64,000 nucleotides of DNA from Luteimicrobium album (lineage in GTDB: Bacteria > Actinomycetota > Actinomycetes > Actinomycetales > Cellulomonadaceae), in the NCBI RefSeq assembly GCF_030161555.1, contig NZ_BSUK01000001.1, positions 3,410,001 through 3,474,000 of the forward strand, read 5' to 3'. The position numbers and the translations under genes were made by a program. The first letter of the stretch is position 1. The number at the start of each line of letters is the position of its first letter. Below are positions 1 to 64,000 of the stretch, in pieces. The notes beneath the pieces are model-generated. The model was not told where the DNA came from. It did no database searches and worked only from the letters and a program-made list of their open reading frames with translations.

Positions 1-319
1 AGTCGTTCCGCGCGAACCTCACGCCGGGGCAGGACGTCATGACCGCGTCCGGCATGCTGGGCCGCATCGTCGAGGTCGACGGCGACGAGATCACCATCGA
101 GTCGACCCCGGAACCCGTTCGCGCTGGGTGCGCGCCGCCATCGCGAAGGTCGTCGAACCGACGACCGCGACCGACGCGCCGGCCGTGACCGCCGGCGCCG
201 AGGCGGAGGGTGACGACGTCCTCGAGGTCCCCGACGACCTGTCCGGTCTGACCGACGACGGCTCGCTCAAGGACGAGAAGCGTCAGGACGACACCGGGAA
301 GGGCGACGGGGCCAAGTAG
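1..319 (+). CDS. yajC: Sec translocase accessory subunit YajC (5' truncated, one frameshift)
   Basis: C-terminal part of YajC, the small single-pass membrane protein that associates with SecDF. The window opens inside the gene, so the membrane helix is missing. The visible part carries the family core (TPGQDVMTASGMLGRIVEV, then DEITIES) and an acidic, charged tail ending in a TAG at 317-319. The core and the tail lie in different frames. Adding one C to the C4 run at 106-109 joins them as ...ESTPGTRSRWVRAAI..., the expected YajC reading. It lies 98 bp ahead of secD in the usual yajC-secD-secF order. The frameshift is probably a sequencing undercall, not a real mutation. Confidence 0.85.
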   Translation, partial: VVPREPHAGAGRHDRVRHAGPHRRGRRRRDHHRVDPGTRSRWVRAAIAKVVEPTTATDAPAVTAGAEAEGDDVLEVPDDLSGLTDDGSLKDEKRQDDTGKGDGAK

Positions 320-417
320 CCCGCCCGGAGCACCACCGGTCCGCGCCCCGCGCGGTCCCGCTCGACTCCCCGCCATCGACGTCGCCCCCGGCGGCGCGCA
401 CGAGAAGAGACACACCG

Positions 418-2483
418 TTGGCCACCACCAACCACGCGAAGTCCCACCCGGGCCGCGTCCTGCTGATCCTGCTGATCCTCGCCGCCGCGCTCTTCGGCAC
501 GATCGGCCTCGGCGCCGCCGTCTCCAACGCCTCGTGGGCGCCCAAGCTGGCGCTCGACCTCGAGGGCGGGACGCAGCTCACGCTCAAGGCGAGCACGACG
601 GACGGGTCGAAGGTCACCTCGGACTCGCTCGACCAGGCGATCGACGTGATCCGCAACCGCGTCGACTCGTCCGGCGTCTCCGAGGCGCAGATCAGCAAGC
701 AGGGTGACAAGCAGATCGTCGTGGCGCTGCCGGGCAACCCGTCGCAGGACACGATCGACCTGGTGAGCAAGTCCGCGCAGATGCGGATCCGGCCCGTCCT
801 CGTGATCGGCAGCCCGCTCACCGCGGCCCAGCAGACCGCGGCGGCCGCGACGCCCACGGAGACGAGCACCCCGGCCCCGACGTCCACGTCGACGCCGCAG
901 TCCACGCCCACCGCGACGAACAAGAACTCGGCGTACCAGGGCGCGGCCCAGGCGCACGTCGAGGACGCGCGCTTCGTCAAGGGCACCGCCAAGGTCGAGA
1001 ACGCGGCCGCGACGCCGAGCCCCACACCGACCCCGACGTCGACGTCGGACACGAGCGCGAGCAGCTCCGACTCGCTCGAGGGCGGTGACGGGCTCAGCTC
1101 GCTCTCGCAGATCACGGCCGCGGACCAGAAGAGGTACGACGACCTCGACTGCACGGACAAGAGCAACCTCAAGGGCGGCGGCGGGGACGCCGCCGACAAG
1201 GTGCTCGTCACCTGCGCGCAGGACGGCACGGCCAAGTACATCCTCGGCCCGGTCGAGATCGAGGGCACCGAGATCAAGAGCGCGACCTCGGGCCTGAACA
1301 CGAACTCCCAGGGCGTCACGACCAACGAGTGGGTCGTGAACATCAAGTTCACGTCCGACGGCGCCAAGAAGCAGACGGCGATGACCAAGCGTCTCGCCCA
1401 GCTCGACCAGGCCGGTCAGGCCCCGCGCAACCAGTTCGGCATGGTCCTCGACGGCCTCGTCATCGAGGCGCCGAGCGTCGACGCCCAGTACGCGAGCACC
1501 GGCATCACGGGCAACTCGTCGCAGATCTCGGGCAGCTTCACGCGCCAGAGCGCGGCGACCCTCGCCAACCAGCTCAACTTCGGCGCCCTGCCGCTCCAGT
1601 TCGAGGTCCAGAGCCAGGAGCAGATCTCCGCGACGCTCGGCTCGGAGCAGCTCCAGAAGGGTCTCCTCGCGGGCCTCATCGGCATGGTGCTCGTGGTCAT
1701 CTACTCGATGTTCCAGTACCGCATGCTCGGTCTGCTCACGATCGCCTCGCTCGTCGTCGCCGGCGTCCTGACGTACGGCGTGATCACGTTGCTGTCGTGG
1801 CGGATGGGCTATCGGCTGTCCCTGCCGGGTGTCGCGGGCCTGATCGTGGCCATCGGCTTCACAGCCGACTCGTTCATCGTCTACTTCGAACGCATCCGAG
1901 ACGAGCTACGTGACGGGAGACCGCTCGCAGGCGCCGTCGAGCGTGGCTGGGAGCGCGCGCGGCGGACGGTGCTCGCGGCCAAGACCGTCAACCTGATCTC
2001 CGCGATCGTGCTCTACTACCTCGCGGTCGGTGGCGTGCAGGGCTTCGCGTTCACTCTCGGACTCACCGTGATCATCGACGTCGTCGTGGTGTTCTGGTTC
2101 ACGCACCCGATGATGGAGCTGCTCGCCCGCGTCCCGTACTTCCGTGACGGGGCCAAGGGCTCCGGTCTGTCGCCCGCCACGTACCAGGTCCAGCGGGGCA
2201 TGCGCTACAAGGGCGCCGGCAAGTTCGAGACCGCCGGCGTCCCGGCGGACGCGCCACCCCCGAGTCGGGCGCCGACCTCTCCGAGGAGCCGGACGAGGGC
2301 GCGCTCGTGCCCGCCGGGCCCGACCGGAGCACGCGCGCCGCGAGCGAGCGTCCGGCCTCCGCACCGGCGACCGCGCCGGACGGCCGCCGCATGACGATCG
2401 CCGAGCGTCGCGCCGCCGAGCGCGCGGCCGCGGCCGGTACCGACGCCCCCACGACCGACTCGACGACCGAGGAGAACCGCTGA
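418..2483 (+). CDS. secD: Protein translocase subunit SecD (one frameshift near the C-terminus)
   Basis: SecD of the SecDF complex, which uses the proton gradient to help pull exported proteins through SecYEG. TTG start at 418 (MATTNHAK). A membrane helix lies at about residues 12-35, followed by the conserved LDLEGGTQL motif. Then come a long periplasmic part with a low-complexity Ser/Thr/Pro stretch (about 140-225) and five C-terminal helices with GFTADSFIVYFERIRDEL. As read, the frame runs to a stop at 2394 with a nonsense Arg/Pro tail. Adding one C to the C5 run at 2257-2261 gives an acidic tail (ESGADLSEEPDEGAL) ending at the TGA at 2481-2483, which overlaps the secF ATG. That corrected reading is preferred. 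Confidence 0.93.
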
Positions 2484-3571
2484 TGGCCGCCGGGAGCATG
2501 GCCCAGTGGGGCAACGACCTGTACACGGGTCGTCGCTCGTACAAGATCGTCCAGCGCCGCGCCCTGTGGTTCTGGATCACCGGTGCCCTCGTGGCGCTGT
2601 CCCTCCTGGTGCTCGGCACCAAGGGCTTCAACCTCGGCATCGACTTCGAGGGCGGCTCCGAGTTCACGATCACGAACATCGAGCACCCGTCCCAGGACAA
2701 GGCCACCGAGGCCGTGCAGTCGATCGCGCCGTCGGAGCAGCCCGAGGTCGTGAACCTGGGCAGCAACGGCCTGCAGGTGCGCACCGGCACCTTGAGCAAG
2801 GACGAGACCGACCAGGTCAAGGCCGCGCTGGCGAAGACCTTCGACGTCGACCCGTCGAAGGACGTCGGTGCCGAGTTCATCGGCCCGACCTGGGGCTCGG
2901 ACGTCTCGAAGAAGGCCGTCGAGGGCGTCATCGCGTTCGTCCTGCTCGTCGCGGCGTTCATGGCGATCTACTTCCGCAACTGGCGGATGTCCCTCGCCGC
3001 GATCATCGCGCTGATCGGCGACCTCGTGATCTCGGCCGGCGTGTACGCCGTCGTCGGGTGGGAGGTCACGCCGTCCACGGTGATCGGCTTCCTGACGATC
3101 CTCGGCTACTCGCTGTACGACAAGGTCGTGGTCTTCGACAAGGTCCGCGAGAACACCGCAGGCATCGTCGACCAGACGCGCGCCACGTACGCGGAGCGCG
3201 CGAACCTCGCCGTCAACCAGACGCTCGTCCGGTCGATCAACACGGGTGTCGTGGCGCTGCTGCCGGTCGGTGGCATCCTCTTCGTCGGTGGCTTCCTCCT
3301 CGGCGCGGGCACGCTGCGGGACATCGCGCTGTCGCTGTTCGTCGGTATCGCCGTGGGCACGGTCTCGTCGATCTTCCTCGCGACGCCGCTCGAGGTGACG
3401 CTGCGCGAGCGCGAGCCCGCGATCAAGGCGAACACCGCCAAGATCCTGGCCGCGCGGGCGCAGGCCGCCGCCCAGGGCGAGGACCCCGACCTCGTCGCGG
3501 CCGTCGGATCGGCCCAGCTCCAGCCCGGTGCGCACCAGGGCATCAAGGCGCAGCCGCGGCGGAAGCGTTGA
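2483..3571 (+). CDS. secF: Protein translocase subunit SecF
   Basis: SecF, membrane partner of SecD. The ATG at 2483 overlaps the corrected secD stop (TGATG), which fits translational coupling. The 362-residue protein has an N-terminal helix (about 30-50), the SecF signature LGIDFEGGSEF, a periplasmic domain, and five C-terminal helices including GYSLYDKVVVFDKVRENT. Longer in-frame readings upstream are antisense-like noise over secD and were not used. The next gene, apt, starts inside its stop codon. Confidence 0.95.
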   Translation: MAAGSMAQWGNDLYTGRRSYKIVQRRALWFWITGALVALSLLVLGTKGFNLGIDFEGGSEFTITNIEHPSQDKATEAVQSIAPSEQPEVVNLGSNGLQVRTGTLSKDETDQVKAALAKTFDVDPSKDVGAEFIGPTWGSDVSKKAVEGVIAFVLLVAAFMAIYFRNWRMSLAAIIALIGDLVISAGVYAVVGWEVTPSTVIGFLTILGYSLYDKVVVFDKVRENTAGIVDQTRATYAERANLAVNQTLVRSINTGVVALLPVGGILFVGGFLLGAGTLRDIALSLFVGIAVGTVSSIFLATPLEVTLREREPAIKANTAKILAARAQAAAQGEDPDLVAAVGSAQLQPGAHQGIKAQPRRKR

Positions 3572-4116
3572 CGGCGCCCGACCCTCGAGAGCCGGACGGG
3601 CTCGGCGCGCTCGTGCGCGCCGTGCCCGACTACCCGACCCCCGGCGTGACCTTCCGTGACATCACGCCGCTCCTCGCCGACGGCGCCGCGTTCAACGGCG
3701 CCGTCGCGTCGTTGGCCGACCTGGTCGCCCACCACGGCCCGGTCGACACGGTGACGGGGATGGAGGCGCGCGGCTTCGTGCTCGGCGCCGCCCTCGCGGT
3801 GCGGCTCGGGGTCGGCTTCGTGCCGCTGCGCAAGGCCGGCAAGCTGCCGCCGCCCGTCGAGTCCGTGACGTACGACCTCGAGTACGGGTCTGCGACCCTC
3901 GAGGTCCGGACGGGAACAGTCGCCCCCGGTTCGCGTGTTCTCATTGTCGACGACGTGCTCGCGACGGGCGGGACGGCCGCCGCGGCGGTGCGTCTGGTCG
4001 AAGCCTGCGGGGGCGACGTCGTCGGCGCCGCCTTCCTCCTCGAGCTCGACGGGCTCGGAGGGCGCGACGCCCTGTCGGGCCTGGTGGTGGACTCGCTGCT
4101 GACTGCCGGGTCGTAG
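3568..4116 (+). CDS. apt: Adenine phosphoribosyltransferase
   Basis: Converts adenine and PRPP to AMP in purine salvage; cytosolic. TTG start at 3568, overlapping the secF stop by 4 bp (TTGA). This gives 182 residues, normal for the family. Visible motifs are the N-terminal VPDYPTPGVTFRDITPLL segment and the PRPP loop VLIVDDVLATGGT at about residues 125-138. The secDF-apt-rel order is common in actinobacteria and links purine salvage with ppGpp synthesis, since both use purine nucleotides. The upstream frame stays open through secF, so the start rests on homology of the first residues and on the overlap. Confidence 0.93.
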   Translation: MTAPDPREPDGLGALVRAVPDYPTPGVTFRDITPLLADGAAFNGAVASLADLVAHHGPVDTVTGMEARGFVLGAALAVRLGVGFVPLRKAGKLPPPVESVTYDLEYGSATLEVRTGTVAPGSRVLIVDDVLATGGTAAAAVRLVEACGGDVVGAAFLLELDGLGGRDALSGLVVDSLLTAGS

Positions 4117-4119
4117 GAT
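4114..4119 (+). promoter_or_regulatory. Candidate -10 element for rel
   Basis: TAGGAT overlaps the apt stop codon, 69 bp before the rel ATG. It matches the actinobacterial TAnnnT -10 pattern seen before several genes here. No convincing -35 was found. The 70-nt leader that would follow is very GC-rich. Confidence 0.4.
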
Positions 4120-4188
4120 TGGTGGGCCCGGCGGCCCGGTGGCCGTCGGGCCGGCGAGCGAACCGGGGAGGTTCCGGACGGGAGGCGC

Positions 4189-6510
4189 ATGAGCAGCACG
4201 AGCCCCGACACGCGCGGAGCGCAGACGACGGACAACGAGTCGACGGGCGCCCGCGTACGGTCGCGCCTGGTCCGGTTCGGTTCCCGCGGGGGCGGTGGCG
4301 TCCCGGCGCTCGAGCCCCTGCTGCAATCGGTCCGCACCAACCACCCGCGCGCCGACGTCGGCGTGATCGAGCGTGCGTACGTCACGGCCGAGAAGGCGCA
4401 CCGCGGCCAGTTCCGCAAGAGCGGCGACCCGTACATCACGCATCCCGTCGCCGTCGCGACCATCCTCGCCGAGCTCGGCATGACGCCGTCGACCCTCGCG
4501 GCGGCGCTCCTCCACGACACCGTCGAGGACACCGACTACTCGCTGGACCAGCTCCGCGCCGACTACGGCGACGAGATCGCGATGCTCGTCGACGGCGTCA
4601 CCAAGCTCGACAAGGTGACGTACGGCGACGCCGCACAGGCCGAGACCGTCCGCAAGATGATCGTGGCGATGGCCCGTGACATCCGCGTCCTCGTCATCAA
4701 GCTCGCGGACCGCCTGCACAACGCGCGCACGTGGAAGTTCGTGCCGTCGTCGTCGGCCGAGCGCAAGGCCCGCGAGACGCTCGAGATCTACGCGCCCCTG
4801 GCGCACCGCCTCGGCATGAACACGATCAAGTGGGAGCTCGAGGACCTGTCGTTTTCGACGCTCTACCCCAAGGTGTACGAGGAGATCGTGCACCTGGTGG
4901 CGGAGCGGGCCCCGGCGCGCGAGGAGTACCTGGGCGTGGTCCGCGAGCAGATCAGCTCGGACCTGCGCAGCGCGAAGATCAAGGCCACGGTCACGGGCCG
5001 GCCGAAGCACTACTACTCGATCTACCAGAAGATGATCGTCCGCGGGCACGACTTCGCGGACATCTACGACCTCGTCGGCACGCGCGTCCTCGTCGAGACG
5101 GTGCGCGACTGCTACGCGGCGCTCGGAGCGCTGCACGCGCGGTGGAACCCGGTCCCGGGCCGGTTCAAGGACTACATCGCGATGCCGAAGTTCAACATGT
5201 ACCAGTCGTTGCACACGACGGTCATCGGGCCCGGCGGCAAGCCCGTGGAGATCCAGATCCGGACCCACGAGATGCACCGCCGGGCCGAGTACGGCGTCGC
5301 CGCGCACTGGAAGTACAAGGAGATGGGCAAGAGCTCGGACGGCGGCAAGGCCGCGTCCGAGAACACGGAGATGCAGTGGCTCCGGCAGCTCGTCGACTGG
5401 CAGAAGGAGACGGCCGACCCGACTGAGTTCCTGGACTCGCTGCGGTTCGAGATCGCCGGCTCCGAGGTCTACGTCTTCACGCCGAAGGGCGAGGTCCAGG
5501 CGCTGCCGTCGGGATCCACGCCGGTCGACTTCGCGTACTCGGTGCACACCGAGGTCGGGCACCGGACCATGGGTGCGCGCGTCAACGGCCGGCTCGTCCC
5601 GCTCGACTCGCAGCTCGACAACGGGGACGTCGTGGAGGTTCTGACGTCCAAGGCGGAGGGCGCCGGGCCGAGCCGTGACTGGCTCGCGTTCGTGAAGAGC
5701 CCGCGTGCTCGCAACAAGATCCGGCAGTGGTTCTCCAAGGAGCGCCGCGAGGAGGCTGTCGAGCACGGCAAGGACGCGATCGCGAAGGCGATGCGCAAGC
5801 AGAACCTCCCGATCCAGCGGCTGCTCTCGCACGAGTCGCTCGTCGTGCTCGCCTCCGAGATGCGCTATCCCGACGTCTCCGCGCTGTACGCGGCGGTCGG
5901 GGAGGGCCAGGTCTCCGCGGCGACGGTCGTGCAGCGGCTCGTGCACGCGCTCGGCGGTGAGGACGGCACTCAGGAGGACGTCGCCGAGGTGGCGCTTCCT
6001 GGGCACACCGCCCGGCGCGTGCGCACGGGAGACCCTGGCGTCGTCGTCAAGGGCGTCGAGGACGTGTGGGTCAAGCTCGCGAAGTGCTGCACCCCCGTCC
6101 CCGGGGACGAGATCGTCGGGTTCATCACGCGTGGCCAGGGCGTGAGCGTCCACCGCACCGACTGCGCCAACGTCGGCAGCCTCCGGTCGCAGCCGGAGCG
6201 CATGGTCGACGTCTCCTGGACGACCGGCTCGAACACGTTGTTCCTGGTGCAGATCCAGGTCGAGGCGCTCGACCGTTCGCGGCTGCTCTCGGACGTGACC
6301 CGCGTCCTGTCCGACAACCACGTGAACATCCTGTCGGCGACCGTCTCGACGTCGAACGACCGGGTCGCGCTCTCTCGGTTCGTCTTCGAGATGGCCGAGC
6401 CCGCGCATCTCGCGACCGTGCTGTCGGCGGTGCGCAAGGTCGACGGCGTGTTCGACGTCTACCGCATCACGGGAGCCCGCGCGGAGCAGACGCCGCAGCT
6501 CCCGGTCTGA
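4189..6510 (+). CDS. rel: Bifunctional (p)ppGpp synthetase/hydrolase Rel
   Basis: Makes and degrades the stringent-response alarmone (p)ppGpp. 773 residues, ATG at 4189 preceded by GGGAGG. Domain order: HD hydrolase with LLHDTVEDT at about 107-115 and the RLHNARTW region; synthetase with [20 protein letters not shown] near 325; TGS domain ([22 protein letters not shown], about 425-485); helical and zinc-finger region with [15 protein letters not shown]-terminal ACT domain (about 680-760). The RFKD form in the synthetase and the intact HD motif are the pattern of bifunctional Rel rather than RelA. The last 44 bp overlap the convergent gene at 6467-7084. Confidence 0.96.
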
Positions 6511-7084
6511 CGGCCCGCTGGGCCTCGAACGCGTCGAGGACCTCGCGGATGCGGCTGCGCCCGTGCCAGCGTGCCCGGCGCTCCAGGGCCAGTCGGGCCG
6601 ACCGGACGTCGAAGCCCACCGCCGTGAGGTGCGCGAGCCAGGCCACCGCCGACGGGACGTCCGCGTCGCGCGCGACGTCCAGGCCCGTCCGCTGGACCGA
6701 GGTGACGCGCACCCCGCCGACGTCGACGACCTCGTTCGCGAGGAGCGTCGCCTGCACGACCCGCACGGCGGCGTCCGGCCACGGGCGGTGCATCCGGGCC
6801 TTGTGCAGCGCCGTGACGCGCCGTGGCGGCGGCCCGCCGCAGTGCACCCACGCGGCCGCCGTGCCACCGACGACCACCCGACCGTGCAGCACGGTCGCGA
6901 GGGCTCGCGCACGCACGGCCGGGCTCACCGGGACGGTCGCCCGGTGCGCGACGAGATTCCAGAGGGGGACGAGGGCGCCGTCCCGGCACAGGGCGCGCCA
7001 GGTCGCGACGCCGCCGACGTCGGCAGGGGAGAGGAGCTCGGGCAGCACGGGTCCAGCCTGGCCGAGCGTGCGCGGTGCGCGCAC
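6467..7084 (-). CDS. AbiEi-antitoxin-like protein without visible toxin partner
   Basis: 205-residue protein, GTG start at 7084; an alternative GTG lies about 11 codons in. The N-terminal half ([20 protein letters not shown], then [20 protein letters not shown]) resembles the winged-helix plus nucleotidyl-fold layout of AbiEi-type antitoxin-domain proteins that are scattered through actinobacterial genomes, often alone. The C-terminal half ([19 protein letters not shown]) resembles the helical segment that often precedes an endonuclease-like domain. No AbiEii nucleotidyltransferase gene adjoins it, so a functional toxin-antitoxin pair is not supported. It is convergent with rel and downstream of the DUF349 gene on the same strand. 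Function unknown. Confidence 0.6.
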
Positions 7085-7179
7085 GCTCGGCCGGAAGCCT
7101 GTGGACGACGGCGCGGCGCGGCGTCGGCCTTCGACGCCTGTGCCGCGAGCGGTCCGCCCGTCGGTGGTGGTCGGGCGCG

Positions 7180-8606
7180 TCAGCCCCGCGCGTCCTCCGC
7201 GGCACGGGAGACCTGCTCGAGCCAGGCACGCCGCGCGTCGAGGGCGGCCTCGAGCTCGGACGCCTTGCGGGCGTCACCCGACGACTGCGCGGCGGCGAGG
7301 TCGGCCTCGAGCCCGGAGATCGCGGTCTCCAGCTGGCTCAGGGCACCCTCGGCCCGGGCGCGCGTCTCCGGGTTGGAGCGGCGCCACTCGGCGTCCTCCG
7401 CGGAGCGGACCGCGTTCTCGACGGCGCGGAGCCGCCCCTCGACCCGCTGCACGTCGGCGCGCGGCACCTTGCCCGCCGCCTCCCAGCGGTCCTGGATGTC
7501 CCGGAGCACGGCCTTGGCGCGGGCGAGGTCGGTCACGGGGACGAGAGTCTCCGCCTCGGTGAGGATCTGTTCCTTCACCTCGAGGTTGGCCGCGTACTCG
7601 GCGTCGACGACGGCGTTCGCCTCGTCGCGCGCGTGGAAGAACGTGTCCTGTGCGGCGCGGAAGCGGGCCCAGAGCGCGTCGTCGTCCTTGCGGTTGGCGC
7701 GGCCCGCCGCCTTCCAGCGGGTCATGAGATCCCGGTACTGGGCCGCCGTGCCACCCCAGTCCGTGCTGCCGGCGAGCTGCTCCGCCTCGACGACGATGGC
7801 CTCCTTGGCGGCCCGGGCACCGGCGTTGCGCTGCTCGAGCTCGGCGAAGAAGTGCCGACGCGCCCGGTCGAAGGCGGTGCGGGCGTGGCTGAACCGCTTC
7901 CAGAGGGCGTCCTCGGAGGGGCGGTCGAGGCGGGGCCCGTCGTGCTGCGCCTTCTTCCACTCGTCGAGCAGCGCGCGCAGCTCCTCGCCGGCGGACTTCC
8001 ACTGGACCCGAGCGGGGTCGGTGGCGGCGAGCGCCTCGGCGCGCTCCACGATCTGCGTGCGTGCCTGGAGGGCCTCCTCCTTGGCGGCGGCGCGCTCGGT
8101 CTCGATGCGGGCGCGGTGCTCCTGCGCGACGCCGCGCGCCGACTCGAGGCGAGTGCGCAGCGAGTCGAGGTCGCCGACGGCGGCGGGCTCGGCGAGGTCC
8201 TCGGTGAGGTGCGTGAGCGTGGTGTCGATCTCGCGCACCGACAGGTCGGTCTGGGTCAGGCGCGCCTCGAAGAGGGCGACCTTCGCCTGGAGGTCGAGGT
8301 AGCGACGGACGTAGAGGGACAGCGCCTGCTCGTCGGGCACGCCGGGGAACTGGCCGACGACGCGCTCGCCGGACAGCTCGCGCACGTAGACGTTGCCGTC
8401 GCCGTCGACGCGGCCGAAGGTCGACGCCTCCGCGACGGCCTTCGCGTCGTCGGGCACGGGGATGGGGGCGACGTCGTGCGTGGTGGGGGCCGGCGCGGGC
8501 GCGGGTGCCGCCGAACCGGCGGGGGCGCGGGCCGTGGCGCCGGGCGTGGCACGGGGCGCGGCGTGGGACGCGGTGCGGGCGGGGTGCTCGGGGGCGTCTC
8601 GCTCAC
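7180..8606 (-). CDS. DUF349 repeat protein (one frameshift in the N-terminal linker)
   Basis: Mostly alpha-helical protein of about 475 residues built from repeated DUF349 units. Each unit has an aromatic-rich helix such as DEWKKAQHDGPRL, TRWKAAGRANRKDDDALWARF or QDRWEAAGKVPRADV. The DUF349 function is not established. Start choice: AAGGAG at 8615-8620 sits 7 nt before GTG 8606, which reads into a Pro-Arg repeat (PRPTPRPVPRP) typical of actinobacterial members. One extra C in the run at 8521-8525 (G5 on the plus strand) then joins it to the main frame (AGSAAPAPAPAPTTHDVAP). The uncorrected frame starts at a TTG at 8613 with no spacing to the ribosome site and has an unlikely N-terminus. Confidence 0.85.
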
Positions 8607-8725
8607 GACTCAACTCCTTCGATGGTGACCTGGCGTCCCGGTACGGGAGCCCGCGTCAACGACCGTCCGACCGGTGCCGGACCATTGACCCGACCACGCC
8701 GGCGCGGGGGCTGAGGCGTAGTCGT

Positions 8726-8778
8726 CTGCCAGTCTAGGCAGCCGTACCCGCCTCGACCCGGGCTAATTCGGGCCCGGG
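8726..8778. other. Two small inverted repeats between divergent genes
   Basis: The 217-bp gap between the divergent DUF349 and metallo-hydrolase genes holds CTGCC-N6-GGCAG (8726-8741) and CCCGGGC-N8-GCCCGGG (8757-8778). Neither has a T-tract, so terminator function is unlikely. Operator or chance are both possible in such GC-rich DNA. Confidence 0.3.
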
Positions 8779-8810
8779 AGCCGAACGTGTCATTACGATC
8801 CGGTCACGAC

Positions 8811-8823
8811 TACGCTCGGCGCC
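8811..8823 (+). promoter_or_regulatory. Leaderless-type -10 for the metallo-hydrolase
   Basis: TACGCT at 8811-8816, then 7 nt, then the ATG at 8824. This is the TAnnnT-7-ATG spacing of leaderless actinobacterial transcripts. No Shine-Dalgarno sequence precedes the ATG. Confidence 0.6.
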
Positions 8824-9531
8824 ATGCCTGATCCGACCGTCCGGACCGTCGTCTCACCGGTCTTCGGCGCCGCGTGCCACGTGGTCTCGGTGGGGCGCGA
8901 CGCCGTCGTCGTCGACCCGGGCGCGGGGGTGGCGGACGCCGTCCTCGCGCGGGTCGCCGAGCACGACCTGACCGTCCGGGCGGTGCTCGCGACCCACGGC
9001 CACCCGGACCACACGTGGGACGCGGGGCGGCTCTGCGTCGCGGTCGGCGTCCCGTTCGCGGTGCACGAGGCGGACGCGGTGGTCGCCACCGACGCCGAGG
9101 CCACGCTCGACGCCCTGGCGCGCTCCGACGCCGCCGCGGCGGGCGTCGGCGGCGCGCTGCGGGCGGCCGTCGCGGCCTCGGGCGCGGGCGCGTCGACGCC
9201 ACCGCCCGACGTCCTGCCCCTCGCGACGCCCGACGGCGAGGCGGTGCTCGAGCACGGTGCGTTGCGCGTCCGCGTCCTGCACGCGCCCGGGCACACGCCG
9301 GGCTCGGTGCTCTACCTGGTGGGCGGCGTCGTCCTCACCGGGGACGTCCTCTTCGCGGGGAGCGTCGGGCGGACGGACCTGCCGGGCGGCGACCCGGCGG
9401 CGATGGCGCGAACCCTGCGCGACGTCGTCGGGCAGCTCGACGCCGGGCTCACCGTGCTCCCCGGGCACGGCCCTGCGACGACGGTCGCGCGCGAGCTCGC
9501 CACGAACCCGTACCTGCGGCCCGCACCCTGA
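8824..9531 (+). CDS. MBL-fold metallo-hydrolase, glyoxalase II-like
   Basis: 235-residue metallo-beta-lactamase-fold hydrolase. The zinc motif THGHPDHTWDAG is at about residue 57, followed by the family's downstream HAPGHTPGSVLYL and GDVLFAGSVGRTDLPGG motifs and a final PGHGPATT histidine. This is the pattern of hydroxyacylglutathione hydrolase (glyoxalase II)-like enzymes. Actinobacteria generally use mycothiol rather than glutathione, so the natural thioester substrate cannot be named. The gene directly precedes hisS, an order often seen after rel in this group. Confidence 0.85.
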   Translation: MPDPTVRTVVSPVFGAACHVVSVGRDAVVVDPGAGVADAVLARVAEHDLTVRAVLATHGHPDHTWDAGRLCVAVGVPFAVHEADAVVATDAEATLDALARSDAAAAGVGGALRAAVAASGAGASTPPPDVLPLATPDGEAVLEHGALRVRVLHAPGHTPGSVLYLVGGVVLTGDVLFAGSVGRTDLPGGDPAAMARTLRDVVGQLDAGLTVLPGHGPATTVARELATNPYLRPAP

Positions 9532-9600
9532 GCCGACCGCGCCGGTCCGGCTGACGAGCCCGCGCGGGGAAGGGGGCTCGGATCTGGAAAGATCGGTGCC

Positions 9601-11004
9601 ATGGCCCGCCCCACACCTCTCTCAGGCTTTCCCGAATGGCTCCCGGACGGTCGTCTCGTCGAGCAGCACGTCCTCGACTCGCTCCGTCGCACGTTCGAAC
9701 TCCACGGGTTCGCGGGCATCGAGACGCGCGCGGTCGAACCGCTCGACCAGCTGCTGCGCAAGGGCGAGACCTCCAAGGAGGTCTACGTGCTCCGCCGGCT
9801 GCAGGAGGAGGGTGACGGCGCGGAGGGCGCGTCCCGCGGCGACCGTGCCGAGAAGCAGCTCGGTCTCCACTTCGACCTCACGGTGCCCTTCGCACGCTAC
9901 GTGCTCGAGAACGCCGGCCACCTCGCGTTCCCGTTCAAGCGCTACCAGATCCAGAAGGTCTGGCGGGGCGAGCGCCCCCAGGAGGGGCGGTTCCGCGAGT
10001 TCGTCCAGGCCGACATCGACGTCGTCGGCGCGGGCGACCTGCCGTACCACTACGAGGTCGAGCTGCCGCTCGTCATGGCCGAGGCCCTGGGCGAGCTGCG
10101 GTCGGTCGGCGTGCCGCCGGTCCGGATCCTCGTCAACAACCGCAAGGTCGCCGAGGGCTTCTACCGCGGCCTCGGGCTCGACGACGTCGAGGCGGTGCTG
10201 CGCAGCATCGACAAGCTTGACAAGGTCGGGCCGGACGAGGTCGCGCGGCTGCTCGTCGCGGAGGCGGGGGCCACGGCCGAGCAGGCGTCCGCGTGCCTCG
10301 AGCTGGCGTCGATCTCGGGCGAGGACGTGGGCGTCGTCGACCGGGTCCGTGCGCTGGCGGAGGCCCACGGCGCCTCCACCGCGCTGCTGGAGACGGGTCT
10401 CGACGAGTTGGGCGCGCTAGTCGCCGCTGCGGCCGAGCGTGCGCCCGGCGTCGTCGTCGCCGACCTGAAGATCGCGCGCGGCCTCGACTACTACACGGGC
10501 TCGGTCTACGAGACCGTGCTCGTCGGGCACGAGCACCTCGGCTCGATCTGCTCGGGCGGCCGGTACGACACGCTCGCGTCCGACGGGGCGAACACGTACC
10601 CGGGCGTCGGGCTCTCGATCGGCGTGTCGCGGCTCGTGTCGCGGCTGCTCTCCGCCGGGCTCGTCCGGGCGACCCGGGCCGTCCCGTCCGCCGTGCTCGT
10701 CGCGGTGACGGACGAGGCGACGCGCGCCGACTCCGACCGGGTCGCGGCGGCACTGCGCGCCCGCGGCATCCCGACGGACGTCGCCCCCACGGCGGCCAAG
10801 TTCGGCAAGCAGATCCGGTTCGCCGACCGGCGCGGCATCCCGTTCGTGTGGTTCCCCGCGGGCGTGACCGCTGACGGCACCGCGACCACGCACCAGGTCA
10901 AGGACATCCGCTCCGGCGACCAGGTCGAGGCCGACCCGGCGTCGTGGGAGCCGCCGACCGGCGACCGGTGGGCGACCGTCGTGGCGGGGGAACAGCAGGA
11001 CTGA
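9601..11004 (+). CDS. hisS: Histidine--tRNA ligase
   Basis: Class II aminoacyl-tRNA synthetase charging tRNA-His. 467 residues, somewhat longer than the usual 420-430, with a charged insert near residues 65-80 (EEGDGAEGASRGDRAEKQ). Visible motifs: motif-1/2 region HFDLTVPFARYV, KRYQIQKVWRGERPQEGRFREF, the histidine-binding LDYYTGSVYE, and SGGRYDTL; a C-terminal anticodon-binding domain follows. ATG at 9601 is preceded 7 nt upstream by AAAGAT (9588-9593), possibly a leaderless -10. Confidence 0.95.
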   Translation: MARPTPLSGFPEWLPDGRLVEQHVLDSLRRTFELHGFAGIETRAVEPLDQLLRKGETSKEVYVLRRLQEEGDGAEGASRGDRAEKQLGLHFDLTVPFARYVLENAGHLAFPFKRYQIQKVWRGERPQEGRFREFVQADIDVVGAGDLPYHYEVELPLVMAEALGELRSVGVPPVRILVNNRKVAEGFYRGLGLDDVEAVLRSIDKLDKVGPDEVARLLVAEAGATAEQASACLELASISGEDVGVVDRVRALAEAHGASTALLETGLDELGALVAAAAERAPGVVVADLKIARGLDYYTGSVYETVLVGHEHLGSICSGGRYDTLASDGANTYPGVGLSIGVSRLVSRLLSAGLVRATRAVPSAVLVAVTDEATRADSDRVAAALRARGIPTDVAPTAAKFGKQIRFADRRGIPFVWFPAGVTADGTATTHQVKDIRSGDQVEADPASWEPPTGDRWATVVAGEQQD

Positions 11005-11026
11005 CCCGATCCGGCGGGTCGAGCGC

Positions 11027-11055
11027 TTGACCGTCGTTCGAACACATGTTCGAAT
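11027..11055 (+). promoter_or_regulatory. Promoter with embedded LexA (SOS) box
   Basis: TTGACC (11027-11032), 17-bp spacer, TCGAAT (11050-11055), then 6 nt to the ATG at 11062. Inside lies an SOS box at 11037-11054 with perfect 8-bp arms TTCGAACA/TGTTCGAA around CA. It matches the actinobacterial LexA consensus TCGAAC-N4-GTTCGA. LexA bound here would cover the spacer and the -10, so repression until DNA damage is expected. Confidence 0.88.
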
Positions 11056-11061
11056 CGAACC

Positions 11062-12111
11062 ATGCGATGGGACGGTCAAGCTCTCGATGCCGACGACGGT
11101 GCGTTGCCCGGGCTGCAGCGCGCCGGCTTCGTGCGCACGGTCCGGACGCCGGAGTTCGCCGGGACGGCGTTCCACGAGGTGCTCTGCAAGAGCGCGCTCT
11201 CGCACGTGCCCGCCGCGTCGCACGTGCCGTTCCGGTGGACGATCAACCCCGTGCGCGGATGTGGACATATGTGTCGTTTTTGCTTCGCGCGTGGGACGCA
11301 TCGTTACCTCGACCTCAACACGGGGGAGGACTTCGACTCGCAGCTCGTGGTCAAGGTCAACCTCGTGGGGGTACTCCGGGCCGAGCTCGCGCGGCCGTCG
11401 TGGCAGGGCGAGCACGTGGCGCTCGGGACCAACACCGACCCGTACCAGCGCGCCGAGGGCCGCTACCGGTTCATGCCCGGTGTGATCGACGCGCTCGCGT
11501 CGTCCGGGACGCCGTTCTCGATCCTCACCAAGGGCACCCTGCTGCGGCGCGACCTCGTACTGCTCCAGGACGCGGCGGAACGGGTCCCCGTCAGCATCGG
11601 TGTGTCGCTCACGACCCTGGACGACGCACTGCACCGCGCCGTCGAGCCCGGTGCGCCGACGCCACGCGCCCGTCTCGACCTCGTGCGGGCCGTGCGCGAC
11701 GCAGGCCTGTCGTGCCACGTCATGGTCGCTCCCGTGCTGCCGTGGCTCACGGACTCCACGGAGCACCTGGACGCGATCCTCGGCGAGATCGCCGAGGCCG
11801 GCGCCGAGCGCGCCACGGTCTTCGCGCTCCACCTGCGGTCGGGGGCGCGGGAATGGTACCTCCAGTGGCTCGCCGAGTACCGACCGGACCTCGTGGCCGG
11901 CTATCGCCGGGTGTACGGGGACCGCGCGTACGCGTCGCGGGACTATCAGCGCTGGCTGTCAGACCGGGTGCGGCCGTTGCTCCGCAAGCACGGGCTCGAC
12001 GGGGCGTGGGACCAGGACCAGCGGTGGGGCGTGCGCGCGGCCGCAGCCCACGACTCCGCACGGACGGCCTCGTCCACGGCTCCGGCCCAGGCTCAGCCAG
12101 CGCTGTTCTGA
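11062..12111 (+). CDS. Rv2578c-family radical SAM protein, SOS-controlled
   Basis: 349-residue radical SAM enzyme. The [4Fe-4S] motif CGHMCRFC (CX3CX2C) is at about residues 71-78 in the context NPVRGCGHMCRFCFARGTH, followed by ALGTNTDPYQRAEGRYR and SILTKGTLLRRD. This is the layout of the Rv2578c family, distant relatives of spore photoproduct lyase. The SOS box 7 bp upstream suggests a role in handling DNA damage; the substrate is unknown. The C-terminal tail is Ala/Ser-rich. It is transcribed alone, convergent with the small gene at 12140-12451. Confidence 0.88.
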   Translation: MRWDGQALDADDGALPGLQRAGFVRTVRTPEFAGTAFHEVLCKSALSHVPAASHVPFRWTINPVRGCGHMCRFCFARGTHRYLDLNTGEDFDSQLVVKVNLVGVLRAELARPSWQGEHVALGTNTDPYQRAEGRYRFMPGVIDALASSGTPFSILTKGTLLRRDLVLLQDAAERVPVSIGVSLTTLDDALHRAVEPGAPTPRARLDLVRAVRDAGLSCHVMVAPVLPWLTDSTEHLDAILGEIAEAGAERATVFALHLRSGAREWYLQWLAEYRPDLVAGYRRVYGDRAYASRDYQRWLSDRVRPLLRKHGLDGAWDQDQRWGVRAAAAHDSARTASSTAPAQAQPALF

Positions 12112-12139
12112 CAGTCCCACCGGGCCGCGGCGTGTCAGG

Positions 12140-12451
12140 TCAGCGACGTCCGACGCGGTCGACCGACACGATCTGCGTGCGCGCGACCGCGCGGTCGCGG
12201 GCGTCCGCGAGGGCGGTACGCCGCGGGTCCGCCATGTACGCGGCCAGGGCTGCGTCGTCGGGCAGCTCGATCACCTGGACCTCGAGCGGGTCCTCGCCGC
12301 GCGGCTCGCCCGGTACGGCAGTGCGGCGTACCCGTTCCTGCACCTCGCCGCCGTGCTCAGGCACGAGCGCCAGGACGGCGTCCTCGTACTCGGCGAGCAG
12401 GTCGCCGTTGCCCTCGGTCTCCCACAACAGGACGCACATCGTCACCGGCAT
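12140..12451 (-). CDS. Small DUF1330-like ferredoxin-fold protein
   Basis: 103 residues, ATG at 12451. The pattern VLLWETEGNGDLLAEYEDAVL ... LEVQVIELPDDAALAAYMADP fits a dimeric alpha/beta-barrel protein of the DUF1330 or EthD type: a beta strand, a helix, a second strand, and a short C-terminal helix. No catalytic residue can be assigned. It is the promoter-distal member of a possible minus-strand run with the F420-dependent enzyme upstream (31 bp gap). Function unknown. Confidence 0.65.
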   Translation of the reverse strand: MPVTMCVLLWETEGNGDLLAEYEDAVLALVPEHGGEVQERVRRTAVPGEPRGEDPLEVQVIELPDDAALAAYMADPRRTALADARDRAVARTQIVSVDRVGRR

Positions 12452-12482
12452 GGCCGCAGCCTAGCGCCGCGCGAACCCGGGC

Positions 12483-12950
12483 TCAGTCGTCCGCGAGGCG
12501 CGCGGGGAAGCCGCCGGTCGCGATCGGCCCCCAGCCGGTGATCGTGACGCGGATCAGGGACTTGCCCTGCTTCACCATCGCCTCGCGGTACTCGTCCCAG
12601 TCGGGGTGCTCGCCGGAGATCGACCGGTAGTACTCGACGAGAGGCTCGACCGAGTCCGGCAGGTCGATCACCTCGGCGGTCCCGTCGACCTGGACCCACG
12701 CGCCTCCGAAGTCGTCGCTCAGCACGCAGAGGGTCGCGGCGGCGTTGAGGCGCAGGTTCGCCGTCTTCGCACGCTCGGGATAGGTGGAGATCACCACGCG
12801 ACCGGCGTCGTCGACCCCGCACGTCACGGGGCTGGTCTGCGGGAGCCCGTTCGCGCGGGTCGTGACGAGCACGGCGTGGTGGCGGGGGCGGAGGAACGCG
12901 AGGAGCTCGTCGCGGTCCACGGACGTGGTGGTGGCGATAGTGCGGGGCAT
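12483..12950 (-). CDS. PPOX-class F420-dependent oxidoreductase
   Basis: 155-residue split-barrel flavin/deazaflavin enzyme. Signature segments: [20 protein letters not shown] at the N-terminus, [19 protein letters not shown] in the middle, and [15 protein letters not shown]. These match the actinobacterial PPOX-class F420-dependent family (pyridoxamine-oxidase-like fold). Members reduce varied substrates with reduced coenzyme F420; the substrate here is unknown. ATG at 12950. Adjacent genes give no pathway. Confidence 0.85.
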
Positions 12951-12960
12951 GCGCCCAGTC

Positions 12961-14061
12961 TCACACCGCGACGTCCGCGGGTGCGCTCATGAGCCACTCG
13001 GTCGCGAACAGGACCTTGTCCGTGAGGGCGAGGAGCTGGTTTTGGAGCTCGACGTGGGGCGAGGAGAACGACAGCCGCGCGACGGACTGCCGGCCCGGCG
13101 CCTCGGCCCAGTAGTCGATCTGCAGGAGCGGGAGGTCCGCGCCGCCCACCTCCGCGGCGCCGTGGCCGTGGCGCACGCGACGCAGGAAGGGGCCGGAGAG
13201 CGTCTCGGTCCGGCTGAGCGCGTCTGCGGACCGGGCGGTCGCGGCGAGCTGCTCCTCCAGGCGTCGGAGGTGCGTCAGCCTGCCGGTCTCGGGGCCGAGG
13301 TCGTGCCAGTACAGCGTGAGGCCGAGCGCGAGCGCCGCCTCCGTCCCGGGCAGCGCGAGGTATGCGACGACCTGTGCGCCCGCCGACGCGGCCGTCAGAG
13401 CGCTGTCCACGATTCTCGTGCGAAGCTCGCGCCGCAGCGACACGCCCTGGTCGCCCAGCACGGCCGTCTGCTTCGCCACCAGCTCCCGGACCTGTCCGTC
13501 GAGGCGTTGCGGGTCCTCGGGGTCCAGGACGGCCCAGTGGTCGGGCAGGTGCAGCTCGATGCCGACGCCTCGCGAGCCGCCGGGCCGTCCCGACGTCGCG
13601 AGCGCCTCACGTCCGGCCGGGCTGATGCCCGCACCGGTGCCGTCGAAGAGGCCGGTCGGGTCGTCGTCGGCCGGGTCGGTCGCGAGCAGTGCGAGCAGCT
13701 CGGTGACGCCGAAGGTCATGGGGTCCGGCCCACCCGGGTCGACGACGACCCGCGCGAGGGCGGCGCCGTGGCGACGGAGGAACGGCGCCAGCGACTCGCG
13801 GCGACGGACGCTCAGCTCGCGGCCGGGGTCGTCGCCGAGGAACGCCTCGAGCGACCCCGCGGACGAGAACAGGCAGAGCTCGAACGGCCGGGCCGCGCCC
13901 TCCGTCGACGGAAAGACGCGCACCTGTGGCGTCCCGTCCGGCCGTGTCAGGTGCGGCACGAGCACCGGTCCGTCGCGCAGCGCGGCGCCGACGGCGGTCC
14001 GGTCGCGTCTCGTGAGCGCCTGCCGAAGGCGCGAGAAGGTCGGCGGTTCGGGTTCGGACAC
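12961..14061 (-). CDS. SseB-like domain protein paired with a WXG100-like gene
   Basis: 366 residues. The N-terminal half ([23 protein letters not shown], then [17 protein letters not shown] and [19 protein letters not shown]) resembles SseB N-terminal domains found in ESX-linked proteins. The C-terminal half ([18 protein letters not shown], and [18 protein letters not shown]) has no assignment I can support. It begins 8 bp after the WXG100-like gene, so the two are probably co-transcribed. The rest of a type VII system (EccC ATPase and others) is not in the window. Confidence 0.55.
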
Positions 14062-14069
14062 GGCGCTCC

Positions 14070-14357
14070 TCAGCTCGCGTCGGTCAGGGCGTGGGCCAGG
14101 TCGGCGTCGGTCTGCTCGAACGCGTCCGCCACCTGGGACGAGGCGTCCGCGAGCGCCCGCACGTTGCCCGCGATCTTCTTCCGGGTGTCGTCCCAGTCGT
14201 GGGCGAACTTCCGGACGGTGCGGGCCAGGTGCTCGTGCCCGACGGCGGCCGCGATGCGGTCGCTGTGGGCGCTTGCCTGCTCGAGCTCGTCGGCGACGCG
14301 GCCCAGGTCGGTGCCCAGCTGTCGTACGGCGTCGAGGTCGACGCGGAGATCGGTCAT
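14070..14357 (-). CDS. WXG100/EspC-like small secreted-protein candidate
   Basis: 95 residues, almost all helical, with a central WDD turn ([10 protein letters not shown]) between two helices. It starts [18 protein letters not shown] and ends in Ala/Asp-rich helix. Size and helix-turn-helix hairpin fit the WXG100/EspC-like substrates or chaperones of type VII secretion. ATG at 14357 is preceded by a G-rich ribosome site. Upstream in-frame sequence toward aspS has no family similarity and was excluded. Confidence 0.65.
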
Positions 14358-14479
14358 CGGTCGCTCACCCCCGGGCCGGAACGCTAGCTGCGGTCGGGAG
14401 CACCCGGACGGGTTTTCCACAGGCCGGGTCGTGTGGCCGTCCGCGCGGGCACGGGACGGCCCGGGTCCCGGTGCTCCAT

Positions 14480-14485
14480 TAGACT
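14480..14485 (+). promoter_or_regulatory. Candidate -10 for aspS
   Basis: TAGACT, 38 bp before the aspS GTG and followed by an AAAGGA ribosome site at 14511-14516. The same hexamer precedes pyrR. Confidence 0.5.
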
Positions 14486-14523
14486 CGGACGGCCCACACC
14501 GCCGTTCCCGAAAGGACATCTCC

Positions 14524-16335
14524 GTGCTCCGCACCCACACGGCCGGCTCGCTGCGAGCCGACCACATCGGTCAGACCGTCACCCTCACGGGCTGGGTCGA
14601 CCGGCGCCGGGATCACGGGGGAGTGGCGTTCATCGACTTGCGTGACGCGTCGGGCATCGCCCAGGTCGTGATCCGGGACGAGGCCGTCGCGCACCCGCTG
14701 CGGGCGGAGTTCGTGCTCCAGGTGACGGGCGAGGTCTCGCGTCGTCCCGACGGTAACGAGAACTCGCACCTGGCGACGGGCGAGATCGAGGTCGTGGCGA
14801 GCGACGTCGTCGTGCTGAACGAGTCCGCGCCGCTGCCGTTCCAGGTCTCGACAGCGCTCGAGGGGACCGAGACGATCGGTGAGGAGGCGCGCCTCAAGCA
14901 CCGCTACCTTGACCTACGCCGTCCGACGCCGGCCCACGCCCTGCGCCTGCGCGCGAAGGCCAACCAGGCGGCCCGCCGGGTGCTCGACGCGCACGACTTC
15001 GTCGAGGTCGAGACCCCGACGCTGACGCGCTCGACGCCGGAGGGTGCCCGCGACTTCGTCGTGCCGGCCCGCCTCGCGCCGGGGAGCTGGTACGCGCTGC
15101 CGCAGTCGCCGCAGCTCTTCAAGCAGCTCCTCATGGTCGGAGGGCTCGAGCGGTACTACCAGATCGCCCGCTGCTACCGGGACGAGGACTTCCGGGCCGA
15201 CCGTCAGCCGGAGTTCACGCAGCTCGACGTGGAGCTCAGCTTCGTCGAGCAGGACGACGTGATCGCGCTCGGCGAGGAGATCCTCACCGCGCTGTGGGAC
15301 CTGATCGGCTACAAGATCGAGACGCCGATCCCGCGCATGACCTTCGCCGACGCGATGCGGCTCTACGGGAGCGACAAGCCCGACCTCCGGTTCGCCAACC
15401 CGCTCGTCGAGCTCACGGACTACTTCAAGGACACCCCGTTCCGTGTCTTCCAGGCGCCGTACGTGGGCGCCGTCGTCATGCCGGGTGGGGCGTCGCAGCC
15501 GCGTCGCCAGTTCGACGCGTGGCAGGAGTGGGCGAAGCAGCGCGGGGCCAAGGGCCTCGCGTACGTGACGTTCGCCGAGGACGGCACGCTGGCCGGCCCG
15601 GTCGCCAAGAACCTGTCCGACGCCGAGCGTGAGGGACTGCGCGACGCGACGGGCGCGAACCCGGGCGACGCGGTGTTCTTCGCCGCGGGCAAGGTCACGC
15701 AGTCTCGCGAGCTCCTGGGCGCCGCACGCCTGGAGATCGCGAAGCGCACCGGCATGATCGAGGAGGGCTCCTGGGCGTTCGTCTGGGTCGTCGACGCGCC
15801 GCTGTTCAAGCCGACCGGCGAGGACGACGACGTCGCCGTGGGCGAGGGTGCCTGGACCGCGGTGCACCACGCCTTCACCAGCCCGACGCCGGACTGGATC
15901 GACACGTTCGAGCAGGACCCGGGCAACGCGCTCGCCTACGCGTACGACATCGTGTGCAACGGCAACGAGATCGGTGGCGGCTCGATCCGTATCCACCGCC
16001 GCGACGTGCAGGAGCGCGTCTTCCAGGTGATGGGGATCGACGAGACGCAGGCGCAGGAGAAGTTCGGCTTCCTCCTCGACGCGTTCCAGTTCGGCGCGCC
16101 GCCGCACGGCGGGATCGCGTTCGGCTGGGACCGGATCGTCGCGCTCCTCACCGACTCGGAGTCGATCCGCGACGTCATCGCCTTCCCGAAGTCGGGCGGC
16201 GGCTACGACCCGCTGACGGGCGCGCCCGCGCCGATCACCGCGGAGCAGCGCAAGGAGGCGGGCGTCGACGCGAAGCCCGTCGACAAGCGCCGCGACGGCG
16301 ACGCGCAGGGCGGCGAGCCCACCCCGTCCGCCTGA
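14524..16335 (+). CDS. aspS: Aspartate--tRNA ligase
   Basis: 603-residue bacterial-type class II synthetase. GTG start at 14524 ([18 protein letters not shown]). It has an N-terminal OB-fold anticodon domain ([18 protein letters not shown]), motif 1 after [14 protein letters not shown], motif 2 [19 protein letters not shown], the GAD insertion domain (about 290-420), and motif 3 [14 protein letters not shown]. Whether it is discriminating or also charges tRNA-Asn cannot be told from these motifs. A long hairpin follows the stop codon. Confidence 0.96.
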
Positions 16336-16349
16336 CGCGCCGGTCGCAA

Positions 16350-16390
16350 CCGCGGGCCCGTGGTCTCTACCCGAGACCGCGGGCCCGCGG
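16350..16390. terminator. 18-bp stem hairpin after aspS, no U-tract
   Basis: Arms at 16350-16367 and 16373-16390 pair over 18 positions with one G-U pair, around the loop TACCC. No T-run follows. It lies between the aspS stop and the leaderless-type echA promoter. It may be a tail-less terminator or an mRNA 3' stabiliser. Confidence 0.6.
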
Positions 16391-16406
16391 CGTCTAGCGT
16401 GACCGC

Positions 16407-17179
16407 ATGACGACACCCTTCACGTCCGTCGGAGCGACGGTCCTCGACGCCGGACGCGTGCGTGCCGAGCTCGACGGCGCTGTCCTGACGGTGACGCTCG
16501 ACCGGCCCGAGGCACGCAACGCCCAGACGCCTGCGACCTGGCGCGCGCTCGCCGCGATCGGCGACGCCCTGCCCGAGGACGTGCGGGTCGTCGTCCTGCG
16601 CGGGGCCGGCACGTCGTTCTCGGCCGGGCTGGACCGCGCGATGCTCGCGCCCGGCGGCATCCCGGGGAGCCGAGCCTCGCCGACCTCGTCGCGGCCGGCG
16701 AGGAGCGGACCGTCGCGGCGATCGCCGAGTACCAGCGTGCGTTCACCTGGTGGGGCCGCGCCGACGCGGTGACCGTCGCCGTCGTCCAGGGCCACGCCGT
16801 GGGCGCCGGGTTCCAGCTCGCCCTCGCGTGCGACCTGCGCGTCCTCGCCGACGACGCCCGGCTGAGCCTGCGCGAGGTTTCCCTCGGCCTGGTCCCGGAC
16901 CTCGGCGGCACCAAGCCGCTCGTCGAGCTCGCTGGGCCCGCCCGCGCGCTCGAGATCGCCGCGACCGGCCGCTGGGTCGACGCCGCCGAGGCCGAGCGGA
17001 TCGGGCTCGCGAACGTCGTCGCCGGCGCGGACGCCCTCGACGACGCCGTCCGCGATCTCGTGGCAAGCCTGCTGGCTCCACCTGCTGGCGCCGTGCGGGC
17101 AGTCACCGGCCTGATGCGTGGCGCCGCGGAGCGGACGGCGCAGGCCGCGCGGCTGCGGGACCTCGCCGGCCTCAGCTGA
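16407..17179 (+). CDS. Enoyl-CoA hydratase/isomerase family protein (one frameshift)
   Basis: Crotonase-fold enzyme of about 257 residues after correction. Visible: LTVTLDRPEARNAQTPATW, the oxyanion region RGAGTSFSAGLDRAML, then AVVQGHAVGAGFQLALACDLR and the second-half SLREVSLGLVPDLGG. The frame breaks at a G4 run (16664-16667). One added G restores GGIPGEPSLADLVAAGEE and joins the two halves. TAGCGT (16395-16400) with a 6-nt gap to the ATG suggests a leaderless start. The substrate is unknown. The stop overlaps the end of the convergent globin gene by 8 bp. Confidence 0.85.
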
Positions 17180-17678
17180 CCGGACCCTCCCAGTCCCAGC
17201 GCGGGAGGCGGAGGTCGTCCGGCACGTCGGCGGGCGTCGGCCAGCCGTGGTTCACCAGGTGGTTTGACCACACGAACCAGCGCGCCAGGGTGTCGCGGAG
17301 CGCCGGATCGGCGGGGAGGCCGGCGTCGTCCAGGGCTGCCACGAAGCACGCCGTGGCCGCGGCGTCGAGCGAGTCGTGCGGCCCGTTGCCGGAGTGGGTG
17401 CGGACGACGTCGGCCTCGGTGCCGAGCGCGGACGTGTACGCGGGCGGGCCGCCGAGGGACTCGCCCCAGTAGGCCGCGAGGCGTTCGGAGTGCTGCGGGT
17501 GGATCGGGCGGTGCGTGAACGGGTGCGCAGCCTCCGGGTCCGCGAGGCACCGGGCGTGCCACGCCCGGGCGAGCGCGAGCATCGCGGGGGCGCCGCCGCA
17601 CGCCTCGAAGACGGTCGGACGATCGGCCGGACCCTGCCCGACGTCGTCGTCGGGGGCGCTGCGCTGCGGCTCGCTCAT
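17172..17678 (-). CDS. Truncated hemoglobin-like (globin) protein
   Basis: 168 residues. A helical heme-protein layout is visible: VFEACGGAPAMLALARAWHARCLADPEAAHPF, the AYWGESLGGPPAYT segment typical of group II truncated hemoglobins, HDSLDAAATACFVAALDDAG, and WFVWSNHL near the end. ATG at 17678 was chosen because MSEPQ follows and upstream codons look like noise. Such proteins bind O2 or NO; no partner gene points to a specific role. Confidence 0.75.
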   Translation of the reverse strand: MSEPQRSAPDDDVGQGPADRPTVFEACGGAPAMLALARAWHARCLADPEAAHPFTHRPIHPQHSERLAAYWGESLGGPPAYTSALGTEADVVRTHSGNGPHDSLDAAATACFVAALDDAGLPADPALRDTLARWFVWSNHLVNHGWPTPADVPDDLRLPRWDWEGPVS

Positions 17679-17722
17679 GCGCGTCACGCTACGCGCGCGC
17701 CGCCCCGCGGACAGGGCGGGGC

Positions 17723-20014
17723 TCACGACCGGACGGCCCCGCGGGCGGACAACCGCTTGAGCCAGCGCGGCCCCCACCAGTTCGCCCGACCGAGCAGCGT
17801 CATCGTCGCGGGGACGAGCAGCATCCGCACGACCGTCGCGTCGATGAAGACGGCGACGGCGAGCGCGAACCCGATCTCCTTGGTGACGAGCAGACGCCCG
17901 GCGGCGAAGCCCGCGAACACCACGATGATGATGGCCGCGGCGCTCGTGATGATGCGGCCCGAGCGTTGCAGGCCCAGTCGGACGGACTCGCGCGGCGAGA
18001 CCCCGGCGTCGTGGAGCTCCTTGATCCGGGAGAGCAGGAAGACCTCGTAGTCCATCGCCAGGCCGAACGCGAACGCCAGCACCAGCGCGACCACGTAGAC
18101 CTCGATGCCGCCGGTGCTCGTGAAGTCGAGCAGGCCGGACAGGTGCCCGTCCTGGAAGACCCACACCAGCACCCCGAGCGACGCGAAGATCGACAGGGCG
18201 TTGGTCAGCAAGGCCTTGATCGGGAGGACCACCGAGCCCGTCATGAGCGCGAGGAGCACGAACGTCGCGAGGGCGATGATCCCGACCGCCCACCAGAGCC
18301 GGTCCGCGAGGGCGGCCGTGAAGTCGACCTGCCCGGCGGCCTGACCGGTCACGTGGAAGGTCGTGGTGACGCCCTGGTCGCGCAGGTCGCGGATCTCGTG
18401 GACGACGTCGACGACGGCCGCGCTGCCCGGGTCGTGGTCGGTCGTGCGGACCCCGAGGACCTCGATCCCGTCGCCCTGGGCGGGCGGGTCGACGGACTGC
18501 ACGCCGTCCAGGACCGCGATCTTGCCGGCGAGCTCCTTGCCCTGCTGCTCGGTGCCCTGCACGACGACGCGGAGCTCAGGGCTGCGCGAGGCGGGGTACT
18601 GGTCGGACAGCTCGGCGACGAACTGCCGCGACTCGCTGTCGGTCGGGAGGAGCTCGATGCCCGAGTTCCGGAGCTGCAGCCCGGCTGCGGGGGCCGCGAG
18701 CACCACGAGGACGGCGACGCAGCCCACGAGCACGAGGAGCGGGTGGCGCTGGACGCGGGTCGCGAGGCGCGAGAACACCCCCTCGTCCGCTGACACGTCG
18801 GACGTCCGCGCGAGGACAGCGCGGAGTCCGGGCACCCGCCCGACGATGCCGGGCCGGGCGAGGCGCGTCCCGGACATCCGCAGGAGCGCGGGCACGAGCG
18901 TGAGGGCCGTCGCGAGCGCGAGCAGGATGATCGCGACGCCGGCGATGCCGATCGCGCGCATGAGCTCGGGCTCGAAGATCGCGAGGGTCGCGATGGAGAT
19001 CGCGACCGTGAGCGCGGAGAACGCGACCGTGCGGCCGGCGGTCGACACCGTGGCGACGAGCGCCTCGTACGCGCCGCCCCCGCGCCCGCCGCGGCGCCGC
19101 CGCCGGGGTGTGGTGCCGTCGTCGGGCGCGTCGACGCGTGCGAGCTCCTCGCGGTAGCGCGAGACCACGAGCAACCCGTAGTCGATGGACAGGCCGATGC
19201 CGAGGACGGTCACGACGTTGATCACGGTCGCGTCGACGTCGAGCACGTACGTGAGCAGGTAGAGGACCCCGAATCCGCACCCGATCGACGCGAGCGCACC
19301 GAGGATCGGCATGCTCGCTGCGAGGAGCCCGCCGAAGACGAGGACCATGATCACGAGCGCCACGGGGAGCGCGATCGCCTCACCCGTGCGCAGGTCGCTC
19401 TCGAGCTGGTCGGTGATCGCGTGCACGACCAGGTCGTCGCTCGAGACGCGCACCGTGGCGCCGGGCGCGACCGTGCCGACGTCCGAGGGGATCTCCCGCA
19501 GCCGCGCGACGACGGCGTCGTCGGCGACCTTCGTCTGGGCGTCGTTCAGCGACGTCTTGAGGTCGACGACCACGATGAAGCCCTGGCCGTTCCGCGCGAT
19601 CAGCGGCTTGGCGGCGTCGGACTTCGGGCCGTCGGGCAGGACGAACGGGTCGATGACCGCGTCGACGCCGTCGGTGCCGGTCAGGTCCTCGTGCAGCGGC
19701 CCGAGCGCGGTCGCGAGGCCCTTGGTGGTGGGCGGCGCGTCGTCGACGATGGCCGTGATGCTGACGGCCTGCTCGCTCGAGGAGTTGATGAGCGCCAGGC
19801 CGGTCGCGCTCTCGGACCCGCTCACCTGGGGCTCGCCCGACGTCATGCGGTCGAACAGGCCCTCGTCGGAGCCCACGCCGGCGACGGCGACCAGGTACGA
19901 GAGCGCCGCGACGAGCACCCAGGCGGCGACGGCGCGGAGCGGGTGCCGCGCGACGGCGCGGCCGAGGCTGGCGAACACGGGGTCAGCATTCCATCCCGCG
20001 CGCGGGTGCGTCAC
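17723..20014 (-). CDS. MMPL-family membrane transporter
   Basis: 763-residue RND-superfamily MMPL protein with two repeats. Each repeat has one helix, a large extracytoplasmic domain, and five or six more helices. Signatures include [20 protein letters not shown] in the first half and [23 protein letters not shown] in the second. GTG start at 20014 gives a short N-terminus before the first helix ([20 protein letters not shown]). Family members export lipids, drugs or siderophores; no regulator or substrate gene adjoins it. It is divergent from rarA with a 47-bp gap. Confidence 0.88.
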
Positions 20015-20048
20015 GCCTGCGCGTGCCCGCGGTGTCGGCCGCGCTGCG

Positions 20049-20061
20049 TACGCTCGGTGTC
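20049..20061 (+). promoter_or_regulatory. Leaderless-type -10 for rarA
   Basis: TACGCT at 20049-20054, exactly 7 nt before the ATG at 20062; no ribosome site precedes the ATG. Confidence 0.6.
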
Positions 20062-21444
20062 ATGGACGTGCTCGGGGACCTGTTCGACGCCGCCTCGACC
20101 GGGCCCACGGGCCTGCCCGAGGTCCCGGCGTCCGCGCCCCTCGCCGTCCGGATGCGCCCGCGGACGCTCGACGAGGTCGTGGGCCAGGCCCACCTGCTCC
20201 GTCCGGGCTCGCCGCTGCGCCGTCTCGTGGACGACTCGTCGGGCGACGCAGGCCGCGCCGCGCCGTCGTCGGTGATCCTGTGGGGACCGCCGGGGACGGG
20301 CAAGACGACGCTCGCCTACCTGGTCGCGCGGTCGTCGGGCCGGCGCTTCGTCGAGCTGTCCGCGGTCACGGCCGGGGTCAAGGACGTGCGCGCCGTCATC
20401 GACGACGCGCGCCGCCGCCTCGTCAGCGGCGGCCAGGAGACCGTCCTGTTCGTCGACGAGGTGCACCGGTTCTCCAAGACCCAGCAGGACGCGCTCCTGC
20501 CGAGCGTCGAGAACCGCTGGGTGACGCTCGTCGCCGCGACGACGGAGAACCCGAGCTTCTCCGTCAACGCGCCGCTCCTGTCGCGTTCGCTCCTGCTCAC
20601 GCTCGAGCCGCTCTCGGCCGACGACGTCCGCGCGGTCGTGCGGCGTGCGCTCGACGACGAGCGCGGCCTGGCGGGCTCGGTCGTGCTCGAGGAGGACGCG
20701 GAGGACCACCTGCTGCGCCTCGCGGGCGGCGACGCGCGCAAGGCGCTCACGATCCTCGAGGCCGCGGCCGGCGCGGCCCTCTCGGAGACCGGCCCGGGCA
20801 CCGGGACGCCGGGCGTCGACCTCGAGACCATCGAGCGCGCCGTCGACGTGGCGGCCGTGCGGTACGACCGTGACGGCGACCAGCACTACGACGTCGTGTC
20901 CGCGTTCATCAAGTCGATCCGGGGTTCCGACGTCGACGCGGCGCTGCACTACCTCGCGCGCATGGTCGCGGCGGGGGAGGACCCGCGCTTCATCGCGCGG
21001 CGCCTCGTGATCTCCGCGGCCGAGGACGTCGGCATGGCCGACCCGTCCGCCCTCCAGACGGCCGTCGCCGCCGCGCAGGCGGTCGCGTTCATCGGGATGC
21101 CCGAGGGGCGGATCGTGCTCGCCGAGGCGGTCGTGCACCTCGCCACCGCGCCGAAGTCCAACGCCGCGTACCTCGGGGTCGACGCGGCCCTCGCCGACAT
21201 CCGTGCGGGGCGGGTGGGCACGGTGCCGTCGCACCTGCGCGACGCGCACTACGCGGGCGCCGAGCGGCTCGGTCACGGCGACGGGTACCGGTACGCGCAC
21301 GATGCGCCGCACGCGATCGCCGCGCAGCAGTACCTGCCCGACGAGCTCGTCGGCCGCCGCTACTACGAGCCGAACGACCGCGGCTACGAGCGTCAGGTGC
21401 AGGAGCGGCTCGCTCGCATCCGCCAGATCCTCGACGGGGACTGA
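20062..21444 (+). CDS. rarA: Replication-associated recombination protein A (AAA+ ATPase)
   Basis: 460-residue RarA/MgsA, a clamp-loader-like AAA+ ATPase acting at stalled forks. [16 protein letters not shown] is the family N-terminus. Walker A is GPPGTGKTT at about residue 76, Walker B is [12 protein letters not shown], sensor 1 is AATTENPSF. The C-terminal part contains [18 protein letters not shown] and [14 protein letters not shown], typical of RarA. The ATG at 20062 fits the promoter spacing; longer upstream readings are unsupported. Confidence 0.94.
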
Positions 21445-21501
21445 GCGGCTGGCGCGGGACGGCAGTGTTCGTCGCGTTCCGTGACGGGGTGCCGCGTGCG
21501 G

Positions 21502-21648
21502 TAAGATCGACGGGTTGCCCGTTCGGGCGACCCCTGGGACCTCGGCCCCGTAGCCCGCTGATGCGAGGCTCATCGGCTGGTCCAGCACCGCCGGTCTTCC
21601 GACCGCCCGGTGCGACGTCAGAACACGACAGGAAGAGAAGGAACCACC
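21502..21648 (+). promoter_or_regulatory. rpsD promoter and long 5' leader
   Basis: A -10-like TAAGAT at 21502-21507 is followed by about 135 nt of non-coding leader. It contains a small hairpin GCCCG-TT-CGGGC (21516-21527) and further GC-rich pairing. S4 represses its own mRNA through 5' structures in other bacteria, so an autoregulatory leader is plausible. No known S4-leader consensus was matched by eye. Confidence 0.45.
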
Positions 21649-22275
21649 GTGTCCTCTGTGACCCGCTCGCGCCGTCAGGTGCGCCTGAGCCGTGCGCTCG
21701 GCATCGCCCTGACCCCGAAGGCCGTCAAGCACTTCGAGAAGCGCCCCTACCCGCCCGGTGAGCACGGCCGGGCCCGCCGCCGCACCGAGTCCGACTACGC
21801 CGTCCGTCTGCGCGAGAAGCAGCGTCTGCGTGCCCAGTACGCGCTCCGCGAGAAGCAGCTCGCCCGCGCGTACGAGGAGGCTCGCAAGGACAAGGGCCTG
21901 ACCGGTGAGGCGCTCGTCGAGAACCTCGAGACCCGTCTCGACGCGCTCGTTCTGCGTTCCGGCTTCGCCCGCACGATCCTCCAGGCCCGCCAGGCCGTGG
22001 TGCACCGCCACATCCTCGTGGACGGCAAGATCGTCGACCGCCCCTCGTTCCGCGTGAAGCCGGGCCAGACCATCCAGGTCAAGCCGAAGAGCCAGGCGAC
22101 CACGCCGTTCCAGGTCGCGGCCGCGGGCGCGCACCGTGACGTGCTCCCCGCCGTCCCGGGCTACCTCGAGGTCCAGCTCGAGAAGCTCTCCGCGCAGCTG
22201 ACCCGCCGCCCGAAGCGCGCCGAGGTCCCCGTGACCTGCGAGGTCCAGCTCGTCGTCGAGTACTACGCGCGCTGA
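21649..22275 (+). CDS. rpsD: 30S ribosomal protein S4
   Basis: Primary rRNA-binding protein of the small subunit, 208 residues. GTG start at 21649 with AAGGA 6 nt upstream. Family features: N-terminal SRRQVRLSRALGIAL, RPYPPGEHG, and the S4 RNA-binding domain (LDALVLRSGFARTILQARQAVVHRHILVDGK, about 95-155). The N-terminus lacks the four-cysteine zinc site of some S4 proteins, matching zinc-independent S4. Transcribed alone, followed by a strong terminator. Confidence 0.96.
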   Translation: MSSVTRSRRQVRLSRALGIALTPKAVKHFEKRPYPPGEHGRARRRTESDYAVRLREKQRLRAQYALREKQLARAYEEARKDKGLTGEALVENLETRLDALVLRSGFARTILQARQAVVHRHILVDGKIVDRPSFRVKPGQTIQVKPKSQATTPFQVAAAGAHRDVLPAVPGYLEVQLEKLSAQLTRRPKRAEVPVTCEVQLVVEYYAR

Positions 22276-22293
22276 CCCAGCCCGCCGCACGTC

Positions 22294-22333
22294 GGACGCC
22301 CCGCTTGCCCGCTCAGGTGCGAGCGGGGCGTCC
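22294..22333 (+). terminator. rpsD terminator
   Basis: Perfect 12-bp stem GGACGCCCCGCT (22294-22305) with AGCGGGGCGTCC (22322-22333) and a 16-nt loop, 19 bp after the rpsD stop. Only GTGTGT follows, so the U-tract is weak, as is common at high GC. Confidence 0.8.
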
Positions 22334-22474
22334 GTGTGTCCGGGCACCGTCCGCGGCTCCGCGTGCACGACGCGCGGGCGCGGCCGGGCGGGCGCCGCAC
22401 GAGCCCGGCCACCTCGGTAAGGTGGCGTCGCGGCCCGCTCCGGGTCGCGTACCCGGACAGAGATGAGGGAGCAC

Positions 22475-22846
22475 ATGAGCGTCGGTGACGTGGCCGGTCT
22501 GATCGCGGCGATCGCGTTCGTCCTGCTGGTCGGGTTCCTCGCCGTCCCGCTGCTCAAGCTGGGGCGCGTGCTCGACGAGACGCGCGCGTCCGTGCGGCAG
22601 ATCACCGAGCACTCGGTCCCGATCCTCGACGAGGCAGCCACGACGGTCGCCTCGACCAACGGCCAGCTCGCCAAGGTCGACGTCATCACGACGTCCGCGG
22701 CGCAGGTCAGCGAGAACGTGTCCGCGCTCACCGGCCTGTACGCCGCGACGATCGGGCGGCCGCTCGTCAAGGTCGCCGCGTTCAGCTACGGCGTCCGCAA
22801 GGCGTTCGCCCGCGCGTCGGGCCGTGGCTCGGGCGGTGCCGCGTGA
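22475..22846 (+). CDS. DUF948 single-pass membrane protein
   Basis: 123 residues. An N-terminal helix LIAAIAFVLLVGFLAVPLL is followed by a coiled-coil-like segment (KLGRVLDETRASVRQITEH) with heptad character, then a C-terminal amphipathic stretch. ATG at 22475 follows GAGGGAG. DUF948 proteins lie upstream of alaS in many actinobacteria; the function is unknown. Its last 4 bp overlap the next gene (GTGA). Confidence 0.85.
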   Translation: MSVGDVAGLIAAIAFVLLVGFLAVPLLKLGRVLDETRASVRQITEHSVPILDEAATTVASTNGQLAKVDVITTSAAQVSENVSALTGLYAATIGRPLVKVAAFSYGVRKAFARASGRGSGGAA

Positions 22847-23208
22847 GGCGCCTGTTCTGGATCGGCGTCGGCGTCGCGGTGACCGTCGTCGTGGTCCGCC
22901 AGGGCCGCAAGGTCGTCGCCCGCTACGCGCCCGCGTCGCTGGTCGACCAGGCGACCGACCGCGCGAACGCCGTCGGCGGCCGCGCCGTGACGTTCGTGCG
23001 GACCTTCGGCGAGGAGTTCCGCACGGCGCGCGACGCGCGCGAGGCCGAGCTCGAGGCCGCGCTCCTCGCGGAGGGGCAGTCCGCTCCTGGCGACGTCCGG
23101 CGCGCGCGCGCCGAGGGTCGCCGCCTGGGTGACGCGAGGCCTGCGGAGCCGGGCGGCGCCGTCCCGCGCGACGAGGATGATCCCGACGTGGGTTACGCGT
23201 TCTTCTGA
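22843..23208 (+). CDS. Small membrane-anchored protein between DUF948 and alaS
   Basis: 121 residues, GTG at 22843 overlapping the DUF948 stop. An N-terminal helix (LFWIGVGVAVTVVVV) is followed by RQGRKVVARYAPASLVDQATDR and a charged Glu/Arg-rich cytoplasmic tail. It is probably the DUF6167-type protein that accompanies DUF948 in this group (recalled, not checked). Co-transcription with DUF948 is likely; a role in envelope organisation is only a guess. Confidence 0.75.
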   Translation: MRRLFWIGVGVAVTVVVVRQGRKVVARYAPASLVDQATDRANAVGGRAVTFVRTFGEEFRTARDAREAELEAALLAEGQSAPGDVRRARAEGRRLGDARPAEPGGAVPRDEDDPDVGYAFF

Positions 23209-23218
23209 CGCGACCCCC

Positions 23219-23237
23219 TCTCGGACGTCGTCCGAGA
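23219..23237. other. 9-bp-arm inverted repeat before alaS
   Basis: TCTCGGACG and CGTCCGAGA flank a single T. Too tight for an RNA hairpin without opening central pairs. It may be a protein site or part of the alaS leader; no T-run follows. Confidence 0.35.
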
Positions 23238-23295
23238 CCCCTGACTGCACGACCGCCCCGCCCGCTGCGGGCCGTCCCGACCGACGAAGGACACC

Positions 23296-25985
23296 ATGCG
23301 TACCGCCGAGATCCGCAAGCGCTGGCTCGACTACTTCGAGGCCAACGGCCACGCCGTCGTGCCCTCGGCCTCCCTGATCTCCCCGGACCCGTCGACGCTG
23401 TTCACGATCGCGGGCATGGTGCCGTTCATCCCCTACATGACGGCCCAGCAGACGCCGCCGTGGGACCGCGCGACCAGCGTCCAGAAGTGCGTGCGCACGC
23501 TCGACATCGACGAGGTCGGCAAGACGACGCGCCACGGCACGTTCTTCCAGATGAACGGCAACTTCTCGTTCGGCGACTACTTCAAGGAAGGCGCCATCAC
23601 CTACGCGTGGGACCTGGTCACCGGGTCGCGCGCCGAGGGCAAGTACGGCTTCGACCCCGAGACCGTGTGGGTGACGGTCTACCACGAGGACCACGAGGCC
23701 CGTGAGCTGTGGAAGCGCATCGCCGGCCTGCCCGACGAGCGGATCCAGTCCCGCGGCAAGAAGGACAACTACTGGTCCACCGGCCAGCCGGGCCCCGCCG
23801 GTCCCTGCTCGGAGATCTACATCGACCGCGGGCCGGAGTTCGGCCGCGAGGGTGGCCCCGTCGTCGACGAGGACCGCTACCTCGAGATCTGGAACCTCGT
23901 GTTCATGCAGTACGCGATCGACGAGGTGAAGTCGAAGGAGGAGTTCCGCATCGTCGGGGAGCTCCAGCGCAAGAACATCGACACGGGCATGGGCCTCGAG
24001 CGCGTCGCGTACCTGCTCCAGGGCAAGGACAACCTGTACGAGATCGACGAGGTCTTCCCGGTCATCGCCGCCGCCGCCGAGCTGTCCGGCAAGACGTACG
24101 GCGCGAACCACGACGACGACGTGCGCATGCGGGTCGTCGCCGACCACGTCCGGTCCGCGCTCATGATCATCGGCGACGGCGTCCGCCCCTCGAACGAGGG
24201 GCGCGGCTACGTGCTGCGACGCCTGCTGCGCCGGTCCGTGCGCAGCATGCGGCTGCTCGGTGTCGACGAGCCGTCGCTCCCGTCCCTGCTGCCCGTGAGC
24301 CGCGACGCCATGTCGCCGTCGTACCCGGAGCTCGCGACGGGCTTCGACCGCATCTCCGAGGTCGCGTACGGGGAGGAGGACGCCTTCCGGCGCACCCTCG
24401 TCTCCGGGACGACGATCCTCGACACCGCCGTGCGCAGGCTCAAGGACAGCGCCCCCGCCGGCCAGGTGCCCGTGCTCGGCGGCGACCAGGCGTTCCAGCT
24501 GCACGACACGTACGGCTTCCCGATCGACCTGACCCTCGAGATGGCCGCCGAGCAGGGCGTGCAGGTCGACGAGAACGCCTTCCGCCGCCTGATGTCCGAG
24601 CAGCGGTCGCGGGCCCGCGAGGACGCGCTCGCGAAGCGCCGCGGCGGGGCCGACCTCGCCGCGTACGAGACGATCGACAAGGAGCTCGACAAGCCCGTCG
24701 AGTTCCTCGGGTACACCGACACCACGGCCGAGGTCGGCATCGTCGGCCTGCTCGTCGACGGCGTGCCCGCGCCCGCCGCGACCGCGCCCGCCGACGTCGA
24801 GGTCGTGCTCGACCGCACCCCTTCTACGCCGAGGCCGGCGGCCAGCTCGCAGACCACGGCACGATCGTGCTCGACGGCGGCGCCTCCATCGAGGTCGACG
24901 ACGTCCAGCGACCCGTCAAGGGCCTGTCGGTGCACCGCGGACGCCTCGTCGAGGGAACCGTCGCGCTCGGCGACCGGGGGACGGGCGCCATCGACCTCGC
25001 CCGGCGCAAGGCGATCAGCAAGGCGCACAGCGCCACGCACATGATCCACAAGGCCCTGCACGAGACGGTCGGCCCCGACCGCACGCAGGCGGGGTCGGAG
25101 AACTCGCCGAGCCGCGTCCGCTTCGACTTCCGGTCGGCGTCCGCGGTCCCGCAGAGCGCGCTCGGCGAGATCGAGGAGCGCGTCAACACATTGCTCGTCG
25201 AGAACCTCGACGTGACCGACCAGGTCATGCCCATCGCCGAGGCCAAGTCGCTCGGCGCGATGGCGCTGTTCGGCGAGAAGTACGGCGACCGCGTGCGCGT
25301 CGTGTCGATCGGCGGCGACTGGTCGCGCGAGCTGTGCGCCGGGACGCACGTCAAGCAGTCGGGCGAGATCGGCCGCGTCACCCTGCTCGGTGAGTCCTCC
25401 GTGGGCTCGGGCGTGCGGCGTGTCGAGGCGCTCGTCGGCGACGGCGCCTACGGCTTCCAGGCCAAGGAGCACGCGCTCGTCGGGCAGCTGACGCAGCTCC
25501 TCGGCGCACGGCCGGACGAGCTGTCGGACCGCGTGTCGTCGCTGGTCACGCGCCTGCGCGACGCCGAGAAGGAGCTCGCGGGCGTCCGCCAGGCGCAGCT
25601 GCTGGCGGCTGCCGGCACGCTCGCCGCGGGAGCCGCCGAGGTCGGCTCCGTCCGCGTCGTGACGCACGACGCCGGCGAGGTCGCGTCCGCGGACGACCTG
25701 CGCGCGCTCGCGCTCGACGTCCGCTCGCGCCTCGGCGAGGCGGAGCCGGCGGTCGTGGCCGTGGCGGGTGTCGCCAAGGGCCGCCCGCTCGTCGTGGCCG
25801 CGACGAACGCCTCGGCCCGCCAGGCCGGCGTCCGCGCGGGCGCCCTCGTCAAGGCCGCCTCGGGCGTCCTCGGCGGCGGCGGCGGCGGGAAGGACGACGT
25901 CGCGCAGGGCGGCGGCCAGGACGTCGCGGCGGTGCCCGCGGCGCTCGGAGCGGTCCGTGACGCGGTGGCCGCGCAGGCGTCGTGA
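23296..25985 (+). CDS. alaS: Alanine--tRNA ligase (one frameshift between domains)
   Basis: About 896 residues after correction. The N-terminal catalytic domain begins [19 protein letters not shown] and contains [24 protein letters not shown] and [17 protein letters not shown]. The editing domain has the zinc residues in [12 protein letters not shown] and [13 protein letters not shown]. The C-terminal domain ends with the oligomerisation/DHHA1-type Gly-rich segment (GGGGGGKDD). The frame breaks at the C4 run 24818-24821. One added C restores [12 protein letters not shown], an invariant AlaRS stretch. ATG at 23296 follows GAAGGA. ruvX overlaps its stop by 4 bp. Confidence 0.94.
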
Positions 25986-26449
25986 CGCTCGAACGAGGGC
26001 CGCGCCTCGCGATCGACGTGGGGACCGTCCGGGTCGGGCTCGCCGCGAGCGACCCGGACGGCCTCGTCGCCACCCCGGTCGAGACGCTTCGCCGTGACGA
26101 GGCAGGCAGGACCGACGTCCGCCGCATCGTGGACGAGGTGGTCGAGCGAGGTGCACGTGTCGTGTACGTCGGGCTCCCGCGCCACCTCTCGGGTGCCGAG
26201 GGTGCTTCCGCACAAGCCGCCCGCGCGTACGCTGGACTGGTCGCGCGAGCGATCGACCCCGTACCCGTCCACCTCGTGGACGAGCGCATGTCGTCCGTGA
26301 GCGCGCACCGCTCGATGCAGCAGGCGGGTCGTCCCGGCCGCAAGCAGAGGTCCGTGGTCGACCAAGTAGCGGCGGTTATCATCCTCCAGACCGCCCTCGA
26401 CGCCGAGCGTCGCGCAGGGGAGCGGGCCGGCGAGCTCGTCACCGCATGA
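25982..26449 (+). CDS. ruvX: RuvX/YqgF-type pre-16S rRNA nuclease
   Basis: 155-residue RNase H-fold protein. GTG at 25982 overlaps the alaS stop. The first catalytic Asp sits in AIDVGTVRVGLAASD. The usual GLPRHLSGAEGASAQAARAYA segment and the VDERMSS motif are present, and a final Asp lies in RSVVDQVAAVIIL. YqgF enzymes finish the 5' end of 16S rRNA; roles as a Holliday-junction resolvase were proposed earlier. The alaS-ruvX-mltG-aroE order is the standard actinobacterial arrangement. Confidence 0.93.
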   Translation: MTLERGPRLAIDVGTVRVGLAASDPDGLVATPVETLRRDEAGRTDVRRIVDEVVERGARVVYVGLPRHLSGAEGASAQAARAYAGLVARAIDPVPVHLVDERMSSVSAHRSMQQAGRPGRKQRSVVDQVAAVIILQTALDAERRAGERAGELVTA

Positions 26450-26507
26450 GCCACCGGGGCACAGCACGCAGGGGGAGCACGACAGAAGAGACGACGGGAA
26501 AGAGGTA

Positions 26508-27293
26508 GGACGGCATGACGGACCTGTTCTCGGCACCTCCGCCGACGACGACCGGCCCCGCGCCCGTCCCCTCTCGCACCGCTCAGCGGCGCCGTCAGAA
26601 GGCGTCGGCGGCTGCGCGTCGTCGGCGTCGTCGTCGTCGGATCGTGGTGTTGTTTCTTGCTCTCGTCGTGGTGGGCGGGGCGGGTTGGTATGTGTACGAG
26701 CACGTGCTGCCGGGGTTGTCGTTCGGCTCGTTCTCGGCGAAGGCCGCGGACTACGAGGGGCAGGGGACGGGGCCGGTGCAGGTCACGGTCAACCCGGGCG
26801 ATACGGGGACCGCGATCGGGCGCACGCTGCTGGACGCGGGCGTGGTCAAGAGTGTGAAGGCGTTCACGGAGGCGTACGGCGCGAACCCGAACGCTGCGGG
26901 GATCCAGCCGGGTGTGTACACGCTGCGCAAGGAGATGAAGGCGTCCGAGGCGGTCGCGATGCTCGCGGCGAACACGGGGCGTGTGGAGTATCAGGTGACG
27001 GTGCCTGAGGGGTACACGGTCGAGCAGATCGTCTCGCGTGCCAGCGGGGTGACGGGGATCCCGGCCTCGGAGTTCGCGAAGGCGAAGAAGAACACGAAGG
27101 CGACGGGTCTGCCGGCGGCGGCGAAGGGGAACTACGAGGGCTGGTTGTATCCGGCCACGTACTCGTTCGACCCGGACGTGGACGCGACGGACATCCTGAG
27201 TCAGATGATCGCCAAGACCAAGGCGGAGCTGAAGACGCTGAAGGTGCCGTCCTCCGAGCAGGAGGAGGTGCTGATCAAGGCCTCGATCGTCGA
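26508..27293 (+). repeat. Near-perfect 786-bp direct repeat, copy 1 (mltG 5' part)
   Basis: Matches 28713-29498 at a constant offset of 2205 bp with one mismatch (G at 27256, C at 29461). The unbroken identity is 748 bp. It starts 7 bp before the start codon and ends abruptly 5 bases before the first diverged codons. Confidence 0.97.
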
Positions 27294-27693
27294 ACGCGAG
27301 GCGAGCCGGGACTCGGACTTCGGCAAGGTCGCCCGCGTGATCGACAACCGCCTGGCGCCGAACGGCCCGACCGGCGGACTGCTCCAGATCGACGCGACGG
27401 TCGCCTACGGGCTCGGACGCTCGGGCCTGACGATCAGCTCCGCCGACCAGAAGGACCCGAGCAACGCCTACAACACCTACAAGCATGCCGGCCTGCCCCC
27501 GGGGCCGATCGGCAGCCCGGGCGAGAAGGCGATCAAGGCCGTCATGAATCCTACGCCGGGCAACTGGGTCTTCTACGTCACGGTGAATCTCGACACCGGG
27601 GAGACCAAGTTCACGGACAGCTACCAGCAGTTCGGGGACTACAAGAAGGAGTTCCAGTCCTGGCTGGCGAAGCACCCCCAGGACTCGAAGTAG
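26515..27693 (+). CDS. mltG: Endolytic transglycosylase MltG, copy 1
   Basis: 392-residue membrane-bound lytic transglycosylase that cleaves nascent glycan strands and sets peptidoglycan strand length. It has a basic cytoplasmic tail (RRRRRRIVV at about 38-46), a membrane helix (VLFLALVVVGGAGWYVYEHV), LysM-like repeats, and the catalytic glutamate in ASIVEREASRD at about residues 257-267. The following NRL...LQIDATVAYGLG and HAGLPPGPIGSPG match the YceG fold. The first 260 codons are shared with the copy at 28720. The tail (FYVTVNLDTGETKF...YKKEFQSWL) is its own. It is in the normal place for mltG (ruvX-mltG-aroE). Confidence 0.93.
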   Translation: MTDLFSAPPPTTTGPAPVPSRTAQRRRQKASAAARRRRRRRRIVVLFLALVVVGGAGWYVYEHVLPGLSFGSFSAKAADYEGQGTGPVQVTVNPGDTGTAIGRTLLDAGVVKSVKAFTEAYGANPNAAGIQPGVYTLRKEMKASEAVAMLAANTGRVEYQVTVPEGYTVEQIVSRASGVTGIPASEFAKAKKNTKATGLPAAAKGNYEGWLYPATYSFDPDVDATDILSQMIAKTKAELKTLKVPSSEQEEVLIKASIVEREASRDSDFGKVARVIDNRLAPNGPTGGLLQIDATVAYGLGRSGLTISSADQKDPSNAYNTYKHAGLPPGPIGSPGEKAIKAVMNPTPGNWVFYVTVNLDTGETKFTDSYQQFGDYKKEFQSWLAKHPQDSK

Positions 27694-27703
27694 GCCCTCA
27701 CCA

Positions 27704-28576
27704 GTGACTCGTTCGTCTCGCGCGGCCGTGCTCGGCCACCCGGTCGCGCACTCCCTCTCGCCGGTCCTGCACCGCGCCGCCTACGCGGCGATGGGTCTGG
27801 ACGACTGGTCCTACTCGGCCGAGGACGTCACCGAGGGCGCACTGCCGGCGTTCCTGGACGGGCTCGACGAGACGTGGGCGGGCCTCAGCCTCACGATGCC
27901 GCTCAAGCAGGCGGTCATCGAGCTGCTCGACGACGTCACGCCGCTCGCGCTCCAGGTGCGGGCGGTCAACACCGTCGTGCTCGACGGCGAGGGGCGGCAC
28001 GGCTCGAACACGGACGTGCACGGGCTGGTCGTCGCGTTGCGCGAGGGGCTCGTGACCGAGTCGGACGATCGCACGGGTCGCGCCACACCCTTCGCCCCAC
28101 CGGTCCTGGGCTCCGCCGCCGTGCTCGGCGCAGGGGCGACGGCGGCCTCGACCCTGGCGGCGCTGCGGGAGCTGGGGTGCGCCGAACCGGTCGTGTACGC
28201 GCGCTCGCTCGCGCGGACGGCGGACCTCGCAGACGTCGCCGAGCGGCTCGAGGTGCGCCCACGCTTCGTGGTCCTCGACGACGCAGCGCGCCAGCTTCCC
28301 GGGCACGACGTCGTGGTCTCGACCCTCCCGCCCCACGCGGCCGACGGCCTCGCGGCCGAGCTCGCCGGCCTCGTCGAGGGACTGCTGCTCGACGTCGCCT
28401 ACGACCCTCGGCCCACCGCGCTCGCTGCGGCGTGGCGCCAGGCGGGAGGCGACACGGTCGGCGGCGAGCGGATGCTGCTCCACCAGGCCGCCGAGCAGGT
28501 CCGCCTCATGACCGGGCAGGCCGCGCCCCTGGCGGCCATGGACGCCGCCCTGACCGGCGCGCTCGGCTCTCGCTGA
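27704..28576 (+). CDS. aroE: Shikimate dehydrogenase
   Basis: 290 residues; reduces 3-dehydroshikimate with NADPH (shikimate pathway). GTG start at 27704 inside CCAGTGACTCG, 10 bp after mltG copy 1. Substrate site VLGHPVAHSLSPVLHRAAY, catalytic Lys in LTMPLKQAVIE, NTDVHGL, nucleotide loop GAGATAASTLAALRELG, and the final GERMLLHQAAEQVRLMTG are all present. It lies between the two long mltG repeats, so recombination between them would delete it. Confidence 0.93.
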   Translation: MTRSSRAAVLGHPVAHSLSPVLHRAAYAAMGLDDWSYSAEDVTEGALPAFLDGLDETWAGLSLTMPLKQAVIELLDDVTPLALQVRAVNTVVLDGEGRHGSNTDVHGLVVALREGLVTESDDRTGRATPFAPPVLGSAAVLGAGATAASTLAALRELGCAEPVVYARSLARTADLADVAERLEVRPRFVVLDDAARQLPGHDVVVSTLPPHAADGLAAELAGLVEGLLLDVAYDPRPTALAAAWRQAGGDTVGGERMLLHQAAEQVRLMTGQAAPLAAMDAALTGALGSR

Positions 28577-28642
28577 CTCCGGCCGCACCCACCGGGCCGG
28601 GCGTGGGCGGCCGGGCTCCCGGTTCCGATCCGTCGCCGTGGG

Positions 28643-28719
28643 TATGATCTACCCGACCGCTGCGGCGCCGAGCGTCGTCCCTGGTCATCGAGAGGACGAC
28701 CAGGAGGATCTCGGACGGC
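28643..28719 (+). promoter_or_regulatory. Promoter and structured leader of mltG copy 2
   Basis: TATGAT (28643-28648) is a good -10. The leader can form CCTGGTC (28680-28686) with GACCAGG (28698-28704). This stem overlaps the only ribosome-site-like AGGAGG (28702-28707), which lies 12 nt from the ATG. An alternative stem is GTCGTCC/GGACGAC. So copy 2 appears to have its own promoter and possibly restrained translation. Confidence 0.45.
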
Positions 28720-29498
28720 ATGACGGACCTGTTCTCGGCACCTCCGCCGACGACGACCGGCCCCGCGCCCGTCCCCTCTCGCACCGCTCAGCGGCGCCGT
28801 CAGAAGGCGTCGGCGGCTGCGCGTCGTCGGCGTCGTCGTCGTCGGATCGTGGTGTTGTTTCTTGCTCTCGTCGTGGTGGGCGGGGCGGGTTGGTATGTGT
28901 ACGAGCACGTGCTGCCGGGGTTGTCGTTCGGCTCGTTCTCGGCGAAGGCCGCGGACTACGAGGGGCAGGGGACGGGGCCGGTGCAGGTCACGGTCAACCC
29001 GGGCGATACGGGGACCGCGATCGGGCGCACGCTGCTGGACGCGGGCGTGGTCAAGAGTGTGAAGGCGTTCACGGAGGCGTACGGCGCGAACCCGAACGCT
29101 GCGGGGATCCAGCCGGGTGTGTACACGCTGCGCAAGGAGATGAAGGCGTCCGAGGCGGTCGCGATGCTCGCGGCGAACACGGGGCGTGTGGAGTATCAGG
29201 TGACGGTGCCTGAGGGGTACACGGTCGAGCAGATCGTCTCGCGTGCCAGCGGGGTGACGGGGATCCCGGCCTCGGAGTTCGCGAAGGCGAAGAAGAACAC
29301 GAAGGCGACGGGTCTGCCGGCGGCGGCGAAGGGGAACTACGAGGGCTGGTTGTATCCGGCCACGTACTCGTTCGACCCGGACGTGGACGCGACGGACATC
29401 CTGAGTCAGATGATCGCCAAGACCAAGGCGGAGCTGAAGACGCTGAAGGTGCCGTCCTCCCAGCAGGAGGAGGTGCTGATCAAGGCCTCGATCGTCGA
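28713..29498 (+). repeat. Near-perfect 786-bp direct repeat, copy 2 (mltG 5' part)
   Basis: Second member of the repeat at 26508-27293 (785 of 786 identical). Upstream flanks of the two copies are unrelated beyond GGACGGC. Confidence 0.97.
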
Positions 29499-29898
29499 GC
29501 GTGAGGTCTCGCGGGACAAGGACCGGCCCAAGGTCGCGCGGGCGATCCAGAACCGTCTCGACAACCCGGACGGCCCGAACGCGGGCCGGCTCGAGACCGA
29601 CTCGACGACCGCCTACGGGCTCGGGACGCCGACCGTACCGCCCACCCAGGCGCAGAACCACGACCCGAAGAACCCGTACTCGACCTACGAGCACGCAGGG
29701 CTGCCACCGGGCCCGATCGCCAACCCGGGACAGGCGTCGATCAAGGCGGTCCTGAACCCCGCACCGGGTCCGTGGATCTACTGGATGACGGTCGACCTCG
29801 ACACCGGCGAGACGAAGTTCGGCACCACCTGGCAGGACCACACCGACATGCTCGCGGAGCTCCACGTCTGGCAGACCGCGCACGCCAAGGACAAGTGA
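28720..29898 (+). CDS. Endolytic transglycosylase MltG, copy 2 (shared N-half, diverged C-half)
   Basis: 392 residues, the same length as copy 1. Residues 1-247 and 249-259 are identical (E248 becomes Q). From the catalytic ASIVEREVSRDKD onward the protein is clearly different: NRLDNPDGPNAGRLETDSTT, TPTVPPTQAQNHDPKNPYSTYEHAGLPPGPIANPG, WIYWMTVDLDTGETKF. The catalytic Glu and the fold motifs are kept, so both copies may be active. The shared part uses more T-ending and GGG codons than its surroundings, while the diverged part looks like the rest of the genome. Gene conversion or a recent ectopic copy is the likely cause. Confidence 0.9.
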   Translation: MTDLFSAPPPTTTGPAPVPSRTAQRRRQKASAAARRRRRRRRIVVLFLALVVVGGAGWYVYEHVLPGLSFGSFSAKAADYEGQGTGPVQVTVNPGDTGTAIGRTLLDAGVVKSVKAFTEAYGANPNAAGIQPGVYTLRKEMKASEAVAMLAANTGRVEYQVTVPEGYTVEQIVSRASGVTGIPASEFAKAKKNTKATGLPAAAKGNYEGWLYPATYSFDPDVDATDILSQMIAKTKAELKTLKVPSSQQEEVLIKASIVEREVSRDKDRPKVARAIQNRLDNPDGPNAGRLETDSTTAYGLGTPTVPPTQAQNHDPKNPYSTYEHAGLPPGPIANPGQASIKAVLNPAPGPWIYWMTVDLDTGETKFGTTWQDHTDMLAELHVWQTAHAKDK

Positions 29899-29919
29899 CC
29901 GACGCCGCTCGCGGTGGTC

Positions 29920-30630
29920 TCACGCGGTGACGGCCGGTGCGGCCAGGGGCGCCAGGACGATCGCGAACAGCGCGCCCGCGAGCATGAACGGACCGAACGC
30001 GACGGCCGTCTTGCGGTGCGCTCGACGCGCGACGAGCAGCGCGACCGACCAGAGCCCGCCGAGCAGGAACGCCAGCAGCACACCGGTCGCGAGGACGCCC
30101 CACCCGGCCCAGGCCAGGGGCAGGCCGACGAGCCACGCGAGCTTCACGTCGCCACGCCCGAGGCCGCCGAGGCGAGCGAGCACGGCGTGGAAGCCGGCCG
30201 CGACGGCGGCGCCGACGACGGTCCGCAGCGCGGACGCCCCGTCTGCCGTGACGAGCGCCGCCAGGCCGAGCGCCACGGCGACGAGCAGCACGCCCGGGTA
30301 GGTCAGGGCGTCGGGCAGACGGTGGCTGCGCGCGTCGATGACGCACAGGGGCCCCGCGACGACGGCCAGCACGACGAGGGCGGGCGTCGCCGCGACGACG
30401 AGACGGGCCACTCCACCCACCGTCGGGTCGTGGCGCGCGGCCATCGCGGCACCGACGGCGAGCCCGACGAGCACGACCGCGACGGCCGTCACCACCGCCG
30501 CAGGAGCACGGACCGGTCCGACCTCCCGCCGCACAGCCGCGGCCAGGTGCCGTGGTGAGCGCACCACCGCCGCCCCGGTGAGCGGAGCGTCGGCGAGGTC
30601 GGGCGCGGGGGTGGGCTTCGTCGTCGGCAC
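29920..30630 (-). CDS. A24-family prepilin peptidase
   Basis: 236-residue polytopic protein, about six helices. The two catalytic aspartates are visible in [20 protein letters not shown] and [13 protein letters not shown]. An N-terminal methyltransferase domain with cysteines is absent, so it resembles the short CpaA/TadV type. It would cleave type IV pilin-like leaders at the inner membrane; no pilin genes are in the window. It is convergent with mltG copy 2 (21-bp gap) and divergent from aroC. Confidence 0.85.
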
Positions 30631-30724
30631 GGCGGCACTGTAGCGAGACGCGGCGCGGCGTATCGCGCCTGTCCACAGGCCGTCCGGACACCGGACGGCG
30701 ACCGTCCGCCTCGCGGGTGCATGG

Positions 30725-30737
30725 AAGAATCGGGGCC
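30725..30737 (+). promoter_or_regulatory. Leaderless-type -10 for aroC
   Basis: AAGAAT at 30725-30730 with 7 nt to the ATG at 30738. No ribosome site is seen before the ATG. Confidence 0.5.
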
Positions 30738-33699
<2,962 letters not shown>

Positions 33700-33716
33700 C
33701 CCCCGCGGAGTGCGGG

Positions 33717-34483
33717 TCAGGGGTGAGGCCCCGCTCGGCGAGGACCTCACGGAGCAGGTCGGCGCGGTTCGTGACGATCCCGTCGACGCCCAGGTCGAGC
33801 AGCCGCCGCATCTCGGCGGGGTCGTCGACCGTCCACACGTGGACCTGCCGTCCCGCCCGGTGCGCGGCGGCGAGGGTCCGCGCGTCGACGACGTGCACCG
33901 GACCCTGAGCCACAGGGACCTGGAGGCAGTCGACGTCGCGCAGGGCGCGGGCCACCCCGGACGCCGACCGCACGCGGGCCCCCAGCAGGAACCGGACCAC
34001 CTCGCCCTGCCCGGCCGACGTCGCGACGGGACGGCTCAGGCGGGCGACGGTCGCGCGTCGTCGGGCGACCGAGAACGACGTGACGCAGACGCGGTCGTGC
34101 GCGTGCGTCCGCTCGATGGCCTCGGCGACGGGTCGCACCCCGGACTCACCCTTGACGTCGATGTTGACCCGCAGGTCGGACCAGGTGCCGAGCAGGTCGT
34201 CGAGCCGCGGCACGGGTTCGGCCCCGCCGATCCGGGCCCGCCGGACGACGTCCCAGGGCAGCTCCGCGACGACGCCGCGCGCGTCGGTGGTCCGGTCGAG
34301 CGTCGCGTCGTGCAGCGCGACGGCGACGCCGTCGGACGTTCCGTGGGCGTCCGTCTCGACGTACCGGAAGCCGAGCTCGCGGGCTGCTTCGAACGCGCGC
34401 AGCGAGTTCTCGAGCCCGTCGAGCGAGAACCCGCGGTGGGCGAGCGCGACGAACGGTGCGTCGAGATACGGCGTCGCGCTCAT
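33717..34483 (-). CDS. Glycerophosphodiester phosphodiesterase family protein (end corrected)
   Basis: About 255 residues. GDPD barrel motifs: FVALAHRGFSLDGLENSLRAFEAA, YVETDAHGTSDGVAVALHD (EtD pair), NIDVKGESG, and VHVWTVDDPAEMRRLLDLGVDGIVTNR. These enzymes release glycerol phosphate from phospholipid headgroups. As read, the frame runs about 190 bp further, antisense into aroB, with an Arg-rich nonsense tail. Adding one C in the run at 33720-33723 (G4 on plus) gives ...LTP and a TGA at 33717-33719, a normal length. The start ATG overlaps the hydrolase stop by 4 bp. Confidence 0.8.
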
Positions 34484-35496
34484 CGGTCCGCCTCGAGCCG
34501 CGCGTCGAGCCAGGCGAGGACTCCGTCGAGGTAGACGCCGCGTGGCCCGTCGGCCGACAGCGTGAGGTCGTGCACGCCGCCGTCGACGACGAGCTCCGTC
34601 ATGTCGCGCCCCAGGCGGGGTCCGAGCCGCGCGATCGAGCGGACGTCGAGCACGGTGTCCTCGCGGTCGAGGTCCGGGTTGTCCTCACGGTCGGGCCCGG
34701 AGCGCGCCGACCGTGCGACGAGGACGGGTGCAACGATCTCGAGCCCCTGCTCGACGCGCGCCTGACCGCGCCGCACTGCGCGCAGCCAGCCCGCCCTCAC
34801 GGGCAGCCCCTCGGGCCGCTTCAGGGCCCGGTCGAACTCCCACCGTCCGCCGTTGCTCGCGTGCTGGCGCGTCGCGTAGACCGACGGCGCGCTCGTCATG
34901 GCGCGCAGGGGTGCGTAAGGCCCGACGACGTCCAGCACGCGCGTGCCGACGGTCCGGTTGAACCAGCTCGACCGCAGGTCGAGGAACGGGCTGTCGAGGA
35001 CGAGCAGGTCGGGCCCGTCCTCGCCGCGGCGCGCGGAGTGGGCCCAGAGCGACGCGGTGAGACCGCCCGTGGAGTGGGCGTGGACGACCAGCGGGACGCC
35101 GGGGTGCATGGCGCGCGCGGCGGCCGCGGCGAGCGCGAGGTCGGCGGCGTGCTCGTGGAGGTCGTCGACGTAGTGCGGGACTTCCCCAGGACGCCAGGAC
35201 CGGCCCGCGCGGCGCAGGTCGACGGCCACGAACGCGTAGCCGGCACCCGTGAAGGTCTCCGCGAGGTGGCGCTGGAAGAAGTAGTCGTTGTACCCGTGCA
35301 CGTGCAGGGCGACGGCGCGCGGCCGGCCCCCGTGCTCGCCCCCGAGGCGCCCGGCGGCCGCGCGCACGAGGGTGACGCGCGGGGGCACGGCACCGCCGTG
35401 GCTCCGCGCACCACCGGCGCCCGAAGCCGGGAGCGTGGCGACCTGGAAGGCGTCGCCGAGCTCGTCGTCGGACCGCCAGGCCGGTGCGCCGCTCAT
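34480..35496 (-). CDS. Alpha/beta hydrolase, lysophospholipase-like
   Basis: 338 residues. Oxyanion region HVHGYNDYFFQRHLAE, nucleophile elbow VVHAHSTGGLTASLW (Ser in HSTGG, about residue 150), acid candidate in the LDREDTVLDVRS stretch, and catalytic His in VVDGGVHDLTLS near the C-terminus. This matches S33/monoacylglycerol-lipase-like hydrolases. Both ends overlap neighbours by ATGA, so it forms one operon with the MFS gene upstream and the GDPD downstream. A lipid-degradation role is inferred from that context. Confidence 0.82.
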   Translation of the reverse strand: MSGAPAWRSDDELGDAFQVATLPASGAGGARSHGGAVPPRVTLVRAAAGRLGGEHGGRPRAVALHVHGYNDYFFQRHLAETFTGAGYAFVAVDLRRAGRSWRPGEVPHYVDDLHEHAADLALAAAAARAMHPGVPLVVHAHSTGGLTASLWAHSARRGEDGPDLLVLDSPFLDLRSSWFNRTVGTRVLDVVGPYAPLRAMTSAPSVYATRQHASNGGRWEFDRALKRPEGLPVRAGWLRAVRRGQARVEQGLEIVAPVLVARSARSGPDREDNPDLDREDTVLDVRSIARLGPRLGRDMTELVVDGGVHDLTLSADGPRGVYLDGVLAWLDARLEADR

Positions 35497-36973
35497 CCGG
35501 TCGCCTCGACGGAGTCGACGTCCCGCCGGCCCCCGATCCCGTGGCCGCTCGGGAAGCGCACGAGCAGGAGCAGGACGAGCCCGAGCAGCAGGACGGCGAC
35601 GATGCCGAGGATGCCCCAGTACTGGTGGCCCGTCAGCGACACGAGCGTCGAGAACGCGAACGGCGCGAGGAAGCTCGCGGCGCGCCCGGTCGTGGCGTAG
35701 AGCCCGAAGATCTCGGTCTCACGGCCCGGCTCGGCGAGGCGCCCCAGCAGCGCCCGGCTCGCGGACTGCGCCGGCCCGACGAACGCGGACAGCAGGAGCC
35801 CGAAGATCCAGAACGGCGTCTGGCCGCCGTCGTGCAGGACGAACACAGCGGTCCCGGCGACCACGAGCCCGACGAGCGACCCGATCACGACCCGCCGCGG
35901 CCCGATCCGGTCGTCGAGCCAGCCGGCGCTGATGGTGCAGATCCCCGCGACGACGTTCGCGGCGATCGCGAAGACGATGACCTCGCTCGAGCTGAACCCG
36001 AACGTCCCCGACGCGATCACGGCGCCGAACGTGAAGACGCCGGCGAGGCCGTCCCGGAAGACCGCGCTCGCGACGAGGAAGCCGAGCGTGGAGCGGCTCG
36101 TGCGCCAGAGTCGGGCGAGGTCGCGGAACAGCTGCCGGTACGCGGCGGCGACGGCGCCGAGGCCGCGCACCCTGCGTGCCGCGTGACCGCTCACGGCGGT
36201 CTCCGCGGCGGCCGGCTCGGTCACCTCGCCGGTGAACGGCGGCTTCCGGCGCTCCTGCACGACGACGAGCACGGGGATCGCGAAGATCCCGAACCAGAGT
36301 GCGGCGATCACCATGGACACGCGGAAGTCGAGGCCGTGGTCGTCGGTCACGCCGAACCACCCGACGTCGGGGTTGATGAACCCGACGAACAGGATCAGCA
36401 GCAGGACGATCCCGCCGACGTACCCGGCACCCCACCCGATGCCGCTGATCCGGCCGATGGTGCGGGGCGTCGAGATCTGCAGGAGCAGCGCGTTGTAGGC
36501 AACGCCCGCGAGCTCGTAGAACACGTTCCCGACCGAGAGCAGGACGACGCCGAGGACGACGGCGCGCGACAGGTGCCCGGGCACGGGCTCGACGAACCAG
36601 AGCGCGAGCATCGTCACGAGGACGACGGCCGAGTTGGCACCGAGCCACAGCTTGCGGCGCCCCGACCGGTCGGCGAGCGCCCCGAGAGCGGGGGCGAGGA
36701 CGGCGATGAGGACGCCGGCGACGGTGAGGCCCCAGCCGAGCCAGGCGGAGTGCTGGGCGGTGACGGCGTCGGTGTCGGCGCCCTGCTCGACGAACGTGTC
36801 GCTCGTGAGCCAGGGGTGAAGACGAAGGTGGTGACGACGGCGTTGAACGCGGCTCCGCCCCAGTCCCACAGCGACCAGGCGGTGATCTGGCGGCGGAGGT
36901 GGCGTGGTGCGGGCGCGCCGCTCGCGTCGTCGGGCGAGGGGCGCGGGGTCCGGGCGGCGCTGCGTGCGGGCAC
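35493..36973 (-). CDS. MFS transporter, UMF1/Atg22-like (one frameshift)
   Basis: About 493 residues after correction; 12 membrane helices. Starts GTG 36973 ([16 protein letters not shown]), then HLRRQITAWSLWDWGGAAFNAVVTTFVFTP, the UMF1/Atg22 signature. GALADRSGRRKLWLGA follows. The frame breaks at 36813-36816 (G4 on plus); one added base restores FTPWLTSDTFVEQGADTDAV. The family includes vacuolar effluxers in yeast and uncharacterised bacterial permeases, so the substrate is unknown. It is first in a minus-strand operon with the hydrolase and GDPD genes. Confidence 0.85.
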
Positions 36974-36994
36974 GTGCGCATGCTATCGGCCCGA

Positions 36995-37007
36995 TACGCT
37001 CGGGCAC
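36995..37007 (+). promoter_or_regulatory. Leaderless-type -10 for aroQ
   Basis: TACGCT at 36995-37000, 7 nt before the ATG at 37008; no ribosome site is visible. Confidence 0.6.
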
Positions 37008-37448
37008 ATGACGCGTGTGCTGGTGCTGAACGGTCCGAACCTCGGTCGGCTGGGGGTCAGGGAGCCCGACGTGTACGGGGCGCTGAGCCTGGCCGACCTG
37101 CGGGACTCGGTGGCGCGGTGGTCGGGGGAGCTGGGCGTGGACGCCGAGGTCCGCCAGACGGACGACGAGGCCGAGCTGGTGCACTGGCTGTACGAGGCGG
37201 TGGACTCGGGCGCGCACGTGGTGCTGAACCCGGCGGCGTTCACGCACTACTCGTACTCGTTGCGGGACGCGGCGGCGATGGTCACGAAGGCGGGCCTGGT
37301 GCTGGTCGAGGTGCACATCTCGAACCCGATGGCGCGCGAGGAGTTCCGGCACACGTCGGTGATCGGTCCGGTGGCGACGGGTACGGTCGCCGGCTTCGGG
37401 TTCGACTCGTACCGGCTGGCGTTGCGGGCGGTCGCCGCCAAGGCGTGA
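37008..37448 (+). CDS. aroQ: 3-dehydroquinate dehydratase, type II
   Basis: 146 residues. Type II dehydroquinase signatures: VLVLNGPNLGRLGVREPDVYG (flexible loop with the catalytic Arg and Tyr), QTDDEAELVHWLYEA, LNPAAFTHYSYSLRDA, EVHISNPMAREEFRHTS (catalytic His), and GFGFDSYRLAL. It completes aroB-aroQ-aroE-aroK-aroC in this window, although it stands apart and has its own promoter. Longer in-frame upstream sequence is antisense to the MFS gene and excluded. Confidence 0.95.
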   Translation: MTRVLVLNGPNLGRLGVREPDVYGALSLADLRDSVARWSGELGVDAEVRQTDDEAELVHWLYEAVDSGAHVVLNPAAFTHYSYSLRDAAAMVTKAGLVLVEVHISNPMAREEFRHTSVIGPVATGTVAGFGFDSYRLALRAVAAKA

Positions 37449-37479
37449 GACTGGATCTCGGCAAGTCAAGCCAGGAACC

Positions 37480-37508
37480 TTGATTCTTGAGAATCAAGAG
37501 CATAGCCT
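37480..37508 (+). promoter_or_regulatory. 20-bp palindromic operator in a leaderless promoter
   Basis: CTTGATTCT-TG-AGAATCAAG (37480-37499) is a perfect inverted repeat with 9-bp arms and is AT-rich against a very GC-rich background. Its left arm holds TTGATT (37481-37486), a good -35; TAGCCT (37503-37508) follows after 16 bp, then 6 nt to the ATG at 37515. A dimeric repressor here would block the promoter; the HTH protein encoded next is the obvious candidate. Confidence 0.75.
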
Positions 37509-37514
37509 TGCCTT

Positions 37515-38144
37515 ATGTGGGTCCTGACGATCGACCAACGTGCCAGCCGCCGCCGTGGCGACCGGGTCCCGGAGCTGCTCGGCGCGCTGCCGGGCGCCGG
37601 TGACCCGGGCGTCGTGCTCGCGTTCGACCGCACGGTCGGCGACGAGGTCCAGGGCGGGCTCGACGACGCAGCGACGGTCCTCGACGTCGTCCTGCGGGTC
37701 GCACGGCTGGGGGAGTGGAGCGTGGGGGTCGGCGTCGGCCCGGTCGACGAGCCGCTGCCCACGAGTACGCGTGAGGGCTCCGGCGCCGCGTTCGTGCGGG
37801 CCCGCGAGGCCGTCGAGCGTGCCAAGCGGCGTGCGGGCGAGCTCCCGGTCGCCGTCGTCGGGGCCGACGGCGGACCCGCGGCCGAGCGGGCCGCCGACGC
37901 CGAGGCCGTGCTGCAGCTCCTCGCGAGCGTCGCCGCGCGTCGGACAGACGCCGGCTGGGAGGTCGTCGACCTCCTGGCGGCCGGTCTCAGCCAGCGTGCC
38001 GCCGCGGCCCGGCTGGGCGTGTCGGCGCAGGCCGTCAGCCAGCGGGTGCGGGCTAGCATGTGGCCCGAAGAAGCCGCGGCGCGCCCGCTCGCGGCACGGC
38101 TGCTCGAGGAGGCTGACGTGCGCGGCAGAGGCGTGAGCGCATGA
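37515..38144 (+). CDS. SatD-like HTH DNA-binding protein
   Basis: 209 residues. The N-terminal two-thirds (LTIDQRASRRRGDRVPELLGAL, VVLAFDRTVGDEVQGGL, WSVGVGVGPVDEPLP, REGSGAAFVRAREAVERAKRR) is the SatD-type nucleotide-binding-like fold. The C-terminus has a helix-turn-helix LLAAGLSQRAAAARLGVSAQAVSQRVRA at about 155-182. Its stop (38142-38144) originally overlapped the ATG of a membrane-protein gene by ATGA; an IS110 element now lies inside that overlap. Regulation is probably autogenous through the palindrome 16 bp upstream. Biological role unknown. Confidence 0.75.
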   Translation: MWVLTIDQRASRRRGDRVPELLGALPGAGDPGVVLAFDRTVGDEVQGGLDDAATVLDVVLRVARLGEWSVGVGVGPVDEPLPTSTREGSGAAFVRAREAVERAKRRAGELPVAVVGADGGPAAERAADAEAVLQLLASVAARRTDAGWEVVDLLAAGLSQRAAAARLGVSAQAVSQRVRASMWPEEAAARPLAARLLEEADVRGRGVSA

Positions 38145-38161
38145 GTTCCCTGAGTCAACCT

Positions 38162-39367
38162 CTAGGCGGCCAGGTCGTGGGTTTGTCGGGTTTTGGCGTG
38201 GGTGGTGGGGTCGTAGCACACGCCGTCGCGCCAGCAGGCGTAGATCACGCGCAGCCAGGCGCGGGCGAGGATGCGCACGGCGTGGGCGTGTCGTTTCCCG
38301 GCCTGGCGGGCCTGGGCGTAGATGGTCTGGGCCCAGTCACTGGCATGACGGGAGTTGTCGGCCCAGAAGGTCAGGGCTTGTCGGGCTCGGGTGTTGGTGG
38401 CGTAGCGGAACGCGACGACGTGGGACTTGCCCGAGGCTCGGGTCACGGGCACGACGCCGGTCTCGGCCGCGGCGTGGTCGGCACTGGTCGCGCGTTCGAG
38501 GACGGGGCCGATCTCGCCGATGATCTGGCCCAGGCTGATCGTGCCCACGCGGGGCAGGGCCGCCAGCAGCGGCGCCCAGGGGTGGGTGGCCACGGCCGCG
38601 GCGATCTGGGCGTCGAGGACGGCGATCGCGGTCTTGATCGCGCGCACGAGGGCGACCTGGGTGCGCACGATCACGGTCACGATGTCGTCGGTCAGCCGGG
38701 ACGCGGGCCGGGCCGCGGCGCGCAGGCGTCCCACGAGCGTGGCGGGGGCGGTCCTGCCGCTGTAGTGCTGACGGGCCAGCCAGTCACGCATCTTGGCCGG
38801 GGCCAGGCCGGCGGCCTGGGTCGGGGTCGGGTATCGGTCCACGAACGTGAGCGCGATCTCGGAGTCCAGGCGCGAGAACAGCACGGTGGCGCCGGGGTGG
38901 TGCTCGGCCAGCAGCGCGGCGAGCTGGTTGGTCGCCGCGACCCGGGTGGCGACCTGATCGGCGCGGGCACGGACCAGGGCCTGCAGGTCGAGGGTGGCCT
39001 GCTCGGTCGGGTGCAACACACGCAGCCGGTGGCCGTCGGTGCGCAGGTAGTCGGCGAGCTTGTAGGCGTCGCCGGGGTCGTTCTTGGCCCTGGCCGCGCC
39101 CCAGCGTGGGCGGGCGGCGTTGAACGCGTTCGGGTGGATCGGCACGACCGGGTGCCCGGCGGCCAGGAGCCGGTCCACGACCAGTCCCCGGGTCGTCTCG
39201 ATCGCGACCGGGAGATCCCCGGACCGGTCGAAGCTCGCCAGCCGGGTCAGGGTCTGGGTCAGGCCTTCCTCGGTGTGAGGGCACGTCCAGCCCGCGATCT
39301 CGTGACCGTCATCGGCGATCACGCTGATCGCGTGGACGGTGTTGCCCCAGTCCCAACCGACGTGCAC
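38162..39367 (-). CDS. IS110-family DEDD recombinase (transposase)
   Basis: 401 residues, full length. GTG start at 39367 with AAGGAG 7 nt upstream; a longer upstream frame crosses the RNA region and is rejected. The RuvC-like domain shows D6 (HVGWDWGNTVH), E57 (PVAIETTRG), and D97/D100 (KNDPGDAYKLADYL). A coiled-coil-like linker follows, and the C-terminal Tnp domain has LPRVGTISLGQIIGEIG and the serine-bearing VPVTRASGKSH. All catalytic positions are present and the frame is intact, so the element could be active. Such recombinases use a bridge RNA to pick donor and target DNA. Confidence 0.95.
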   Translation of the reverse strand: MHVGWDWGNTVHAISVIADDGHEIAGWTCPHTEEGLTQTLTRLASFDRSGDLPVAIETTRGLVVDRLLAAGHPVVPIHPNAFNAARPRWGAARAKNDPGDAYKLADYLRTDGHRLRVLHPTEQATLDLQALVRARADQVATRVAATNQLAALLAEHHPGATVLFSRLDSEIALTFVDRYPTPTQAAGLAPAKMRDWLARQHYSGRTAPATLVGRLRAAARPASRLTDDIVTVIVRTQVALVRAIKTAIAVLDAQIAAAVATHPWAPLLAALPRVGTISLGQIIGEIGPVLERATSADHAAAETGVVPVTRASGKSHVVAFRYATNTRARQALTFWADNSRHASDWAQTIYAQARQAGKRHAHAVRILARAWLRVIYACWRDGVCYDPTTHAKTRQTHDLAA

Positions 39368-39424
39368 GTGCGTACTCCTTGGCTCGTGGAGGAGCACCAC
39401 CCGGTCAAGGCCGGCCGCCGGGAG

Positions 39425-39535
39425 CTCACTGCTCGGCCCTCTACGGGGCATGTTCCTGACGCCGATCGGCTGACCTCGGCCCGGCGGGGCCGGCAGAACT
39501 CATGCTCGCCGTCGAGCGGCTCGCGCAGATGGCCG
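39425..39535 (-). ncRNA. Predicted bridge RNA core: target loop and donor loop
   Basis: Read 5' to 3' on the minus strand. Target loop (39535-39491): outer stem CGGC/GCCG, 5' internal strand, hairpin GCCG-CUCGA-CGGC, 3' internal strand containing GCAUGAG (39505-39499). GCAUGAG pairs 7/7 with core plus host right target CTCATGC. Donor loop (39458-39425): CAGGAAC (39458-39452), hairpin GCCC-CGUAGA-GGGC (39449-39436), then CAGUGAG (39431-39425). CAGUGAG pairs 7/7 with core plus left element end CTCACTG, and CAGGAAC matches the right element end CAGGGAAC except for one missing G. Order and strand match the published IS621 bridge RNA. Full RNA ends (about 39590 to 39400) are not determined. Confidence 0.8.
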
Positions 39536-39600
39536 TGCACCCACCGGGACCGAGTGGTCACGACCCTACCCATGAAGGCCGCAGAAAGGATGGTCCTCCA

Positions 39601-40017
39601 GTGAGCGCGGGCCAGGTCCTCGCTGTCGCCGGGATCTCCGTGGGGCTGCTCGCGGTGAGCGTGCTCGGTGGTCTCGTCGTCGTCCCCGCTGTGCTGCGGG
39701 CCGCGGGCCGCACGTCGGCAGGCGAGGCAGCGAGCGCCGACGCCGGGCCCTCGCCGGAGGCGCCCGACGCCGCCGCCGTCCTCCGGGGCGGCACGTGGAT
39801 CGGCATCCTCGAACGGCTCGCCGTGACCGGCTGCCTGCTCGCCGGGTTCCCCGCAGGGGTCGCGGTGGTCGTCGCCGTCAAGGGCCTCGGGCGCTACCCC
39901 GAGATCCGCGACAACCCGGGGGTCTCCGAGCGGTTCGTCATCGGCACCCTCGCCTCGCTCGCGTGGGCGGGCGCCGCCGGGCTGCTCGGTCTGTGGCTGA
40001 ACGGGCTCGTCAGGTAG
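39601..40017 (+). CDS. Small membrane protein whose start was replaced by the IS110 end
   Basis: 138 residues: helix QVLAVAGISVGLLAVSVLGGLVVVPAVL, a polar Ala/Pro loop, helix ILERLAVTGCLLAGFPAGVAVVVAV, then KGLGRYPEIRDNPGVSERFVIGTLAS and a last helix. The ancestral start was almost certainly ATG 38141, giving MSAGQV with an ATGA overlap onto the regulator gene. It is now GTG at 39601, in frame, with AAAGGA (39585-39590) contributed by the element 10 nt upstream. Expression probably depends on element sequences. Function unknown; likely partner of the SatD-like regulator. Confidence 0.75.
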   Translation: MSAGQVLAVAGISVGLLAVSVLGGLVVVPAVLRAAGRTSAGEAASADAGPSPEAPDAAAVLRGGTWIGILERLAVTGCLLAGFPAGVAVVVAVKGLGRYPEIRDNPGVSERFVIGTLASLAWAGAAGLLGLWLNGLVR

Positions 40018-40020
40018 GAT
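40015..40020 (+). promoter_or_regulatory. Candidate -10 for efp-nusB
   Basis: TAGGAT overlapping the preceding stop codon, 81 bp before the efp GTG. The leader contains TTTTCTCGGGT and a GGAAG ribosome site. Confidence 0.45.
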
Positions 40021-40101
40021 TGCCTGGGCTTTTCTCGGGTTCGCACCCGACCTCAGACCCGATGGCCCGCAGCGGCCCTCCCCCGACTCAGGAAGCAGAA
40101 C

Positions 40102-40665
40102 GTGGCGACCACCAACGACATCAAGAACGGCACCGTGCTCAACCTGGACGGCCAGCTCTGGACCGTCATCGAGTTCCAGCACGTCAAGCCCGGCAAGGGC
40201 GGCGCGTTCGTCCGCACGAAGCTCAAGAACGTGCTGTCGGGCAAGGTGGTCGACCGGACGTTCAACGCCGGCACCAAGATCGAGACGGCGAACGTCGACA
40301 AGCGCGACATGCAGTACCTGTACCGCGACGGCGACGACTTCATCTTCATGGACACCGTCACCTACGACCAGCTCCCGGTCGCGGCCGCCACGGTCGGCGG
40401 TGCGTCGGACTACATGCTCGAGAACCAGAACGCGATCGTCGCCACGCACGACGGCGCGCCGCTCTTCGTCGAGCTTCCCGCCTCCGTGGTCCTCGAGGTC
40501 ACGTACACCGAGCCGGGCCTGCAGGGCGACCGCTCGACGGGCGGCACCAAGCCCGCGACCCTCGAGACCGGCGCGACCATCCAGGTCCCGCTCTTCCTCG
40601 AGGCCGGCACGAAGGTCAAGGTGGACACCCGCGACGGGTCGTACCTCGGCCGTGTGAACGACTGA
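40102..40665 (+). CDS. efp: Elongation factor P
   Basis: 187 residues, three beta-barrel domains; relieves ribosome stalling at proline runs. GTG start at 40102 ([20 protein letters not shown]). The tip loop reads [15 protein letters not shown] with Lys at the position that is modified in some bacteria. No modification genes (epmA, ymfI, earP) are in the window. C-terminal signature [21 protein letters not shown] is intact. Adjacent nusB starts 1 bp after its stop. Confidence 0.96.
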
Positions 40666-40666
40666 C

Positions 40667-41083
40667 GTGGCAGCGCGCAGCAAGGCACGCAAGCGCGCGG
40701 TCGACGTCCTCTACGAGGCGGACCAGCGCGGGATCGCGCCGGTCACCATGCTCTCGGAGCGGGTCTCCGAGCCGGGCACGCAGGCGTCCCTGCCCCAGTA
40801 CGCGGTCGAGATCGTCGAGGGCGTGGACGAGCACCGCGAGCGCATCGACGAGGTCCTCGCGACCTACTCGCACGGCTGGACGATCGAGCGGATGCCCGTC
40901 GTGGACCGCGCGATCCTCAGGGTCGGCGTGTGGGAGATCCTCTACAACGACGACGTCCCCGACGGCGTCGCGCTCGACGAGGCCGTGTCGCTCGCGACGT
41001 CGCTGTCGACCGACGAGTCCCCGTCGTTCGTCAACGGGCTGCTGGCCCGGGTCGCCGAGCTCGGCCCGACCCTGCGGGCCTGA
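40667..41083 (+). CDS. nusB: Transcription antitermination factor NusB
   Basis: 138 residues, all-helical NusB fold: KARKRAVDVLYEADQRG, VEIVEGVDEHRERIDEVL, WTIERMPVVDRAILRVGVWEIL, and VALDEAVSLATSLSTDESPSFVNGLLARV. It binds boxA RNA with NusE in rRNA antitermination. GTG at 40667, immediately after efp, as in most actinobacteria. A strong terminator follows, closing the efp-nusB unit. Confidence 0.95.
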   Translation: MAARSKARKRAVDVLYEADQRGIAPVTMLSERVSEPGTQASLPQYAVEIVEGVDEHRERIDEVLATYSHGWTIERMPVVDRAILRVGVWEILYNDDVPDGVALDEAVSLATSLSTDESPSFVNGLLARVAELGPTLRA

Positions 41084-41098
41084 CGACCCAGCACCGTC

Positions 41099-41143
41099 CC
41101 GGAGCCCCGGGCGCCCACGTGGCGTCCGGGGCTCCGGCGTTTT
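41099..41143 (+). terminator. Intrinsic terminator after nusB
   Basis: Perfect 12-bp stem CCGGAGCCCCGG (41099-41110) with CCGGGGCTCCGG (41126-41137), further pairing inside the loop, and a TTTT run at 41140-41143. Confidence 0.93.
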
Positions 41144-41168
41144 CGCCCTCGCGCCGCCGTCGGGCATC

Positions 41169-42661
41169 ATGCTCCGTGTGCCGACGACGTCACCGCAGCC
41201 CCCTCGGACGGACGACCCTCCCGTGGTCCCTGTCCTGCCCCGCCGCGCCGTCGTCGGGTACGCGTCCGGCTCGGTCGGCACCGGGGGCTTCGGGACCTTG
41301 CCCGGGCTGGTGCTCGCGTACTACCTGACCGACACGCTCGGCGTCGCGGCCGGACTGGCGAGCCTCGTCGTGACCGTCCCCAAGGTCTGGGACGTGCTTC
41401 TCGCGCCCGCGATCGGGGCGGCGTCGGACACGTCCGCCGCGCGGCGCGGGACACGCCGCCCCTTCCTGCTCACCGGTGCCCTCACGCTCCCGTTCCTCTT
41501 CGCGGCCGTGTTCGCGGTGCCGGGCACGCTGACCGGCGGGGGCGCGGCCTGGTGGGTCGTCGTCACGTTCCTGCTCGCCGCCACCGCCTACTCCGTGTTC
41601 CAGGTCCCCTACATCGCGCTGCCCGCCGAGATCGCGCCCGACTACGCGACCCGCACCCGCCTCGTCGCACCGCGCATCGCCGTGCTCGCCGTCGCGATCC
41701 TCGCGTTCGGCGCCGGCGGTCCCGCCCTGCGCGACGCCGCGGGCGGCGGTCGCCCCGGGTACCTCCTGATGGGCATCGTGTGCGGCGTCGTGCTCGGGCT
41801 GGGGATGCTGGGCGCATGGTGGGGTGCGCCGCTACGTCAGGCGAGGCTCCCGCGACCCTCCGAGGAAGGGACGGCGGGTCTACCGCGGGCCTGGCGGCCC
41901 GTGCCGGCCCCACCACGACCCGCCACCCCTTCCTCTCCGGGTCGCGTCCGCCACGTCGCGTCGCACCTCCGGACCGGGGTCGCTGCGGTACGCGAGGTGG
42001 CGGCGTTACGGCGGCTCGTCGGCATGTTCGTGCTGCAGGCGCTGGCGACCGGCGGGATGCTCGCCGGCGCGCAGTACGTCGCGACGTACACGCTCGGGGA
42101 CGAGAACGACGTGACGTTCCTGTTCGCCGCGCTGGTCGGCCCCGCACTGCTCGTCATGCCGCTCGCGACGCGGGTCGCCGGCAGGGTCGGCAAGCGCCGC
42201 GCGCTCGTCGGGGCGACCGTGCTGTTCGCCGCGGCCGCCCTGGCCCTGCTGCCGATGCACTGGGTGCCCGGTCCGTGGGTCTACGGGCCCGTCGCCCTCG
42301 CCGGCGTCGCGTACGCCGGCATGCAGCTCTACCCGCTGGCCATGCTGCCCGACGTCGTCGCCGTCGACGCGCGCGAGCGGGGTGCCGAGCGGGCCGGCGT
42401 CCTCAGCGGCGTCTGGACCGCGGGGAGACCGCCGGTCTCGCGCTCGGCCCGACGCTCGTCCTCGGCATCCTCGCCGTCACCGGCTTCGTCTCGCACACCG
42501 CGACCGAGGCCGTCGCGCAGCCCGCGAGCGCCCGGCTCGGGGTGGTGCTCGCGTTCACGGTGCTGCCTGCGGCGCTCACGCTGCTGAGCCTGGTGCCGTT
42601 GTCCCGCTACCCGCTGTCGGCCGCGGTGGTCGACGCTCCCACCGATCAGGAGCACGCATGA
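41169..42661 (+). CDS. MFS transporter, GPH (glycoside-pentoside-hexuronide) type (one frameshift)
   Basis: About 497 residues after correction, 12 helices. Early motif YASGSVGTGGFGTLPGLVLAYYLTDTLG, then VPKVWDVLLAPAIGAASD and SVFQVPYIALPAEIAPDYATRTRL, are typical of GPH cation symporters. The frame breaks at the G4 run 42422-42425; one added G restores GVWTAGETAGLALGPTLVLG. ATG 41169 is used; GTG 41178 is an alternative. It ends ATGA-overlapping the PLP decarboxylase gene. Substrate unknown; lysolipid or sugar-like compounds are family examples. Confidence 0.85.
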
Positions 42662-44104
42662 GCGACCCTTCGTCGTCCGCTCCGTCCGTCGTCGACGCCG
42701 GCGCGGCGTCCGAGGCTCTCGCCGAGCTCCAGCGGCTACGCGCCGAGGACCCGCCGACGCACGGCGGCCGGGTGCTGTCGTACGTCTACGACCCGGGCGA
42801 CGCGGCCCTCGACGAGCTCGCGGCCGAGGCGGTGCGCCTGTTCCTGCCCGTGAACGGGCTCGACCCGACGACGTTCCGGTCGGTCGCGACCCTGGAGCGC
42901 GACCTGGTCGCCCTCGCGCGCGACGTCCTGCACGGCGACGACGACGTGGTGGGCTCGGTGACGTCCGGCGGGACGGAGTCGTGCCTGCTCGCGGCGAAGT
43001 CCGCGCGCGACCTGTGGCGCGCAGCCGACCCGGCGCGGGCGGGCGCCCGGGCTCGCCTGGTCGCTCCGACGACGGCGCACCCCGCGTTCCACAAGGCCGC
43101 CGCCTACCTGGACCTTGACCTGGTGAACGTGCCGGTCGACCCGGCAACCGGCACGGTGGACCCGGCGCGCCTGCTGGCCGAGGTCGACGACCGGACCGCC
43201 CTGGTCGTCGTGAGCGCGCCGTCGTACCCGTTCGGGGTCCTCGACCCCGTGGCCGAGGTGGCGGCGGGCGCCGCGGAGCGCGGCGTCCCGTGCCACGTGG
43301 ACGCGTGCCTGGGCGGCTGGGTGCTGCCGTGGTGGGACGGCGCGGGGAGCGGACGCCCCCGACTGGGACTTCGCGGTGCCGGGCGTGACGTCGCTGTCCG
43401 CGGACCTGCACAAGTACGGCTACGCGCCCAAGGGCGCCTCGGTCGTCCTCTACCGGGGCCAGGAGCGTCACCTCGCGCAGTACTTCGTGACGTCGGCGTG
43501 GCCGGGCTACCCGGTCGTCAACCCGACCGTGCTGGGTTCCCGGGCGGCCGGGCCCCTGGCGGCCGCGTGGGCGATCACGCGCGCGCTCGGCACCGCGGGG
43601 CTCGCGCGGCTCGTCGCCCGCACCCGGCGCGCGACCCGGGCTCTGGTCGAGGCGGGCGAGCAGATCGAGGGGCTGGGCGTCGTCGGGCGGCCGGACGGGC
43701 CGCTCGTCGCGCTCGCCACGGACGACGCCGTGCCGGCGGACCGGCGGGTGGACCCCTTCTTGCTCGTGGACGCCGTGCGGCGGCACGGGTTCCTGCTCCA
43801 GGCCCAGCCCGCCCTGACGCAGGACGACGGCACGCGGCTGCCGCGAACGGCGCACCTCACCGTCACGCCCGTGACCGAGCGTGTCGCGGACGAGCTCGTC
43901 GAGGCCTTGCGTGCGGGCGCCGACGAGGTGCGCGGGCTGCCGCTGGCCGCGCCCGACCCCGCCCTCGCCCAGCGCGTCCTGGCCGAGGGGCTGCCCGACG
44001 ACCTCGCCGTCGTCATGGCGACCCTCGAGGCGCTCCCGCCCGAGGTGAAGCACCCCGTGCTCGCCCAGGTCCTGCAGGCGGCGATCGACCCGTCGAGGGC
44101 CTGA
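42658..44104 (+). CDS. PLP-dependent decarboxylase/S1P-lyase-like protein (two frameshifts)
   Basis: About 482 residues after correction. PLP fold type I: GSVTSGGTESCLLAAKSARD, DACLGGWVLPWW, and the PLP lysine in SLSADLHKYGYAPKGASV. The nearest families are sphingosine-1-phosphate lyase-like and glutamate-decarboxylase-like aldolases/decarboxylases. The two readable parts differ by a net two bases. Adding one G at 43344-43347 and one C at 43356-43360 gives DGAGERTPPDWDFAVPGV, a clean join that no single edit provides. It is coupled by ATGA to the GPH transporter, suggesting import and breakdown of one compound. Confidence 0.83.
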
Positions 44105-44167
44105 GGGTCCGTGACGAGCCTCACGGCCACCGGGGCGCGGCCGGGCGGGATCGTGCGCGCCCTCCGG

Positions 44168-44255
44168 TAGACTGACCGGGGCGCAGGCGCCCTTCACCTG
44201 AATACCCACCGACGTTCCTTTAACACCCGTCCGGGAGGCGGGGAAGGAGGTCTTC
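44168..44255 (+). promoter_or_regulatory. pyr operon promoter and PyrR-type leader hairpin
   Basis: TAGACT at 44168-44173 is the likely -10. Near the start codon, CCCG (44226-44229) pairs with CGGG (44239-44242) around a UCCGGGAGG loop. The loop resembles the PyrR-binding consensus UCCnGnGAGG, one base short. The ribosome site AAGGAGG (44244-44250) follows at once, so PyrR binding would block translation, as shown for mycobacterial pyrR leaders. No terminator/antiterminator pair is present. Confidence 0.65.
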
Positions 44256-45923
<1,668 letters not shown>

Positions 45924-45927
<4 letters not shown>

Positions 45928-47291
45928 GCCACGCACCGACCAGCACCCAGGCCGCGTCGTACCTCCTGCGCGGGGTGCGGCCGCTCGGGGGCGAGCGGGC
46001 GGACGTGCTCCTGCGCGACGGCGTGATCGCCCGTATCGAGCCGCAGCTCCCCGAGGCCGAGGTGCCCCAGGACGCGGTCGTCGTCGACGGCGCCGACCGC
46101 GTCGCCCTGCCGGGCCTCGTCGACCTGCACACGCACCTGCGCGAGCCGGGCCGCGAGGACACCGAGACCATCGAGTCCGGCACCCGCGCCGCCGCTGTCG
46201 GCGGCTTCACCGCCGTCCACGCGATGGCCAACACGACGCCGGTCGCCGACACGGCGGGCGTCGTCGAGCAGGTCTGGCGGATCGGACGCGACGCCGGCTG
46301 GGTCGACGTGCACCCCGTCGGCGCGGTGAGCGTCGGGCTCGCGGGGGAGCAGCTCGCCGAGCTCGGCGCGATGGCCCAGTCCGCGGCGAGGGTCCGGGTC
46401 TTCTCCGACGACGGCAAGTGCGTGTGGGATCCCGTCCTGATGCGCCGCGCGCTCGAGTACGTCAAGGCGTTCGACGGCGTCATCGCACAGCACGCGCAGG
46501 AGCCGCGCCTGACCGAGGGCGCACAGATGAACGAGGGGATCGTGTCCGCCGAGCTCGGGCTCGCGGGCTGGCCCGCGGTCGCCGAGGAGGCGATCATCGC
46601 GCGCGACGTGCTCCTCGCGGAGCACGTGGGCTCGCGCCTGCACGTGTGCCACCTGTCGACGGCCGGGTCCGTCGAGATCATCCGCTGGGCCAAGGGGCGC
46701 GGCATCGACGTCACCGCCGAGGTCACGCCGCACCACCTGGTCCTCACCGACGAGGAGGCGCGCGGCTACGACCCGACGTTCAAGGTCAACCCGCCGCTGC
46801 GCACCCAGGCCGACGTCGACGCCGTCCGCGAGGGCCTCGCCGACGGGACCATCGACATCGTCGCGACCGACCACGCCCCGCACGCCCGCGAGGACAAGGA
46901 CTGCGAGTGGGCCGCCGCGGCGTTCGGGATGACCGGGCTCGAGACGGCGCTCAGCGTCGTCCAGGCGACGATGGTCGACACGGGCCGGCTCACCTGGGCG
47001 GACGTCGCCCGCGTGATGTCCGCGAACCCGGCACGGATCGGGCGCATCGACACCGGCGAGCTCGCGCAGGGCCGCCCCTTCGCCGTCGGCGAGCCCGCCA
47101 ACGTCGTGCTCGTCGACCCGGCCGCGCGCCGCGTCGTCGACGGACGCGCGCAGGAGACCGCGAGCGCCAATACCCCGTTCGCGGGGCGCGAGCTCCCGGG
47201 CCGCGTGGTCGCGACGTTCCTGCGAGGGCGCCCGACCGTGCTCGACGGTGCGCCCGTCCGGGACGTGGCGACCGTGGGAGGTGCGCGGTGA
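45924..47291 (+). CDS. pyrC: Dihydroorotase
   Basis: 455 residues, class I amidohydrolase-type dihydroorotase. Metal site [20 protein letters not shown] near residue 70, [10 protein letters not shown], then [26 protein letters not shown], and [26 protein letters not shown] at 45924 inside the pyrB stop. It closes dihydroorotate in de novo UMP synthesis. Overlaps the next gene by GTGA. Confidence 0.95.
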
Positions 47292-47875
47292 ACCTGCCCC
47301 TGCCCGTCGCCGTCGGGATCTGGATCGTCTTCGCGGCCGCGCTGCTCGCGGTCATGTGGTTCGGCTGGCGCGGCCGGTCGCGACGTAGCCGCGCGCTCGT
47401 CCCCGCCCTGCCCGCGCGACCGGGCGACGCGGCGCTGGGAGAGGCCCGTACCCAGCCCGTGGACGCGGTGTACGTGTCGAGCACGACCGCGGGAGACTGG
47501 CTGGACCGGGTCGCGTCCCACGACCTCGGCTTCCGCTCGAACGCGACCGTCCAGGTCTTCGCGGGAGGCGTGGTCGTCGAGCGCGAGGGCGCCGAGGACG
47601 TGTTCGTGCCGGCCGCCGACGTAGTCGAGGCGAAGACGGCGCCCGGGATGGCGGGCAAGTTCGTGGGCAAGGACGGGCTCGTCGTGGTGACGTGGCGGCT
47701 GGTCGCGCCCGGCGCCGACGGGCCGGTCACGCTCGACACAGGACTGAGGACCAGGCACGCGGCCGACAGGCCGCTGCTGGTCGACGCGGTCAACGCCCTG
47801 CGCCCCCAGGAGGGTGCGGCGGAGGCCTGCGCGCGGGACGACGCCGCGCAGGAGACGACGGAGGAGAAGAAGTGA
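47288..47875 (+). CDS. PH-like membrane protein of the pyr operon
   Basis: 195 residues. N-terminal helix [23 protein letters not shown], a basic stretch, then a beta-rich domain ([52 protein letters not shown]) that looks like a bacterial PH-like fold, and an acidic C-terminus. GTG at 47288 overlaps pyrC; its stop overlaps carA. A gene of this kind commonly sits between pyrC and carA in actinobacteria, so a link to pyrimidine synthesis or to membrane placement of the pathway is possible. No enzyme motif is seen. Confidence 0.78.
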
Positions 47876-49104
47876 ACGCACCCGCCACCCAGGCCGCGGC
47901 TCCCACCGAGCTGCCCGCCGACCTGGGGCCCGACGCCGCGGTGCTCGTCCTCGAGGACGGGCGCACGAGCGTGGGCCGTGCGTACGGCGCCCGCGGGACG
48001 ACGGTCGGGGAGATCGTCTTCAACACCGGCATGACCGGGTACCAGGAGACGCTGACCGACCCCTCGTACCACCGGCAGATCGTCGTGATGACGGCGCCGC
48101 ACATCGGGAACACCGGCGTCAACGACGAGGACCCCGAGTCGGGTCGCATCTGGGTCTCCGGGTACGTGGTGCGCGACCCCGCGCGCCGGTACTCGAGCTG
48201 GCGTGCGGACCGCTCGCTCGACGAGGAGCTCGCGGCGCAGGGCGTCGTCGGGATCAGCGACGTCGACACGCGCGCGCTGACCCGGCACCTGCGCGAGCTC
48301 GGCGTGATGCGCGCGGCGATCTTCTCGGGCGACGACCTCGTCCGGGGTGGGCGCGTGCGCCCGGTCGCGGAGCTCGTCGAGGAGGTGCGGTCCGCCCCGG
48401 CGATGGAGGGCGCCGCCCTCGCGGCCGAGGTGTCGGTGAGCGAGGCGTACACGATCGAGCCGCTCGGCGAGCACGCGGGCTCCGAGCCCGTCGCGACGGT
48501 CGTCGCGGTGGACCTCGGGATCAAGTCGATGACCCCGCACCGGATGGCCGAGCGGGGGATGCGCGTGCACGTCGTCCCGGCGACCACGACGATCGACGAG
48601 ATCGAGGCGCTGCACCCCGACGGCGTGTTCTTCTCCAACGGCCCGGGTGACCCGGGTGCCGCCACGACCGAGGTCGAGCTGCTGCGCGCCGTCCTGGACC
48701 GGAGGATCCCGTACTTCGGGATCTGCTACGGCAACCAGATCTTCGGCCGGGCCCTCGGCTACGGCACGTACAAGCTCGCGTACGGGCACCGCGGGATCAA
48801 CCAGCCCGTGATGGACCGCACGACCGGCAAGGTCGAGGTCACGGCCCACAACCACGGCTTCGCCGTCGACGCCCCGCTCGACGGCGAGTCGACCGCCCCG
48901 TACGACGGCGGACGGTACGGCCGGGTGCGCGTGTCCCACGTCGGGCTCAACGACCAGGTGGTCGAGGGCCTGCAGGCGCTCGACCTGCCCGCCTTCTCCG
49001 TGCAGTACCACCCCGAGGCGGCGGCGGGCCCGCACGACGCGGCGTACCTCTTCGACCGCTTCCTCGACCTCATGAACCAGAGCACGACCGAGCAGGAGGC
49101 CTGA
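47872..49104 (+). CDS. carA: Carbamoyl phosphate synthase small subunit
   Basis: 410 residues, glutamine amidotransferase subunit. N-terminal [21 protein letters not shown] and [19 protein letters not shown]; class I GATase with nucleophile Cys in [15 protein letters not shown] and His/Glu in [15 protein letters not shown]. The elbow reads CYGNQ rather than the more familiar CLGHQ; I believe this form is shared by related actinobacteria. GTG at 47872 overlapping the upstream gene, carB 3 bp downstream. Confidence 0.95.
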
Positions 49105-49107
49105 CCC

Positions 49108-52441
<3,334 letters not shown>

Positions 52442-52445
<4 letters not shown>

Positions 52446-53308
52446 CGGCCCCCTTCGGGGCACGGCTCGCCGCGGCCATGGACGACCACGGTCCGCTGTG
52501 CGTCGGGATCGACCCGCACGCGAGCCTCCTCGACGCCTGGGGCCTGCCCGACGACGCCACGGGCGTGCGGGAGTTCGGGCTCCGGGTCGTCGAGGCGGTC
52601 GGTGGGCGGGTGGCCGCGGTCAAGCCGCAGGCGGCGTTCTTCGAGCGGCACGGCTCGCGCGGGGTCGCGGCCCTCGAGGACGTGATCGCGGCCGCGCAGG
52701 CGGCCGGGACGCTCGTCGTCGTCGACGCCAAGCGGGGCGACATCGGTTCGACCATGGACGCGTACGCCGAGGCGTTCCTGCGTGACGGCTCCCCGCTCGC
52801 GGGGGACGCGTTGACGGTCTCGCCCTACCTCGGGTTCGGGTCGCTCGCGCCGGCGGTCGACCTCGCCCTGTCGTCGGGTCGGGGGCTGTTCGTCCTGTGC
52901 CTGACCTCCAACAAGGAGGGGCACGAGGTGCAGCACGCGCGCACGCTCACGGCGGAGGGCTGGCCGAGCGGGCCGAGCGTCGCCGCGGCGATGGCCGCCC
53001 ACGCCGCCGCCCTCAACGCCGACGCCGACCCGATGGGGTCGATCGGGCTCGTCGTCGGGACCACCGTCGGCGACGCCGCGGAGCGGACCGGCACCGACCT
53101 GACCACGGTCAACGGCCCTCTGCTTGCCCCGGGCGTCGGGGCTCAGGGCGGGGGCCCCGCCGAGCTCACCGCCGTCTTCGGCACGGCCCGCGGCCAGGTG
53201 CTCGCGTCCTCCTCGCGCGGCGTGCTGCGCGCGGGACCCGACGTCGCGTCGCTGCGCCGGGCGGCCGACGAGGCCGTCACCGACGCCCGGGCGGCCCTCC
53301 GGGACTGA
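52442..53308 (+). CDS. pyrF: Orotidine 5'-phosphate decarboxylase (type 2)
   Basis: 288 residues, the longer PyrF2 type common in actinobacteria. [33 protein letters not shown], and the catalytic [20 protein letters not shown] are visible. GTG at 52442 overlaps the carB stop. Last step to UMP. pyrD and pyrE are not in this window. An imperfect hairpin CTCCGG-TCC-CCGGAG (53311-53325) follows the stop but lacks a T-tract. Confidence 0.94.
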
Positions 53309-53364
53309 CGCTCCGGTCCCCGGAGACCTCGCGGTACCGGCGCCTGACCTGCCAGGATGGCCGG

Positions 53365-54150
53365 ATGGAGATCTCCGGGACCTGGAACGTGCGGGACGTC
53401 GGCGGCAGGGCGGTTCCGCAGGGGAGCAGCACGCCGCTCCGGGAGGGCGTCCTGGTCCGCACCGCGAGCCTGTCGCGCCTCGACGACGCCGGCCGCTCGG
53501 CGCTGTCGTCCCTCGGCGTCACGACCGTCGTCGACCTGCGAGGCGTCGACGAGGTCGAGCGGGACGGGGCCGACGCCGTCGGGCCGGGGATCGACGTCCT
53601 GCACCGCGCCATGGACCCCTCGGCGGCGATGTCGGCCGGCGAGGCCGGCGCGCCGGGGTCGCCGAGCGCCGACACGCAGGCGCTGGTGGGGCGACTGCTC
53701 GGTGCCGACCGCCCCGCCGACCTGGCCCGGTCGATGATGCTCGCGGTCTACGCGTCGTTCGTCACGGACGGGGCCGTGCGCGCCGCGGTGGGCCGGGCGC
53801 TCACGGACCTCGCGCGCACGGACGGGGCCGCCGTCGTGCACTGCTCGGCAGGCAAGGACCGTACCGGCTGGCTCGTCGCGCTCGTGCAGTACCTGTGCGG
53901 CGTCGACGACGACGCGCGGCTGGCGGAGTACCTCCTCAGCGCCCGCGCCGCCGAGGTGATGATGGCGCGCATCCCGCCGATCCCCGGTCTCGGCGCCGAC
54001 GTGCTCGAGCCGTTCGTGTCCGTCGAGGACGACTACCTGCTCTCCGCGTGGGACCTCGCCGCGCGCGAGCACGGCAGCGTCGACGCGTACGTGGAGGCCT
54101 GCGGGCTGGCGTCCGCGGACCGTGACGCGCTCGTCGCGCGCCTCGTGTGA
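53365..54150 (+). CDS. Tyrosine-protein phosphatase (PtpB/SIW14-like)
   Basis: 261 residues. N-terminal GTWNVRDVGGRAVPQG is typical of the family. The active-site loop is VVHCSAGKDRTGWL (Cys and Arg of HCX5R, about residues 161-168), and VTTVVDLRGVDEVERDG is upstream. These are lipid or protein phosphatases of the mycobacterial PtpB group. ATG at 53365 has CAGGAT 6 nt upstream (53353-53358), which may be a leaderless promoter. Transcribed alone between pyrF and mihF; substrate unknown. Confidence 0.87.
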   Translation: MEISGTWNVRDVGGRAVPQGSSTPLREGVLVRTASLSRLDDAGRSALSSLGVTTVVDLRGVDEVERDGADAVGPGIDVLHRAMDPSAAMSAGEAGAPGSPSADTQALVGRLLGADRPADLARSMMLAVYASFVTDGAVRAAVGRALTDLARTDGAAVVHCSAGKDRTGWLVALVQYLCGVDDDARLAEYLLSARAAEVMMARIPPIPGLGADVLEPFVSVEDDYLLSAWDLAAREHGSVDAYVEACGLASADRDALVARLV

Positions 54151-54206
54151 CCGTCCGGGCAGGTCAGGGAACACCTGTGGGTTCCGCGTGTCACGGCGTG
54201 GACCGA

Positions 54207-54235
54207 TTGCACGGGTCGTGGCGCCTCGCTACGTT
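54207..54235 (+). promoter_or_regulatory. Promoter for mihF-gmk
   Basis: TTGCAC (54207-54212), 17-bp spacer, TACGTT (54230-54235). This is the best-spaced ordinary promoter in the window, about 50 bp before the mihF GTG. Confidence 0.65.
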
Positions 54236-54286
54236 CGAGGTGTGCAGTTGCCGTCCGGCATCCCCACCACTCGAAGGGCGACCACC

Positions 54287-54606
54287 GTGGCACTCCCGAA
54301 CCTCACCCCAGAACAGCGCGCTGCCGCACTCGAGAAGGCGGCGGCGGCCCGGCGTGCCCGCGCCGAGGTGAAGAACCGGCTCAAGTACTCCCAGGGCTCG
54401 CTCTCCGAGGTGATCCAGCAGGGGCAGACCGACGACGTGATCGGGAAGCTCAAGGTGGTCTCCTCCTCGAGTCGCTGCCCGGCGTCGGCAAGGTCAAGGC
54501 GCGTGCGATCATGGAGGAGATCGGGATCGCCGAGACACGCCGGGTCCGCGGGCTCGGCCCGCACCAGGCGAAGGCCCTGATCGAGAGGTTCGACTCGAAG
54601 GGCTGA
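54287..54606 (+). CDS. mihF: Integration host factor, actinobacterial type MihF (one frameshift)
   Basis: 106 residues after correction; a small H2TH-type nucleoid protein. GTG at 54287: ALPNLTPEQRAAALEKAAAARRARAEVKNRLK is the family N-terminus. The helix-two-turn-helix part reads SLLESLPGVGKVKARAIMEEIG and RRVRGLGPHQAKALIERF after adding one C near 54462. Unlike the other breaks, this one is in a CC pair inside TCCTCCTC. It lies immediately before gmk, the usual order. Confidence 0.92.
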
Positions 54607-54609
54607 ACG

Positions 54610-55227
54610 ATCACACGCACCGACTCCGCCGCGTCCCCGGCGCGACTCACCGTCCTGGCCGGTCCGACTGCCGTCGGCAAGGGCACCGTGTCCGCCGACG
54701 TACGCGCCCGGTACCCGGAGATCTGGCTCTCGGTGTCCGCGACGACGCGGCCCCCGCGGCCCGGCGAGGTCGACGGCGTCCACTACGTGTTCCTCACGGA
54801 GGAGCAGTTCGACCGCATGGCGGAGGACGGCGAGCTGCTGGAGTGGGCCGTCGTGCACGGCCGTCACCGCTACGGCACGCCGCGGCGCCCGGTGCTGGAC
54901 CGCCTCGCGGTGGGGCAGCCCGTCCTGCTCGAGATCGACCTGCAGGGCGCGCGGCAGGTGCGGGCTTCGATGCCCGACGCGCGGTTCGTGTTCCTCGCGC
55001 CGCCGAGCTGGGACGAGCTCGTGCGCCGGCTGGTGGGCCGGGGCACCGAGGACGCGGAGGAGCGTGAGCGTCGTCTGGGCACCGCGCGCGTGGAGCTCGC
55101 GGCCGAGCCCGAGTTCGACCACACGATCGTCAACGACGAGGTGCACCGGGCCACCGACGAGCTGGTCTCCGTGATGGGTCTGGCCCCGCACGACCTGGAC
55201 CGTCCCGCGGGCGCGGTCACCGCCTGA
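54610..55227 (+). CDS. gmk: Guanylate kinase, no canonical start codon
   Basis: About 205 residues; phosphorylates GMP to GDP. P-loop [11 protein letters not shown], then [27 protein letters not shown], the GMP-site [13 protein letters not shown], and [19 protein letters not shown]. The frame is closed by the mihF TGA (54604). Between it and the P-loop there is no ATG, GTG or TTG in any frame. The best-placed codon is ATC at 54610, 7 nt after GAAGGG, giving [18 protein letters not shown]. Either a rare AUC start or an ATG misread. The first GTG (54688) lies after the P-loop and cannot be the start. Confidence 0.88.
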
Positions 55228-55250
55228 CCCGCCTCGCGCGCCCGACCCCG

Positions 55251-55256
55251 TAGAAT
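55251..55256 (+). promoter_or_regulatory. Candidate -10 for rpoZ
   Basis: TAGAAT sits in the loop of an ACCCC/GGGGT inverted repeat, 39 bp before the rpoZ GTG. Confidence 0.5.
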
Positions 55257-55295
55257 GGGGTAGATCCCCTTCCACCTTCTCGAACTGGAGCCTCC

Positions 55296-55598
55296 GTGTC
55301 CGGAACCGTTGCCAAGCCCGAGGGCATCACCGACCCGCCGATCGACGACCTGCTCGACCGTGCGGACTCGAAGTACGCGCTCGTGATCTACGGCGCGCGT
55401 CGCGCCCGCCAGATCAACTCGTACTACGCCCAGCTCAACGAGGGCCTGCTGGAGAACGTCGGCCCGCTCGTCGAGACGCGTCCGCAGGAGAAGCCGCTGT
55501 CGATCGCGCTGCGCGAGATCAACGCCGGCCTGCTCACCATGACGGAGCGCGAGGACGTCGAGGGCGCGGCGGACGACGCCGCAGAGCCCCAGCTCTGA
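55296..55598 (+). CDS. rpoZ: RNA polymerase omega subunit
   Basis: 100 residues. Omega core: [20 protein letters not shown], then [16 protein letters not shown], the segment that clamps the beta-prime C-terminus, and [17 protein letters not shown] start at 55296 after CTGGAG. The gmk-rpoZ-coaBC-metK order is conserved among actinobacteria. Confidence 0.95.
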
Positions 55599-55626
55599 CC
55601 GCCTGAGCCGATCGGGGTCAGCTGCC

Positions 55627-56835
55627 ATGCGCGTCGTCCTCGGGGTCGCGGGCGGGGTTGCCGCCTACAAGGCGGTCCTGCTGCTGCGCCTGCTGCGTGA
55701 GGCGGGCCACGCCGTCCGCGTGATCCCCACCGCGGCAGCACTCCGCTTCGTGGGTGCGCCCACCTGGGAGGCGCTGTCGGGTGAGCCCGTCAGCACGGAC
55801 GTGTTTGACGACGTCCCGGGCGTCGCGCACGTCGCTCTCGGGCAGTCGGCCGACCTCGTGGTCGTCGCGCCCGCTACGGCAGACCTGCTGGCCCGCGCGG
55901 CGACGGGTCAGGCCGACGACCTCCTGACCGCGACCTTGCTGGTGACGCGCGCGCCGGTGGTGCTCGCGCCCGCGATGCACACCGAGATGTGGGAGCACCC
56001 CGCCACGGTCGCGAACGTCGCGACGCTGCGTGCCCGCGGCGTCCACGTGATCGAGCCCGCGTCGGGCCGGCTCACGGGTGCCGACAGCGGCCCGGGCCGG
56101 CTCCCGGAGCCCGACGAGATCGCCCGGGTCGCGCTCGACGTCGCCTCGCGCGGCGCGCATCCGCGCGACCTCGCCGGACGGCGGGTCGTCGTGTCGGCCG
56201 GAGGAACGCGCGAGGCCATCGACCCGGTCCGGTTCATCGGCAACTCGTCGAGCGGCAAGCAGGGCGTGGCGCTCGCACGGGCCGCGGTGGCCCGCGGCGC
56301 CGACGTCGTGCTCGTCGGCGCCAACCTCGCCCAGCCGCCGTCGGGCGTCGGCACGTTCGTCTCCGTCGTCTCGACCGCCGAGCTGCGCGACGCGGTCCGG
56401 TCGGCGGCGCAGGAGGCCGACGTCGTCGTGATGGCCGCGGCCGTCGCCGACTTCCGACCCGTCCACGTGCCCGACGCGAAGATCAAGAAGGTGGCCGGCC
56501 AGGCGCCCGCCCCCATCGAGCTCGTGGAGAACCCCGACATCCTGCGTGAGCTCGCGACCGAGCGGCTGCGCCCCGGTCAGGTCGTCGTCGGCTTCGCAGC
56601 CGAGACGGGCGACGCCGACGGGGACGTCCTGACCCACGGCCGTGCCAAGGCTCGGCGCAAGGGCGCCGACCTCGTCGTCGTGAACGCCGTCGGCGGGGGC
56701 AGGGCCTTCGGCACGGACGAGAACGACGTGACCATCGTCGACGGTGCCGGCGAGGTGGTCGAGACCGCTTCTGGCTCCAAGGAGCTCGTGGCCGACGTCG
56801 TGTGGGACGCGGTCGTCAAGCGCCTCACGCGCTGA
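55627..56835 (+). CDS. coaBC: Phosphopantothenoylcysteine decarboxylase/synthetase CoaBC
   Basis: 402-residue fused enzyme of coenzyme A synthesis. The N-terminal flavoprotein CoaC half has GVAGGVAAYKAVLLLRLL, FDDVPGVAHVALGQSADL (active-site His) and APAMHTEMWEHPA. The C-terminal CoaB half begins VVSAGGTREAIDPVRFIGNS, with AAVADFRPVHVPDAKIKK and VVGFAAETGD. ATG at 55627, 28 bp after rpoZ. It ends convergent with the PCD-VOC gene. Confidence 0.95.
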   Translation: MRVVLGVAGGVAAYKAVLLLRLLREAGHAVRVIPTAAALRFVGAPTWEALSGEPVSTDVFDDVPGVAHVALGQSADLVVVAPATADLLARAATGQADDLLTATLLVTRAPVVLAPAMHTEMWEHPATVANVATLRARGVHVIEPASGRLTGADSGPGRLPEPDEIARVALDVASRGAHPRDLAGRRVVVSAGGTREAIDPVRFIGNSSSGKQGVALARAAVARGADVVLVGANLAQPPSGVGTFVSVVSTAELRDAVRSAAQEADVVVMAAAVADFRPVHVPDAKIKKVAGQAPAPIELVENPDILRELATERLRPGQVVVGFAAETGDADGDVLTHGRAKARRKGADLVVVNAVGGGRAFGTDENDVTIVDGAGEVVETASGSKELVADVVWDAVVKRLTR

Positions 56836-56891
56836 GGTCCTTTCCGCCGAGGCTGCCGTTGCGGTCGGGTTCGTGGGTGGGCACGGTCTGG

Positions 56892-57536
56892 TCAGTCGCG
56901 GTGCTGCCAGGTGCACAGGCACGACCGGTTGCCCTCGGGGTCGGTGAGCACCCAGAACGCCGGCGCCGCGGCGTCGTCGACCGTACCGCCAGCGGCGAGC
57001 GCCGCGTCGATCCGCGGCTGCACCTGCGCCGGCGGGACCCACACGTCGAGGTGCCAGCGCTGGCGCGGCTCGTCCGACCCGGAGCGCTGGAACCACACGA
57101 GCGGCTGGGCGCCCGCCGGGTCGCGTACCTCGTCGTCCGTCCCAGGCCGGGGCTCGTACGCCAGGAACGCGCTCCAGAAGGGCAGGACCCGCGCGTGGTC
57201 GGGGGAGTCGAGGGCGAGCTCGACCCGAGACACGTCGGCGTCGTCGGGGGCGAGCCCCTGCGTGGCCGCGTCCCCGGTCACCCGGCGTGCGAGGTCGACG
57301 TCCCTCGCGGTGAGTCCGCCGGCGTCATGGCTCGTGAGGGCCACGTCGACGTGCGTGTAGCGCAGGTCGACGTCGGGGTGGTGGTTGGCCTCGTCCGCGA
57401 GCGCCCCGACGGCGTCGACGAGCGCGAGGCCGGTCGCGAAGTCGGGGGTTGCGAACCGTGTGACGAGGACGCCGCCGAGATTGGCCCAGCCGGTGAGCGC
57501 GGCGTCGTCGACCTGCTGTCCGGTGAGTGTCGTCAT
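56892..57536 (-). CDS. Pterin-carbinolamine-dehydratase-like/VOC fusion protein
   Basis: 214 residues. The N-terminal half (about 1-100) is PCD-like: [22 protein letters not shown] followed by GGLTARD matches the 4a-hydroxytetrahydrobiopterin dehydratase motif. The C-terminal half (about 105-214) is a glyoxalase/VOC domain ([50 protein letters not shown]). ATG at 57536; divergent from metK. No aromatic amino acid hydroxylase is nearby, so a role in pterin recycling is uncertain. Confidence 0.85.
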
Positions 57537-57644
57537 CGGTCCATCGTGGCGCCGGGCGCCCACGCACGCACCTGCGGCCCGTCGCGCCGTCTCGGAGGTT
57601 GGACTCACCCGTGGACATCCCCGTGCTCCGCGCCGCCACGCCTG

Positions 57645-57657
57645 TACGCTGGCGCGC
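57645..57657 (+). promoter_or_regulatory. Leaderless-type -10 for metK
   Basis: TACGCT at 57645-57650, 7 nt before the ATG at 57658. The same hexamer and spacing occur before rarA, aroQ and the gene at 8824. Confidence 0.6.
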
Positions 57658-58887
57658 ATGAGCACCGACCTGTCCGGCATGCGCCTGTTCACCTCCGAGT
57701 CGGTGACGGAGGGCCACCCGGACAAGGTCTGCGACCAGATCTCCGACGCCATCCTCGACGCGATGCTCGCGCAGGACCCGGCAGCGCGCGTGGCCGTCGA
57801 GACGCTCGTGACGACGGGCCTCGTGCAGGTGGCCGGCGAGGTGACCACGACGGCGTACGTCGAGATCCCGCAGATCGTCCGTGAGGTCGTCCGGGGGATC
57901 GGGTACACGTCGTCGGACATCGGCTTCGACGGGGACTCGTGCGGCGTGTCGGTGTCGATCGGTCAGCAGTCGCCGGACATCGCGCAGGGCGTGGACAAGT
58001 CCGAGGAGGAGCGCGACGACTCGTCGGGCCCGTCGATCACGCGTGACCCGCTCGACGTGCAGGGTGCGGGCGACCAGGGGCTCATGTTCGGGTACGCGTG
58101 CGACGACACGGCGACGCTCATGCCGCTGCCGGTCTTCCTGGCGCACCGGCTCGCTGAGCGGCTCGCGGCGGTCCGCAAGGACGGCACGGTCCCGGGCCTG
58201 CGTCCGGACGGCAAGACGCAGGTCACGATCGCGTACGACGGCGACCGGCCCGTGGGCATCGACACGGTCGTGGTCTCGGCGCAGCACGACGAGAAGACGA
58301 TCCAGACGGAGCTGCGCGAGCAGGTGCGCGAGAGCGTGATCGAGCCGGTCCTCGCGGCGCTCGAGCTGCCTGACGGCGCGAGCCTCGAAGGCCCGCGCCA
58401 GGTGTTCGTGAACCCGACGGGCAAGTTCGAGATCGGCGGCCCCAAGGGCGACGCCGGGCTGACGGGCCGCAAGATCATCGTCGACACGTACGGCGGCATG
58501 GCGCGCCACGGCGGCGGGGCGTTCTCGGGCAAGGACCCGTCGAAGGTGGACCGGTCGGCGGCGTACGCGATGCGCTGGGTCGCGAAGAACGTCGTGGCCG
58601 CGGGGCTCGCACGGCGCTGCGAGGTGCAGGTCGCGTACGCGATCGGGCGCGCGCACCCGGTGGGCCTGTACGTCGAGACGTTCGGCACGGAGGCCGTGCC
58701 GGTCGACCGCATCCAGGCCGCGATCCGTGAGGTGTTCGACCTGCGGCCGGCGGCGATCATCGCGGACCTCGACCTGCTGCGCCCGATCTACCGGCAGACG
58801 GCCGCCTACGGGCACTTCGGGCGCGAGCTCGACGGGCTCACGTGGGAGCGCACCGACCGCGTCGACGCGCTGCGCGCCGCCGTCTGA
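57658..58887 (+). CDS. metK: S-adenosylmethionine synthase
   Basis: 409 residues; makes SAM from methionine and ATP. Motifs: [23 protein letters not shown], the ATP-site [16 protein letters not shown], and [38 protein letters not shown] at the start fits the leaderless ATG at 57658. No SAM riboswitch-like leader is possible in front of it because there is almost no 5' UTR. Confidence 0.96.
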
Positions 58888-58953
58888 ACCGGCGACCCGC
58901 CCCGCCTGTGCACGCGGCGCCCCGGGGTGGGCGCGGCGTGCTGGGATAGGGCC

Positions 58954-61100
58954 ATGGGAGCAGAACCGGCCGAGCAGCTCGCGCTGCCGGGCCTCGAGAC
59001 GGCCGGCGCCCCCGCAAGGCTCGGCGTCCGCGCGCCGCCGAGGGTGGCATCCCGCTCGCCGCCGACCTCCCCGTCGCCCGGGTCGCGCTCGAGCTGCCGC
59101 CCGCGCACCTGGACCGGACGTTCGACTACGTGGTCCCCGCGGACGCCGCCGAGACCGCTCGGCCGGGCGTCCGCGTGAAGGTGCGGTTCGGCGCGCAGGA
59201 CGTGGGCGGGTTCCTCGTGGACCGGGCCGCGTCGTCGGAGCACGGTGACCGTCTGGTCCCGCTGCGCCGGGTCGTCTCGCCCGAGCCGGTGCTCACGCCT
59301 GCGGTCCTGCGGCTCGCCCGGGCGGTGGCCGACCGCTACGCCGGCACGCTCGCGGACGTCCTGCGGCTCGCGGTGCCGCCGCGCCACGCGCGCACCGAGC
59401 AGGCCACCCACGCAGGCCCGACAACCGACTCGCTGCCCCCGCTCGCGGAGGCGCCGGGGGAGTGGCGGCCCTATCGAGGTGGTGTCGCCCTGCTCCGCCA
59501 TCTCGCGGCCGGCGGTGCCCCGCGCGCCGCCTGGACCGCGCTGCCGGGGCCCGACCCGCTCGTCGACACCGGCGCCCACTGGGCCGCCGCGCTGGCGGAG
59601 GCCGTCCGGGTGGCGGTCGGGGCCGGACGCGGGGCGCTCGTCGTCCTGCCCGACGCACGGGACGTCGCACGCCTGTCCCGCGCGCTCGAGGCGCGCGGGC
59701 TGCCTCCCTGGGTGCCCGCCACCGGGGGACGGGTCGCACACCTGACCGCCGAGGACGGCCCGTCGGCACGCTACGCCCAGTTCCTCGCGGTGCTCCGGGG
59801 CGACGTGCCGGTCGCGATCGGCACCCGCGCGGCGGCGTTCGCGCCGGTCCACGACCTCGGGCTCGTCGTGTGCTGGGACGACACCGCCGACACGCACGCC
59901 GAGCCGCGCGCCCCGTACCCGCACACGCGCGAGGTGCTCGCGCTGCGGGCGGAGCTCGAGCGGTGCGCGTTCGTCGTGGGGTCGCACGCCCGGACCACCG
60001 CGACCCAGGCCCTCGTGGCGCGTGGGTGGGCCAAGGACGTCGTCGCGCCGCGCGCCGTCGTGCGGGAGCGGACGCCGCGCGTGCGGGCGCTCACGTCGGT
60101 CGAGCTCGCGAAGGAGGGCCCGGGTGCCGCGGCACGCCTGCCCGCCCCGGCGCTGCACGCCGTCCGCCAGGCGCTCGAGTCCGGGCCGGTGCTCGTCCAG
60201 GTGCCCCGCAGCGGGTACGTGCCCGTGGTCGCGTGCGGGCGCTGCAGGACGCCGGCCCGCTGCGCCACCTGCCACGGACCGCTCGGGCTCACGGGCGGGC
60301 GTTCCGACCCGCAGTGCCGTTGGTGCGGGCGGCTCGCCGTCGACTGGACGTGCGCCGAGTGCGGGGGCCACGGCCTCCGCGCCACCGCGGTCGGTTCGGG
60401 GCGGACGGCCGAGGAGCTCGGTCGCGCGTTCCCCGGGGTCACCGTCCGGGTGTCCGGGGCGGCGACCGGCGTCCTCGACACGGTGCCCGCCCGCCGCGCG
60501 ATCGTGGTCGCCACGCCCGGCGCGGAGCCGGTGGCCCCCGGCGGCTTCGTGTGCGCGCTCCTGCTCGACGCCGCGGCGAGCACCGCCGGCCGCGGCCTCG
60601 GGGTCGCGCAGGACGCGCTCGCCCGGTGGCTGGCCGCCGCCTCGCTCGTGCGCCGGGCTCCCGACGGCGGCCAGGTGCTGCTCGTCGGCGACGCGGCTCC
60701 CGCACCCACGGGGGCGCTCGTGCGGTGGGACCCGGTGGGGCTGGCCGCCCGCGAGCTCGAGGAGGTCACCGAGCTCGGCCTCCCGCCCGCCGTGCGCATG
60801 GCGTCCGTGGAGGGCGAGCGGACCGCGGTGTCCGCCGTCGTCGGGCGCGTAGCCCTCGCGACGGGCGACGCCGTCCTGGGGCCGGTCACGCTGGAACCCG
60901 CGCCGTCGTCGCGTGGGGGGCGGAGCTCCGACGACGCCTTGGTCCTCCCCGGCAGCGAGCCCGTCCGGGTGCTCGTCCGCGTGCCCTGGGAGCAGGGTCG
61001 AGAGCTCGCCCGCCAGCTCGCCGCGTCGCTCGCCGTGCGCAGCGCCCGGCGCGAGGGCGGCGACGTCCGTGTCCGCCTCGACCCGAGGGAGATCGTGTGA
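58954..61100 (+). CDS. priA: Primosomal protein N' (PriA), helicase motifs lost (one frameshift)
   Basis: About 715 residues after correction. N-terminal DNA-binding part VARVALELPPAHLDRTFDYVVP; zinc cluster CGRCRTPARCATCHGPL and CRWCGRLAVDWTCAECGG. No Walker A GxGKT motif is visible where the helicase core should be, as is usual in actinobacterial PriA, so an ATP-independent replication-restart role is likely. ATG 58954 and the body differ in frame. Adding one C to the C5 run 59009-59013 gives AGAPRKARRPRAAEGGIPLAADLP and joins them. It overlaps the HAD gene by GTGA. Confidence 0.9.
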
Positions 61101-61744
61101 CGTCCGAAGCCGCCGCCGGAGGCGGCCGCCCGCCCGTCGAGGCCGTCCTGTTCGACCTGGGGAACGTGCTGGTCCGGTGGGACCCGCACGGGGCCTTCCG
61201 TGGCGTGACGTCCCGCGACGACGTCGAGCGGTTCTTCGCCGACGTCGACTTCCCCGACCTCAACCGGCGCGCCGACGCCGGCCTGTCCTGGACGGACGTC
61301 CGCGCGGAGGTCGCGGCGTCGCACCCGGCGCACGCGCCGCTCGTCGACACGTACGTCGCACGGTTCGCGGCGACACTTGCCGGACCGGTGCCGGGCAGCG
61401 AGGCCATCGTCCGCGAGCTGGGAGCGCTGGGCCTGCGCCTCTTCGGGCTCACGAACTGGTCCGCCGAGACCTACCCGCACGGGCCGAGGGCCGCGCCCGC
61501 CATCGACCTCCTTGCGGACGTGCTGGTCTCCGGCCAGGAGGGTCTGGTCAAGCCGGACCCGGCGATCTTCGAGCTCGCGGCCGAGCGGTTCGGGCTCGAC
61601 CCGGCACGCACGGTGTTCGTCGACGACGCCCCGGCGAACGTCGCCGCGGCCGCCCGGTCGGGCTTCGTGGCGGTGCGGTTCACGACAGCCGACGCTCTGC
61701 GTGGCGCGCTGCGCGGGCTGGGACTCAGGCTCGCGGCGTCGTGA
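61097..61744 (+). CDS. HAD-superfamily hydrolase (subfamily IA)
   Basis: 215 residues. HAD motif I LFDLGNVLVRWD (about 18-29), motif II FGLTNWSAETYP, motif III Lys in GLVKPDPAIF, and motif IV VFVDDAPANVAAA. The FDLGNVL form is that of haloacid-dehalogenase/epoxide-hydrolase-N-like phosphatases. GTG at 61097 overlaps priA. Its last 20 bp overlap the convergent XRE gene. Substrate unknown. Confidence 0.88.
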   Translation: MTSEAAAGGGRPPVEAVLFDLGNVLVRWDPHGAFRGVTSRDDVERFFADVDFPDLNRRADAGLSWTDVRAEVAASHPAHAPLVDTYVARFAATLAGPVPGSEAIVRELGALGLRLFGLTNWSAETYPHGPRAAPAIDLLADVLVSGQEGLVKPDPAIFELAAERFGLDPARTVFVDDAPANVAAAARSGFVAVRFTTADALRGALRGLGLRLAAS

Positions 61745-62288
61745 TGACCAGGACGGCGGTCGCGCCGTCGGGTCCCGCCGCGTAGGAGTGCGGGACGTCG
61801 CTGGTCCAGGCGACGTGCTGCCCGACCGGTGCGTCGTGCACCTCGTCGCCGTCCGGAGCGTGGCGCACGACGCGGAAGCGACCCCGTGTGGTCACGAGGT
61901 GCTCGACGACGCCGGGGGCATGCGCGGGGGAGCGGCGGGACACGCCGGCGTCGTGCTCCAGCGTGTAGACCTCGACGGTCGTGCCGTCCACCTCCGTCCG
62001 GACGTCGAGCAGGCGGCTGCGGGCGCCCTCGCCGTCGACGACGCTTCCGGGCACGTCGCCGAGCAGGTCGGCGAGCGGGACGCGAAGCGGCCCGGCGAGC
62101 GCGTAGAGGCTCGCGAGCGTCGGGTTGCGCCGGCCCGCCTCCAGCTCGGACAGCAGCCCCTTCCCGACGCCGGCCCGTGCCGCGAGCGCGGAGAGCGACA
62201 GTCCCCGCGCCTCGCGGAGCTGCCGGATCCGCCGGCCCACGTGGAGCGCCACGTCGTCGCTCGGGTTCGGGTGCTGGTGCGTTGCCAC
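61725..62288 (-). CDS. XRE-family regulator with cupin domain
   Basis: 187 residues. HTH domain at about 14-72: LHVGRRIRQLREARGLSLSALAARAGVGK and LLSELEAGRRNPTLASLYALA. C-terminal cupin (about 110-187) with VVEHLVTTRGRFRV and GQHVAWTSDVPHSYAAG, likely a small-molecule sensor. ATG at 62288. Divergent from benE across a 23-bp gap holding a palindrome, so it probably represses benE and perhaps itself. Confidence 0.9.
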   Translation of the reverse strand: MATHQHPNPSDDVALHVGRRIRQLREARGLSLSALAARAGVGKGLLSELEAGRRNPTLASLYALAGPLRVPLADLLGDVPGSVVDGEGARSRLLDVRTEVDGTTVEVYTLEHDAGVSRRSPAHAPGVVEHLVTTRGRFRVVRHAPDGDEVHDAPVGQHVAWTSDVPHSYAAGPDGATAVLVITTPRA

Positions 62289-62298
62289 CGCCTCAGAC

Positions 62299-62318
62299 TA
62301 TCGTTCCGTATATGGAAC
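62299..62318 (+). promoter_or_regulatory. benE leaderless promoter with XRE operator
   Basis: TATCGT (62299-62304) lies 7 nt before ATG 62312. A 16-bp palindrome GTTCCGTATATGGAAC (62303-62318; 7 of 8 pairs) begins in the -10 and covers the start codon. GTTCC/GGAAC half-sites are typical of XRE-cupin regulators. Binding would block both transcription start and the leaderless start codon. Confidence 0.75.
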
Positions 62319-63532
62319 GCACTCGGGCGATGCGCGAGGACCGGACCCGGCCGGTCCTCGCGGGGGTCGTCACCGCGCTCGTCGGGTTCTCCAGCTCCTT
62401 CGCCGTCGTGATCGCGGGGTTGCGGGCTGTCGGCGCGACACCGGCACAGGCCGGCTCCGGGCTCGCCGCCCTCTGCCTGGCACAAGGGATCGGGATGATC
62501 CTGCTCTCGTGGCGCCACCGCATCCCGCTCACGCTCGCCTGGTCGACGCCGGGTGCGGCCCTGCTCGTGAGCACCGGGGCGGTCACGGGCGGATGGCCGG
62601 CCGCCGTGGGGGCGTTCGTCCTCGTCGGCCTGCTGGTCCTGGTCACGGCCGCATGGCCCAGGCTCGGCGGGCTCGTCGGGCGGATCCCGGTCCCGGTCGC
62701 GCAGGCGATGCTCGCCGGCGTCCTGCTGACCTTGTGCCTCGCCCCCGTGCACGCGCTCGCCACCCGGCCCACGTTCGTCCTCCCGGTGCTCCTCGTCTGG
62801 CTGGTCCTCCTGCGCCTCGCGCCGCGGTGGGCGACACCCGCCGCCCTGGCGCTGACGATCGCCCTGGTGGTCGTCGACGAGGTCCGGCACAGCGGCCTGC
62901 CCGGCTCGTCGTTCGGCCACCTCGTCTGGACCACGCCCCACCTGACGTGGCAGGCCGTCGTCGGGCTCGCCGTGCCGCTCTTCCTCGTGACCATGGCGTC
63001 CCAGAACGTGCCCGGTGTCGCGGTGCTCGGGACGTTCGGCTATCGGGTGCCGTGGCGCTCCGCGATGACGGTGACCGGGATCGGCACGGTGCTCGCGGCG
63101 CCCGTCGGCGGGCACGCCGTCAACCTCGCCGCCATCACGGCAGCGCTCGCCGCCTCGCCGGACGCGTCCCCCGACCCGCGGCGCCGGTGGCTCGCGACGC
63201 ACGTCGCGGGCTGGTGCTACGTGTTCCTCGCTCTCGCGTCGACCTGGCTCGCCGCGCTCGTCGCGCTCGCGCCCGCCGGTGTCGTCGAGGCGGCCGCGGG
63301 CCTGGCGCTGCTCGGCAGTCTCGCAGGTGCTCTCCGCGGCGCCTTCGTCGCGGACGGCCCGCGCGAGCCGGCGGTCGTGGCGTTCGTCGTCGCTGCCTCG
63401 GGCGTCGCGCTCGGGGGCGTGGGGGCGGCGTTCTGGGCGCTGCTCGCCGGGCTCGTCGTGGGCGCCGTCCTGCACCGCCCGACGCCGCCCGTGTCCGCCG
63501 ACACGACCACCGGGGACCCTGCCCACCCGTAG
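62312..63532 (+). CDS. BenE-family benzoate/H+ symporter-like transporter
   Basis: 406 residues, about 12 helices. Signature segments: [69 protein letters not shown] and [14 protein letters not shown]. These match the BenE family of aromatic-acid transporters, although many bacterial members have other or unknown substrates. No aromatic-degradation genes are nearby. The ATG at 62312 is inside the XRE operator. The stop codon TAG is also the first half of the fmt -10 (TAGAAT). Confidence 0.88.
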
Positions 63533-63542
63533 AATCGGGCCC
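63530..63542 (+). promoter_or_regulatory. Leaderless-type -10 for fmt
   Basis: TAGAAT at 63530-63535, 7 nt before ATG 63543, overlapping the benE stop codon. Confidence 0.6.
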
Positions 63543-64000
63543 ATGCGCCTCCTCTTCGCCGGGACCCCGGACGTCGCCGTCCCGTCGCTCGAGGCGCTCC
63601 TCGGCTCGCGCCACGAGGTGGTCGCCGCGCTCACGCGTCCCGACGCCCGCGTGGGTCGCGGGCGCGCGCTGACGCCGAGCCCGGTGCGCGTCCGCGCCGA
63701 GGAGGCGGGCCTGCCCGTGATCACCGCGCGGCCGCGCAGCGAGGGCTTCCTCGACGTGCTGGCCGACCTGCGCGTCGACGCCGCCGTCGTCGTCGCCTAC
63801 GGCGAGATCCTGCCCCGGACCGTCCTGGACGCCGTCCCGCACGGCTGGGTCAACGTCCACTTCTCGCTCCTGCCGGCCTGGCGCGGCGCCGCCCCGTGCA
63901 GCGTGCCGTGATGGCGGGCGACGAGGTGACGGGCGTCTCCACGTTCCGGCTCACGCCGGGCCTCGACGAGGGGCCGGTGTACGGCACCATGACCGAGACG
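63543..64000 (+). CDS. fmt: Methionyl-tRNA formyltransferase (3' truncated, one frameshift)
   Basis: N-terminal half of Fmt, which formylates initiator Met-t[23 protein letters not shown], then [37 protein letters not shown], contains the formyl-folate site. The catalytic [17 protein letters not shown] continues only after adding one C to the C4 run 63892-63895, giving [28 protein letters not shown]. The window ends inside the gene. priA followed by fmt is conserved; here HAD, XRE and benE lie between them. Confidence 0.93.

What the first reader, a model, noticed from the sequence alone, without database searches (positions are those of the whole stretch)
39400..39603. IS110 element with a readable bridge RNA whose loops match its own ends and its target
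Upstream of the recombinase (minus strand) two loops can be drawn in the published IS621 order: target loop, then donor loop. In the target loop, GCAUGAG (39505-39499) is perfectly complementary to CTCATGC, i.e. CT core plus the host bases beside the right end (38145-38139 on minus). In the donor loop, CAGUGAG (39431-39425) is perfectly complementary to CTCACTG at the left end (39605-39599 on minus). CAGGAAC in the donor loop (39458-39452) matches the right end CAGGGAAC with one G missing. Inner hairpins GCCG-CUCGA-CGGC and GCCC-CGUAGA-GGGC separate the guides. The left target guide is weak (only CGCG shared). A given 7-mer would occur by chance in about 220 nt roughly 1 time in 75, and two occur here in the expected places. 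This particular element and RNA may be undescribed.
Basis: partly seen in the sequence, partly recalled or inferred. Interest (0 to 1): 0.88.

Follow-up and report, generated by a model that had tools for sequence, protein, structure and literature searches.

The report
RNA-guided jumping gene targeting start codons
A small bacterial mobile element carries a guide RNA that aims it at the start codons of genes, often exactly where one gene stops and the next begins, and its own end supplies a replacement start codon, so it appears to slip between two genes without breaking either protein.

Summary
The window carries an intact-looking 1,460-bp IS110-group element (38146-39605, minus) with an IS621-type bridge RNA. 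The two-loop fold has 7 pairs with changes on both sides.

The larger result was missed: the target is a host start codon. In the window the element sits on the ATGA stop/start overlap of two + strand genes; a second identical copy splits an ABC ATPase/permease pair the same way. Of 25 two-sided insertions 21 are start-like, against 85 of 297 guide-matching sites in host DNA; 13 of those 21 are stop/start overlaps, against 9 of 85.

The left end supplies a substitute GTG or ATG. An antisense frame starting on the host start codon is open through the element to a stop overlapping that new start (31 of 31 rows), but is interrupted in the two retargeted relatives seen.

IS900 and its hed frame (1997) are a precedent; linking guide RNA, start codons and a replacement start appears new.

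The parts
38146..39605 (-). IS110-group element, 1,460 bp counting one CT core; cores at 39605-39604 (left) and 38145-38144 (right)
   Evidence: second identical copy at G000:C1:2024685-2026146 and empty sites in G161; length
38162..39367 (-). DEDD recombinase, 401 aa, GTG start
   Evidence: Pfam DEDD_Tnp_IS110 6e-31 and Transposase_20 2.8e-09
39408..39583 (-). predicted bridge RNA, about 176 nt: 5' stem-loop, target-binding loop, donor-binding loop (5' end inferred from the junction promoter, 3' end from the last donor-loop pair)
   Evidence: 19-sequence alignment, 47 pairs, 99.4% of cells paired, 7 pairs with changes on both sides
39523..39529 (-). left target guide (UCUGCGC; GCG plus the core C is the part that follows the flank)
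   Evidence: covaries with left flank
39499..39505 (-). right target guide GCAUGAG, complementary to CTCATGC; it spells the host start ATG plus AG
   Evidence: covaries with right flank, 28 of 31 rows 7/7
39452..39458 (-). left donor guide CAGGAAC, imperfect match to right end CAGGGAAC
   Evidence: sequence
39425..39431 (-). right donor guide CAGUGAG
   Evidence: 7/7 to the left end in 38 of 39 rows, the other having no left end
38146..38161 (-). right end, 16 nt between recombinase stop and core; carries TTGACT (-35 of the presumed circle-junction promoter, with GACCAT at 39595-39590 as -10)
   Evidence: TTGACT-N17-[GC]ACCAT in 9 of 9 distinct junctions
38141..38144 (+). host ATGA: TGA stop of the upstream gene overlapping the original ATG start of the downstream gene; now begins the antisense frame
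   Evidence: empty site GCATGAGC in G161
38141..39604 (+). full-length antisense frame (hed-like), 487 codons, starts on the host ATG, ends TGA overlapping the substitute GTG
39601..39603 (+). substitute GTG start codon supplied by the element's left end
37515..38144 (+). upstream host gene (209 aa; weak helix-turn-helix matches below Pfam cut-offs), stop intact
39601..40017 (+). downstream host gene (138 codons, no Pfam family) read from the substitute GTG; the original began ATG AGC GCG

Best explanation
An intact-looking IS110-group element. Its circle joins right end to left end and there forms a promoter (inferred) that makes an IS621-type bridge RNA. The target loop reads the start region of host genes (here GCATGAG|CGC), so the recombinase inserts the element precisely at a start codon, preferably at stop/start overlaps of coupled genes. 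After insertion the upstream gene keeps its own stop, the host ribosome-binding site and start codon now open an antisense frame through the whole element, and the left end supplies a GTG or ATG directly before codon 2 (AG of the core plus the first host base), so the downstream protein keeps its sequence. The open frame lets ribosomes travel through the element and re-start downstream, making it an extra, nearly neutral cistron of the operon. Shown by sequence: guides, covariation, start-codon location, substitute start, open frame. Inferred: RNA expression, recombination, translation and neutrality.
For: Right target guide vs flank 28 of 31 rows 7/7, one per genome and guide 15 of 16; left guide; 8 guide changes needed on the best tree. 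Compensatory two-loop structure. Empty sites with GCATGAGC in a genome of the same genus for both copies. By one fixed composition classifier 21 of 25 two-sided insertions are start-like vs 85 of 297 guide-matching 7-mers in 800 kb of three hosts (Fisher 6e-8), and 13 of 21 vs 9 of 85 start-like sites are stop/start overlaps (3e-6). Upstream and downstream families look like natural partners in 8 two-sided cases. Antisense frame open to the substitute start in 31 of 31 rows from 16 genomes or records and in 9 of 9 lower-identity relatives with a start codon in the right flank (L152 to the last codon but one), but interrupted in both relatives whose flank is something else (L032, L150). Twelve distinct left-end lengths all 1 mod 3, L032 0 mod 3.
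Against: No expression or transposition data. Four of 25 two-sided insertions fail the start classifier (G541b, YIMa, YIMb, G1179d); YIMa and YIMb may lie inside genes. The classifier rests on base composition, not gene annotation, and the background used only the three ATG guide types. One copy (L054) has guides that do not fit its site (5 of 7 and 1 of 3). In-register antisense frames are often open in GC-rich genes: chance 0.56-0.69 for the recombinase part and 0.07-0.36 for the left end per element. Related rows are not independent. In the fold control, further standard pair types were fewer than in 499 of 500 shuffles, the one measure that did not favour the structure. At L047, L048, L152 and L153 the frame is open but the host reading frame at the site is short (13-22 codons), so the start codon there is doubtful.
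Confidence: 0.78

Rival explanations
1. Start-codon location is mainly survival bias: the guide motif occurs at many sites, and insertions elsewhere in genes were lost, so what we see is selection rather than a targeting design.
For: Guide-matching 7-mers are start-like in only 85 of 297 cases, so the guide alone does not pick starts; either more of the site is read or survivors were filtered.
Against: Lineages with different guides (GCATGAG, CGATGAG, ACATGAG, CTGTGAG, AAGTGAG) mostly sit on start motifs; the left end keeps an in-frame GTG or ATG and the length stays 2 mod 3, which survival of sites alone does not explain.
Confidence: 0.25
2. The antisense frame encodes a functional protein (as its name hed, host expression dependent, suggests for IS900), and start-codon targeting serves to express it.
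For: Open in 31 of 31 rows; the IS900 literature proposes it (title of Doran 1997 and passages of PMC8141618).
Against: Fourfold-degenerate recombinase sites, which are first positions of the antisense codons, are only 48-70% identical among the 28 pairs of 8 elements compared, so the antisense amino acids look little constrained.
Confidence: 0.15
3. The antisense frame is an accident of high GC and codon register.
For: In-register antisense stops need TTA, CTA or TCA codons, rare in these hosts; expected 0.37-0.59 per recombinase, and L047 and L048 also have none.
Against: The left end is open as well, with twelve lengths all 1 mod 3, and the two retargeted relatives L032 and L150 are interrupted; L036, a 34% relative whose target I did not work out, has 6 such codons.
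Confidence: 0.12
4. Target choice is by protein-DNA recognition, and the guide complementarity is coincidental.
For: None found.
Against: Related recombinases with different target loops sit at correspondingly different sites.
Confidence: 0.02

Closest known systems
IS621 and IS110-group bridge RNA elements (Durrant 2024, PMC11208160; passages seen)
   Same: DEDD recombinase, dinucleotide core, about 177-nt RNA in the left end, 5' stem-loop then target then donor loop, junction promoter, guides covarying with target and donor
   Different: IS621 targets REP elements; here the guide reads gene start codons, the end supplies a start codon, and an antisense frame stays open through the RNA region
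IS900 of Mycobacterium avium subsp. paratuberculosis (IS110 family; PMC8141618 passages seen, Doran 1997 seen only as a title in its reference list)
   Same: Target motif CATGNNNNNNTCTCCTT reads as a start codon with a ribosome-binding site upstream (my reading); a hed frame spans the element without its own start; length 1,451 bp is also 2 mod 3
   Different: Bridge RNA of IS900 not tested here; replacement of the downstream start codon and stop/start overlaps were not described in the passages seen; target sequence differs
Mycobacterium and Variovorax plasmid IS110 relatives (L048, L152, L047, L153)
   Same: Right flank CAT (ATGAC or ATGAG on the other strand), length 2 mod 3, antisense frame open to the left-end GTG or ATG
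   Different: Recombinases about 45-48% identical (L047, L048 to the window; L152, L153 to L025); L048 and L152 have a GTCAT rather than CTCAT flank; host start doubtful

Membership tests
IS110 family, IS110 group | DEDD recombinase with Transposase_20 domain | tested here: met
   Pfam 6e-31 and 2.8e-09; only a weak match to a solved structure, ISCro4 9t56, E 0.0011; catalytic residues not tested one by one
IS110 family, IS110 group | long left end, short right end, RNA in the left end | tested here: met
   left end 238 nt, right end 16 nt
IS110 family, IS110 group | precise insertion without target duplication apart from a dinucleotide core | tested here: met
   empty sites in G161
bridge RNA (IS621 type) | 5' stem-loop plus two stem-loops with internal loops | tested here: met
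bridge RNA (IS621 type) | target loop guides complementary to and covarying with flanks | tested here: met
bridge RNA (IS621 type) | donor loop guides complementary to element ends | tested here: inconclusive
   right donor guide 7/7; left donor guide imperfect in the aligned elements
bridge RNA (IS621 type) | RNA expressed and bound by the recombinase | not testable with these tools
   only the junction promoter TTGACT-N17-[GC]ACCAT is seen
IS900-like hed elements | insertion at a translation start with a full-length antisense frame starting on host signals | tested here: met
   compared with passages of PMC8141618
IS900-like hed elements | close recombinase relationship to IS900 | not tested
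   IS900 protein not fetched

The most novel reading that the evidence does not exclude
A whole clade of RNA-guided IS110 elements, in actinobacteria and perhaps proteobacteria, has guides that read start codons (ATG and GTG seen) and bodies built as a translatable spacer: host stop, host start, open antisense frame through recombinase and guide RNA, new start codon. They act as near-neutral extra cistrons of operons, and retargeting away from starts releases the frame constraint.
Probability: 0.55. Interest if true: 0.82.

Novelty: new variant of a known kind. Interest (0 to 1): 0.74.

Why it matters
It gives a simple answer to how a mobile element can live inside dense operons: aim at stop/start junctions with a guide RNA and carry the missing start codon and an open frame along. 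It joins the 1997 IS900 hed observation to bridge RNA biology, predicts reading-frame rules for natural bridge RNAs, and offers natural examples of inserting DNA between two coupled genes without damaging either protein.

Tried and rejected
Rfam found nothing in the window at gathering scores and nothing in 39300-39700 at E up to 5. Single-sequence folding is not significant (z -1.3, 28 of 200 shuffles as good); only the alignment shows structure. A pattern scan of viral contigs with the single protein confirmed no relative, nor did phage records at E up to 1e-30. An alignment of two differently placed stretches was my mistake and is not used. A conserved antisense protein was considered and set aside.

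Rows dropped before counts: repeat fetches of the same insertion (L004-L006, L008, L041, L050-L053, L055-L057, L059-L072, L076, L081, L144-L147, L149); L003, an 84-bp partial match; L021 partial; L030 and L079, each with an in-frame stop; L036-L039, copies of one 34% relative, of which only L036 was used, for stop counts; L148, truncated; L151, left end lost to an IS3 element; L154 no clear left end, and L155, the same neighbourhood, not analysed. S1320 (same insertion as S842) is dropped but kept. Ten Streptomyces SM10 contigs end at or in the element and give one flank each; L074, L077 and L078 also have one flank. The 3 of 31 rows without a 7/7 right-guide match are L028, L058 (6/7) and L054 (5/7). 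Of 33 left-guide rows, 9 are not identical: six at 2 of 3 because of one base in a multi-copy element (G541a, G317b, YIMb, G1179b, c, d), G1029 at 2 of 3, L054 and G1039 at 1 of 3.

Full report
The element. The minus-strand recombinase at 38162-39367 is a DEDD_Tnp_IS110 / Transposase_20 protein. The genome holds a second identical copy. Comparing the two fixes the ends: identity covers the element plus shared target bases, GCATGAG on one side and GTGAGCGC on the other. A genome of the same genus (G161) has both sites empty, reading GTGGCAGCATGAGC and GTCAGCGCATGAGC (my joined query carried one extra G, and the subject lines show the sites). So insertion is precise at a CT/AG core.

The bridge RNA. 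In an alignment of 19 left ends mean column identity is 88%, and the guide stretches are the most variable part of the two loops. RNAalifold finds a 5' stem-loop, a target-type loop and a donor-type loop. On these stem-loops 99.4% of cells pair and 7 of 47 pairs have changes on both sides; sliding the partners by 1 to 3 columns leaves 31 to 51% paired and no pair with changes on both sides. One measure, further pair types, was lower than in 499 of 500 shuffles. Related sequences make such counts lean high. The circle junction has TTGACT-N17-[GC]ACCAT in 9 of 9 distinct junctions, as expected for the junction promoter reported for IS621, whose RNA is about 177 nt (PMC11208160, passages); here about 176 nt is predicted.

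Guides follow targets. The right target guide is the reverse complement of the right flank over 7 nt in 28 of 31 insertion rows, 15 of 16 when one row per genome and guide is kept; no permutation of 200,000 did as well. Five guide types occur among these rows: GCATGAG, CGATGAG, ACATGAG, CTGTGAG and AAGTGAG. The best recombinase tree of 20 rows needs 8 changes of guide; many Streptomyces branches are unresolved and strongly supported branches alone force fewer. The left target guide equals its flank over 3 nt in 24 of 33 rows. The right donor guide fits the left end 7/7 in 38 of 39 rows, the other lacking a left end; the left donor guide is imperfect.

The target is a start codon. In the window the original ATG of the downstream + strand gene overlapped the TGA stop of the upstream gene, and the element sits on that ATGA. 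Read from the start position, all 33 rows with a left flank give Met-Ser and an open frame of 29 codons or more, but another frame is often open too, and in 7 of the 33 the right flank with the start codon itself is not held, so I rest on a fixed composition classifier applied alike to insertions and host background. By it 21 of 25 two-sided insertions are start-like against 85 of 297 guide-matching 7-mers (the three ATG types) in 800 kb of three hosts (Fisher 6e-8); among start-like sites 13 of 21 against 9 of 85 are stop/start overlaps (3e-6). The four failures are G541b, YIMa, YIMb and G1179d. Counting single-sided rows too, 19 of 32 right flanks are the TGA of a long coding-like ORF.

Neighbouring genes. 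Pfam finds a family at E up to 0.001 in 23 of 30 downstream frames (one, L026, just under its cut-off) and 17 of 20 upstream frames (30 of the 33 left-flank rows and 20 of the 32 right-flank rows were given). Eight two-sided cases split what I judge natural partners: two ABC ATPase/permease pairs, two ABC exporter halves, two permease subunits, AAA_5/VWA-like, lantibiotic dehydratase/LanC, CobD/CobQ-like, and two bPH_2 proteins. Others, such as glycosyltransferase/VTT (G317a) and ABC/APH (G541e), are not obvious partners. The single-flank contigs of Streptomyces SM10 show similar partners (sigma factor and RskA anti-sigma factor, MoaC and a molybdopterin-binding protein, ABC ATPases and ABC-2 permeases); which ends belong together is inference.

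The ends replace what the insertion removes. The left end carries CAC or CAT directly after the core, so on the gene's strand the downstream gene reads GTG or ATG followed by its own second codon. In five annotated Streptomyces plasmid records, four independent insertions, the downstream CDS is annotated as starting at exactly this element position (one search repeats). In two of the five the upstream CDS is annotated as ending at the right core.

The open antisense frame. From the host start codon the antisense frame is open through the whole element in 31 of 31 rows from 16 genomes or records, ending TGA overlapping GTG or TAA overlapping ATG; lengths 1460, 1475, 1481 and 1484 are all 2 mod 3. 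Among eleven relatives of lower identity nine have a start codon in the right flank; all nine are open to the end (L152 to the last codon but one) with length 2 mod 3. The two with another flank are interrupted: L032, whose guide fits GGCTGAGAG 9 of 9, is 1 mod 3 with an early stop; L150, aimed at GACTGAG by my reading, is 2 mod 3 with a stop at 297. By eye the guide fits 7/7 in nine of the eleven and 6/7 in L031 and L047. Twelve distinct left-end lengths between 238 and 367 nt are all 1 mod 3, L150 among them; L032 is 0 mod 3. By chance the recombinase part would be open in 0.56-0.69 of cases and the left end in 0.07-0.36, so any single element is unremarkable; the pattern is not, though rows share ancestry. 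At L047, L048, L152 and L153 the host frame is short, so start targeting there is doubtful. Fourfold sites are 48-70% identical, so the antisense amino acids look little constrained, and I read the frame as a path for ribosomes rather than a product. That is inference.

Relation to the literature. IS900 has target CATGNNNNNNTCTCCTT, length 1,451 bp and an antisense hed frame without its own start (PMC8141618, passages), and a 1997 title says it targets translation initiation signals to express hed. So start-codon targeting with an antisense frame has a precedent. 'Start codon' occurs nowhere in the held text of PMC11208160 and once, on protein curation, in PMC11187229. Listings for IS110 with bridge RNA and start codon (one review, not opened), IS110 family with start codon and ribosome-binding site (three papers), IS110 with translational coupling (none) and IS900 with start codon or translation initiation signals show no paper that by its listing links guide RNA, start codons and a replacement start. 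The library lacks most subscription journals.

Noticed in passing
L032 (G745), element next to two gene ends: A 40% relative whose target guide reads GGCTGAGAG, matching its flank 9 of 9, apparently near stop codons rather than starts; its antisense frame is broken and its length is 1 mod 3.
   Followed up: partly
L153 (Variovorax plasmid), 2156 and 2221: Two left-end sequences lie about 65 bp apart; the annotated alpha/beta hydrolase starts at the outer one, as if an earlier insertion left its start-codon end behind.
   Followed up: no
L054 (Streptomyces NBC_01454 plasmid): A full-length copy whose target guides do not fit its own site (5 of 7 and 1 of 3), unlike nearly all others.
   Followed up: no
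L150 (Nonomuraea), inside a resolvase-like reading frame: A relative retargeted to GACTGAG within what reads like a serine-recombinase gene; its antisense frame has one internal stop.
   Followed up: partly
L009, L010 and L043: Guides read CTGTGAG or AAGTGAG and the elements sit at GTG start codons; the gene at L009 is the 29-residue KdpF.
   Followed up: yes
Streptomyces sp. SM10 contigs L011-L020: Ten contigs break at or in this element (five right flanks, five left flanks), so the draft assembly is split by about five copies.
   Followed up: partly
L046 and L078 left ends, columns 67 and 127 of alignment A2: A one-base deletion and a one-base insertion 60 columns apart compensate each other; L046, whose right end is also held, keeps the antisense frame open.
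   Followed up: no
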